A stretch of DNA of 64,000 nt from Sarcocystis neurona (Eukaryota; Apicomplexa; Conoidasida; Eucoccidiorida; Sarcocystidae): contig KL647334.1 of NCBI GenBank assembly GCA_000727475.1, positions 1-64,000 on the forward strand. The letters run 5' to 3'. Positions within the stretch are counted from its first letter, which is position 1; each line of letters begins with the position of its first letter. Position numbers and translations under genes: made by a program. A model generated the notes under the pieces. That model had not been told where the DNA came from. It made no database searches and saw only the letters and a program-made list of their open reading frames with translations. Positions 1 through 64,000 of this stretch are shown here, piece after piece.

Positions 1-465
1 TGCAACGTCGATTTCTACATGTCTGCGCTCACAGACCCGGTCCAGTTCTCAGTGTCGCGTACCCCAGTGGAGCTCGCACTGACACACTGCGCTGGGAACG
101 GCGGGCACCATGAAGAGAGCGTAGTATCCTGGATGGTGTCTCTGACGCGTTTTTCTGCAACGTTTCCTTTTTCATTGCTCAGCCAGGAAGGAGGACTAGA
201 TGGAGACGAGGGGTGTGCAAACCTAGGGCGTGCTCTACCGCGCTGTAGTGTGACTTCTACTACTCTATTATTTTTGGAGGTAGCAATAGAGGAAAAGCAA
301 CACGAGTCCGCTGCACCAACGGCCTAGGTCTGAACACGCTGCAGTCGCTGCTACAGTTGACCGGAGGGCAGCGGGTGCCCAGCAAGGCGCAGAGGAGAGG
401 CGAAAAGAAATATACAAGGCCGCATTCCAATTTTGTGACATTGAACACCTGATCTGGCATAGGCG
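1..465. repeat. Diverged direct repeat, copy A
   Basis: This segment resembles copy B about 1.02 kb downstream. Bases 1-200 align with about 1024-1230, and about 255-460 with about 1430-1625. Shared blocks include GGAGGTAGCAATA, CACGAGTCCGCT and CAATTTTGTGACA. The two copies differ by many substitutions, and copy B has extra sequence in the middle. The minus-strand translations of the second block are also alike (both contain FSP..C.LL.T.CPP, then RTRV). No function is recognised. The window edge may cut copy A. Confidence 0.75.
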
Positions 466-964
466 TTTGACACGTTAGGCGATGCTACACCCGGAGTGTC
501 TGCGTGATATTGTACAGCGGGGTTCCCATCTTCATGGCTTCGGTCCGTATGGACGTTCAATAAGACAGCCGTGGAGTGGCACTTCGCAGGCTCCTGGCCG
601 GTTGCTTCCTTCTGCGCTGTGCCTTTCCCCCTTCTCTTCTCCGGTACCGGACAGCACTACTCGTGACCGTCCTCGTTAGTGCACACGTCCCGCACGTCTG
701 CGTCTGCTCGGAATGAGCTGCACCTGGAACCCGTCTTCCGTGAACTTGGTATCACGAGAAATCTCTCGTCACTAACATTGATTTTCGCCCCCACATCTCA
801 CTTCCTGAAATTCTCACATGTCTCCTTTGAAAATCTCTGTTCCTTGCCGATGGAATGAGGATCCACATGGTTCCTCCTTCGACAGGTCCCTTCCTGATGA
901 GGAAGCCGCCTAACGGCTGTCGTAAGTGGAGACGACATAGAGCCACTCCTAGGCAATCCAACTG

Positions 965-999
965 TTTAGACAGTGTCTACATGGTAGACACTGTCTAAA
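965..999. repeat. Perfect 16-bp inverted repeat (hairpin, 3-nt loop)
   Basis: The left arm TTTAGACAGTGTCTAC (965-980) is the exact reverse complement of the right arm at 984-999, with ATG as loop. The palindrome ends about 25 bases before copy B of the duplication. It could be a cruciform or replication hairpin, a transposon-end remnant or a transcription stop. The sequence does not say which. Confidence 0.9.
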
Positions 1000-1019
1000 T
1001 GACAGTACTCTCCACCTCT

Positions 1020-1625
1020 ACGCTGCAATCTCGATGTCTACGTTTCTGAGGCTGCAGACCCCGTCCAGCAGTTCCCGGTGTCGCTCACCCCAGTCGAGTT
1101 CGCACTGGCGCACCGCGCTGGGGACGCCAGCGGAGAGCGCAGCGTCTTGGCGTGGTGTTTCTGACAACTGTTTCTGGGATATTTTCCTTTTCGTTGCGCG
1201 ATGACAAAGAAGGACAAGAGATAGAGATAACGTGTACGCGCAGCATACAACGTGAGCCGCCGCGCTCTGTTAACAACCCGACAGTAAGAGAAGTGCAACT
1301 CTCCGGGGCTCCATCCGGCGCATTGCTTGCCGGATGCAGGGTTCACCAGTAATGCAGGATGGTGTGACTGTGTTTGCATTTGGAAAAGGCGTGGATGCAG
1401 TGTGTTTCTTTTGTGAGAGATAGAACTGTGTTGCTCTTGGAGGTAGCAATAAAGGAGATTCAGGAAGTGACACGAGTCCGCTCCGGCAGGGCCCTACGTC
1501 GGAACAGGCTGGAATATCTTCTAGGGTTGGCCGGAGGACAGTGAGTACTCAGCAAGACGCAGACGACAGGCGAAAAGATACTTACGATAGGCGGCTTTTC
1601 AATTTTGTGACAATTATACGTCCGC
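1020..1625. repeat. Diverged direct repeat, copy B
   Basis: This is the second copy of the left-end duplication, carrying about 150 extra bases between the two homologous blocks. Part of that extra stretch (about 1345-1400, with GCATTTGGAAA) resembles 1720-1780, so a third, partial copy may follow. No intact ORF spans the repeat. I see it as an old segmental duplication of unknown origin. Confidence 0.7.
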
Positions 1626-1685
1626 TCTAGCACAGCCGTGGAGATGTTACGTCGACGGCTTGTAGCGCGAAGCAGCACGCCACGA

Positions 1686-4600
1686 GGGTTGACGTCCCTC
1701 AGGAGCAGATTACTAATTCGGGGATAGGCGGGAACAAGTGTAACACTGTCCGCATTTGGAAAGACGTTTTAGCAGTAGATGAAGACGTGCCCAGGTGCAG
1801 CACTTTTTCCTCCGTGAGCCACTATCTCATCAAGGAGACCGGAAAGAACAGAAGCCAGTCTCCCCGAAGCCGTCCGCGTGCTCAGCCTCAGAACTACCTT
1901 AATCTGAGTGGGGTGGCTTTCTTCGTATCATGGCGAACTTCTGCACGCAACTAAATATACGCTGATAAAGACTCCCGTTCAAGCACAACTGCACATCTCG
2001 TGTCTTTATGATGCACGCCCACGTTGACGAAGGAAACGCTACTTCACATTGACGCAGTTCTGAAAGACTGTGGCAGACCCTCTGTCTCCGTGCGTGTCGC
2101 TCCTCGCGATGCCCTGCTCAGGTAATTCTGCTCACCGTGCTCATTCCAATGTGTCAAACACCCCTGGGCGAACGCGGCCTGCTACGCAGACCCTGTCAGA
2201 CGCAAGTCCATTATTGTTTAACCTGGTGTCCCTCTACTGCTAAATCGCGCTCCCCAATGCAGACAGCATTACCCGTGTTCCCACATATTCCCCGGATTAG
2301 GATGCGTGGGGTCGCGGCGCAGTTTTTGGTGCACTTGAAGCAAAAACACGTCCTGGAAGATGTTTAGTACTTTCTCATTATATATCTTCTCCAACTGTTG
2401 TCGACCTCCCTGTGACACGTCGACAGCGCGTCATCATTCGTGTTCCACCTCAGTGCACACTCACGCCCTTCTCACTTCTTCCGTCTCTGCTTTCTTCACT
2501 CCACTACTTCGTACCCTCACGCGTGCTGCCCGTTGCCTCCGTTGCTGTTGTGCCTCGGCGTCCCGACTCTTGTTACCCTTGCTACGGAGCGCCCAGGAGT
2601 ATGACTCAGTGACCCGTGTGTGCCCCTACTGTCAAAAGCAAGACACGCAGTTTCCTATCAAGGGAAGGTAAAGCACCTGCAAATGCAGGCAGACTGGAAG
2701 GAGAAATTCAAGTGACGTCGTATGGAGGCGCAGGAGCGGAGCGTTCTAGCCGGTTTTCAGACGCATCCAGCCGCATATTGTACGTTATTTGTAGTACTAT
2801 ACATGTTGCCTTGCTGCTGCTGTGCTCGCCTCTCAGCAGCCTTCTGCGAGCAGGTCAGTAAAGGAGCTTCTGCGTGTCTTTATCTGGAAGACAATTGGTC
2901 AGTTCAGCTGCTGCAGCAACGAGTTTTTCACCTGATTTGCGCTCACACTCCCCCTCCTCCGCGTAGTGCCATCCAAGCACTTTCCGTCACTTCTTACTGC
3001 GCAGCCTGCTTCCCCTATCCCTGAGTGAACAGCGTGTCTGTCTCTTCGACTTCCTTCTGTTCTACCTGATACCCATCCTCCTGCTATCACCACCTTTTTT
3101 ATTCTTGGTATTTGTTGAGCTTCCTCGCCTACATATCACTCTCCCGTGTGCTGCGGTTGCTCATCTCGGTCTTGATGGTGTCGGTGTGCTGCGCATGCCA
3201 ACTCTGCTGAACAAAGGCGCGTTTGAAACACATTGTGACCCTACGTGAATCTGAGTTAAACAGCGGTGTTTTCTTATGTGTACAAAAGATACTTTCAAAG
3301 TTTGCTCCTGCCTGTGCACGTTGTCTGGTAACGAGCGACGCAGTAAGTCCGCCTGTTCGTGCGATACCTGTAGGCTTTCTCGGCACAGCACTGTCCTTGT
3401 CAGCGTTTCTTTCCTCATTACTTATACCTTCGTCGAAGCTTTGTGCACCGTTTCGTGTTTGGCCTGCTGTTGTTGCGACCTGCATTGCGACTTTCGGGCC
3501 TCAAAGACTACATGCATTGAAGGTTGAAAGGGGGACATGGTTCCGACAGCACGGCGTCGACTTCCTACGAAGTATACCAGTGGATCTTTGTTGAATAGTC
3601 TTTCAATCCTTCTCCGTTAACTGTTATTCCCATGCGTCGTTCTGCCTTTATTAGGTGATTCCTGCTCGTCGTGCTCACCACCTGCTGCAGCTGGTGCCTC
3701 GGAGGCTCCTCGCATCCCGCATTTCGACAAGGCTGCAGCTCATCCGCCTTCGCCCACCACTTAAGAAAAGTGGGAAGTAAGATTACCATAACAAAGTAGA
3801 GTCTTGTCTGTTTCCGCCCGCAGTGTTCGACCGCGTGCGATCCGTGAGCCAGCCAGAGTCAGCAGTATCTCAGGAGGACCTGCGGTCTCACACGAGGCGT
3901 ACTTTCAACTGAAGGGCAATGTCCACTGTGTCACAGACGAAGAGCCGCCTAATTTCTCCTGATTGAACTGGTGTGGCTGCCGCGTCCAGGTAGTGTGTTC
4001 GGGCTTCTACTGGTGCGTGACGCTACTGCGCCGATGCTTCAGTCAGCTGCTTCTCCACTCCAAATTCACTATAGAGTTGACGCCCTGCTGCCCTGACGTG
4101 TTGCTGCCACGCTGTCGCTCCGGTGTAACGCTGCTGGCTTACTGCTCCGGAGCAGCAGAGCGGCACCAGGGCACTGTCGGCACTCCTTCCGTGGAATCTA
4201 CACAGTAAGCTAGGCGCACTGCAGGGCAACAATCCACTCTAAGGGCGCAGCTTGCTTCCTTCCCGAGGTTTTTTCCCTCGGCGCTGTGGTGCTGCGCGCT
4301 CTTCGTACTGTTGCACCAGTGCGCGTTTTCATCTCTGGTTCTGCATTACGATTAGCTCCTGTAGTGGTGTTATTTCTCTGCAGGCCCTGTTTTGCTGTAG
4401 TCACCTGCTGTCGTCTCGTTCTCAATCCTTGCATTCCGTTGACTCTCATGCGGTTTTGAAGTCGCTGGGGTTGTTTGGCCCCCTGGCAGCTACACCGATG
4501 GTTGTTCCCAAAAGGCATATTTGATCCTGTGTCCAGAAAAGGGAGCGCAGTGCCCACGGCGGCGCTACGCGACTGCGGCTGGATATTCAGGTTTGTCTGG

Positions 4601-7600
4601 AAGGTCAGCAAGAGATAGTTGTAGATGACGGGCAGCGCTGCCGATACCACGACCAACACAGCCGCTTGCGATACCAAATAAAGTTGATGCTTCGCAGTCG
4701 TTTCCTCCACATTTGCTGTTGCTACTGGTTGTCCATTATGACTACTACAGCGGTGCCTGTGACACTTGTGGCTGGCTTGCCGATTTAGTTGTGCTTTGTA
4801 CGCAGTTTCCGTACTAGATGCGTTCACTTCCAGCTTTGCTGCACACATACGTATCGTAGCTGCTGAACTACTTGTCTCCCCTGTTCCTGGTGACTGTGGG
4901 CGTTACTGGCGTACCGGTGTCTGTCGTCACGCTCGTGTGACCTATCAGCTGGAGGTCTTCGGGGGCGTAGCTGTGATAACGTCTCGCTTTTTGCAGCCTT
5001 AACGTGCACTGACCGGTGTGATATTTCTTTAGTTGTTCTCGTCGCAGGGGGCCTGTATTGTCATAGATGAGGAGCGTAACCCTGCTGGATACAGAGCACC
5101 AGCAAAACGGACAGGTGTAGCGACAGCAGGAGACGCTGCCGCGTTGCCTGCCTGTGAAGTCCGGTTTACCCGGGCACCTGCTAGTGTTCTGTGTTACAGT
5201 CGCCAACAAAAGTGGCAATGAACTCACCCATGAGTTGTGGCTGTGTATAAAACTCCTTGTGCTGCAAGTGGTTTGCTGATTGCGCTGCTTCGACTCAGCC
5301 GCCGTTTAATACGAGTCGTGTGGTGAAATTTCTCGAGTAGGCTGTCTGCTGTGCTACCCTTCTTTTGATTAACAGCAACAGCACGGTGTTTGCTGCGCGA
5401 CCGTTAGAGCAACTCCCACTTGCAAGGAGCAACGTCTTGCAATGTGTGCCGCTCCTTGTTTACGAGGAATTCACATGCATTCGTAAACCGTTCTTGCTAC
5501 TGCCTTCTTTTACCTCATGCGCACGATCGTCTGCTGTAATTGGAATGATACTCGTGCAGGTACGGTTCCTTTGTGGAGGTGCCTGTTCACGCCTGCATCG
5601 TGTGGTTGCTACTGCTGCCGCTGCTGCGACCGCTGCTGCTCCTCATGCCCAGTACTTTTGTTAGTGTCTGCTTTCCATGCGCTGTTTGTCTCTCCCTCTC
5701 TCACACAAGGATAGAAGGACTAATTGCGCGTCGTGTGTGACCGCTGCTCCCAATGCGCGACGCTTCGTGCTGCGTGGTAAGAGCTGCGAGAGTCTTTGAT
5801 CATACTGCTACTGCGGTTGAACTTGGATTTTGTTGCTGCGCTCAGTCCGCGCTTTTTATTCGCTCCAGCTGTCATTTGCTGCTACTCCTGCTGCGACTCC
5901 ATGCGCTTCTGTTTGTGGTGATAGCTAAAATCCTGGTGTACCCGGCACAACATTTTTGGGTGCCTGGTTGTCCTCGTTTGCTCCTGCTGCAAATGTTACT
6001 TCTCGAAAGCCTTCCTCCGTTACCTGCCGCTGCGTAGAATGAATGAGGGTGGAAATATTTTGGTGCCTTCCTACACGGCTTCTCACGTCGTCTGACGCCG
6101 AAGGCGATTGGTGATTCAGCCAGAGGGGAAAAGTCCGTATGAAATCAGAATATTGTGAAAAAAAAACCTCCCGTCGCAACGTGTTTAGAACTGGCGTATA
6201 CGTATGAACGCACCTGTAGCAAAAATAGCTGATCGCGTGGAGAGGCACGAGGCAGCGGCAGAACCAAGCAGGCGGACTTTCGTGACTTACGCAGTTCAGA
6301 CGATTGCGAGCCCCTTCTATTTACCATGCAAACTCTAGCTGCATTCGCTAGCACGCTGTGGAACGGCGCCGCATCACGGCAACTTCCGGCTTCGCCTCAG
6401 ACGTTATTCTCCACATATTTTGCTCCGTGGTTGCTGCGGATATTGGAATGAGTGCTCTGCGTGAGAAGCCGAAGCTATCAAAGAGATCCTGGGGCGCCGC
6501 ACAGAGAAGACAAGTTTTATTCCGTGGCCTACGCCGTTAGCTAAGACGTCGGAGACCGCTGTCTTGTCACACCCAATCTTACTGAACAAGGTCTACTTTC
6601 CATTGCGTGACTGATCAGCGCATGAGGATGCAACGATTGTTGCACGTTCGAATCAAATTGGTGGAACTGGCGTGTCCGTTCACCCTGCTTAGTGTCCTTC
6701 GTCTTCATCCCTATAGTGCGGCGTGAAGACGTACTTCCCTCCTCATTCGGCGTCACAAAGAACGTACGGCGAAAATAGGCGTTAGCAACTGTCGTGGTTG
6801 CAGACAAGGTAACACAGGGCATGGATGAAGACCACAGAGATACATACAGCTCAAGCTTTAAAAAACGACACATTGCCATACAGCCGCGATGGATGGTGAT
6901 TCTAGTGTCGTCCACACAAGGGATGCGACGCGGCAGCACTGCAGCACGCCTTACGGGTACATCCGTCCCTCCAAAGTGTGTCGTCCTGGCCAGCGCGCCG
7001 CCGAGCGACACTAGCGTTTCCCTTGAACAACAGGCGGTTTAGGGATGGATCATGAGGATCTGCATTTACGCAAGAGCAGGCCACGAGGACACCCTCTGGA
7101 AGTACGGATGTCCTTCATAGCATGACACAGTGCTCCAATATCGCGACCTTTGTGCTAGGGTGCAAAGTTTTCGTGCTGGCTACGCTAGAACCAGCATCCT
7201 CTACGCCTGTTTCCCGTGTCCAATTTGTGACCTTGCAATCCACGTTCCGCTGTCATCTTGAGAGGCAGGCAAATATGGGCTCCGTCTCTCGCGACCCTTA
7301 ATCCGACACGGCAGGGTTTTTCCCAGCACTTCATTTTGCCCCGCGCCTGCGCATTTCGTGTCGAGTAGCAGGATGCACTCGCTTGTTTGCACCGCACGCA
7401 GGATGCAGAGAGTGCGACATATCACTGAAGCAGCTTTGGGGACTTCATCCTATTCCTGCCTTTTCTGCTACATTAGTTTAACAACTTGTTCACTAAAACG
7501 CGCTGAGTAGCTCGTATAACACAGAAGACGCAAGAATTACCTTGTCGATTGTAGCCTGTAGTCGCCTGCGGCTCTGCGTGTACCGTGGTGTTCTGGTGCT

Positions 7601-10600
7601 GCGGGAGACGGGTGAATCGGAGAATGTGCTTGGGTGGTCTGCGAAGCGTCTGTAGAGTTGACTGCGTGCCGTAAAATGTGCATCAGCCAGGACCAGAAAT
7701 CCTTCCTTTGTTACGGTGTGCAACACTCCTAGGGGGTCCTGGGTCGGCTACTAATTACGTTCAACTAAAGGATTTCAGCGTTGCCCACACAATCTCGACA
7801 CACGTCAGTGTAAGCTAGTACTTGTGTCCAGATAAGACGGGAAAACTGTTCACTCGTTGCACCCCATTCAATCGTTTATGTCTGCTCGGCGACGGCAAGC
7901 TTCCGTGTGCAACAGCTTAGTACCAGCTTTCTCGAGACTAACTGGGGCGCTTGGGATTATCCTAGCGTGGGACTTGTGCAGAAATAACGGAGTAGAGTTC
8001 GAAGGTCAGAGGATATCTCATGCGACTATATCGGGATTCAATGCATCTGTTCTCTAAGGACGTCACATTCTTCACCCGCGTAATGTGTTCTGTGGCAGCT
8101 AGAGGTTTAGAGGAAGTGGACACGCAGGTTCTCACGGCTGTGAGCGAAAAGGAGAAGCTTTCAAAATTCGGTTTATATCAGGACTCCCCTGGCCCTGAAG
8201 AACAACGCAGCCTGTGTTTCAGTGTGCTCAGAAGCAGCGCAAGCTCAAATTCTAAAATTAGGTCTCACGCCCCTAATCTCGTACCCGTCCCTCGCAGCAG
8301 AAAAGGAGCTGGTTTGCATCGCGATGTTCTCAGAAGCACAGTTGGTGAAAGCCCGGCGGGTTACTTTAGAGTGCGACTGGGCATACCTTTACATGCGACG
8401 GCAGTGTATGCTGTGCCTTTTGAAGTCGTCACCGCATCATCCGTTCAATTCTGAATTCGAGGAGATGTACAGCAGGAGGAAACTTTAACGTTGTTTTTGA
8501 CGTTGTGGGGCGGACTCACATATCAATGTCGTGGGAACCAAAAACGTGCGGCACACGCGCGCCCTTCCGGGCACTTTCAGATGTGGCACGCCCCTCGCCA
8601 GGACTGAATTCACCGGTTTTACACAAATTACGTAATTTTGGTGTTCCTTGGCATCTCGTGGTTGAATGCTGGCAGCTGCAATAGGAACAGTCACGCTATG
8701 TGCCCGGCGTTCTTCCACCCGTGGCTAACATGCCCTGTGGATTCGTGGAGTCTGGGAATGGCAGCTAGACTCCAGTCGATGGGGCCGAACTACCGGCACG
8801 CACATTCCAGGGTCAAACTCCACATGGTTCCACAATGTATGTGCGACATATACACGTGCAACGAGTATCCTTTTGTGAGAGTAGGCGGCAGCAGAGGTGC
8901 AGATGCGTGTCCTGTCTCCTTAAGTTAAAGAGGGAGGAAGCTGTTGCTCTGCAGATAGCACAACTTATGGCCCAACGTAAGAGCATATTCTGCTACCTGC
9001 GTCCCTCTTTGCTATTGCTGCTCTTGCAGTGTGATTCGTGGAATGACCACTCCAGACCGTCCTCTTAGGAATCCTTTTGGGACATCAAAGCGCTCCTAAT
9101 GTCACTACGGGGAGAATGAATGTACCCAAGGGTCGAACATGTTGCAGGAGCAGTGACATCCTCGTGGGGACGCAGCCAAACTTAATTTCACCCTTCCTCA
9201 GCGGTCCTCACGATCGTAACTGACCTGCTGTGTTGCCAGTTTTGAGTGTTCTACCAGCCCATCTCTACGGCAACTAAGGCGACCTTCGTGCAGGGACGCA
9301 CGACACAAGGACTGAATAATTTAGCTCCCTTCGAAGCTGCGTGCCTTGTTGATGGCGCGTACATGCTGGGAATATGTCTTTTCGCTTGCGCGCCTGCACC
9401 TCTCTACGAGTTCGCGCCCTGCTCGCAGAGTCCTCGTTCGAAAAAACAATGCGCGCAGACTGGCAGCACAGATTCATAACAGCTTCCCCTGTGTACCGTG
9501 CCACCTGTACGAGCGTCAGCTAGTGCGAGCGTAACGCGTGGAGCATCAACCTGTCAGGAGTTTTGGTGAAAGACTCCTACACTATCACGCCTACTGCGCA
9601 GCTCAAAACCGAGCATGGATTGAATTTGCCAATTATGTGACACCTTATCCGCTTGGTGTAGCAGTCAGCGTACGTCTTCATTCAAGGTTTGAACTCTTCG
9701 CAATGTGGCTGTTGACGGATCGGGTAAGACAGCTGCAGAGGGCTCGTGCTGATTGTGTCTGCAGTTTACGATTGAACGAAGCTTTAAGGGTCAACGTATA
9801 CTTTCAGGTCAGTGCACTGATGAACGACGTCAAGACGGCCCGCTGCGGCACTAAGGACCCTCTAGGTTTTTTGTATTGTAGCCTTGCACCACAGCGGGCC
9901 AAGGCTCAGTCGTCAAGATGTGTGTCTGCCATTAACGGGTGCTAGAACTTTTCTTCCTTTAAAGTGAGAAATGCTTCCGTGTGCTCTCCTGTTGGTGATA
10001 CTTCTTCTTCGGCGGGGGCAACGTCGAGATGCGCAGTTTCCGGTTAGCTGTATTGAGTAGAATGCGAAGGTTACCGTGGTGCACGAAATACGACCGAGGA
10101 ATGCACCACCAAGAAAGGTGCTCTGACTCCAACGTGCAAGACCGCACTGCAACTATAGACGCCTGCAGAACCTTCTACGTGCCAGTAGCACCCCCATTCG
10201 AGTGATTTCATCGAAGCGGTCTGCGGGTGTTGACGGGTGTACCGTAAGTCGCCGAGGGTTTTATGTTGCCTCAGCTGCAAGGGTGGGTCTGGTATGGAGT
10301 TAGTGAAGGTGCGCTGTCAATTATCGACAGTCTCCGGGCAGACCAGAAACCAACGACCTTGTTTTGTAATTACGTGTGGTGAACCGGTGTGCTACGTTTT
10401 CAAGGGTTCCTTTTTCACGGTGCAACGGCATAATGGCTGCTCCCTTAGAGAAGCATTGCTCCCACAAGGAAAATGGGCCACCCCTCCCACTAACCGCGTA
10501 CCTTGTGGTCCTTAAGTATCCTGCCGCCTTCATCCGCGCCACGCTGATGAAGTGGAAACAAAGACAGTCTTTGGTATTCCGCTCAGCATCCGACACATAA

Positions 10601-13600
10601 GTATTGTAGATGTGGACTTCACAGCGAAGTATGCGCTGCTAGTATCTTGCGTCGCTCGGTGACGGCCCCCCCTTGACGACCCGCGCATACTCGGCAAAAC
10701 ATCCGGGCGCAGACCTTCGTAATGTTCAGATCCTCGTATTCCTACGTGTGCTTTCATCATTGCAGCCTTCCTGCTGCTGCTTTGCCCCAAATAGAAAAAC
10801 GCTTGCGGACTGTGACTCCGCTGTACCATTTGATATTGTGTACTGTCACGTAGGATACAGCTACTGAAGACTGGCGGTTTCGTCCCTCGCGTACACCGTC
10901 TTGCTCGACTAACTCTCAACAGTCACGATCCAAGTATGTTCTGCCGCCTACACCTACGTTTCGAAGCAGAAGTGAGGCTCGTGGTACATCAGCACACACA
11001 GCTGTGGATAAAGAATGTACGGCATGCTCTCAGTTGTTTCTGCGTCTGTGCTGATATAAAAATCTCGGCCAATACAACAGTATCTGCTGCTGCGTACGAT
11101 CCCTGCAGCGGCGAAGATCGCGAGATATTCGCAGCCCTTTTTCCAAGCGCCAAGATCCCGCGTTTCGCATAGATATACAGAAGTGAGTTGTTGTGTCTCT
11201 GGCAGTACGGTATAAAAAAAATTCTACAGCCTCCTAGAAAATAGAATCTCCAGCACTACAATTCATCACGTAAATCTAACCGTCCTGCCCACTGTAGAGC
11301 GGCACAGACTGGTTCACCAGTATTACATCGACGGACGGTCGCATCATCGGAGTCGCGCTTCCCGACTCCCACGACGACGCCGAGGAAGCATTCCTTTGGA
11401 GTGTGAAAACCGATAAAGTCCTCCTCTCAGATTCAATTGTGTGGTTATATTCGCTTAACAGACGCGCACGTCGGAAGCGCTGGTTCATCAATTTTCCATC
11501 GAGTGGTATTGCAGAATTCAACATCTGCGCGAAAATGCTATGTGGCATTGACCCCTTCAGTACTGGCGGCGGCGGTGGTGGTGCTCCACGTGCACGAACA
11601 CCGACGTCGTAGTATTCAGCGCCACTCGAGCGCCTTCCGCTCTCAACGCTGAAAATGCCTCTGCGCTGCTACACGTCATCGGTATGCGGGCCACGCACAC
11701 ATATATGTCACCTCCATTTTCACTTCTGTGGATGTCCTCCGCCTTCAAGTACGCGGACAGGTCTCTTACATACGTACGCTTTCGCCCATGCTGGTTTAAC
11801 CCACACTCTGAGATACTATAGATATTTTGAGCACAAGCACGCCTGTGTCACAGAATTCCCTCGTACGTGTTTTCCATCCATATAACTCAAAATTGAATCA
11901 GTAGTGCCTGACTTGCATAACTCGTAAATGCAGAATAAACGTCCGCCTGCAAAAGACAATGGCAGAGCAGGGGGAGTTCCTTTTTTTTAGAGCCTCGAGG
12001 AACACTTACAGTCACGGGAGGGCTTCCGACATTCCTCTCCCAGCATTATCACGGTACTCACAATTCTTCACTTAGCTCATGTGTGGGCGTACCCGGATTC
12101 AACATACATAGGCATACATATATGTGAATCTATATGAGGAATCTTTTTATGGGCCAGTGAGTTGCAGGCGCCACATGATACAGGCGGAGAAGTACGGTGA
12201 TCTTGCCCGATGTAGGCGTGTACTGCGCGCATGCATACTCCTGATGAATGTACACGGAAAGCAGGTAAAGCTTTAGTTAAAGCTGGCATAGAAGCACTCA
12301 CGTTTCAATGCCCCTGGCGTGCTGCACGGCGCCTCAAGGCACACGTCAGCTTCCTCGCAACAGCGTGTTCAGCAAGAGCTGATGCGAAGGAGAAAACCGC
12401 TACTACAATTGGAGGTTTCGTGAGATAGCAGAAAAACCTTTTTCTTTCAGGAAGGCAAAGCACTTGAAGACGGCAATCTTTCAAGACTTGGCGTCCTGCC
12501 CTTCCGGTTGACCTCCACCCAGGTAGCGCCACCCAAATTTTTGGTGAACACCGGCGTGTTGCAAAGAATCTCAAAGCAAACGTCAACTGTCTCAGCGCAG
12601 AAAGGCCTGCGTGTGCTGACGGGGAGGAAAGTGCTTCGTGGATAATCATACACTCCTTGCAGCTAACAACAAAAACGAGTTCCTTGGACGGAACCAGAGT
12701 AACTCAACACGACATTCTTCCATGCCATAGCTTCTACCTGTATAACACAATACGACACCTACTTCATATAACGTACGCACAGACGCAACTACTTCTTCAC
12801 GTGACAACCCGCATACAAGCATGCGACAGTGAGTGAAAAATTTGAGCGGAGGCCGCCATCGGTGTTCGTCGATTCATCTTTATCACTTTATGTCAAGCAA
12901 AAGGTAAGCAAATCATTTGTCCTCGCCTTACGACATCATATTCTCCACCCGCCGCGATGTCTTGCTTTTCGTAGTGGCAAAAATGCAGATCCGCACGATA
13001 TCTCATCGAATGCCCAGGCTACCAACACCCAGAAGCAGTCGTCAGAAACGTCTCTACATGCGTGCGCGGGTTATGGATGATTGTACAAGGTCGACTCAGC
13101 ACCAGATACAAACAGCTGTCGTTCAGCCATGTTCTCGCCCGGCCTCAAAGACCGCTTGTCAGTGCGGCTTCTGCTGATACGCAACGCGCAATATACACAA
13201 GATTTCCATAGCACATCACTAAGACAAAATGTCAAGCACAACTCGGGTGCCCACGAAAAAGGACGATTGGATCGTGTCGTCCTTCTGTTGCTCGAGTATT
13301 ACCGCCTCCACGGCGGTACATTCCGTTTGTGGCTTTAAGATTCAACTCGTTTGGCGTTTGCGTTGGAGCCAAAAAACAAATCACCCTGACTGTGAATACC
13401 ATACCAGCAACCGACCATCGTCACCGTCTATGTGAGTAGCTAACCAGTGTTGGAGTGCCACCTGTCGTGCGGTTTGTACGTATGCAAACCACAGGACATC
13501 TCAAGTCCCCTATGAAGGTACCTGCCGGGGCTTCTCTTAAGGTTCTATGCTCGTTCCCCATCCGATGTCTGCGCAAGTAAAATGCTATTAGCTGCGAGGT

Positions 13601-16262
13601 GCTGTCGAGTTAACAGCGCGTTGTACAAACTCCTGCATGCTGACTTAGTCGATATGCATGAACACAATGGGCTCTCCCTCGTCTCGTTGTTCGTTATCCT
13701 GTGACTCGTACTGCTCCTGGCGGTGCTTGTGATCGCAAACAGCAAACACACTTCAGCTGCAGGTTCTCACCTTCGTTCTCTCTTGACATGCCCTGTCATG
13801 ACAGAGAAGCACAATCACACGAAAAGCTTTACAAATATACCCCAAGGCATCCGTTGCGTTCCCTCGAACACGCGTCTGCTCCTGTGGCTGTACGGCTGTA
13901 GTAGCTACACCATAATTTTCGGTACATTAAATTGATGTCTACTGAGCCGTTCGCCGAACCGATAACTTTTGAGGCCTCTGCTACGGTGCCTGATCCAAAA
14001 AACATTTACTTAATACACTTGAGTTGCTGCTCCAGCGCTGTGCCACCGTACAATGCGCGCCTCCGTCCCTGTTCTGCCAAACACATTTCCGTATACACCA
14101 TTCTGTGAGCTTGTGAAGCGAGGCCACTTCCACACAACGCCCCTGCCCCTGCAGAGAGGTGTTCCCCTCATATAATTCCTTGCCAACACTCGGCGCAACC
14201 GACACTGGAAGACGTGGTGTTCTTTTACCGACTGCACTCCATCTCGCATTGATTCGTCCATTACCTTTGTGGCACGCGAAGACGGTGATATACGTATCTG
14301 TTTTTTGCCACGGGCGCATAATACTGTATATGTGTACGTGTCTGTGCCCACACACGTGCGCACTCACACACTAATACCTGTAATACCAATTGTGTGCTCC
14401 CTGTGCTACGTTGGACCACAGCATTTCTCCGATTCTGGCGCTAGTCCACGGCCACAAACACACTGCGCAGACAGGCCTTTGTGCAGTGTTATTTCTGTTC
14501 TCATCTGTGGCTTCTTTGGAGCACGTGGAGCCCTCTGCAAGCCTCCCAGCTAGTCTCATCTTGTGTATGAGACCCAATATCCTCGAAGCCTACTGACCTA
14601 TACAAAATGATCTCCCAGGTTACCGATTGATCCTTCTATCTAAGCGGCGTACGGCGTGGCTCAAGTGCATCCACATAACTCAAAAGAATGTAGAGGATCG
14701 CGTGTGCGTGGCCAAGGCACACGTAGTCACGTTCACTCCTACACTCGGACATACGTGCATGTATGGGTGTACTCAATGCATGCTTGCGGGTCTTGTTTTC
14801 GCGAGATCATAGGCAGATGTTGGCCTCATCGCACACAAAAAATCCACGTGGTCTCCTAACGCGATTTGTTTCGAACGAGCGTGTCGCGTGCTGAATCTGT
14901 CCGTTTTGTTCGGTGTCCGACCGAGTATATTCCAGTGCGTATACATACGGCAGATATTATAACCCCCATTCAATTACTACATTTGGATCGGTTTGTGCTG
15001 CGTGCGTCAGAGAGTCTTCACCTGCAGTACTCGGATTATTCAGAATTCTCTTTCTGTCTTGGCGGATCCATGCTTTGTCGCCTGCTTTACCACGCCGCCT
15101 ACCACTCCCGCGCACCGATCGCCCAGATGTCGCGGCTGTCCTTCCGGTGCCTCTTGCCGCTGTTTCCCCTGGTGCTGCTCCCGCTACTGATGCTGTTGCC
15201 ATTGCTGTTTCCACTCCTTCTGTTCCTGCCTCTGCTGTTTTGGTAGTCGCTCGGGCGTCTTGCTCCGAGGGGTCCAGCAGATCTGGTACTTCTGTCGTCT
15301 GGAGCGCTTCGTCGTGTGTTTCTGTCCACAAAAACAGTGGTAGACACGGACAGACGGCACCAGTCACCGCCACACGCTAGAACTTGTCTTCAAGCCTCCT
15401 GTTCACGTTTTTCCAATCAGGGCAGCGCATACGAAATACGGAACAGGCAGGGCGCATTACGCGAAGGAAAGAGAGCCCGTGTTCCTACACGGGAGCAACG
15501 TAAACCAGTGAGCGACTAGCACACACTGAATTCACACGAAGTGCTGTATGAGCACGGGGGGCTTGGGGTCACGAAAAAACAGCTTTGCCCATTCAAAATC
15601 AGAACCGATCTCACCACCACTCCGACCATGCTGCAAAATAAGGAACCTCCCCTGCGTCGGCTGCGGAGCACAAGGACGAAGGTGCAACTGTATACACTTA
15701 TATGCAGTCTGCAGTGAAATGCATCTCCCTGCTGTAGTCCATGTACACTCGTGTGGACACACGAGCACAACGCCATACACGTCGTACAAACCTGTCTGAA
15801 CTGGGATTCAGTACCACACTCACACGACATTGACAAGAAACGCCGACAAGAGGCCGCACACGAGTACGGTGGCAGTAGCGGACTTTCGGATGTGTCCACG
15901 ACTGCCGAGTCGTGCAGGTGCTTTTGCTTAGGTCGGATACAGCACTAACACATGTATCGTGTGTACATTCGTTTCCAAAAAATGAGAAGCAGACAATCCT
16001 CAGAGACAATCGCACACGTTTCACACACTTCCCACCAGTGCGTCAACACCGTCGTCGGTGATACAAACATATGTTACCGCATTATATATCCATTCGCCAC
16101 ATGTCACTTCACTTTCACAGGTATCAGGCAAAGCAAACACATAATGTTACTTCCTCGTCGGTCACACCACAGGTACACATCCGCACCTGCAGTGTTGTAT
16201 TTCAACGTTTACACGGCTACGCCAAGTACGTACACACACTTGCACAGAGGGAAGTACGTACG
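1686..16262. other. Gene-poor stretch, no supported gene
   Basis: I found no ORF with recognisable family motifs here. The longer frames (for example 4210-4848 minus, 8020-8454 plus, 9538-9945 plus) lack an ATG at the proposed start or show no codon bias, domain or partner exon. Base composition is even, and the CAG-type tracts typical of the right half are rare apart from short CTG clusters near 5.6-5.9 kb. No tRNA, rRNA or retroelement signature was seen. The stretch matches the feature-poor chromosome segments known from Eimeria (established knowledge). Small multi-exon genes cannot be excluded. Confidence 0.5.
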
Positions 16263-16862
16263 TCAGAGAGAAGAGATAAAGAAAGTGCTGTTCTGAAGCT
16301 GACCAAACACGGTCAACCACTCTGAAACAATGTACGTACGTGACTTTTCTTGTTGCCCCACTGATCGGAGAGAAGCATGGCAGTACGAATCGTGAACGGT
16401 GCAAAAGGTGTTGCAGCCACGTGGCAATAGTGTGTTCTCCGCACCTGCTTCAGGTGTGCACGGCTGCTCGGCGGGTTTGCAACCAGAGGCGATACTCACA
16501 TCGACACCAGGCTCTCCCCCCTCCGACAGACCTTCTGCAACAGGCTTCCTTTGTGGACGACCCCTCCCGCCTCTTTTGCGCACGGTACGAGACCGTTCGC
16601 CTCCTCTTCTACGCCGACTAGTCCTTCCTTTAGCTGCTCCTCCACTCTCCTGTTGATCCGTCCCTCCTCGTTGTGCTGCAGCAGCAGCTGCTGCAGCAGC
16701 TGCCGCAGCAAGTCTGCTGCTCCTGCGCACCTCATTTTCCTGCTTAGCTCTGTGCCGATGTGCTGAACGTCTCGAGTCACTACCTTCTTCTGCGGAACAC
16801 TCATTTCCTCCTACCCGCTCCTGGGCCTCTGCTCCCTGTTCTCGCTCTTCTTCAGGCTCCAT
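16263..16862 (-). CDS. Hypothetical basic protein with AT-hook-like motif
   Basis: An open frame of about 199 codons from the ATG at 16,862 (MEPEEEREQG...). It starts with an acidic segment, then an Arg/Ser-rich stretch and a run of about 13 alanines, then a strongly basic block RTSRRRRGGERSRTVRKRGG followed by RGRPQRKP. The RGRP core flanked by basic residues is the hallmark of an AT-hook, so DNA or chromatin binding is a reasonable inference, not a demonstration. The last 60 residues are not recognised and could be intron read-through. It sits downstream of two other minus-strand frames and may be an exon of the same gene or a separate small gene. Confidence 0.4.
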   Translation of the reverse strand: MEPEEEREQGAEAQERVGGNECSAEEGSDSRRSAHRHRAKQENEVRRSSRLAAAAAAAAAAAAQRGGTDQQESGGAAKGRTSRRRRGGERSRTVRKRGGRGRPQRKPVAEGLSEGGEPGVDVSIASGCKPAEQPCTPEAGAENTLLPRGCNTFCTVHDSYCHASLRSVGQQEKSRTYIVSEWLTVFGQLQNSTFFISSL

Positions 16863-17002
16863 TTTCACTCTGTTCGCGACGGAAAATTTTTCTCTTCGTC
16901 AGCGCTGCCGTAGTTGGTTGTGCTCGAGGCCTCCGTAGCTTTGTGGTGGCTCTTGCTTGACGATTCACACAGTGTGTTACCGCTGACAAGCACAATAATA
17001 AG

Positions 17003-18071
17003 TCACATGAACAGGCAGCCGTGTCCGCACCGCAGTGGATGATTGAACACGTCTACGTCAGGGACTTCCATCTGATCAAACACCCGCTCGTCCCACTTGT
17101 CTTGATGCCACTCCAAATAAGCGGCGTATCCAGAGCTTTCCTCTCTTTGAGGCAGCGGGAAATCAACGGCAGGGTCTCGTCCTTTTATTCGTCTTCCTTT
17201 CACCTTTTTCGCTTCTCGCACTCTTTGGTTTTGTGCTCCTCTCGGGTCTGATCCTGTCTTCTTCACTACTGCTGCGCTTCGGCCGCCCGATTTTTTGGTT
17301 AACTTCCCTACCGATGCGGCTAGATCAAGCAGGGAGCCGCTCCGGAGTGAGGAGAGAAAGCTTGTTGCTTTAGTTCGTTCCGTGTCTTCACTACCTTCTC
17401 TAGCTGTTGCTCCGTTTTGTTTCATAAGGTGATTACCTTTCGCCGCTACGGTTGTGGTTGTAGCGGCACGAGGCGCTTGTGCTGCTTCCCTTGTGCCCGG
17501 TGCCTTGTGCTGTTGCGTTGCTGCTGCAATGTTTGTCTCCCTGCTGCCGCTTGAGGAGAAGCGAGGAAGGATGCGTCTGCGGCCGTGGATGCGGACGAAC
17601 CGATGTCCTCTTTTGCATGCACCATTCCCTCCAGCGGCCCTGTCGTCAGGTCCTGCTTCTTCAATTGGCGCTCCTTTAGCGGCTTCCTTTCCTCGTCCTG
17701 CTCTCTGCTCTGCTCCTGTTTTCCCCGAGTCAGTTACGGATCTCTCACCTCGTAAAAGTGATCCTCCGACTACTCCTCGTCCTTCCTGTAGCGAGGCAGC
17801 CGTCACTGCTGGTGGGGGCCCAGCATCTGTACCTGATGTTCCGGATGTTGACCCTGCAGGTGCTGTTTCCGCTTTTACCGCTGTTGTCTGTTTACGCACT
17901 CCAGCTCTTATCAGGGATGAAAACAGTGAAGTCTTCAGCAGTCTTCCTTGTAAAAAGCGTAGGCGGCGATGATTTCCTTTGTGTGCAGAAAGCCGTTCTG
18001 AACTGGCAGGCAACGGTGCACCTTCTGCGACAGAGTGCGACGCAGTTGGTGTAGCGTACCTGTTCATTCTA
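17003..18071 (-). CDS. Hypothetical hydrophilic protein (possible exon)
   Basis: A 354-codon open frame from the ATG at 18,067 to a stop at 17,003. It is rich in Ala, Gly, Arg, Lys, Ser and Thr, has no membrane segment, and ends in a distinctive tail (YAAYLEWHQDKWDERVFDQ, then FNHPLRCGHGCLFM) unlike the low-complexity body. No family is recognised. An AG acceptor just upstream (CTGCAG, exon from 18,071) is in the correct phase to join the donor at the end of the 18,764-19,680 frame, giving a possible two-exon product. That acceptor lacks a good pyrimidine tract, so the link is tentative. Confidence 0.45.
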
Positions 18072-18763
18072 CTGCAGCGCTTCTTGTGGATGGCGCCTTC
18101 CTTGGCATTACTGTTCTCACCTTTCTTGTCTACGTGAACCCCGCTCAGTGTGTAACGCTGGTGCTGCGTCTCGCGAGAAGTTGACCTTTCGGAAGACCAG
18201 ATGCATCAGGAAGGCACGCCCGGAAGCTGCTCGCGCTATATGATATCGACCTTTTGGAGGCCCACGTGGTGACCCGTCGTCGCCGAATATTTCCGTGCGT
18301 CCCTAAGCTGCTGTGGGAGATGCTGCCCTCTCGTGATACCCTCTTCCATCGCCAGCTGCCGTGCGCCCTCCTTTTATACTGCGATTGGATGCTGCTACTG
18401 TTTCTGCGACTTGGAACCTTCCCCGGAAGAAATTAGGATGTGTGCTCCCTAGGGCGACAGAAGTACCGATGCACGGTGACGATCTCTCCTTAGTGTGTGA
18501 AGAAAAGAGGGAATGCCGGGCAGACACAACGTCTTCGGTGTATTCGTCTCCGCACTGCACGCTGCTGATGTCCGTGAGTGATCCTATGCTAGCAGTTCTC
18601 CAACTGGCGCCGCGATGTCGTTGCGGTCGCTTGGACGCTACACGGGAAAACACCGCTGTTTTGCAGAAGGAGAATTTTCTTATTTGTCTAAGGGTGCGCT
18701 GCTGAGGCTGCTACGACTGCAGCGGCTTCCCGGTCCCGCTGTCTTGTTGGTGATGCTGCTCAC

Positions 18764-19680
18764 TCCTCTGGGTGTGCTGGTGCTTCAGGCGGCTGTTTTT
18801 CGGCTGCTTCTCGAGGATGGAACTGCTGGGCTGAGTCAGTGTCCTTCTGCCTTTCTGCTCGAGTACTGCTTGGTTGCTCCTTTAGTGTAGTGCTGCTGCG
18901 CATTGGGGGCACTGTGCTGTCGCCACTGCTTCTGCGGATTTTTATCGAGAGACAACGAAGCACACGCGTTGGAACGATACGGCCGTGAGCACGAAATGTG
19001 CTCCTTTTCCCGTCGTCACTCTCGCTGCGGTTATGGTATGCCCTCCTCCTGCAGCTGTGACCGTGCACGCCACTCAGATCACTCTCACTGACTTCTCCGC
19101 TGCATTCGATTCCCCTGTTGTTTTTGTGCACGTCTTCCACCTCGTTAATGCTCCACTGCCTTCGCTCCCAACCGCTCGCGTACGTGTTCAATCCCTGCAA
19201 CGTTTCGTGGCCTCCGCTGCTGTTAGTGTCGGTGGGGCGCTCTGGCAGCCACTGTGCCGCACGGGCAGCTGTTCGCCAAGACTCATACAAATTGCGCTCA
19301 CCACGCGGGTTTTGTTGAGCAGAGCTGGGTGCTGGAGGCAGCACATGGCCCAAATCCCCAGCGGCGGGCGCACGGAAAACTGAAGCGGTTAGCGTGTTGA
19401 AAGCTGTACCCAGACTGCGGCTGTTCCGCCAGTGAGGTGACTTCACTTGGCGCTCCCGCTGGGCTTGCTGGCGACACATTCGCTGTCCTGTGGTTGCAGT
19501 TTTGTAAAATATCTCGAGTTCTAATGAAGCTCCATCACGCGGTTCCTCCTCTGCCTGTCGCGGCCCCTCTGCACCTTGCTGTACGGGTTCGAAGTGCTGC
19601 CGCTGCCGATGCAACTCACTCAGCTTATGCTGCTGATGGATTTCAAAGATCTGCTCCACCGAAGAACGCGCGTAAATCAT
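18764..19680 (-). CDS. Hypothetical protein, probable first exon
   Basis: An open frame starting at ATG 19,680 (MIYARSSVEQIFEIHQQHKL). It runs 305 codons plus two bases, to a donor-like GTGAGC that itself creates the in-frame TGA stop. A stop formed by a good donor at the end of a long frame is what a real exon looks like. The product is hydrophilic and Gln/Arg/Ser-rich, with no membrane segment and no recognised domain. Same strand as the two frames downstream; probably the 5' exon of that gene. The function is unknown. Confidence 0.45.
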
Positions 19681-22600
19681 CGAAGTAGATACAACGGCAG
19701 CGGCACCTAGGCGGCGCTCTGCCTCATCTCAACGTGGGCGAGCGCTGCTACGGCAGGTGCAAAGCCGAGACGGCATTAAACAACAACATGGTGTTTTCTA
19801 TGAAAGAACCTCGGCAGGTAGTCTTCTTGACTACCTCTTGTCAGTGTGGTTCCTGAAAGAGTTGCTACGGTGTCCAATGGACCGTGTCGCGGACCGGCGC
19901 TTGAAGCCACTGCCGCTGCAGAAGGGGAGTAGATGGGTTGCAGCAGGTTCTCCGACCATCCGCAAGCTAAAGCAGCAGAAAATTACAGGTGTCGAGAACA
20001 GAGATGTCTCCGCTGTTCGTGGGGCCTGTATCTGCGTACACCCGCCCGTAGTTATTCCTTTCTGACACGCTGTTCAGGGAAAGGCCCGCTGCGCACCAGC
20101 GCCAACCCGGTCTGAGGTAGCAACACGGCCGTTCTTCGGGTGCAATGAGTCGACCACCGGTGTTGCTGACAGCAGTTGTAAGCTTAACGCACCTGCTTTG
20201 TCGCAAACGTCACACAGCACCGTGAGTGCCTTTCAAAACAATGGTAGTGCGGATTGGGCCTGCGCACTGCCTGTTGTTGCCCTTTGTGCACTCCTCCTTC
20301 CGAGTACCTTGGCAGCAAATGATACTCAATACTCACTTTGGCGCGGACCTAAATGGTGCCTTGCTCACCGTGACTGCTGCCTGCTGTTTAATTGTGCAGA
20401 GATTTGTTCTCTCTTGCCTCCAGCTGAACAATCGCGCTCGTGCTGTTGCCGCCGCTGCAATGCCTGCCTCGTTACAAATCAGAGCAACTGCAGAACACCC
20501 TAGACTGTTTTCTCCGTCTCGCTGCGACAAAGCACGCCGCTCGCAGAACAAACAGCAGCCAAATACAGAAAAAAAAAGACATCACACGCGAACTACGCGG
20601 TTCTACTGGTCCAGCCAGCCACATCAGAAACTTGTATCACTATAGCAATAACAATACCGCGAAGCATCAACCATAGCATGAACTGGGGATAGGTGGATAT
20701 TACCTGGTTCGGCTGCTGCCCTGCGTATTCGTGATGCCGTTGGGGTTCTTAACGCCGTTGTGTAGACGTGTGCGGAGATGCGCACGAAGACAGTCTGTGA
20801 AACGAACGTAAGGATGTAGCAGGTACCGCCAAACTCTTCACACGCTTTATCGAGTGCACTTGCTGCAATCTTCTATGAGGGAGCCGCTTCTAGTCACACC
20901 AACTTCTCCTCTCACTTCGGTGCCTCCCGCTGTTGTAAATTTATTCGTGTCGTCCTCAGGCTTCGAGCCGTTGTGAGTACAACTTTCACCACGCAGCTTG
21001 CGCCCGGCGCTGCAACTATCCTACTGTTCGCCTCTTTAATCGGTCCGCTAGACTATCCGTACCTGTAGAAGTTTCAGTGTGATAGCGTTTATCTGCTGCC
21101 ACTTCTGAAAAGCTTCACGCGACTCATGATGCTGCTCGATTACCTTCACTTCATCTCACTGTGAGTCGATTTCATGGTATGTCTTCGATGCCCTCTACGT
21201 TCCCTTCCTCGTCCCTTGGTCGTGCGGCTCTGATCCATTTGTTGTCTTCACATATATCTGGAATTTGTCTGCCACTTCCATAGTTGCTCCGTCCTTCGCC
21301 TGATCGCATCGGCGTTATGGAACACCGCCCCTCATTACGCTCCTCGTCCACGAGTCTACTGTGCGGTGCTGTTTTCCGCTATGTAGTCACCACTTGACAT
21401 GGCCTTTCGCTGGTCGGCAACATGAGTATTCTTCTGCTTGTTGTTGCGATGCACCACCGGTATTCATCCTCCTCTTCCACTTACTGTTACTCGTTGTGTC
21501 GCGTGGTGTAGAGCCTGCAACGCCTGTGTCCACCCACGTCCACAGCGTCCTCTATGGCTCCTGTTGCACTTGCTGCTCTTGGCTGGTCCAATGAAAAACG
21601 GCAGTCAAATAAGTTAATCTTGTCAGTTGATGTAAAGCACCCTGACACCGTCGCTCGCCCCACTCCGGCCAAGCTGCTGCAGGTACCCCTTGCATATTCC
21701 TTCAGTACTGTTGCAGACCTCGTTCGGTGTCTGGTTTTGCGTACGTCCACCAGCAAACGGGTAGCGACACGTGTCTGCAACGATCCAGTTATTCTGCTTG
21801 ACCAGCGTCCTCAGAATCCTGCGACGCAACCACGCTGGTCCACCTGCAGCGCCGCCGCCCTTCCTGTGTGCCGCTGCACGTTGCTTCCTCTACCAACGAG
21901 GCCCTGGGGGTCCCCTGCGTGTGCTGTGTTGTCTGTTCTGGTGACAACCACCTATTGTTGGATGCACAAACCACCCCCCCCATGCAGCTGTTCACTTTTG
22001 CTTTCGGGGGATCCGCTAATTGCCGCAGCAGCTGGCCGTGTTTGTGCTGCGGGTGATGTTGGTTGCTGTTGGCGTGCTCGTCCACTTCTGCCGCTACTTT
22101 TAAGCGCTGCTCTCAAGCCGACTGCTTCCACTCTCGCCTCTGTGTGCATCGCTCCCGATCTGCGAGTTTGACACTTTGTACGGCAACGGAAGTACGGACT
22201 TCGTCCTCTATCACATGCCGCGAGTCAACCTCTTTTCCGCCTCTGCAGTGGTCACTTGCTGGTGCCGCTGGTCCTGCACGTGGAGCCGTCTTTTCGTCCT
22301 CTCGAACGATAAGCCCCGCCGGTCGCGGTTTTAATGTCTCTAATAATTTTTGCCCAGATGTGCGTCCTGCATCTGCTGCTCCTTCGATCACTCTGGCCAC
22401 ACACTATCAATGAGGTAGGCGCTTGCCGGATTATTCCGCTGCTTTGTATCTGTCTCTCACCGAGCAGTGTAGAGCCTTGCCGCATTGTTCGGCTGGCGTA
22501 TTTCTCTCCGTATCCCTGTCTCACAGTTCAGTCAGTGGATTTTTTTCCTCGTCCTGCGGGGGCTGCTGCGTCCTTCTTGCTGTTCAGTGCACTGATGGAG

Positions 22601-23694
22601 GGTCAACATGTACGCAACCCGTCGTTTGGTGTTGACCGTTCTCGGAGCGATTTTCACGTCGTCTGGACTAGCGGGTGCAGGTGCGGCTGCCGGGTTGCTA
22701 GTGTGCCCTCCTGCACCCAGCACTAGTGTACTGTAACGCTTCATCCGATGTGCTGTAATCTGGTGAAAGTTTCGTTTACCAGCTCTTCTAACCTACCGTA
22801 GAAAATCGTTGTGTACCGCCGCTGCCGCTTCGGGCGGTTAGCTTGGGCGGACGTATCTGTAGCCGTACTGAAGCTCGTAGCAGGCCGCGCTCAGCAGCAG
22901 AATATCCAAAGGCTGTGTATCCGGCTGCTGAAGTAGTCGCTTCACTACTGCTCGTGTGTACTGTTCACGGCAACGTGAGGGTTGCTACCTCCGCATAGGG
23001 GTGTTGTGTGTCTGTTACCGACGGAGAGTCGCTCAGATGCAAGCAATGTGTTTACCAAAATTGCCTTCATCAACTCAGAAGTGATACTACATTTTACGAG
23101 AGCACGTGCAAGAGAAAGAGCGCCTTCGCTTTTGCTATTGATCGCGTTCGTAGTGCTTCAGATTCTCGGGGAAGCGTTACGGCATGGACGCTCTAGTCCA
23201 CTGCGCGTTCCTTCGCAGCAGCTAGCCGACCGCTGAAGCGTACGCCCGGCACACTCTTTCGTTTCTGATCGTGCCCCCAAGAGCAACACGAGCGACCTGC
23301 GTGGCCCCTACACGGAAGGCGTCCCCTTTCAGTGCAGCGCGTTACCTGCACCATCGTGTAGGCAACGTACGCCGGTCGAGGCAGCACCCCCGTGGTTGTG
23401 TATGATCGGACGTCAGACTAGAGTTGTGCTCCAGCAGACACGCACGGGTCGACATTGTCATGCATTGGCCAGGAGCCACCGTTGTAGCAAGCAATGGCTG
23501 CACGAACGCCCAACGCGTTACAGTCGTTTCTACCACAGCCTAACTGATTTCCACATCGTGCGCTGTATGGGTCTGGATGTGCTCAAGTGCGGCTGCGAGA
23601 GAAGCAACAGATGCTGAAGCGGTAACAGTGGTACACGCGGTCTAGTGTCCTCCAGCCTTTGACGCGTGCTCCCGAGCCCCGAGGTACTTTGAGA
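19681..23694. other. No confident gene; weak minus-strand coding hints
   Basis: Between 21.8 and 22.7 kb several overlapping minus-strand frames of 65-98 codons are hydrophilic and Arg/Ser/Ala-rich, as coding exons of this genome are. The plus-strand frames over the same bases are Cys/Leu-rich, as expected of shadows. No motif, start or splice chain could be established, so I list no gene. The remainder (19.7-21.5 and 22.8-23.7 kb) shows nothing recognisable. Confidence 0.35.
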
Positions 23695-23730
23695 TCGGAC
23701 TTTATTGAGTTAGCTATTTACACACATGTT

Positions 23731-23880
23731 ACCTATAGCCTTATCATTAATACATAGGGAGAAGTAGCTGGTGGATGGGAGTTTAGATAACTACATTCTA
23801 CAACTTATGCCGAAATTAGACACTTAAATACTCGAATGGTAAGCCTAAACATGTAAGTACCTATAGCATTATCATTAATA
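23731..23880. repeat. 22-bp direct repeat inside the NUMT
   Basis: ACCTATAGCCTTATCATTAA at 23,731-23,750 recurs with one mismatch at 23,859-23,878, and two further bases also match. The spacing is 128 bp. It may mark the joint between mitochondrial sequence blocks, or a duplication that accompanied insertion. Confidence 0.8.
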
Positions 23881-23942
23881 TATATGTCAAACTATAGAAG
23901 GGTCGAGTATTATCCATGCATGCCAGGCGTAAAAAGCGTCCG

Positions 23943-23990
23943 TGGCGTGCATTAGCCTTTATTACCCTCTTTACTTTAGGAGGTACTGTC
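23943..23990 (+). pseudogene. cox1: cox1 fragment (GGT motif region)
   Basis: The plus-strand reading WRALAFITLFTLGGTV followed by a stop matches the conserved COX1 segment that reads LWA(L/Y)xFIxLFTxGGTTG, just before the helix with the haem-ligand region (established family knowledge). The frame upstream (RRKKRP) does not belong to cox1, and the match ends one residue after GGT, so this is a piece of about 16 codons. Confidence 0.75.
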
Positions 23991-24180
23991 TGACGCGTAG
24001 ATCTTGTATATCTGTGCCACCATATTTACTGCTATAATGCTTTTGCATTGAGTTCTACTTTTATGACATTGAATACGTAATAAGATAATAATAACAAATA
24101 CATAATCAGGGTTGGTATTGCCTGGCTGGTGACTTTACAAAAGTGAGGCTAGTCTTCCGTACGTAATGTATACTGTTTTA

Positions 24181-24249
24181 GTATGCCATATTGGAAGTAA
24201 TTCGTAGTAAAACAGGTACGAAGTAGTTACCAAAAACTGCAAATAATGC
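24181..24249 (-). pseudogene. cox1: cox1 fragment (FGNYFVP region)
   Basis: Read on the minus strand, this piece gives ALFAVFGNYFVPVLL, then a degenerate stretch ending NMAY and a stop. COX1 proteins have GGFGN(Y/W)(F/L)VP, then (D/E/N)MA(Y/F)P at the same spacing. Gly-to-Ala/Val changes and the early stop show decay. It belongs N-terminal to the plus-strand cox1 piece in a normal gene, so the two are out of order and inverted relative to each other. Confidence 0.75.
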
Positions 24250-24419
24250 GGGAGATAATTCTATCCATCCTAAGCCGGTAAGTGGCTTTTTCGCAGACAC
24301 GAGGAAAACAGAATATTTCTATAATTCCCCCTTGTTGTTGAATAGTATTCAATTAGGGACGGTACGGTTAGTACCTACTTGACCCTTCAGTCAAATTTCA
24401 ACAGTGGAACTGTAGTTTA

Positions 24420-24512
24420 TCGGGACTTAAGTAAGTATTTGAAAATCTTAAATATGATTGGAGTAAGTATACCGACGGGATTACTAGAACCATTTAACTG
24501 AAACTGGGTTAT
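24420..24512 (-). pseudogene. cob: cytochrome b fragment
   Basis: The minus-strand reading contains QLNGSSNPVG followed by KIFKYLL. It matches the cytochrome b block (F)LHxxGSxNPLG...LKIxFYPYLL that lies between the transmembrane helices around the second haem ligand. About 31 codons are open before a stop. Substitutions at normally invariant positions (P-V-G for P-L-G) show that it is a relic. Confidence 0.75.
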
Positions 24513-24530
24513 TCATAAGTATCTTCTGGG

Positions 24531-25590
24531 GAGCCTTGCTGTCGCCCCATGGACCACACGCAGTCATAAAACCAGACACGTCGTTCCCCGCTGGTGGGAC
24601 CTCACAAACAGCTGCCGCATCTAAAGAGACACCGTCATTCGTCCTGATGCGCGTGCTCACACTTTAACTTCACCTGAACACACAGAAGTCTATTCGAATT
24701 TCTTCTTGACAATGATCAGAGGACAACGAAGCCGCTGCTTAGTGGCGTGAGCACGAGCGCGACAGCACCACCACCACTGCAGTAGCCACCGCAGGCCGTG
24801 TGCTCGTACGGCCCAGGTACCTGAACAGCTCGCCGTGGTCGGCGCAAATGAATTCGCGCAAAGCAGCAATCACACATCGCCTGCATACACGGAGGTGCTT
24901 TTTTGCATTCATGTAATGTCAGGGAACGGGGAACCACTGCACATCGGACACCCCGATCCGCTTAAAGACCACAGGTCCGCTGCTTCTGCTCGGCAGGGAT
25001 CGGAATCGCCGTTTCCACAGCGTTCCGGTGTAGAGTGCGAGAGTTCACTGTCAGATACGACTTTGAAAGGTGTAAGCCTGAGTCTAACATCAACTAACTG
25101 TTGCGGACATCCTGACGTTGAATACGCGGCGCAGTCAGTCGAGTTATCGAAATAGAACTTCCGAGAATTCTGTGCCTGCTGGAGCTTGCAGGTGGATCGA
25201 CTACTGCCTGGTGTGTGCGCTGGGAGGGTTATCCTGCAGGCGTGACGGACGTGTAAAAATCCTTCAAGCCACTGAGGGTCGCTAGCTGTTCAAGGGGTAT
25301 TGAATGCTACATTTGTATGTGTCAGGAACAGAGGACGCCGACTGCATTCGTCGATCTTGTTTGTAAGTTCACGTTGACGTTAATATCAGGTGACTACTTT
25401 CGGCCACGTTCAAGCGATCGTCTCCAATGCTGACCATGCTGAAGACTAACCCGCATATTTAGCTGCGGTCCCTCCTCTGCTTCTACTACTCGTATTTCGC
25501 TGTGGAGGTTGTTTTTGGGAGACTCATCTTCGGCTTTACAATAAACGCTTAGTACTCAGAGCACTACAACCGTCATGGTTGCTGCGGTGA
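24531..25590. other. Spacer, no recognised gene
   Basis: A frame of up to 106 codons (24,835-25,155, plus) has a GTG rather than an ATG at its start and no recognised motif. Nothing else is supported here. Confidence 0.4.
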
Positions 25591-25593
25591 CTG

Positions 25594-25674
25594 CAATAAC
25601 AACAACAACAACTAATTCAGTGCTACTATTATTACAACTATTAACGACTCTACTACTACTACTACTAATAATAA
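25594..25674. repeat. AAC and TAC triplet microsatellites
   Basis: A short AAC tract (about 25,594-25,613) is followed by a TAC tract (about 25,650-25,668) and AAT triplets. These triplet families differ from the CAG family that dominates the right half of the window. Confidence 0.85.
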
Positions 25675-26061
25675 TTATGTTTACAATAAGACCTTTTAGT
25701 AGAACACTGCCACCGTTCCTACCAGCCGAACCAGGACAACTGCAAGCTACAAGTTTGATGATGTAGAGTGTTAGAGAGCACCTTGTTGCCTATTCGTCTT
25801 TTCCGTGCGAACTTTGTTAGGTATGTCGGAGACGAACTCCCGGTGCTACTGGAAACTTCTCCGCGTACTTCTGGTGATACGCTTTGCACGGGTAGCGCAT
25901 ACGTAATACGGCGTAGTCTTGGTGGAGATAGTGGCAACCTCAGCAGCAACGATGGCACCACGTAGTACATGCAGACTTCATCGTCCTCCGAGCAACCCAC
26001 ACGGTACAGCGAGAACAATAAACATGCACTCCGATGAAGTTGCTTTATCTTCCATTCACGG

Positions 26062-26131
26062 TACTCCTACTACTACTAGTACTACTAGTACTACTACTGC
26101 TACGACTAGTACTACCATTACGACTACTAGC
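26062..26131. repeat. ACT/AGT triplet microsatellite
   Basis: An imperfect ACT repeat with ACTAGT interruptions. In one plus-strand frame (open 25,919-26,317) it reads as a Thr/Ser-rich stretch followed by a Cys-containing tail. I could not tie that frame to a signal peptide, GPI signal or known surface-antigen family, so I list only the repeat. Confidence 0.85.
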
Positions 26132-29034
26132 AACTGTCGTGAGGGCGATACTGATGCGGTGCCATTGAGTGTCTGTGAACAACTAGTAGGCTACGTTGTT
26201 CCGGTTGCAGTGTCCTACACTGACTCTGACTTGGTGCAGCAAAAGTATAAGTGGGTGTGGCTGACTAGTCGAATTTGTTTGAGTGCTACAAGTAACGTTG
26301 GAACAATTAGTGTGTGATGAAGCGGGAGAAATACCCAGCATAGGCCATAAGTATGTAACCACTGCCATGCTAGCAGTAATTCCGGACGAAGACCACCACA
26401 GCGGTGTGCGCCGCTACACCACTAGCGGTTGTCCCAATTATGAGGATCACAAATGTAACAGCTGTGCACCTTAGCTAAACTGCGAACAAGCATCACTCAT
26501 TTTGTTTTGCACGTCCGCAGGAGTATAAGTCCCGGTTGTCCTGCCTGATCTGCCGCAGCACCACTACTCCGATTACGGCTTCTGCTGCTGCGGCAACTGC
26601 TAGCACTACCACCCTTGCTATTGGTGCCACGCTGCCCTCTACACAAGTACCAGGGCTGGTACTGGCTTTCTGACAGTGGACACTGCTGACGCGCAGTGTA
26701 CGTGCATGCCGCGGAACAATAACTCTACCTTCAATTCCGGTAGCGGTCATAGAGCTGCGGCCACCACAGCCAGCTCGACAACTACGACACGTTTCTCAAA
26801 GTATATACCCTACTACAAGGATTGTTGTCCCTGCCACAGCTGCGTCTGCAACCGAATAGTAGCACTTGTACGGCTAATAAAGTTCCACGCAAATACAGAA
26901 AGCAATAAAGAAGAAGGGTGGTACTATTTTTGTCACCGTGGCCACGAAGACAGTAGCGTTCCTCTTGCCCTCCTTGATTCTTGGACCAGGCCTGCTGTGT
27001 GTCATCGTCCTGGGTGTATCAGGCCTCTGGAAACACGATCACAACTAGAAGGCATGTTCGGAAATGAATGAGGATCTGCCCCCTGTGTAACCTGAGCTCC
27101 AGCAGTAAGCGGGGGGCTCACTTCTGGACGACGGATGACACCAACGAAACTCTTCTGAAATTCACAGGCACACGTGTCCAAGGAGCCCACACCAAAGCGA
27201 AATATTTGTGGTGGAAAAATATTAACTCTAATTGAGCGCAGTATATGACTCCCGTCACATGGAAACATGCACGAAAGCACAACTCCATACAGACGGCCCG
27301 TCGCCGCACCAGCGTACACGGTATAACTTCAATCAGGTGAGTCATGATTTGGTTTCAGCTCTACGATGTGACCGTTTGTTTTCAACGCACAAGGAGCAGC
27401 GGTCAGTCGCTGTAGCCTCCAATTTGGACAGGAAGAAGACGTGTGTTTCAGTGGGTTTCGTGCCTTCCGTCGGTCCACCAGGTGGGAAGAAAATAGAACA
27501 GCTGCTACACTCAGACGTCAGTATTCCGCGGCTTACGGCCTTGCGCATCTATGACAACGTCATGTAATACATAGAAGAAATGGTGATACAGCTGCAAGGA
27601 GAGGTATGGGAATGTACGTCTGCATGCAAGTACTTCAGCTACGATTGTACACACTTCAACAAGTTATCTCATGAATACCAGGTGCCGTCACCATCATCAG
27701 CATCATCTTTAGAAGCAAACACTAGCAGCATTGGTATGTACACATACGCGATCTCCATGCCTATTAAAATGCTGCCGTGTGCGCACATGTGTCCAGAGGC
27801 GCCTTTTCTCACGTGGGATAGAAGCGCTGCAGAGGTGTCCCCCTTGTGAGCGTCTTACAACTCTCCATACAAAAAACATGGTGTCCAGGCACTGTTACGA
27901 TGTAGCACCGGAGAGGTATTTGATCAATAATTATTCTGGGGACGCCGGAGGTAGTTCCTGGGAAGAAGTCGATATTGTGTATCTTCTATCGGACATTTGC
28001 GACAGTGTCATATGAGTGACATGCGCTTGTCGAGGCGCCCAGGGGTTTCTTCCTCTAAATACTCGCACGAACTGCACAACACCTGTTCCAGGGAGAGCAG
28101 GTTTGCCGCTACGTCTCCTGAGTGTTCTTAAGTTACCTACTGCCCAAGGGTGCCTTCAACGAGCACGGAAGTGTGTAGGAAAATATGAGCCACTGTGTAT
28201 GCGGTCAGAAGTGTGAACGCGTGCGCCTTGAAACAGCAGGACATACAAGTGCTCGCTACTCTAGCGATGTGCGGACGCTCGGACACACAGGCTCCTGTGG
28301 GTACATCATTTACTAGCCAGCTGGATACGTTGCTGTACGCTTCCGGGTACTTGCACCCGCATAATTTCCTTTGGAAAAGCGCGACTGGGACGTACCTTTT
28401 CACCAGCCTGTTCCGGTAACACTGGCTGCACATAAAGACGTCCAATGTAGAAAAGGAACGATCATTTTTCAACGTACGCTAGTGTATTGTCGTTTTAAGT
28501 ATATGCGAACGTTAACAGTCCAAAGCGCAGATGACCAGAAGACCCGAGGCTGCTACAGACAGCTGGGCGCCGTGTGTCGTCGTATTACACTTTTAGCCTC
28601 TACTAAGGATGACGCATACATTCAGATACATGCGTGCACAGAAAACTTCGGACGGATCTGGGGAGACAGTCCAAGTGGATGCAGGCAGATTTGCGTGCGG
28701 CGGTATCACCGGCTCTGGTGGCCCTCGGATTTGCCGCGAGGCTCTCAAGCGACCGTCGACAAGCTTACACACATATCTGCGTATCAATTTGTATATTACA
28801 CTGGGCGGATGCACGTACGTACATACACCTACGTAGCTGTGTACACACACCCCTGTTTTCGTATTCATGATACAATACAGAAGAAGTCTTCAACATAATT
28901 GCAAAATGCCGCATGCAACATGACACATAGAACGCCGAAACGAGCATGTGACCACGTTTATCGATTCTCTCCACACACTGCTATCACGGTTGTTCGACTT
29001 GAACCCCTTCGTGTTCAGCTCGTGACGCATCCAC

Positions 29035-29095
29035 ACATATATATGTACGTACATATATATATATATATACATACATATATGTATATACATACATG
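29035..29095. repeat. TA/TACA microsatellite
   Basis: A palindromic run of alternating TA dinucleotides flanked on both sides by ATGTACGTACAT-like words. Confidence 0.9.
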
Positions 29096-29957
29096 CGTAA
29101 TTAAATTTATGCGCGGTATCTGTGGAGCGGACGAACAGTTGCACCAGCAACTCCTCGCTTCACGTGTAAAATATTAGGTGACGCTTTGCCATCGTGGTGG
29201 GACGGATCTCACTGAGTGGCCATCCTGCCTGCACACAGGAAGCTCACGAGTGCCAAGTGCTCAATTAAATTTACCGCTGCATGGCTCCATAAGCGCAGTT
29301 CCCCTCCAGAGGCTGCAACGAAAGTACGCACGTGATATCCGACGTTGGCAGTCATAAAATGCTTTACTGCATAAGAACTCTGGGCAGTGACAGTTTGGTG
29401 GACGGTGGAAATGAGCGAAAAGTCCTTCCTAGAAAAAGTCGAATACGCGAAACCGCGTGCGGATACCATCTTCGACCGAAACGTAAGGATCATTCCGTGA
29501 ATGTTTTCAGCGCGCACACGTGTACCTGCACACGTAATTACCGGCACACATGTGTATCCCGCAGTACTTGGGAAGTTATTTATGCTACGGTTTTCGCAGA
29601 CTCTTCCACGCTGTGTGCTGTGTGTCTGACGTACCATAAGCTTATACGCATATAGTCACACGTACATACATGTATATGATTACATGTGTATCAAGTACAA
29701 CTGCTACCGGTGGAGGACAGGGTTTACGGTACTGTTCAGCGTGCTACGTGTTAGCTGTACGCATAGACGCGTACGCAGAGGATCGACTACACATGAATTC
29801 AATGCGTCTGTGCGCTTACGAAAATACATAGGTTCTCAGCATAGACACGCACGCCTGAATGCCGTACCTTGCAGTTGCTCGGAAAATGCATACGAATAGA
29901 TTTGATCTCTTCTAGTGCACACATGGACACAACGTTGTCTATCTGTATCTCTCTCCA

Positions 29958-30010
29958 GATATATATATATATATATATGTATATACGTATATGCATATAG
30001 GCGTATATGC
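29958..30010. repeat. TA microsatellite
   Basis: About ten AT dinucleotides followed by degenerate GTATATACGTATATGCATAT sequence. Confidence 0.9.
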
Positions 30011-31393
30011 GTGCGGATGTGCGGCTATGATGCGGCAAACGAACACCTCAGTCTATGAAAGGATCGTGCAGCTTGAGATGCGAGAGCATATTAGCCGGGG
30101 ATACGTGCACGCTGATGCCACTGTCGCTTCTGATGAGGAAACGCAATCTCTCTTTTCCGTCTTCATTCTTCTTTCGTCTTCTTTGCACCTGTCTGCCGGT
30201 GTCCACTTTTTTACGAACTATGGACTTCCACCAACTCAGCACGCTCGACCAGCGGAACGTGGTATATTGCACTGTGGCCATATTCGTGTATGTGCGTCTC
30301 CCACGCTCTGCTTGCAAGTGATCTGAGTTCAGTAGGTGTGATGCAGTGTGTTTTCGAAAACGATGTTTGACGCGTTCTTGGTCCTTGTTTGCCCTTTTTC
30401 CCTTTCTGCTGCAACACATATGTCGACACAGGTGTAAAATGTTATGCAAAACTGGTACAGCAGTGTTTTACTCAGGTTTATTTAATATACAAAAAAATAT
30501 AAATAAATCTACAATTCTGGAGTGCAACGTATGTATGCGTGTCAACTCAAATATACATACGGACAGATGAATTGTTGTATCTTGTTCACCACGCACACCT
30601 ACTTTATGGATCAATGTAGGCAGCGAGGAAGAGAAGTGTACATACACTTCTCTGACGTGTATTTAGAACTTGCAAGGTGACGTGTGGGACACGTGGTCGT
30701 CAGAGTTCCATAAGCGGTTATAAACTAAATTTTTCTCTCCTGCAGCAACAGCACATGTGTATCGCTGTGTTTTCGCATATTTGTAAGTACCGTCGACGTT
30801 CCATACAGGCCCCCTCAAACTACTACAGCATTCCACACATATACATATGTGTATGTAATGTGTGCAGGGGTGCCTCACATCACAAACAACAGCCTCGGCC
30901 ATCGTTACAAGTTAATGGACTTGAAACACGTTTTCCTTCAACATTAAGAGCAGGGCTGCTTGCGACTACTGCTGTCAAACAGGGTCTTTTCCACGTTGTC
31001 GTCCCCACGTGGGCAGACCGGTTCACAAAGTTGCACATACGCTTAATGTACCAATGCTCAACTTTCCACACACACACACAGATATACACATTGTGTCTAA
31101 ATTATTACGTATGGGAGCTATCGGGCTGCACTGAGCTAGCTTGTACATATTGGTGTACGGCAAAGACACCAGCAGGTCCACGTAGAGAGCACGAAGCTCC
31201 AAAGGAAAAAGTATGGTGCATTAGTATCATCTACCACGAGCTACGCAGAAAGCTACCCCGAGGCACCGTGTGTCCGGCGCACTGCGATATCTCATTTGAT
31301 CAACTACACAGCACTCTTATTGCTTCAGTGGACAGGCTCGGATACAGACTAGTGAAGAAAAGTGTAGATGTATGTGTGCGGTGAAAACCACGT

Positions 31394-31419
31394 GCATATA
31401 TATATATATATATATATGT
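31394..31419. repeat. TA microsatellite
   Basis: An uninterrupted TA tract of about 11 units. Confidence 0.9.
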
Positions 31420-32857
31420 ACAGGGGAACATACTGGCCTCATGCGCAGGTGCTTGGTGTCAACAGGTCTCCGTTCCTTGGCAGCTTCGTCTCAACCACGT
31501 GCACTCTCACAGACTGGGGTATGCTTGTACGTGTGCACACATATACTCACTGGCCTAAACGCTGAACGGGGATTCAGTTTTTTCTCTGCAGGCACGGCAG
31601 ACAGTAACGGATGCGCCGTGTTTACTGTGCTGTAGTTCACGCGTAGTGTATAAATATGTAATATGGCACTTTATCAAATGTAGATAAACAGGTACGGAGA
31701 AAGCACGCAACTTAACATGCTGCAGGTGTGCACGGAGCGTCAGACGTGACGCGTACGAGTTCTTTTACGCATCTTCCTTCGTATACTTATGCTGCGATGT
31801 CCTTACAGATGTGCACTGGCGTCCAGCAGCATCCGTGTTAATTTTCTTTCTTGTGGATGCACACTTACCTGTGAATGTATGTATTAGCGCCTGTACGCGT
31901 AAAACAACTGTGTTATCGTTTCACCTACTTCTGCAGTTGTCTAACTGTTTGTTTATCCGTGTACATGTCAGCCTGTCTTTGTTTCCATCCCATTTTTCTA
32001 CCTAGTTTATTTGTTCTCCTTCTCTCTCCCTCTCCGAGGTGTCTGCGAATCCACGTCGACGACAGATGATCACTATCTGTACACTGGTATACTTGTCGAA
32101 TGTGCCAAAAAATCACCCAGGAGAATGCACCGTTGCAGTCTCACACATCTCCACATGACTTCGTCAAGTGAAATACTCTGGTACCATTTTTTGCACGCAG
32201 CGGCACTGTTGTCGGTAAGCCAGGCACCAGCAGAAGAATTGGCTGTGGCGCGGCACGTCTAATTGTGGGGAGGCAGTTACAGCAAATCGAGAACAAGTCA
32301 CGGTGCAGGCAAAGACGAAAGCAAGGCGACACGAAGCACAGAGATACTAAAAACACATCCGAACCAGGAAAAGAGCTGCTGGAGGCACTGGGGCAAAGGG
32401 TTTCTTGTATAACTGGGCGGCGGCGCCACTACTACCAGCACCAGCAAAATACAATTCATCAGTTCTTCCACTGTTACAGCTGCTCTGGGCTCCTGAGGCG
32501 GTTGCTGGTAGAATTCGAGTAGTCGCTGCGGCCGCAAAGCCGTTCGGACTCAGAAAGCACGTCCGTCCATTGTCACACGAAAACACATTGTCGCCAGTGC
32601 TGCTCGCCTTCCTCTTTGTGTTCCCATCTTAAGGCCACCTTTCCCGTTCCTGTTGTTCTTGCTGGTGGGTGCGCCTGCTGTTGCATTGCAACAGCTGATG
32701 CTCGATTGCATTACGAGTCTGGTGTTTCCGCTGTGGTGCCTGCGCCTGCCTTCGCGTCGTCGCCGCCCACATCATACCAGGTGCGGTCGTTGCTGCTGGC
32801 AGTTTCCCCGCTAATGGCCTTGTTGCTGCGGTAGATGCGTGCGTAGTCGGCCCCGAG

Positions 32858-35032
32858 CTAGTCCTGACTTTGCTTCTCTGAGATGATGAGGGGCACCTCA
32901 GGTAACCCTTGGCATGTTGCTGCTAATGAGTGACTACTGGTCGCTGACGTGCTGACGCCACAGCCCAACTGTTGCAGCAGCCGCCGCTGACTGGTGGGGC
33001 AGACATCTTCCTCTTCGTGCAGCCCTTCTCCTGGCGCTGCATACTTTCTGCTGTTGCTGTCATCTGCTGACGTGTCGCTTACAAGAATACCGTCCCCGCT
33101 TACCTGCTGCACGTTCTGCTGGGCGTCCTGTCGACAGCAGAGCTGCTGTTGCGCAACGAAATTCAGGAGCTTGCACATATTGTCGCCGAGGCCAAGAGCA
33201 AGGGTGCTGCTGCACCGGCTGTACTTTGCAATGGCTGCCATCGTGCGACATATGGCTTCAGCTGTGCATACACCACCTGCTGCTGCGATAGCAGCAGGCG
33301 GAGTTCGGACGCTAGAGAACACACCCAGGTACTCTCTTTTTTGACCATTTGGTTGCTGTCTTTGCTGTCCAAAACGGCATTCTCCTTCATGTACCTTGTG
33401 ATCTTGCAAGTGCAGCTTAAACTCTGGAGCCGCTTCGTGCGTGTGCTGCTCACAGTGTGAATCCAGCAAGTGCTGCCTCTCCACATGCTGTTGCGTCATC
33501 TGGTGTTCCTGCAACGTCTTGCTGGCCTGCATCACCTGCTGACGCTTTTTCGCCTCAGTGAAGTGGTTACGCTCGCTTCCAGCGTCTATCCCCTCTTGCT
33601 CTTGCATCTTTGACTGTTGCGTCTCCTGGTGTCGTAATCGTTGCTGCAGCACCGGCGTCTGCCGCGGCTGCTTTGAATGGTGCGATGGCCCTTGTAACTG
33701 GTTAGTAGGGTGCTGCGTGCCCTTTTTCTCATGGCATCGCCGCTCTTGCACCTGCTGGCGCATGGATTCATGCTGCTGCATGCACTGCGCCTGCCGCTGC
33801 TGCTGCAGCGCCTGCTGCTGCTGGTGTTCCGCCGAGCTACGCTCATGTGGAAACATCAGATGTGCTGCAGGGAGGTGCTGGAGCCACTCTACACTATTAA
33901 ACATCTCTTTACATTCTCTCCAAGTGCCGTCTAAGCAGATCAGAGTTAGAGGGAGCTGTAGAGGGAAGCAAGCACCAAAGGGGGCAGAACTTACACGCCC
34001 AGCACATTCAGCTGCAGACTTAGGCGTATTAGGCCGTTTAGCAGCAACGGCAGGTAGGACGTCAGCACTATCAGCACGACCACAACAAAAAGAACTTGGT
34101 AAAGCACCAACAGCAGGTGACGCAGCAGCGCAAGCAAGTGAGACAAATGAAGACGCAGCTGCGGCAGCGGAAACATGTGCAACGGGAGCAACACGGCCAG
34201 CAACAGGCTCTGCACAAGCAGTAGCGTGACCACCACCGCGGCCAGCACCAGAAGCAGCATATTTCTCAGGAGCATGGGTACTACTGCGAGAACTGGTACG
34301 CTCAAAGCCTCCCGCGAGAGCTGAGGCAGCCGCCGCCGCCAAGGGGCGAGCAGCAGTATCCTCATTTGCAGCAGTGGCAGCAGCAAACACGGGTGTGACA
34401 GCAGCAGCAGGTAGCGTCGCCACAGCAGCGCAGCTGTATTCGTGAGTAACGACAGGAAGAGGTGAGCTCTGAATTGTGGGAAAAAGCAGTAATAGGTTTT
34501 GCGGATGTTGCAGCGGCAGCAGCTGCTCCACAGGTCGGGGTTTCCTGCAGACGAAAACATGCACAGGATGCACCAGTTGCTGCAACAATGTCAGTGAGCG
34601 CATCTTTCTCTTTGCTTCCAGCGGGTGCACATACACCACAACAGCCTCAAGGATTCCACTGAAAGCAGCTGGAAGGGAAACGGGACCACCAACAGCGGCA
34701 ACAGCCCCGCAAATACACACTCGCCGCGGCCGCATGCACGCCCTACACAAAGCCCGCCTACTGTGCTGTTGCCCGCTCTGCAGATGGCTTTTGTGTTCGT
34801 GCCGGTTCCGTTGCTGCTCGTCCTGTATCTGACGCTGGTGCAGCTGTTGTCGGGGCTGCTGATGCTCGTGCTGTTGTGACTCTTGCTGTTGCTGGTGGCT
34901 CTCTAGCGTAGGGGCGTTCCTGCTGCGCTTCCTCGACAGAGCTGTGAGCAGTGGGTTGCTGTTAAAGAAGCTCATGCCGCTATCTGCCGTCTCCTGCGGC
35001 TGGTAACCCACTCTTCCGTCGCTGCAGGCCAT
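32858..35032 (-). CDS. DTW-domain tRNA-uridine aminocarboxypropyltransferase (DTWD2 type)
   Basis: A single 724-codon frame from ATG at 35,032. The family transfers the 3-amino-3-carboxypropyl group of S-adenosylmethionine to uridine in tRNA, making acp3U. Signatures appear in the family's order: a zinc-type cluster CRACMRPRRVCIC (residues 96-108), HPLEAKRKMRS (136-146), the catalytic-site LDGTW (367-371) followed by RECKEMFNSVEWLQHLP, then SVRTPP (574-579) and CTAEA (589-593), equivalent to the usual RxxP...ST.E block. Typical members have about 200-300 residues. This one is inflated by a Gln/His-rich N-terminus, an Ala-rich insert (about 200-345) and a Gln-rich insert (about 400-565) that separates DGTW from the C-terminal block. 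Whether the inserts stay in the protein or hide unrecognised introns is not settled. The neighbours give no functional clue. Confidence 0.9.
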   Translation of the reverse strand: MACSDGRVGYQPQETADSGMSFFNSNPLLTALSRKRSRNAPTLESHQQQQESQQHEHQQPRQQLHQRQIQDEQQRNRHEHKSHLQSGQQHSRRALCRACMRPRRVCICGAVAAVGGPVSLPAAFSGILEAVVVYVHPLEAKRKMRSLTLLQQLVHPVHVFVCRKPRPVEQLLPLQHPQNLLLLFPTIQSSPLPVVTHEYSCAAVATLPAAAVTPVFAAATAANEDTAARPLAAAAASALAGGFERTSSRSSTHAPEKYAASGAGRGGGHATACAEPVAGRVAPVAHVSAAAAASSFVSLACAAASPAVGALPSSFCCGRADSADVLPAVAAKRPNTPKSAAECAGRVSSAPFGACFPLQLPLTLICLDGTWRECKEMFNSVEWLQHLPAAHLMFPHERSSAEHQQQQALQQQRQAQCMQQHESMRQQVQERRCHEKKGTQHPTNQLQGPSHHSKQPRQTPVLQQRLRHQETQQSKMQEQEGIDAGSERNHFTEAKKRQQVMQASKTLQEHQMTQQHVERQHLLDSHCEQHTHEAAPEFKLHLQDHKVHEGECRFGQQRQQPNGQKREYLGVFSSVRTPPAAIAAAGGVCTAEAICRTMAAIAKYSRCSSTLALGLGDNMCKLLNFVAQQQLCCRQDAQQNVQQVSGDGILVSDTSADDSNSRKYAAPGEGLHEEEDVCPTSQRRLLQQLGCGVSTSATSSHSLAATCQGLPEVPLIISEKQSQD

Positions 35033-36651
35033 CTTGCCGCAGCTGCAGCATTAGCAGCTGCTCCGGCTGCTGTTACTCCTGCAGCTGTTGCCGCTGGCGT
35101 CGACCTCGCGCGTGGACTGGCAGCTGCTCAGTCCCGAGAGATGTTGGTTGCAAACGGACTGCTGCTGCTCTAGGAACAGCTGGCGTGACATAAATTACCA
35201 AGTGTGGTTTTCTGTCATACCTGTTCGAAAGCCTCCCACACGCACCATACGTGAAACGGCTGCCGCGGGGACGAGCACTCCTGCTGCTACCTAAAAGCTG
35301 CTGCTGTTTAATCGTGAATGTGGTATCACTTGACTGCTGCCCTCCTGTATGTTGCTCGAAGTTACGGCTTTCTTCTGCGGTGCTTTTCCTCTCGTGATAC
35401 GGCTGCTGCTCCGGTTATATGACAGGTGCCGCAAGGAAGTGCTGCCACGTAATTGTCTTTCCAGTTGTCCAAGTTGTTGTAGGGTGCACTGGCATTATCG
35501 CCCGTTGCTGCTCCTGCACTATCAGGACTCCTGCGCTCGTGCCTGCGTGCGTGATCGCCTCCTCCATGTCACTGTCAGAGATTCCTGCAGACTGCGGCTG
35601 CGATTCAAAATCATGCCGTTTCCGTAGGTTTCGGGAACCATTTGAGTCGGGATGCTTCGGGTTGGTGCTGTCTCGCAACGTGCCGTTGTAGTATGTGCGC
35701 CGGAAGCGATGTGTTTGCCGTGTGTTTCAAGCTGCTGCTGGTACAGTGCTGCTGCGACTCATTTGGCGCCTGCAACTATTACGCGGCCGGTGTTGCCTGC
35801 AGTTGTCCACCTGCCCCTGCTACTACGCAGAGTAACTTTGTACTAGTGGTAGCCAGGAGTGCGCAGAGCGACGCGGGATGAACGTGCAGCGCGCCGTCGC
35901 CCGCTGCCGCGCTGCAGCCCTATACTCACATACGTGTGGGTACATACACGCATATGCACACGTGTGTACTTCACGCATTTTGCACATAGGTACGTAGACA
36001 AGCTCCGCACATTTCTTTCTCTCCCTCATAGACACACACATGCATACACACTTCTAACACTGAGACACGCGCGCATATAACATAGCTCGTTTGTTGACAA
36101 CCATACGCACACACACACACACACACACGCACATATTCACACGTGAAATAGATACGTGCCAACGTAGTCGTGCATAGACTATCGCGCTGCGTGTGCAGAA
36201 AAGAACACACAGGCCTACATATGAACATCTGTGAATGCAACGCTACTGCTGCAGTAATTCTGGGCCCGTGGAAGTGCAGAAACACCAAATCTGATGCATT
36301 CCTTCTCGTCAACGCCCATTCTTTCATGATTGAATATATGTACACACACGCACATACACAGGCATGCATGTATGCAAGCGAATACAAAATCTACATACAT
36401 CGACATATGCCACTGACGTAGGAACGTATGAACAGTGTATGCAGAATCCTTCCCGGCGTGCCAGTAAAAGCCGCTCTCCAGATGGCATATTCAGACATGC
36501 GTACGCATTATTGCGTACTGCGAGTAATGGAGTGTTGGTTGATAAACAAAGAAGCGGACGCTCCAGAGACTCACACAGCGGCGCCACGCCGTGCTACAGC
36601 TGCGCCTGCAGACACAGCTCTCCTCTACGGAGTACCTCTTCGATTTATGCA
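35033..36651. other. Spacer upstream of the DTW gene
   Basis: It holds the presumed promoter and 5' region of the minus-strand DTW gene, with GCTGCTG tracts near 35,040-35,100. A minus-strand frame of about 87 codons (35,415-35,678) is hydrophilic and could be an upstream exon, but no splice link was found. The rest is CA/CATA-rich. Confidence 0.4.
36105..36131. repeat. CA microsatellite
   Basis: About 12 CA units within a wider ACACAT-rich stretch (35.9-36.4 kb). Confidence 0.9.
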
Positions 36652-36765
36652 GGCTCGTACACACGCGCTTACGTCCCTTTGTACTGTGGACGTTTATGTA
36701 CGTGGACAGGCTCATACACACCCGCTTATGCCCCTCTATACTGTAAACGTTTATATATGTGGACA
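36652..36765. repeat. 57-bp tandem duplication
   Basis: Two adjacent 57-bp units (36,652-36,708 and 36,709-36,765) both begin GGCTC(G/A)TACACAC and end GTGGACA. The length is a multiple of three. In the plus frame 36,364-37,122 both read GSYTxAYxPLYCxRLxxWT. About ten substitutions separate the copies and several are synonymous in that frame, but the opposite strand is open too, so coding is unproven. Confidence 0.85.
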
Positions 36766-37124
36766 CCGGTGGGCGTCGTGCGGCAGGGAGGCCGTGATTC
36801 TCCGGAGGCAGCGAAAAGGTCTGTAATCCAACACGTTTACATATTCGCAGACGAGGACCTAGGGAAGGTGCCAACATCCTCAGACAGAGTCCACCTGCAC
36901 AAACAATTGCCTGCCCGCGCTATCTCGTGGAGGCAAACCACCAGACGTGCCAGGGACAGGAGGTTGTCTACTGCTCCGTCCACATGCGGCACCACATCAA
37001 GAGACGGAAAATTTCGCCGAAATTCGCCAGCGGAGTCAAAAGCGGCTCTTCCCAGTATGTACACACGTGTACGACAGTACGCTGTGTACGGATTAGCGGA
37101 TGCGTATATGGTGTATACATAGAA

Positions 37125-37198
37125 ATATATATATATACATACGTATATATGTGTAAATTAATATGCGTGTATATATACATATATATGTATATGTATAT
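37125..37198. repeat. TA/TACGTA microsatellite
   Basis: Imperfect TATATA and TATACATACGTATATATGTG sequence. Confidence 0.9.
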
Positions 37199-37470
37199 GA
37201 CAACGCAGGGTGCTGGGTCGTACGAAGGAATGGGGGCACGATGGCATGTATTCCTGCAGAGGTGCAGAAAATGTACATGTGTGAGCGGAGGGTCGAACCG
37301 TTCACTGAGCAACATGCAGTCGTACGCGCACGTAGAGAGGCGGACTGACGTACACATGCGTCTGACTTCCTCGCACAGCGGCAGATCTGTGTACACGTGT
37401 ACGTCAGCTCTAGTAACGACCGTGCATTGATACAGAAATCTGAGAACCCATGCATCGATTGCGGAGGTAT

Positions 37471-37832
37471 CTAGAGTCGCACAAACGTATGCGTGCATAC
37501 TGATCCCAGCGACACACTACTGCTGGGCCCGGGCGGCTGCTGCTGTGTGTTGCCGGCGTCGGGGTAGTAGGCGTCAAGGACAGGAAATACTATTGCATCT
37601 GCGCATGCGTTGTAAAGATCGTACCTTTTGCATGCCTTACGCAAATCGTACGCTGCTGCCGTCGCCGCTCGAGCTTCGAGCTGCTGCGCGTGTTGCGTGT
37701 TGTTGTTGCCCGTCTCTCCTTTGTAAGAGTGCAGCTGTTGCAGTGCAGCCGCAGCCACTGCCCCCGCCGCTGGTGGTGGCGCTGGGGCGGCCGCTGCTGG
37801 AGGTGCGGTAGCTGCTCCGGGTGCGGCTGCCG
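37471..37832 (-). CDS. Possible terminal exon, unrecognised Ala/Pro-rich protein
   Basis: On the minus strand a clear acceptor (CGACTTTTCAG, a pyrimidine run plus CAG) opens a frame of about 120 codons that runs to a stop at 37,471. It starts Ala/Pro-rich (PPAAAAPAPPPAAGAVAAAA) and passes into ordinary-looking sequence with AYDLRKACKRYDLYNACADA and FPVLDAYYPDAGN, then Gln/Pro. No family is recognised. Minus-strand frames at 38.1-38.7 and 38.7-39.0 kb (the latter with two hydrophobic, Leu-rich segments) might be upstream exons, but I could not fix their junctions. Confidence 0.35.
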
Positions 37833-39002
37833 CTGAAAAGTCGTTTTTTTTACACCACAGGGCACTCGCCCCCGCCCCTGAGAAGCGCTGCCGCTGCTTC
37901 CCGTGTAAACGCCTGCTGCTCCTTGGCGGCGGTCGCGGCTAGCTGCTGAAAAGGACCCAGCTGCGCACCACAGTCCCCCTTGATGCTAAGAGGTGTGCTC
38001 CACTGCCGCTGCTCCTCGCGTCAGCCGGTACTGGAGCCCCGTTATATAGGTGGCTGCTGGCTGGTAGTCGTGTGGCGGCGGACGGGATTCCTTAAGATTG
38101 GCAGCAGCTGTTCAATTACAGCAGCGAGTGAGCCCCGCGCGGATTTCGTGGTGAATGGTCCGGCTCCGTGGTAGTGTTGGGTTCGCTAGTCGTAGGGGGT
38201 TCGACTTTGCCGTTACCTTGTGGCCCCTGCTCAGGTGGTGGATAGGTTGCTGAGCCACCGGTGCCTGTGGCTGCTGCGGCTCCGTCTTGGCCTCTCGATC
38301 TTCTGCGGCACATACACATCCATAAAGGCGCACGGATTTATGCATCCTTTGAAACTTCGTATACAAATATACGTGTGTGTCTGCAGCAGGTTGTGGGCTC
38401 ACGGCATCTGCGCGCAGCAAAGCAGCAGCAGGACGGAAGCATAGCAACGTGGAAATACGGCAGCGGCGGCAGCAGCGAAAAACCCCGTAGCCGCTGCAGC
38501 ACATGAGGAAAAAATTCTCAGCAGAACTTCCCGTTGTAGGGTTGGCCTGAGCGTCGCAGCGGCACGAGCTGCAGCAAGCCAACACTCCAGCAGAACAGCA
38601 GCTCCTGAACAGGGAAACACGAGAACAGGAGCGCGGATCGCCTCGCTGCAGACGCAGTAGCCCAGTGTGAGCTGAGTCGAGTGCCGTCAAGGCGGAGTCT
38701 CTTTTCGGAGCGCGTTTCCGCACGCGCGAATGAACAGGAAGGGCAACACGAGCAGCAAAGCGAACAACCCAGCCGGGTCAAGCAGCAGAGGCCATCTAGT
38801 AAGAGGACCAGCCGTCAAGGTACTGAGGGCAGCACCCAGCAACAATAAGGCATCCACCAACAAAAGCTGCACCGACCAGCTCGACGTTCGAGCGGCAGTA
38901 GTAGCCTTAAGAAGAGCGAACCTGGCGGCCCGGTTTACAGGGCGGTAGCGCTGCTGCCCTGCTTGATGTACGCTGCTCACCGCTGCAGTCGTCGCTGCCC
39001 TG

Positions 39003-39330
39003 CTGCTCGACAAAGATTCTTATCATTCCACGACAAGCAACACAACCAACAGCAACCGCGACTGGAGATCTGGGCGCGGCGTCCTTCGTGGCAGCCGGGC
39101 TGCCAAAAGAAGAGCAGCTGTAGTATGTGGCCGTTGCGGTAGTTGCAGTCGCGGCTGCTTTGCTACTTTTCAAAGATTCTTCTCGTTGCACTAAGAGAAA
39201 CACCACCAGACGGAGGAGCAAGAAGTGCGACAGCAGTCTGGCCGTGGCATTATTCGTGGCAGCACGGCTACCAGAAGTGGAGCAGCTGTAGCACGTGGCC
39301 AGGAGCTGCAGTTGCTGCTGTTGTGTAGGC
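39003..39330. repeat. Diverged tandem duplication of about 160-168 bp
   Basis: CAAAGATTCTT at 39,011 recurs at 39,171 (spacing 160). CGTGGCAGCCGGGCTGCC at 39,087 recurs as CGTGGCAGCACGGCTACC at 39,255 (spacing 168), and GAGCAGCTGTAG(T/C)A(T/C)GTGGCC follows in both. On the minus strand both units read YSCS(S/T)(F/S)GSxAAT, so the repeat may lie in an exon. Confidence 0.75.
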
Positions 39331-40024
39331 TCTTACAGGGCACGGGGCAGCTTCGCGAGGAAGTTCGGAGGGAAGATCAAGCGAGGACGACTAACAACAA
39401 GGACAGCGGAGGAGCAGAGAAACTGGCACATCAGTGACATGCACGGCAGGCGTAGCACCCTGTCAGTAAGGACAGAGTCAAGAACTACTACGACTCCTGC
39501 AAGCAGCAGGGGAGACTCTAGCATCGTCATTAGCCGCTGCCGGGAGACCGCAGCAAATCAGCACGAAACAGGGGGGGACGCCGTTGCGAACATGGGCGCC
39601 CCGGCATTGGGTCATCAGCGGCAGCAGCAGGGACACAGTCACGCAGCTGATTAACGGGACAGCTCCAGGACAGCAGCGGCGTCTGGAGACAGCGGCGAAG
39701 GACACGGCTGCACAGTGCCGCAATTGCTCCGTGCGTTGAGATAGGGACAGGAACGGTAGCCAGCAGATACAGCTGACGCTGCATACCGCGAAGCAGCAGC
39801 GCGCGCGCCCCAACAACTCGGGAATCCTTCGCAACGGAGCATCACGGGGAGAAGGGGCGGACCAGCGTCACCGCGTCCAAGGCGGCTGCTGATCTTGGGG
39901 GAGGGTGGTCTGTTTGTTGTCCACCAGGATTTCCATTCTACTGCCGCAGCGGGGGACTGCGGCTCAGATCAGTACGCTTGCTGCTCAGATCACAGCACCA
40001 GTGAACGGCGGCAGCCCCTGGACG

Positions 40025-40135
40025 CGGGAAGCCGGGCCGCGCGCGCGGCTTTACCGGAAGCGCCGGCGAGGCCGGGGCGCGCGGGGTTGTACCGGGGGGA
40101 CTTCGGGGTCTACTACTTGTGGCCGGCGATAGGTG
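40025..40135. other. GC-rich, CpG-dense island
   Basis: This stretch is markedly richer in G+C and CpG than anything around it, with GGGCCGCGCGCGCGGC at its core and GGCGAGGCCGGGGCGCGCGG after it. It has no CAG repeats and no recognised gene. It could be a promoter-like element, a structured RNA or foreign DNA. Confidence 0.5.
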
Positions 40136-41918
40136 TTCTGCAGTCATCCTCCGTTCACCACAAGTATTAATCCCCTTTCCCGACTCTTATTTTGTTTTGT
40201 CGTACTTTTCAGCGTTTCGTGGTGTAGAGGCCGTAGAAATCTGTGTGCGCAGAGGGAATCCAGGCTGCAGCAGGTGAGCCAGCAGGACGCGCCCTTTTCT
40301 GTCCTCGGTGCAGGAGGTGGTGGGTGCCATACGGCGGCGAGGGGAGCGCGGCAGCGGAGCCGGGTGGGGCTGCCACACCACCAGGTGCGGTAGCGGGCGC
40401 GAGAGAATACTGACTACTGTCTACGCACACGGGGACTACACAGCTCCACAAACGACGCTCACAACAACGCAGTGCGACCCACACGTGTCCTTACAAAAAC
40501 TTCCATTACGCGCTTAACGCTGCCGTCACAGCGCAAACAGCGGGACCACTTGCGGTGTACGTACACCACAGCCTGCACCACAGGAAGATCGTGGATCTGG
40601 ATACCCGCGCAGGCGTTTGGCGGCGACAGCAGCGCCAGAAGCGGAGACGGGGCGCGGATGGCAGTCGCCGCGACGGCGGAGAACTGGAGAGACCAGCACG
40701 GTGTACGGTGTAGTAGGAGCTTTTCGTTTGCACGCGGAGCCACCCACAGCTTATCCTTCGCTGCTTCTCTTCTCGCCTGTGCGCGACGTCCGCTTCGACA
40801 GGAGAGATCGGGCAGCCCTGTGCAAAGCCTTCGTTGACCGACGGAAGACGCGGAGGGATCTGCACCGCCAGAGGCAGCAGACTGGACACGCGGCGGAGAC
40901 ACCCAGGACAACACCGCGCGGGTCTCAGAGGCACCGCAGCAGGGACATCGCGCAGCATAGTTTTCAAAATTGTGTTGGGGAGAACTGCGGGCACGTCAGC
41001 ACCACGGCATCACGGGTTGTTATCGCAGAAGGAGCTTCGGTGGCACACAGGTGCGGTCGTACAAATCCAGAGCAACGACCGTGTATCCCCAGCTTTAACA
41101 GTCATCCCAGTAAGGGACGAACTACCACATAGATGATTTGCCTTCGACATACAGCCGCAGCGCCAGTTCAGCAAAGGACAGGCGAGTGCACCGGAGCATC
41201 AGCAGCGTTCCCGGTTCCTGGAACCGCAACACGGTGGAGCTGTTTCTACATTAGGGGAAAGTGAAGGTGGCAACCTCAACGATAGTCTGCGACTAGGTAT
41301 TCGTGTCTGTTTTCGAAGGAGAGAGCTTCGGTCAACAGAACCGCTTCCACCGGTGTCTGGAGCGTGTGGGAATCACGGCACGAGGGACACACCAGGGACA
41401 GCAGGGGCAGGGTGGGGCAGCCACGGCGTAACACGGCAGGACAGTCTGGAGAGCGGTAGCATTGAAGGGCTGCCTCACTTCCTTGTCTGCGGGAGCTGTC
41501 GCGCTTCCTCTTGCTGGAGTTACTTTACCCCACACCACTTCTTGAAAAGCACCAGACGCAGCAGGAACAGGGGCATCAGCAACAAATATTAGCAACTAGC
41601 AGCTAACGAAGCACAGACGGAAGCCAGCAGTTGTAACGGGGACAGAACAACAAGAGACCACCGCCTCGTTGACAATAGCAGCAGCAACAGAACTACGTGT
41701 GTCGGTCTCTGTGGCACCGTTCTGATCGTGTCCTCTGTGTTCACAGATTTGTTGTCTGTGGGCCGGGGTGAATAAGTGACAGCAGTGGCAATAACCAAGG
41801 CAACAGCGCCCCCAAAATCTTAACCGCGGCAAGAGCTGAACAGTGGACGCAGATCAGCCTTGGTGGCGACCGAACTGAATCGTTTTGAGGAAAGCAATCC
41901 CAGTCGTGTTCCAACAAG

Positions 41919-43205
41919 ATGATGATGGACGGGAAACACCCGAAGGGCCCTGCTGTGGGGACCGCGGCACAAGAACCGCAACGGACGAAGCGCGCGGCGG
42001 AAGCGGAAGCAGATGCTGCAGTCAACGCACCCAAAGCAGAAGAACAGACAGCCCGCGACGGAGACAAAGCACAAACCCATGCAACAGCAGGGCAAGGCCG
42101 GGCGGAGCTTGGGGCAGAAACCCCTTTGACACTTCCTGCGCCATGCGCTACGGAGGGAGAAGTGGGGGCGGCTGATTCACCGTCAGCAGGAGCAGCAGGA
42201 CCGCGCCGAGCAGGGAACCAAGAAGAAGCAGCACTAAATCAAGCGGTGGTAGCGCGGATCCAAGCGATAGGAATGGGGCGAGCAGGGACAGCAAACCAAG
42301 AGACCGTTGCACGGGGCCACGCAGCGGTGAAAACCGATGCTACTGCAGGGACGGAGCAACCAGCAGGAGGGACGCCAGACCACGCGGTAGTAGCAGGTGA
42401 CGCAGCAGCAGGGCAGGGGGCAATAACAGGACAAGCAACGGCGGCAGGTGGAAATGGAATTGCCGTGCCTCAAGCAGCACGCGCAGCTGCAGCAGGAGAA
42501 GTAGTAGGGGGAGGAGGAGCAGCAGCAGCGGGCCAAGCAGAAGAGGAAGAATGGGCAGGAGCAGCGGGCAAAGCAGGGGGAGGAGGAGCAGGAACAGCGG
42601 ACCAGGCAGGAGGAGGAGCAGAAGGAACGGGCGAAGCAGGAGGAGAGGAAGGGGCGGAGGGAACGGGCCAAACAGGAGGAGGAGGACCAGCAGGAACGGG
42701 ACAAGCAGGAGGGGGAGAAGGAGCACCGGGAGCGGAACAAGCCGAAGGAGGAGGAACAGCAGGAGCGGGACAAGCAGGAGGAGGAGGAGGAGCAGCGACA
42801 GGGGGACAGACAGGGGGCGTAGGAGGAGGGGAAGGAGCAGCAGCAGCGGGAGGAGGAGAAACCGCAGCCGGACAACGAGGAGAGAACACGACTACTACTA
42901 GTCAAGCAGGTGGAGCAGGAGCACCAGCTGCTGGGCAGGGGGCAGCAGCAGCGGCGGGAGGCCACCCTGCAGGGGCCGCAGGTGAAGGACGCGACGGAGA
43001 AACAGCAGCAGCAACAGGGGGCACAGCAGCAGTAGGAGACGGGGCAGGGTCGGGGACGGACGAAGACCCGAGGAGGACCAACGTAGATAATATGTTGATT
43101 CATATGGCACTAACCGACGACGACAAGCTGGAAGGTCTACTAAAAAGGATGCTTCCCGATATTTTTCGCGAACTGCTGAGCTGCCCCACGTATCTCCTTC
43201 CTGCT
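41919..43205 (+). CDS. ECM29: ECM29 exon 1
   Basis: Starts at ATG 41,919 in a good context (AACAAGATG), with a second possible start at about 43,092. The first roughly 390 codons are almost wholly Ala/Gly/Gln/Glu with no homology. Only the last 40 (LIHMALTDDDKLEGLLKRM, DIFRELLS, LLPA) match the Ecm29 N-terminus. The exon ends at GCT before the donor GTGAGT (43,206), phase 0. Intron 1 (43,206-43,748) shows only GC-rich and CTG-rich sequence. Confidence 0.75.
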
Positions 43206-46200
43206 GTGAGTACCAACACCCGCGCATTCTTGATGAGCTGCCGAGGGCCTGGTGGCGTGGACATTTGCTGTCGGTGATGCGCTGCGGGTGGTGCTGCCAC
43301 TGTTGGTGAAGAAGCTTTTATTGACGATGAGGCGCGGGGGGGCGGATGCGCGGGTTTTTTTGCGGCTGCTGCTGCTGTCCTGCGTGTGTGGTGCGCCTTC
43401 TGCTGCTTTTCGAGCGGTGCTGCAGTCGGACGAGTTGTCTGCTTGCGGCTGCCTGTTGCAGGCGCAGGTGCTTCCGGCTGCTGCTTCTGCTCCCCGTTCT
43501 GCTGCCGGGGGTGCTGTCGTTGGTACACTGGTGGTGTTGCATTTTTTCCTTGGCCTCGTCCCCCCGCTGGAGCAGCTGCAGCTCCCCAGCTGCTTCGCGT
43601 GTCCGTACCTGTGTCGCAGCTCTGTGTCGGCTACCTGAACTGCTGCCATTTCAGGGGATGTTGCTGCTAGTTCTGCAGCTGGTGCGTCTAGTGCTGCTGC
43701 TGCATACTCTGCTGCGTATCCCGCGTCGTTGCTGCGGTTGCTCTGCAGGTAATGGAGTTGGTGAGCCATGCGCTGCAGCGTGTGCGAGGCACGTCCACCA
43801 TGCAGCTGCCGCTGCCTCTGCTTGTAGAGACCTGGATTAATACAGAGAGGCAGGAGAAGCAACTCCGAGCCTTGGGACTCCTGCGCGACGTTCCGCTTTT
43901 CATCCCAAATTTTTTTGCGGCAGCAACCTCAGCAGCAGCAAGGGGAGGAGCGACGGGAGCGGCCACAGCGCTTGCGAGAGCGCCTGCAGCTGGAGCAGCA
44001 GCGGCAGAACCAAGAGGAGGAGCAGGAGGAGCTGGAGCGGAAGACGGAGCAGGAGGAGACGGAACAGGAGGAGACGGAGCAGGAGGAGACGGAGCAGAGG
44101 GAGCTGGAGGAGGAGGTGGCGGAGCAGGGGATGAAGCCGGAGGGCAACACGACGCGACAGGAGCAGCTTCGGCAGTTGCAGCAGCACCAGCTGCAGCAAC
44201 TTTAGTAGGAGTTGCAGAACCCGGAGCAGCAGCAGTAGCCGGACGGGCAGGAGTAGAGGCAGCAGCGTTGGTGCCATTGCTGCGAAACGCACGGGTAGCC
44301 ACACCACCGAGAGAAACAGGAACAAAAGCAGGAGGCGCGGGAGGAGGTGGTGCGTCAGCAGCAGGCACCGGCACGGCAGCAGGAGCGGGAGGAGCGCGAG
44401 GGATAAGAGCCATAGGACCAGCAGCGGTGGTAGCAGGCGTGGCGAATGTAGGCAGGAATCTGAGCTTGCTGCGTCAAGTGCTGATGGTGTGGTTGCCGCT
44501 GGGAGTGGAAAGGGCGTCAGCGACGGACCGTCTGCGGGCGGGAGAGGTGCTTCTTAGGAATTTCGACGTGTTTCCTCTATCATCCTATGCTGCCGCATTT
44601 CTTATTATTATTCAGTGTGTCGCGAAGCCAGATTCTTTGGAGCTGCTGACCAAGGCGGAGGAGGCCTTGCCACGGAGCAGCAGCAGCAGCAGGAGCGGCT
44701 GTAACAGGTGCGGGGAGAGCGGCGACGGCAGCAGCAGGAGCAACAAGAGGGTGAGGGGCAAGGGTAGCAACAAGAGCCCCAGTTGCAGCAACACCAGGTT
44801 TGGCGGCAGGGGCAGGCGCAGCAGCAGCAGCGACACGAAGGAGAGCGGTGTTAGGGAGGAAAGCGCTACCAACAGCAGCGACAACAGCGGCAGTGGGACC
44901 GAGTCTACGAACGTGTATCTTCGCTTTGCTGAGGTGTTGTCTGGCCGCTGTAGCGACTCTTGGTGGAACTGCAAGACCAGCAGGATGAGCACGAACGGCG
45001 GCGGGAGCGGGAGCAGCGGGACCGGCGGGACGCGGTCGTCGACCTGCAGGGCCACCGTCGTCGGCGGTAGCCGCGGAACCAGCGGCAGCACAGGAGGAGG
45101 AGGAGCGAGGCCAGCAGCCGCACCTGCGACAACAGAAGGATTCTTGGGAATGCCGCGGGCGCTGCAGGCGTTTGTGCTGGCAGCTGTGGAATTCTTGCTG
45201 CTGCCTCCAAGCCTTCCTGCCCAGGTGGAACGGGATGCGGAGCATCGCGCGCAGGCAGCAGCAGCCCCACGACGTCCAACGGCGGAGCAGCTGACCACAG
45301 CGACGCTCGCAGCAACACGAAGAGCTAGCTACAGCGTCCCGGGCGTGCATCCGGAGGCTGCATTGACGTGGCTGCAGCGGGTGAAACTTTCAAGGGATGA
45401 GCTGCTGGACTTGCAGTGCAACTTCATTCGGTTTCTGCTGATGTTTGCCCAGTTTTCCCCTCGACGGCGGGATTTCGTGTATTGCCAGAAAATGCGGAGG
45501 TGGATCCCACCAACCGCCGGCAGCAACAGCAGCATCGGCAACGCGACGGGCAACAGCTTGGCAGTGCGCGACAGTGGAAACAGCAGCATACTTCCGATTC
45601 TTGCGCTGATTAACAACAGCAGCTCCGGCTCACCCGCGCGGACGGAAGGGAGCTGCACGCTGCTGCTGGCGCCGCTGCTCGTTGCCTCCTCACTGCCTTA
45701 CGAAGATGTGTCAACAGCAGCGACACAGGCGATCCGACACGCAGGTATTGCGGGGGTGTCGTACGATCCCCTGCTGATTTACGTGCTGCTGTGGGTCACG
45801 TGTACGGACCCTCCGATGCCGCCTGCGCACTTCTTCCTGCAGCTGCAGCAGCAGTGGCTGCAGCACAAGGAACAGCAGGTGCAAGGGCAGTCGCAGCCAG
45901 GCGAGCGGCAGCAGCAGTCGCAGGGGAACCCAGCGGCGACACGGGTAGGAGTAGACAGGAATCAGGAGCAACAAATATGCTCAGCAGCGCCAGGAGGCGG
46001 AGCAGCAGCAGTAGCAGAAGAGGCACCATTGTCCTGGCAGCAGGCCATCGCAGCACTTGAAGCAGCTGGCATCTGCACACAGTGGGTGGGCCGTCGCACA
46101 CACAAATCGCTGCTGCCGATCCGGCTTCATATATCGCTGCTGCATCACCTGATTACTCGGAAGGAAACCGCGGCGCAGCCTTTCTGGCTGGTCATTCTTT

Positions 46201-49200
46201 CCCTCACCACGAGCATGCTGCTGCCGCGTCCACACCCAAGCAGTGCGCCGCTCCCAGAAGCAGCAGGACACGCGCTACTGGGAACATCCCCAGAAGGTGA
46301 GTGTCCGTTCGCGCTTCTTGAGGGAGCACTTCTTGCTGCTGGTGTGTCTGTCGCTTTTGCTGCATTGCGACCTGTGTTGGGCCGCGTGCAGCTAGCCGAC
46401 TGCGGCTCCACATGGCAGTGCAGCTGCTGCTGTTGGTATACGAGGGCAGTTCTGCTGTTGCTGCTGTGAAAGTCCCCTCTACAGTCCTCGTGGGGGGCAG
46501 CACGTTGAGATCGTCTGTATGGTGATGGATACAGAGGCCGCTGCTGCTTTTCTTTGTGCGTAGTTCTGTGGCTGATTTTCTGTCCAAATGTGGCTGCCGC
46601 TCCGCGGCCCCTGCTCCTACTCTATTACTTGTTCGCTTGAGAGCATGCCTGCACGTGCTGCACCGATGACGTATGCAGTGCTATACCTTTCCTGCTGCTG
46701 GTGCTGCTTCATTCCTGTTGCGACGAAACGCTCGGCCGCTGCTGGCGATGCTCTGTGCGTCGGAGGGTCGGAAAGAGTTGCTGCTGCTGCTGCGATGGTA
46801 CATATTACTGCTGCTTGTCTTTTGCTGTTGCTGTTGGTGCTGCAGCAGCTGCGTTGTGTTCTTGGACACCGCTTTGTGGGGCGGCGGCTTCTTGCGAGAA
46901 CATCCTTCGATTGGTGCTGCTGCTGCTGCGTCTCTCGTCGCTGTTTCTCGCGGTGACTGTCTCCAACCGGTGCTTTGGCGAGGTGCCACAGCTACGACTG
47001 TGTGTGTTTGCTGCTGCAATTTCTGCGTGATGTGTGGGGCTGCTTTGAGTGCTGGTGGTGTTGCTCCATGTCACACACAGAGACGGAGGAGGAGGCGGCG
47101 AGAGCAGAGGCAGCAGCGGAGCCAGTGACAGCGCATCGGGGAGTGAAGACGAAAATGCTGCAGGTGCTGCTGTGGTGTGTGCAGCAGCAGCAGTGGTTCG
47201 CTGCTGACGCAGAAACACCTGAGGCAGCGCAGCAGCAGCAGCAAGGGCTCAGCAAGAGCGTCCCAGTTCTGACGCCAACAGCAGAGATACGCGCGTGTAC
47301 GGTGTTGGAGGAGCTGCAGCAGCTGATTGTCTATTACGTGCGCATGCTGCAGCAACACTACGACCGACAGCGGGAGGCGGTGCAGCAGCGGCGGAAGGCC
47401 GGCCCAGTGCAGATTGCTGCTGCTCTGCAGATGCTTGCAGGGGTGCCAGTAGCCAACGTGCAGTATGCGGCAGCCGCTGTTGCTGCACCCGTAGCGGCAG
47501 CTGCCGTGGCTGGCGGGACTCCCGTCTTCCGCCATTCGCCGGTACAGAGCGAGGCTGCAGCAGCAGCAGAAGCAGAAGCACACGAGCGAGAGGAACTGCT
47601 GCTCGAGACACTCGCTGTGACTGCTGCTGCCTTGCGAGGGTGTCCAGCGGGCATCTCCCAGTACGCACTGGCAGGCCGTTGCGCTGCTGCCACTGCTGCT
47701 GCTGCTGCTGCTGCCACTGCTGCTGCTGCTGCTGCGCCAGGACGTCCCCCTGTTGCCGCGAGCAGCTGGAGGGGGGGGTGCGGTGACCTTCGGCCCTGCG
47801 GGGGCCCCAGCCCCTGCGGCGGCCCCAGCCTCTGCGGCGACAAGCGGCTCCGGCTGGGCGGGGGCCCCCGCTTCTGGGGGAGCGCCACGCTCTGCGGCGA
47901 CCTCCGGAGCTGCGGCGGCGTCCGGGTCTGCGGCGGCGTCCGGGTCTGCGGCGGCGTCCGGAGCTGCGGCGGCCTCCGGAGCTGCGGCGGCGTCCGGAGC
48001 TGCGGCGACGTCCGGGTCTGCGGCGACGTCGGGCTCTACGGCGGCATTCGGCTCTGGTGCCTCATCAGCTTCAGGAATAAGGCCGCCCGCTGATGAGGCG
48101 GCGGGTGCTTCTGATGGTGCGGCGGATGCAGTTTCTGGTGGCGCTTCTGCGGAGGGGCATGGTGCCGCGCGTGCTGCCGCTGCCGGCGGGGCGAGAGAGG
48201 GATTGCCTGTGTCTTTTCCCGCAGAGCTTGCTGGTGCAGCTGCAGGCCTCATAGGGGAGCCGGCGCCACGCCGGCGTACTGTGGTCGAGGCGGTTGTTGA
48301 GTCGATGCACCGCTCGGGAAGATTCCCGTTCTGTTTTTCGGGAACGGCAATCAGAGGTGCTGTGCCCCTACATACCGCCGTCCTCGATTTGATGGAAGCG
48401 TTGCTGGCAGCAGTAGCGGATTGCTGCTGCAGCGAGAACACGTGGGGCCCGAGCTGCAGCAGCTGGTGCACCCTGCGGCCGCTGCAGCAGCAGCCGTGGC
48501 GACTCCAGGCGTCGACGGAAGGACGGAGACAACCCGCTGGTGGTGTCCCGCTGCCGAAGGTGGTGCCGGCCATTGTTCATGCATTGCAGAGCTGCGCGGA
48601 CTGGCTGGGCAAACGTCGGGAAGCATCGACGGCGTTCCTGCGCATGCAGCATCGCTACACACTGCTGCCTCTTACCGCGCTGCAGCAGCAGCTGCAGCTG
48701 AGACGCAGCCGCGGCCTCGAGAATGAGCTGCAGCAGCACCTGCCGCCGAGTGTGCGCTGCCTCGTGCAGGCGCTTGCAGAGCAACACCGGAATGGCGGCG
48801 AGCCGTTGCTGTCTCGCCAGCAGCAACTCCGTGGCGCGCCGCACCAGCCGCAGAGGCGACTGCAGCGGGGGTGGGCAAACGGGCAATACCAGCAGCAACG
48901 TGGAACAGCAGAGGTGCGACACGCAGGGAGGGCGGGGCAAGAAGAGGCAGCAGCAGCTGAGGAGGCGAGGGAGGCGAGACTCGTTTGGGAGCTGCAGCAG
49001 CAGCTGTGGCAGCGCGAGCTTCTCAGGCGTGAAGGAAAAGAGCTGCAGCAGCGGGCTTTGCACCTGCTGGACCACACGTTCTTGTACGCGTGTCCCGACG
49101 CCACAGAGATATTCAGCTCGAAGAACGACGTTGATCCGGAGGAAAGTGCTAACGGCGACACCTGCCTGGTGCGGCAAAGCGCGATCATTTATGCCGTGCA

Positions 49201-52200
49201 GCAGCAAATCATGCGATGTGCGACGCTGGTCTTCGCTCCCACGCATCCTGCTCGCAGGTAAGCAGCTGTCTTTCCTGCTCGGGTGCTGCTGCTGTTGTTC
49301 TGGCAAGGTCCCTGCGCTCAACACAGAGAGCCTCCAGAATATGCTCGGCGGATGGGTAGCCGCAACCCAGCTGGTCCTGCCACGGTGATACGGGCTGCTG
49401 TGTCTGCTGCTGTGTGGCCTGCTGCTGCGGCGGCGGTGGCGTGGTGCCAGCGCGGCTGCTGCTTCTTTATGAGGGGTGCTGCGGCTGCAGCAGCTGCTGC
49501 CAGGGAGGAGCCGCTGGCGGGATCGGTCTTCTAAGGGTTTACTGTGTTGTGCGCGGCCGCTGCTGCCTCACGCTGTGTGGTTGTCTTCGCTGCTGTCGCG
49601 TACGGGCAGAAGTCCAGCGCGGGGCCCGCTTCTGCGGCAGCAGCTCCTCCGCGACCTGCGACCTTTCCGCCGCTGCTGCTGCTGCCGCATGTCTCATTCC
49701 GAGCGTCCCCTCTGTATCCGTTGCTGCGTTTGCGTGCTTGTGGCCGTCTCCCCGCTGACTCAGCAGTGCCTCTGTCTCCAGATTCCAATTTCTCCACGTG
49801 CGTGTGTTTGCCTCCTGCTGCCGCTTTCTTTGTCACGATGCTTCTCGTCGTAGAGAGTCTCGCCGCGCTTTGTCAGTTTCTTCTCTTCAGCTCCGTCTCT
49901 TTTTTTCGTTCCGTCTATCTGTTTGCGTCACGCGCGTGTTGCTTCTCCCCGCTCGGTCAACAGATGATACTGCAACCATCGGTCGGCTCCAACGCGACGA
50001 CCGGAGAGATGCTGCTTCCTCTCGCTACAAGGAAGGACTTACGCGCTGCGTCGTGCTGGGCGCGTATATCTGGTGCTCTTGCGTAAGTGGTGCCTCTGCG
50101 CCCGTGCTTGGGTGTGGGCAGAGCCCGACCGAAGGTTTGTGTATGTGTTTGTCGCCTGTTGCTTTCGACGTGTTCTGTCTTGGGCTATAAATATGCGGGG
50201 GGTGTGTGTTTTCATCTCTCTTTAAGTCCGCCTCCGGTGTACGTGTGTGTGTGTGTGTCTGTCTCTGTGAACGTATAAATATACGTGTGTCTCTGTGTAT
50301 CTGCTGTGTGCTGTTTCCATCTCTGTGTAAGTCCACCTCCGGTATATGTGTGTGTGTGTGTCTGTCTCTGTGTACGCATAAATATATGTGTCTCTGTGTG
50401 TCTGCATCCGTGTCTCCGTCCGTCTCTGTGTCTGTGGCTTTCTGTCTCTCTTTGTCCCTCTCTCCCTCCACATACGTACATCGTATACTTGCGTGCGTGT
50501 GTGTGTGTGTCTCTCTCTCTCTATATATATACATCTATATATATATATGTACACGTAGGTGTGTGCAGGTGTGTATAGTAGTTTGTGTCCGTGTGTCTAC
50601 ATGTATGTGTGGATGTCTATGTATATTTTCCTGTAGTGCTGGCCCCACGAGTGATGTGTGAGAATGGACTCCTGTTGCAACGGGGTTACGTTTTTGCGCA
50701 GCTTTTACTATCTTATTTTTCAATCGTCGAAGGACCGAGAGACGCGAACGGTTGCAACTACCCTCCTTCAGCAACTCGACGCTGCTGCTGCAGCGTGTGT
50801 CGCTGCAGACGCTGCTGCTGCTGCCGCGGAAGCTGCGGCGGCTGCTGTCATCGATGCGGCGGGGACGGCCTGCGTGACCTCTGCTCTGGCTGCTGGTGCG
50901 CGGACGACTGCTGCTGTCGCAGCTGCTGTGCGTGCTGCTGCAGCAGTTGCAGCCGCCGAGACCCAGCAGCAGCAACAGCAGCAGAACTGTGGAGAGTTTT
51001 CTCGCGTGCTGCGCTTCAGCCTTCCTCGCCTGCTGCCGCTGCTGCTGCCTCCCTCTTCGTCAACGGTGCTGTATCCTGCCCTTCCGCAGATGCCACAGGA
51101 GACGCGCGAGCTCCTCGTAGGAGGCGAGCCGCGGCCGCCGCAGTGCGCTGCAGCAGCGGTAGCAAGAGCATTCAGACGCGGAGAAGCCGCAGCAGACGGG
51201 GCAAGGGACGCCAACGTCCAGGAGGGCGAACAGGGCTTGTGGGAAGCAGCCGAAGCCGCAGCAAGGGGAGAAATACCTGCCCTCGCGTTCTTGGCAGGTA
51301 GCCGTGAGTGGTTGCGCTGGAAAGCCGCACAGCAGCAGCAGCGGCAGCGCGTCGCTGGAGTAGTATATCCAGGAGGGGCGGCGGCAGGAGCCGCAGCAGG
51401 AGCAGAGGCAGCGTTAGCAGCAGCAGGAGCGACAGTGGCAGGGGGACCCCCACCAGGAACAACAGCACCATCACCACCGCCACCAGGCGTCATCGGCGGA
51501 TCTTGGCCTGCAGGTGTCGCATCGTGGCAGGAAGGAACAGCAGTAACAGCAGCATCAAACGGGGCCACAGCAGGCGCAACACCAACGGGGGGAGCAGAGG
51601 AAGCAGGACAGAGGGCAGGAGCGCCATGGGAGAGGGGAACAGCGCCTGCGGCAGCAGCAGCAGCGCCGTGGGGAAGCGCAGCAGCAACAGCGACAGCAGC
51701 AGTTGCCGACGAGCCCCGAAGCATGAATACCCGACTGTTGCTGCCGTTTTGCGAGCGGCTGTTGACGCTCCTGCGCCAGCGAGGGCCGCAGCAGGTCGCG
51801 TTTGCCTGTGAGACGCGCGTGGCCAGTATCCTCAGGGGCGCCGACGAGAGCGAAAGCAGCAACGGTCCGAGAGATACCGCGGCGACGTCAACCTTGGTGA
51901 CGGAGTGGCGGCTGATGGAGAGAGAAGGAGCAGCAGGCCCAGCACAGGAAGTGCGCGGCCTGGGAGGGGGGCGCCGGCGAGGAGCAGCAGCAGAGGTCGC
52001 GACGACGCCGTGCTGGGTGGAAGTGGGAGATCTGGCCGCTTTTATCGAGCTGCTTGAACCACTACTGCTGCACGAGCAGCATGTAGATCTGCTAGTTGGC
52101 GCGGACTGCGGCGGCTGCATGCCAGCGGAAACGACGTGGGGTGCTGCAGCCGCACGCGTTGTGTATTGCGAGGCTGTGAGAGAAGTGCTTGCATGCCTTA

Positions 52201-55200
52201 GCGACCACCAAGTGTTGTCGTTTCGTCTCGCCACTAGCGCCGCGCTCGCCGCAGCAGGCGAGGCAGAAATCCTAGGAGAAACAGAAGCACCTGAAGAAAC
52301 GCGTGCAGCAGGAGGGGTGACCGCAGCAGTCGGACCTGCAGGCAGCCCCGGGGCAAGAGGAGGAGGATTGCGAGCAACAGCAGGAGGAGGTGCAGCAGCG
52401 GCAGCAGGGCTTGGACTCAGGTTGCAGGTGGGGCTAGACCCTGCGGTCGAGCAGGCGACAGCAACAGAAAAGTATTTCGGCTTGGTGGCGGCTTATGCGT
52501 TGCGCTGCGCGCGGCCGCCAAAGACAACGCACCTCTCCCTGCAGCCGTGGTGGCTGCAGCAGCGGCAGCAACAGCAGCTCGAGAGGGAAGTTTGCCAGCC
52601 AGAGGAGCTGCTGCAGCAGCTGTGTGCTGTGGGGTCCTGGTCAGCGGGTCCCGCGTTGCTGCTGTTGCTGATGGCGTTGCAGCTGCCCCAAGCCGAACAG
52701 CTGATTTTGTTCGCGGCGCCCATGGCATTCAGTCCCAACAGCTCTGCTGCAGCGACAACCGCGGCCCAAGGCCGAGAAGTAGCAAGGAAGAAGGTGGCCG
52801 ACGCCATCAGCTTGTTCGGGCTGCTGTGCCAGAATTCTTGCCTGCTGCTGCCGCACCTGCTGCGACTGGAACAGCGGTGGCGAAGGAGAACGCGGCCAGA
52901 GCGGCAGCCGTCCCCCGAGCGCTGCTCCGTCCAGGCTGCGCCGCGGAACGGAGGGGCAAGATCGCAGCAGCAGCAGCAAGAGGAAGAACAGGAATGGCGA
53001 CTTCCTGAGCGGCAGCAGACCAAGCAGGAACGTCCGGCGGGGATTTCGTGTCATCAGGAGCAAGAGCAGGGAGTTCCACTGCTGCGGCACATGGAGAGAG
53101 AGTCGGAGCGGGGGGTTCGACAGCAGCGTCGGCAGACCAGCTTCGTGCAGCAGCTGCTCGGGCGTTACACGAGTATTCTCGACGCCTGCACCGCAGCAGC
53201 CGCCGCCACAGCAACTACAAGTGATGGATCCGCAGCTGCTGCTGCCGGCGGTGCCCCTCCGTTCTTTCTTTCCTCGTGTTGCTCAGCCGCCGCTGCTTCT
53301 GCTGCTGCGACGTGGTGGTTTGTTGGCTTCAACAGGCCGCCATCGGTATGGAATTTGTTCGTCCGCGAGCCTCTCTGCTGCGCTCTCTCGCACGCGCGAG
53401 CAGCAGCAGCGGCAGCGGCGGCGGCAACGCGAGCACTAGGGCAGCCGGCGACGGAAGAAGCAAGAGCCCGAGAGGACGCGCTGACGGTTGCACGGTGCAT
53501 TGAAGCAGGAGCAGCAGAAGCAGACGCCTGGACAGCAGCGTTAGAGAGGGCGTATGGAAGCAACGGCGAAGTTTTCGCAACGCTTGACGCAGGAGAAATT
53601 CTCGGCAGCTTCCTGGTCATAGGAGCCCACGTTGCGCTGCTGCCCGATATCGTGCTTTCATCTGCTGCTGCTGCCGACGCTGGGGGAAGCGCCGTCCCAC
53701 ATTGCGTTGCTGCTGCGTCCGCAGCTTCTCCGCGCGCTGCTGCCGCGGACCAGGTGGCTGCTGGTCCTTCGACGGCTGCTTCCCCTGCGACAGGTGCTGC
53801 ACCAGATGCAGCCGTCCGTTCCCCTTCAGGACGACACACCCCGCTGGAGGCCGCTGCTGCTCCCGCCTCGGAGACGCAGTACGGGAATGGATACACACGC
53901 GACGATTTCTCTGCGGTCTGCTTCGCCGTGACGGCAGTGCTGGCGCAGGTTCTCTACTGGAGCAGCGTTTACTGCGACACCGAAAGCAGCGACGGCAACA
54001 CGAGCGCGCGCATGCTCTTGTTGGCGGCACGGAGCCACAGGGTGACCATCAGCAGTACTAGGGAGCGAGGCAGCGGGGGCAGCGACCAGGCGGGGACCGC
54101 CGCCGCCAGCAGCCACGAGAGCAGCTCCAGCAACCAGGAAGGAGAAGAGGGCGCCAACAGCAGCAGCACTGCTGCAGGGAACGCAAGCGACACGGGAGGA
54201 GGGGTGAGCAGCCGGAGCAAGGGAGGGGAAGGAGAAGAGCAGCACGAAGTCCCACCGGTGCTCCCGCTGCTGCTCGGGCGCCAGCGGCAGCAAGAGGAGA
54301 GTCGCAAGATGCGGCTGTTCATGCGAAGAATTTCTCCTTGGCACGAAGAACTCCTTGCCGGGAGTCTTCAGGCTCTCGCTCAAATAATAAAGCAACACGG
54401 AGCAAGTCTCGTGGCCGCGGCGGTATTGCATGTTGCTGCCGTAAAGCGTGCGGCATCTGCTTCGAACAGCGCTTCAGCAGCAGCAGCTGCTGCCAACGAA
54501 GCCGCAGGGGACGCCGCCGTTGCTGCGACCCCCGCGGGCACTGCTCAACAAGAGGCTGCTCTCGCTCCCGCACTGCAGCAGCAGCAGCCATCGCACAATG
54601 GGCTCCAACACCGTCGGGATCGGCCGCAGCTCCAGCAGGAATTGGGAGAGCAGCCGCAGGTGCAGCAACTGACGCGGCATGTGCAAGCGCAGGAGGAGGA
54701 CGCGCTGGAGCGTTTGGCAGTGGTGCTGCAGCACGTCGCTCAGCAAGGCCTAGCCGTGGTCCACGGCCTGCACTCCGCTGGTGCTGCCAATTCCTTAAGT
54801 ACGGCTCTCCTCCTCCTTCCCTGCACCTGCGCTGCTGCTTCTCTCTGTGTGTGTAGCAGTGTGTGGTGCCCGTCTCAGTGCTTTTTTCAGCCTGCAGTCA
54901 TCTCGGTTCTGTTCTCGAAATATATATATGTATGTACATGAAGAGTTCTGTGAACGGTTCAGTATACCCCGCTGCCTGATTGCGTATATACGCGGACACA
55001 CACGGAAGGTCGAGGAGCTGCTGAGCAGCCGGGCGCGCTGCAGGGAAGTGATGAGTGCTGGACGAGTGCTGCCGTCGCCGCTGCATGGGGGACTGCTGCT
55101 GCTGTCGTATGCAGCCCACCTGCTGCATCGCTCGCGTGTACGACTGACTGTTACCGATGTACTGTTGCTCTGTGCCGCAGCTGCTGGTGCTGCTGGACGC

Positions 55201-58200
55201 TGCGGTGCTCCGTGGGTGACTGCGGAAGCTGCGGTTGGTGCTGGAGCCGCTCTTCGTGGTACCTCTGCGTGTGTCGGCTTCTCCTGCGAGTAGTTGCTCC
55301 TGCTCACTGTCTGCGGCTATTGGACTGTGCTGCTGCTTCTTGTGCTGGCAGCAACGCTTGTCGCAATGTCCTGATGCTGCTCCGGGTGCTCTTGCTGGTG
55401 GTGCTGCTGTGGCTTCTGCTGTCTCCTTTTTGCTGTTACGTTTGTGCTGCTGTTGCTGCTGTTGTTGTTGCTGTTGCGGGTGTTGCTGTTGCACTCGCTG
55501 CCGTGCCGCTCTTGCGCCTGCTGCTGTTGCACTAGCTGCCGTGCAGCTGTTGCGCCTGTGGTGGTGCTACTGCTGGTTTTGGGGAGAGTTGTTGCTTGTG
55601 TTGGGAAGGGAGCTACTGTCGCGGTGGCTGCTGTTTGCGACGTGGGGTTGGTGCTGTCGTTGCTGCTGCCGTTGCTGCACTGCAGGCACGTCTCAGCGAA
55701 CGAGCTTGTCTATCGTCCAGTGGAGCTGGCTTTGTATGGCAGGCATTGCTGCCTGCTGCAGCGTGTCCCGCGGCCCCGCCCTTTGCTGCGTGGTTCGCGT
55801 CACCAACACCAGCAGCAGAAGCAGTGATGGCAGGAGGACCGTCGACAGCAGCGTCTCGGCACAAACCCGTTCGGGAAGCGCACAGGAGCCCTCTGCGGGC
55901 GAGCAGCGCGCAGTGGCAGCAGCCGAAGCCGCACCAGGAGCCGAGGAACGCAATGGAGGACGAACGCCGCGCACCTCGAAAACGGCAACAGCAGCACCAG
56001 GGAGAGCACGAGGAGACGCAGAAGCTGAGGCAGCGGCAGGAACAGCAGGAGTGGCGGAGGAACCAGCGGAAACGAGAGAAATTCCAGAGGCGGTAGTACT
56101 GGCAACAGCGCGCGTAGGAGCAGCAAGAGTAGCAACGGGGACAGGCAACGACGACACGGTACAAATCCTTGCGTGCAGCAGAGGTTTGCAACTAACTTTC
56201 CACTGCCTGAGCCATATGCTGCTGCAGCTGCCGGTCCGTACCGACGGCCTGCGTTGTCACCTTGCTTCTGCCTTCTGCTTGTTCTTCGACTCTGCGGCGG
56301 CAGGCGCGCGTCGTGTGCTGCTGCAGCAGCTGCTGCTGCATGCCTCCTATGAGGCCGAGGGATCCTCGACGGCTGGAAGAAGCAGCAGCAGCAGCGCGAG
56401 CGGCACCAGCAGCAGCGAGATGGGAGGGGGCGACAGCGGCAGCAGTCGGCTGAGCAACGACAACGCGGGCCGCACCAGCGGCAGCGACGAGGGGGACACT
56501 AGCAGCGGCAGCGTGGTCGCGGACAGGAGCAACAGTGCCAGCAATAGCACCGAGGCGGGCAGCAGTAGCGGTGGTCGCGGCATTGTGGGCGGCAGCAGCA
56601 GAGGCGACAGCAGCAGCGGCAGGGGTGGCAGAATGCGCATCAGCAAGGAGGAAGTGTACTCCTTGCTGGCGAGGAATATCGAATTTTCTCCGTGCGCAAT
56701 GTCCTGCCGTGCCGCCGTCGTCACCCTGTGCACCCTGCTGCTGCGCTCTCCGCTGCATCCCGAGTTGCTCGAACTGCTACCTGCTGTGCAACGCTGCATG
56801 CTCCGCGCAGTCGTGATGCCTGACGTTCTGGTGGGTCTCTGCGGCTGGCGCGGGTTGTCGCGCGTCGGCTTTGTCGCTCTCGCTGCTGACATTGCCAACA
56901 GCAGGTCGCAGCGGCGGGTTTTGCCGGGCGTTCCCGAGCAGCAACAGCAGGGGAGGCGGCTGCAGAGGCGCGGAGAGGCGGGGCAGGGGGGGGTGGCGTT
57001 GGCGCCAAGAGCAGCTGCCGAAGGAAGAGAAGCAACAGATGACAGTGCAGGAGAAGGAGAAGGGAGATGGCCCCATTTTGAGCGGCTGCAACGGGAGCTG
57101 CTGGAGGGATTGACGGCACAGGCTGTGAGGGTGGGACTGGGAAGAGAGCTGCATGCGGCGTCGGCTGAAGCAGCGCGGCGACAGCAGCAACGAGGCAGCA
57201 GCACACCCAGGCGGTTCCACACGGCAGCAGCGGGAGACGCCGCAGGAGGAGGCTGCGGAGGCGAAGCTGCGGCCCTGGACGAGGATGGACGCACAGCAGT
57301 TGATCCCTCGTTGACGGTAACAGTAGATGCGGCGGCAGCGTCGAACCGCCTGCAGCTGCTGCTGGAGCTTGTTGCTGTCGCCAAGCAAACGGAGGAGCCG
57401 GGCCCGCTGCTGCTTGTCCTTCTCGATCAGCAAGTTTCGTTTTTCTCGAAGCTGCTACTGCCGGGAGGAATGGACCTGACCCCTGCGTTCACGCGGCTGG
57501 CTGATCAAATCTCTGACGTTGCCGTAATGACCAGCAGCCCCTGCCCACCCAGCAGCAGCAGCCGCAGCGGAGTGGAGCACGAGGAGGAGGAGGAGAGCAG
57601 CGGCGGTCCTGGCAGCAGCGGGGGGGCAGAGATCAGCAGCAGCGGGCTGGGGAGCGCCCCCGCCGCCGAGTGCAGGAGGACCAGGGAGGATCGAAGGGAA
57701 AGAAGAGTCGAAAGGAGCAACGAGGGGTGCGTAGTCGGTAGGCACGGTCAGTGCGTGTCAGCGGCTGCTCTGGGCCGCAGGTGCAGCGCTGCAGGAGTTT
57801 CCTCAGAGACGCGAGCAGCACGGCCCCGGCGCCGAGGAGCAGCGGCAGTTGAGGCAGCAGCAATCGCGGCAGCGCAGGCCGCAGCGGCTGCGAGCATGTC
57901 TAGCAGCACGACGCAAAAAACGGCAGAAGCAGCAGCAGCCCGCAGCCTGCTCTGGCTGGGCAGCTTCTCGGCCCCACAGACTCAGTACGACATGTGCGTC
58001 TACCTGTACCACCGTTCTTCGCTGCTGCGGGAAACTGTCGAATCACTCGTGGAGAGTGTCTACGGTTTCTCTTCCATCGCCGAGCTGCTGGAACCGCTGC
58101 AGCATCAGAAGCCACCGCGGTCGTGGGCTGTGCCCATCCCCGAGCTGCAGGACGAGCAGCAACAGCGAGCCAGGGAAGGAAAGCGGCAGCAAGGAAGGAA

Positions 58201-61200
58201 TCAGGAGGAAGAGGGGGGGCAGCAGCGTGAGCGCCAGCTGGAGGAGGAGCAGAGACGGGACGACGAGGCACAGCTACAGCGGGAGGCTCTTACGAGGCGG
58301 AGCGGACTACTGCAGCAGTGGGAGAAGGAAGAGCTGCGCAGTTTGCACTGGAGAGGCCTCACGCGCGCATTTCTCAACGCGCTGAAGTCGGACGCGGCAC
58401 CGAAGAGAGAAGCTGCATGCGTCGGCGCTTCACTCCTCTACAAGCGTAGGACAAAACGAAATCTATATACCTCATTTGCCGTACTGCTACTAATGCTTCG
58501 CGTCGTTGCAGCTGCTTTGCAGTGCTCCTGCTGCTGCTTCGCAGTGCTCCTGCTGCTGGGTGCTGCTGCTGCTGAGCTTGTGCTGCTGCTGCTGCTGCTT
58601 GTGCTGCTGCTGCTGCTTGTGCTACTGCTCCTGCTGCCTGGTGCTGCTACTGCTGCTGCTTGTGCTGCTGCTGCTGCTGCTGGTGCTTGTGCTGCTGCTT
58701 GTGCTGGTGCTTGTGCTGCTGCTGTTACCCGTCCGATCCGAAGTGTCCGCGCTGCTGCGTTTGTGACGGCGCTGCTGTTGTGGTGTTGCTGCTTCCGACG
58801 TGGGGGTTGCTCACGCGTTGCTCCGTAGTGCGGTCTCGTGCTGCTGGAGGCGACACAGCTTCCGTTGATGCGGCTGTCTCGTGCGGCTGCTGGTCTTCCT
58901 GCATTGCTGCCGTTCTCCTGCAGACATCCGCCGTTGCCCGGCTGCTCCTGTGCTGCTGCAGCGCGAGTGCTCTCTGTTCCTCCTTCTGCCAAGATAAAAT
59001 TCTGTCTGTCTGTCTCTCCTGTCTCCGTCTCCCCGCACGTGCTAGATGTTCGTGTTTCGCATTGAAGTGTATATATACTGCATAAACGCGGTCGTGTATA
59101 TGACTGAGTATTTGATTCGTGTCTGTGCAGGTGTGTCTCTCCCAATTCGTATGTATGTGGGAGGGGGGTCTGTCGCCTTCTTTTTTGTGTCTCGGCGTGT
59201 GTGGTCTTGCTGCTTGTGTTGCTGAGCTGCTGCGGCGTGTGGGATGGGGGTCATGTGCTGCTGCCCTTATGGTCCTTTGCTGCTGCTGCTGTTGCTGCTG
59301 CACAGAGGTTCGCGGCTGGCAGGAGGTCGAAGCGCTTGTCGAACCGATCATTAGGACCTGCGTCGCCTGCATGAAGGATTTGGCGGAGGAGGTTCGGACA
59401 GCTGCATGCGTGCGGCTGGGGCCGTCCATCAAGGCAATGGCCGTCGTTGTATGTACGCCGGAGTTGCAGCAGCGCTACTTGGACGAGCATCGGCTACTGC
59501 TATTGCAGCAGCAGCGCTGCAGGGGAACTGCCGAAAGCATTGCAGCCGTGTCGGAATTGAAGCAGCTGCGACAGACGGGGGTGGACAAGGCGCGTGACGC
59601 GCTGGCGACGCTCGTGCCGTTGCTGCAGGAGCTCTGTGACATCAACAGCGCTAAAGACTCGGTACACAACAGAAGCGAACAGCAGCTGCAATCAGCACTG
59701 GGGTGCTGCTTCGTTGCCTGCTGCGTTCCACGGGGTGGCGGAGGGCCCTGCGCTTGTTGCTGCGGAACTCTGCTCCTCTGTGCGGCCGCCCGCCTGCTGC
59801 TGCGCTGCCTGCTGCCGGGGGCGTCTTGCTCTGTTGCTGCACCAACAGTAGCGCTTTCTTCGACTGCACCTCGCTGCAGCTACCCCGCTGCTGCTGCTGG
59901 GGACAGTATTGCTGCGGCTGCTGGGGACGGTTTTGTTGCTCTACCGGCTGCTGCTGTTCATGGCTGCGGCTCCAGTCGTCGAAGCTGCTCTCTGAGCTGC
60001 TTCCGCCGCGAGCACGGTTGCCCCTGCTGCAGTAACACCGACTGCTTTTGGCGTCTGTTGCTGTTGCTGGTGATCTGCTGCTGCTGCTGCAGCTCCTGTC
60101 GGCGGTGCACCAAGCGTGCAGGGCTGGTGGAAGCGAGGTATCTGGGAAGTCTGTTCGCTTCTTCCAATGCCGTGGTCCGCGCTGCGCCATTCACACATGG
60201 TTGCCGCTTTGCTGGTCCTGCCTCTTACGGGATTGCTGTTGGTACTGCTGCGCTGCTGTACACATTTCCGTGTGTTCGGGTGCTGCTGTTGCTGCTTCTC
60301 GGTGCTGATGCAGCTGCTTCGTCGTCGCGGGGATGCGTCTTTCTTGATGCTGCTATTCCTCGGGGGTCTTCCTGCTGCTGCTGCTGCTGCGTGCCGCTGC
60401 CGGTGGTGGTGGTTCGTCCCCAGCGGTGTCTGCGCTGGAACTGCTGCGGGACTGCCGATGTATCTCTCTGTTGCTGCTGCTGCTGCTGTTGCTGCATGGA
60501 CAGCTACCTGCATTGCTACTGCTTTTTTTCTTGCGTTCATGCAGCTGCGGGACTTTCTGCTCGATACGCTGCAAGGATGCCTGCGGGCTGCCAAGTCAGC
60601 AGCCGAAAACTGCCTCCCTGTTGCGGTGCCGTTTCTTATCGACGCTGCTGCTGCGTTCGAGCCAGAAGAGTGGACACGCATGCAGCTGCACACCTCCGGT
60701 GCTGCCGGCATTGCTGCTGCCTTCGAGGAAGCTCGCGTAGAGAAGAGTCTGCAGACAACGCCTACGGCGTGCCTTCTAAGAGACGTGGTAAGCAGCTTAC
60801 TCTCCTCATGGCCTGCTGCTGCCGATGCGGCGCCGGTGCTCCTGCTGCTGTTGCTGCCCGTATGGTACGCGCCACACTACTGCTGCGACCGCTGCGTGCG
60901 GGCGCGCAGCTGCGGTCGTTGGGGCCCTCCGCGTGTATGCTGCGCTCCTGCTGTCGCTGCCGTCCCTGCTGCTGCTGCTTCTGATGCTGCCACTCTTGCT
61001 GTTGCTGCCGCCGCTGCTGCAGCTGCTGTTGGTGCTGCTGCCGCTGCTGCTGCCGATGCTGGTGCCGGTGCTGCGTTGCTTGTGGGATAGTGTAGCTGTT
61101 CCTATCCGTTGTGGGTGTGCTGCTGGTGCTGTTGCCCCTGGTCATGCTGGCGCCGCTTTTGCATTCGGGGGGGCTGCTGCTGCTGCTTCTCGTCGAGCAC

Positions 61201-64000
61201 CTGCCAACATGGGTGTACGGCTTAGTCATATATATATGTATATATTATAATGTGGTGACGGCTGTATCAGGCTGGACGGCGAATCTCGTCTGTGTCGCCT
61301 ACGTGGTAGGCGTTTGCGCGTGCCGCCCCGCTCATCGTCCTGATGAGGGGGCGCAGTGTTTGTAGGGAATTTCTGCTGCTGCTGCACTATATATGAAGGC
61401 GAATAGAACCTCTAGTGCCCGGGCTTGGTGGGGCCTTCTGCGGGGCGCCGCTGCTGGTCGCTTGATCATCGCGCCGGAGGCTGCTGCTCCGCGTATACTG
61501 CTCCTGTTTACGACTGATACTGCTTTTGCTGCTACTGTTCCCCACCAGCTGCTGCTGACACCAACGCTGCCACACCGCGGCATCTGCTGCAATTTCTGGG
61601 GGTGCTCCTCCTGCTGCTACTCGCTTGCTGCCGTGCTGCTGCTGCTGCTCCTCCTCCTGTGCTCGGTTGCTGTGTCGCCCCACTGCTGCTGCTCGGCTGC
61701 TGTGCTGGTGCTGCTGCCGCTCCTCAGGTGCTGTCCTGCTTGTGCGTGCATGACATTCCTGCTCCACTTCGCAGCCGTCGCGCGGCTGCAGCTGCCGCCT
61801 GATGTGGTGGTATGACTGCAGCGTCCTCGCTGCGCATCGTGGTACGGTGCTCTCAAGGTGTTTTTATGTCGTTGTTCTACTTTGGTGCTGCTCTACTGTT
61901 GTGTTGCTGCTGTTTTGCTGTGCGGCTGCGTTTTGTTGCTGCTGTTGTACGCATGCAGGCTCCGTATGTAAGCCCGAAGGCGTTCGCAGCGCTGGTGCCG
62001 ACGTTGCTGCTGAAGTTGCGAAGCAGCGTCGGATCGACAAGTCGCTGTGCAGCAGCGCAGCTGATTACATGGACGGTGTCCTGCCATCCGCATCCACCCC
62101 CGCCCAGCAGCACCGGGGGCAGAAGGAGGGGTAGCAGCAGCAACCAGTGCGTTGAAGGGTGGATACCAGGCGAGCCTTACGTCGTTTCTGCTGCTGATGC
62201 GCGACGCCTGGCGAGGGGCCTCACGCGTGCCCTCCGCGATGTTTCTGCTGCAGTTCGAAAGGCCGCGGCGCCCGCCCTCGCGTGCATTAGCAGATATCTT
62301 ACCGATCACCAGCTCGCAGAGGTAGGCTACGGCAGCAGCGAGGCGTTCAGCAGCAGGAGCAGCAGAAAGAGGAATAGCAGAACCAGGAGTTGGAGTGGTC
62401 GTCGTCGTAGTAGGATGAGCAGCAGCAGCAGCAACCACAGGAGCCGTGTATAGAAGGAGCAGCAGTAGCAAAGCAGAAAAGCAGCTGCAGGAGTCCGTAT
62501 TGACGTCGTCGCGGTACGAGAGCTACAGCAGCAGGAGCAGTTGGTGGGGCTGGTAGGAGGAGCAGCAGCAGCGTAGTAGCAGTAGTGAAAGCAGCAGCAA
62601 GACAGTAGGAGGAGCAGCAGCAGGAGGGAAAAAGACGGGACGGGCAGGTGGTGAAAAAGCAGCTGTCGAAGCAGCGGCTAGTGGAGAGGTAGCAGCAGAA
62701 GCAGCATTGTAGGAGCGAGAGCAGCTGCAGGACTGGTGAGTGTTGCAGTAGCGACGTGACATGTGACAGCACAAGATGAACAGCAGCAGCAGCAGCGACA
62801 GCAGCCACAGCAGCAGTTAAATCGGAAGCGTGCGAGCGCAGAGCTGCTGCAAGGTGAGCAGCAGGCGAGCAGCACCAGCAAAAGGAGCAGAGTTCACGTG
62901 CCGCAGCAGCAGGAGCAGCAGAAATCAGCAACAGGGTGGAAGGCGAGGCTTCGCTGCGAGGCTGCATCACGGTGGTTCGACGCGGCTCCATCGCGTAACT
63001 CACTGGTTGCGGCACGCTTGCACATGCGTAGAAATATATGTATATATATATGCACACATAGAGAGAAACGTTGAGAAGGACTGCGCAGTGTGCTGTGGGC
63101 CGATCTGGGTAGTGTACCTCTGCGTTCTGTGTGTCTGTAATGTTGCTGACTGGCGGCCGTAGGAAAAAGTGTGAGAGCCGTTAGGATGGTACCACTGCCG
63201 AAACAGACGCAGAGAAATGTGCGCGTGACTGCGTGTGCATCCGTATGTGCCGTAGAGGCGGGTTCGTAGGGGAGTGTCTTAGCATGGTTTGCAGAGAAGC
63301 GTAGTAGGATTCTGCAGAGTGGCATGGTGGTTGCTCTTGCTGCTGCTGGTGCCTTTGTCCGTGCTGTGACGTTTGTGCTGTTGCTCGATGGGGGCGCTGC
63401 TGCATGTGGGTATCGGTGCGTTTGTTGGTACCTGGGGACTGCTGTGCTGCTGCTGCTGCCCCTCGTCGTCGTCCTCCTGGGCTCCTGTGCTAATGGCGTG
63501 GTGGTGGTGCTGCTGCTGCTGCGTGCGGCCTGCAGGTGGTGCTGCAGCAGCTGCTGTCGCGGGACAGTGGGGCGCGAGAGATGCAAGGAGCACCAGCAGA
63601 AGACGCAGCGGCAAGTGCTGCAGCAGAGAACGTGGCGACGGGACAAGCGCTGTTCGAAGTTCTCAAGTAAGCGAGGTGTCTCCCGTGGGGAGTAGAAGCA
63701 GCACCATCCCTGTACGTCCGCGCAGTAGCGAGGGGACAGCAGCTGCTGCAGAAGCACCCACAACTTGGCTGCATTTGGGACAGAAATGCAGCAGCAGCAG
63801 CAGCCGAGCAGCGAGAGAGCCGCAGCGCGGCTTTCCAGCGGCAGCGTGCACAAACAGAGCAACAACAGCAGAGGTTAGCAGCAGCAGCAACAGCAGCAGC
63901 AAAGTAGCTGCACGAAGAAAACACTGCAGCGCCGTAGCAGGATGACCGTAGCAGTGGCGCGGTGTCGACGTCTGTGCGAGGAGCCGCAACAGCAGCACCA
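41919..64000 (+). CDS. ECM29: Proteasome adaptor/scaffold Ecm29 (HEAT-repeat giant, 3' end outside window)
   Basis: Ecm29 is a conserved all-helical HEAT-repeat protein that clamps the 26S proteasome, joining regulatory particle to core, and acts in proteasome quality control (established knowledge). Here the conserved blocks appear in the family's order over more than 20 kb: N-terminal MALTDDDKLEGLLKRMLPDI, VMELVSHALQRV...MQLPL, later LLQQL...SWSAGPALLLLL, EVYSLLARNIEFSP, LQLLLELVAVAKQ, YDMCVYLYHRSSLLRETVES, HWRGLTRAFLNAL, GWQEVEALVEPI, CLPVAVPFLIDA and LVPTLLLKLRSSVG. Family members have about 1,850 residues. The blocks seen here already exceed 4,000 codons because Ala/Gln/Ser/Gly tracts sit between helices. 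The C-terminal region is missing. Alternatives such as another HEAT protein are unlikely given the colinear matches. The first-exon extension and some middle exon limits are uncertain. Confidence 0.85.
43749..46296 (+). CDS. ECM29: ECM29 exon 2
   Basis: The acceptor CTCTGCAG opens GTA ATG GAG; joined in phase 0 to exon 1 it reads LLPAVMELVSHALQRV, matching the Ecm29 block (V)MELLxHxNKRxKxxPxIQLP. The body alternates poly-Ala/Gly/Ser tracts with helices such as TDRLRAGEVLLRNF, FVLAAVEFLLLPPSL, LSRDELLDLQCNFIRFLL and LLPIRLHISLLHHLI. It ends in the donor GTGAGT at 46,297 after one base of a codon. Intron 2 (46,297-47,080) holds CTG-rich sequence. Confidence 0.8.
47081..49257 (+). CDS. ECM29: ECM29 exon 3 (with one frame change)
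   Basis: The acceptor CACACACAG at 47,080 restores the codon left open by exon 2. GVKTKMLQVLLWCVQQQQW and LLLETLAVTAAALRGCPAG fit the helices after exon 2. From about 47.78 kb the matching frame is shifted by +1: VVEAVVESMHRSG, LDLMEALLAAVAD and IMRCATLVFAPTHPAR. Treating the G8 run at 47,771-47,778 as one base too long makes the exon a single frame; an unseen intron is the alternative. The donor CAG/GTAAGC at 49,258 leaves two bases of a codon. Confidence 0.65.
47891..48044. repeat. 18-bp GC-rich minisatellite in ECM29 exon 3
   Basis: About eight imperfect copies of an 18-bp unit containing GCGGCGTCCGG. In the favoured frame each unit adds six residues of the type AAASG(A/S). Being a multiple of three it preserves the frame, and another frame is open across it as well. 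Confidence 0.85.
50209..50415. repeat. 105-bp tandem duplication with GT microsatellite
   Basis: AAGTCCGCCTCCGGT at 50,224 recurs as AAGTCCACCTCCGGT at 50,329. Each is followed by a GT run, a TCTGTCTCTGTG block and ATAAATATA, so two units of about 105 bp lie head to tail. They are inside ECM29 intron 3 (49,258-50,701), which continues into CT and TA repeats (to about 50,550) before the acceptor. Confidence 0.85.
50702..54790 (+). CDS. ECM29: ECM29 exon 4 (largest exon)
   Basis: The acceptor TTTTTGCGCAG supplies the single base needed by exon 3. The join reads FAPTHPARSFYYLIFQSSKD, then RETRTVATTLLQQL, which fits the Ecm29 block with SRYLLLLAxGDPREEVxxEAxxxL. Further matches are LLPFCERLLTLLRQRG, LLQQLCAVGSWSAGPALLL, VARKKVADAISLFGLL and EELLAGSLQALAQIIKQHG (equivalent to the family's HGSLLALG). 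Between them lie poly-Ala, poly-Gln and Gly/Ser tracts. The 3' limit near 54.79 kb is not fixed. Confidence 0.75.
55009..55255 (+). CDS. ECM29: ECM29 probable short exon 5
   Basis: After an AG at 55,007-55,008 a frame reads VEELLSSRARCREVMSAGRV and GGLLLLSYAAHLLHRSRVRL, which fits the HEAT helix pair following exon 4 (family: SPLLAIAACTALGEIGR). The donor could be one of several GT sites between 55.21 and 55.26 kb. The acceptor lacks a strong pyrimidine tract. Confidence 0.45.
55840..58445 (+). CDS. ECM29: ECM29 exon 6
   Basis: The open frame extends from 55,235, but only sequence from about 55.8-56.1 kb on looks Ecm29-like, so the start is approximate. Matches include GLQLTFHCLSHMLLQLP, EVYSLLARNIEFSPCAMSCR followed by AAVVTLCTLLL, LLELLPAVQRCMLRAVV, LQLLLELVAVAKQTEEPG, YDMCVYLYHRSSLLRETVES and LHWRGLTRAFLNALKSD. 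Long Ser/Gly/Ala inserts separate them. It ends at GTAGGA (58,446) after one base of a codon. Confidence 0.75.
58560..58735. repeat. GCT/CTG trinucleotide tract in ECM29 intron
   Basis: Long interrupted runs of GCT with GTGCTG and TTGTGCTG variants. They lie inside the intron 58,446-59,305, showing that the CAG-family repeats of this genome are not confined to coding sequence. Confidence 0.85.
59306..59661 (+). CDS. ECM29: ECM29 exon 7
   Basis: The acceptor GCTGCACAG completes the codon left by exon 6 (C plus AG gives Gln), reading ASLLYKQVRGWQEVEALVEP. This matches the family block LLRGRPLDDIIDKLPEIW. It continues DLAEEVRTAACVRLG (family: DDIKESVRKAAELAL) and ends TLVPLLQELCDINSAKDS before the donor GTACAC, phase 0. 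The next intron (59,662-60,544) is CTG-rich. Confidence 0.85.
60545..60787 (+). CDS. ECM29: ECM29 exon 8
   Basis: A clean acceptor (GCTTTTTTTCTTGCGTTCATGCAG in two halves: T-rich tract, then CAG) and donor GTAAGC bound 81 codons in phase 0. LRDFLLDTLQGCLRAAKSAA and ENCLPVAVPFLIDAAAAFEP match the family's (R)ALSINTLVKISKSAG...PKLIPALLESLSVLEPQ. VEKSLQTTPTACLL matches the helix after it. The next intron (60,788-61,958) is full of CTG/GCT tracts and a short TA run near 61.23 kb. Confidence 0.9.
61959..62321 (+). CDS. ECM29: ECM29 exon 9
   Basis: 121 codons in phase 0 between CGCATGCAG and the donor GTAGGC. AALVPTLLLKLRSSVGSTSR matches [20 protein letters not shown], and ARRLARGLTRALRDVSAAVR followed by KAAAPALACISRYL matches the block [21 protein letters not shown]. 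A Pro/Ser/Gly insert of about 25 residues separates the two. The following intron (62,322-63,535) contains AGC tracts and a TA microsatellite near 63.03 kb. Confidence 0.9.
63536..63666 (+). CDS. ECM29: ECM29 exon 10 (last in window)
   Basis: The acceptor GCGGCCTGCAG opens VVLQQLLSRDSGAREMQG in phase 0 after exon 9, matching the position of the family's TEKLLQKLNGWY helix. A short Ala-rich insert follows, then GQALFEVL, and the donor GTAAGC at 63,667 leaves two bases of a codon. No further exon is evident before the window ends; the C-terminal HEAT repeats must lie beyond 64,000. Confidence 0.75.

Follow-up and report, generated by a model that had tools for sequence, protein, structure and literature searches.

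A composite NUMT island in the nuclear genome of Sarcocystis neurona, made of at least 19 short blocks

An AT-rich patch that carries scraps of mitochondrial genes within a long nuclear contig of Sarcocystis neurona raises the question of how pieces from several parts of an organelle genome came to lie together at one chromosomal place. The original prediction for this locus offered two routes, the ligation of several fragments or the capture of an already rearranged mitochondrial genome. We analyzed the patch in its 64-kb context, the window, with which contig C47 (359 kb) begins, and compared it with the whole assembly (122.99 Mb, 74 contigs). Below, L-numbers denote loci elsewhere in the same assembly and C-numbers its contigs.

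As predicted, the patch is rich in AT. Its GC content in 200-base windows that lie fully within it is 0.32 to 0.40, compared with 0.48 to 0.64 in the nearby flank, and a step in GC content is present at both edges. When the edges are refined from alignments to copies, the composite NUMT island spans positions 23683 to 24537 (855 bp). It lies inside nuclear DNA, as part of the 359-kb contig, which agrees with the proposal of a composite NUMT in a nuclear chromosome. All six frames of the island carry stops and are thus decayed as reading frames. Elsewhere in the window, a second AT-rich patch downstream of the island (25500 to 25800, GC ~0.37) gave no match to the library of NUMT pieces described below, and a 724-aa ORF at 32858 to 35032 on the minus strand carries a DTW domain (Pfam PF03942, 67.9 bits).

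Searching the whole assembly with the island gave 42 matches, the island itself among them; none of the remaining 41 covers more than 83 bases of the query, and jointly they cover most of its length. Alignment to these copies tiles the island into at least 19 blocks of 31 to 77 bp, with a mean of ~41 bp if only the ungapped core of block 16 enters the count (Table 1). Blocks with copies elsewhere account for 784 of the 855 bases, including positions 24362 to 24397, where there is a small length difference, and every block has a copy elsewhere in the 123-Mb genome in a different context. The island is therefore a mosaic, and a far finer one than the three pieces originally reported. The direct repeat noted at the outset is real, but it is 27 bp long with 25 of 27 positions identical (23730 to 23756 and 23858 to 23884), not a near-perfect 22 bp. 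Its two copies trace to the same source piece in L042, and so represent overlapping scraps of it.

Table 1. Blocks of the island, with window positions, strand, gene assignment and copies elsewhere in the assembly (percent identity).
Block	Position	Strand	Assignment	Copies and remarks
1	23683-23732	+		L055 and L013, 94%; L027 and L033, 92%; adjoins cox1 piece in L055
2	23730-23762	+		L042 2851-2883, 88%; same source piece as block 5; overlaps of 3 bp and 4 bp with neighboring blocks
3	23759-23805	+	cob, sense, residues 63-77 of 9g9t chain A	L006, 97.9%
4	23806-23838	+	cob C-terminal part, sense, ~residues 291-301	L034, 97%
5	23839-23884	+		L042 2832-2877, 91%; same source piece as block 2
6	23885-23943	+		L036, L037 and L038, 95-96%, matched stretches of 63-80 bp; flanks of copies differ
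7	23943-23986	+	cox1, sense (..FITLFTLGGT)	L039, 93%; L051, 84%, within PF00115 match at C64
8	24001-24042	+	cox1, sense (ILYICATIFTAIML)	L009, 95%; L062, 90%; L052, 86%, within PF00115 match at C28
9	24046-24081	+		L032, 92%
10	24089-24148	+		L031 3402-3461, 92%
11	24145-24178	+		L015, L033, L040 and L029, 97%
12	24212-24252	-	cox1, antisense (PALFAVFGNYFVPVL)	L031, 95%; L041, 95%, within PF00115 match at C3
13	24253-24291	-	cob, antisense (24253-24276), plus second piece P	L058 reaches 24283; L062 reaches 24291
14	24295-24325	+		L031 3666-3696, 94%
15	24329-24364	+		L032, 94%; L058, 95% over 21 bp
16	24362-24438	+		L031 2397-2330 in two stretches; L019; L033; small length difference from copies
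17	24429-24469	+		L035, 93%; L031, 96% over 27 bp
18	24460-24497	-	cob, antisense (LNGSSNPVGI.T), residues 190-201 of 9g9t chain A	L017, L020 and L032, 95%; L040, 100% over 25 bp
19	24498-24537	+		Right island edge; L035, 97.5%; L014, 95%; L022, 92.5%

Of the 19 blocks, 7 could be assigned to a gene. At least three are cox1, one of them antisense and the other two sense, and four are cob, split evenly between the orientations. Several fragments that differ in organelle origin and in orientation are thus present in one island. The two cox1 pieces of opposite orientation that had been predicted correspond to blocks 8 and 12, and there is a third, block 7; the presence of cob was also foreseen, although as one piece where there are four. 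The cox1 blocks were placed through their copies within Pfam COX1 matches of the genome, together with PDB comparisons, in which the window cox1 piece alone gave weak matches (best E 0.25). For cob, the block 3 peptide EVAGGWEFR*LHSTT scored 65 against chain A of 9g9t (maximum of 34 among 100 shuffles) and block 18 scored 48 (maximum of 31 among 100 shuffles). Block 4 was identified by way of L034, in that a 21-aa peptide of this locus matches the cytochrome b of 9g9t and 9i4x alone (PDB, E <= 10; E ~0.8), and the cob part of block 13 was identified via L035, L032, L058 and L071. None of the other 18 of 20 island stretches compared with the available part of cob exceeded its shuffles; among these were the cox1 blocks, block 13, the blocks with no gene assignment and the C-terminal cob block, which the reference did not cover. 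A composite cob query reached 300.9 and 300.8 bits with 9g9t and 9i4x, which we take to be Toxoplasma entries, and 159 bits with the next best PDB entry. These closest solved relatives of the genome's cob pieces are in keeping with the predicted coccidian host.

Scanned on its own with Pfam and Rfam, the island gave no match, probably because the individual pieces are too short. In the assembly as a whole, Pfam searches yielded eight COX1 matches (longest 351 bp) and seven cytochrome b matches (longest 363 bp), all of them fragments; COX3 (PF00510) gave no match by the same kind of search, which may reflect divergence or fragmentation. No mitochondrial genome of the organism was found in the assembly, and the order of blocks in the organelle was therefore deduced from other nuclear copies and from the PDB and Pfam comparisons. 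The cob piece was not lengthened by extension through overlapping nuclear copies.

As a control, we assembled a 4814-bp library from 19 NUMT pieces, for none of which the window had served as query. Six pieces (L051-L054, L056 and L057) came from the Pfam COX1 and cytochrome b search, and the other 13 from searches with L031 and L032, two loci that had themselves first been found with the window. Against the 64-kb window, this library gave eight matches at E <= 0.01, all eight inside the island and four of them supplied by the six Pfam-derived pieces. The island searched alone gave eight matches at E <= 1e-4, whereas none of 100 order-1 Markov reshufflings gave any. At least seven blocks are mitochondrial in origin, and the remaining 12 probably are as well.

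The island has counterparts in the same genome. Cross-matched stretches in similar mosaics span 1434 bp (L031), 1592 bp (L032), 404 bp (L033) and 701 bp (L034), and a mosaic at L035 measures ~250 bp within a 429-bp span that includes a flanking repeat. Short NUMT stretches are also present, of 46 bp in L042 and 63 to 80 bp in L036-L038. Among 24 loci, 470 pairwise segments (both directions) have a median length of 44 bp. These counterparts bear on the question of whether mitochondrial reads were misjoined into the contig during assembly, an artifact that we consider very improbable: comparable islands lie on other contigs, the patch is interior to a 359-kb contig, and the window blocks differ by 2 to 12% from the copies used for this comparison, unlike reads of one organelle genome.

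Several of the NUMT loci have features of their own. On the same contig as the window, L056 (C47:175843-176205) is a NUMT of 363 bp from the N-terminal part of cob that contains one TAG, and past this locus further NUMT matches continue to ~176273. In L008, the place of L035 on C16, a 52-bp direct repeat (1443-1494 and 1767-1818, 98%) brackets a mosaic island in an area rich in tandem repeats, and may reflect either an insertion that landed in a repeat or duplication of the target. Within the mosaic at L031, a 76-bp inverted repeat (2528-2603 and 2932-3007, 98.7% identity) is one mitochondrial piece that was captured twice or copied.

The borders between blocks bear most directly on how the island was built. 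The 18 joins comprise five that are blunt, five with overlaps of 1 to 4 bp (one 4-bp overlap is exact over 3 bases only), two with imperfect 10-bp overlaps, and six with 3, 3, 7, 11, 14 and 33 bases between the blocks, where the 11-base gap shrinks to 3 if L062 is taken to set the end of block 13. The border of blocks 15 and 16 was taken from a gapped alignment, and the tally otherwise used the ungapped core of block 16. An end-joining signature, with blunt ends or short microhomology of 1 to 4 bp, is present at 10 of the 18 internal joins as a raw observed count. Passages in two papers describe this pattern for end-joined organelle fragments (PMC6215612, PMC9630118).

The same borders speak to the possibility that single NUMTs were inserted successively at one fragile place. 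The genome does hold solitary matches of 46 to 91 bp (L042, L036, L037 and L006), and 71 island bases lie outside the blocks, both of which count in its favor. Against this, 12 of the 18 borders abut or overlap, and by eye no pair of blocks resembles one piece split by a later insert, so we regard such a history as quite unlikely. Short mitochondrial rRNA fragments occur in a size range that takes in the block sizes of the island, which would suit an origin not from DNA but from mitochondrial small RNAs that were reverse-transcribed and then captured. The joins have no obvious A-tails, and parts of cox1 or cob, with both orientations represented, account for at least 7 of the 19 blocks; this RNA route therefore seems to us scarcely credible.

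Comparison with the copies indicates on which side the sequence was cut. For 13 of the 19 blocks, at least two copies share, on at least one side, a continuation that is absent from the window (by eye), which places the cut in the window and not in the copies. Block 19 is an example: several loci carry identical bases to its left, and to its right L035, L014 and L022 share sequence past 24537, where the window becomes nuclear. The pattern was not shown for blocks 2, 4, 5, 10 and 14, because each has a single copy, or for block 6, because its copies differ in their flanks.

Most joins that can be tested in this way are private to the locus, as the route by ligated fragments would have it. Of 31 sites in the window at which matches end, 29 are spanned by none of the 43 other loci compared (12 judged from two sides and 17 from one side) and two are spanned, one of which (24524) sits inside block 19. 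This comparison overlooked a shared join in block 13, and further common joins may therefore be missed. In two genome-wide searches over five borders, of which two could be viewed from either side and three from a single side, the non-window matches (two and eight) all end no more than 3 bases from the borders. Thus, for the borders tested, no copy of the joins turned up elsewhere. In a wider genome search, a few matches cross a border by ~10 to 25 bases at lower identity, at C2:4196321 over blocks 5 and 6, and at C2:762010 and C12:83817 over blocks 10 and 11; the first, given its low identity, was treated as chance.

The shared join lies near position 24276, where cob gives way to piece P at CATCC(A/T)AAGCC. 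The window, L058 (C4) and L062 (C23) enter the same piece P at this site, L072 (C1) follows the join for ~8 bases, and L032 (C12) carries piece P in another cob context. Ordinary cob, encoding LFLQVGFGW(I/V)EL, is found at the site in L071, L035 and a second place of L032, and in L071 it continues as SHPDNSIPVNRFVTPLHIVPEW. The fact that unrelated loci have this join in common while others retain normal cob suggests that it pre-dates transfer to the nucleus, and judging from these sequences it most likely existed already in the mitochondrion. Nuclear duplication is an unlikely cause of the sharing, because the loci lie on different contigs and their neighboring blocks differ where fetched. The second proposed route, through rearranged mitochondrial DNA, thus finds backing in one join that the window has in common with other loci.

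Alternative joins were also sought by comparing exact 12-base words that at least four of the entries share. Four events emerged. Two fall at the cob site, and in one of them L035 and L073 seem to be grouped by accident; a third is a microsatellite match, which we ascribed to chance. The fourth lies outside the window, after TAATCTTTTGTTAGACGCTAAC, where L032 and L067 continue in one way and L019 and L059 in another, and it is a candidate for another mitochondrial block border. Two alternative joins with at least two loci per branch are counted in all; a stricter search gave none, and its length filter probably removed short anchors. By analogy with T. gondii, such common alternative joins would fit a mitochondrial genome whose blocks recombine.

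These shared joins raise the possibility that the mitochondrial genome of the species is itself this finely scrambled, and that one recombined 855-bp molecule was inserted whole. An excerpt on T. gondii describes mitochondrial DNA of 21 blocks in many orders (PMC10948144), and part of a review states that the S. neurona mitochondrial genome has not been identified and is unresolved, and that the nuclear genome is ~2x the size of those of other coccidians (PMC8554336). The cob/P join of the window and the alternative join outside it would also be expected of such a genome. However, the 29 match-end sites that no other locus spans and the private borders in the genome-wide searches argue against it, as does the fact that cob and cox1 run continuously for >100 bp in L056, L071 and L051. 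We therefore judge the insertion of one whole molecule to be unlikely.

The island is, we think, very probably a complex NUMT made from ~20 short mitochondrial DNA fragments, most likely linked by non-homologous end joining (NHEJ) at a repaired chromosomal break, and now inert. In this sequence of events, mitochondrial DNA (cox1, cob and other pieces) would enter the nucleus as very short fragments, of which ~20 would be linked end to end in either orientation. The linking would most likely take place by NHEJ during repair of a chromosomal break, presumably in a single insertion event, and the resulting string would persist as decaying DNA with no apparent function. A weak Ku-domain match in the genome (27.2 bits, compared with a cut-off of 25) suggests that NHEJ may be present, and the two imperfect 10-bp overlaps, which exceed the usual length for NHEJ, count against this enzyme route. 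In T. gondii, NHEJ is implicated in the integration of organelle DNA and microhomology-mediated joining is seemingly absent (PMC12181080, citing Namasivayam 2023).

A broader reading, which we offer tentatively, is that the islands combine both proposed routes, as a fossil record of a Toxoplasma-like, block-recombining mitochondrial DNA whose ~40-bp scraps were end-joined ~20 at a time. If so, the block borders of the living mitochondrial genome would be legible in the common joins, and the end-joining signature in the private ones. Comparing islands could thus tell joins of mitochondrial origin apart from those that arose upon entry, and could help to resolve the mitochondrial genome of this group. 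More generally, ~20 fragments of ~40 bp can make up one NUMT in a genome that is large and probably coccidian, and NUMT searches that require matches of 50 to 100 bp would miss or misread such islands. The NUMTs of Toxoplasma gondii have reportedly been treated by Namasivayam (2023). Among the titles listed by a literature search, none points to such mosaics in Sarcocystis, and they may nonetheless have been reported.

Among known systems, the NUMTs of T. gondii are the nearest, in that very many very short mitochondrial fragments are spread across the nuclear genome of a tissue coccidian and NHEJ is implicated there (PMC12181080, in part). An excerpt gives 8118 masked NUMT sites, with a mean length of 92 nt and ~1% of the genome (PMC10948144); that mean is per site, whereas the S. 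neurona island has at least 19 blocks of ~41 bp each. Complex or mosaic NUMTs are described for plants, yeast and humans in passages of two papers (PMC6215612, PMC9630118), and likewise bring together non-adjacent organelle fragments in both orientations with joins that are blunt or share short microhomology. Two plant examples in these passages differ in having two to four fragments in kilobase islands, compared with ~20 fragments of 31 to 77 bp here. With the block mitochondrial genome of T. gondii (PMC10948144, PMC8554336), the S. neurona nuclear copies have in common a cob join that coexists with normal cob order; unlike that genome, only two alternative joins are seen here, known from nuclear copies alone. 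Dense short NUMTs in T. gondii and complex NUMTs are thus already known, and the island described here lies at the fine end of their range.
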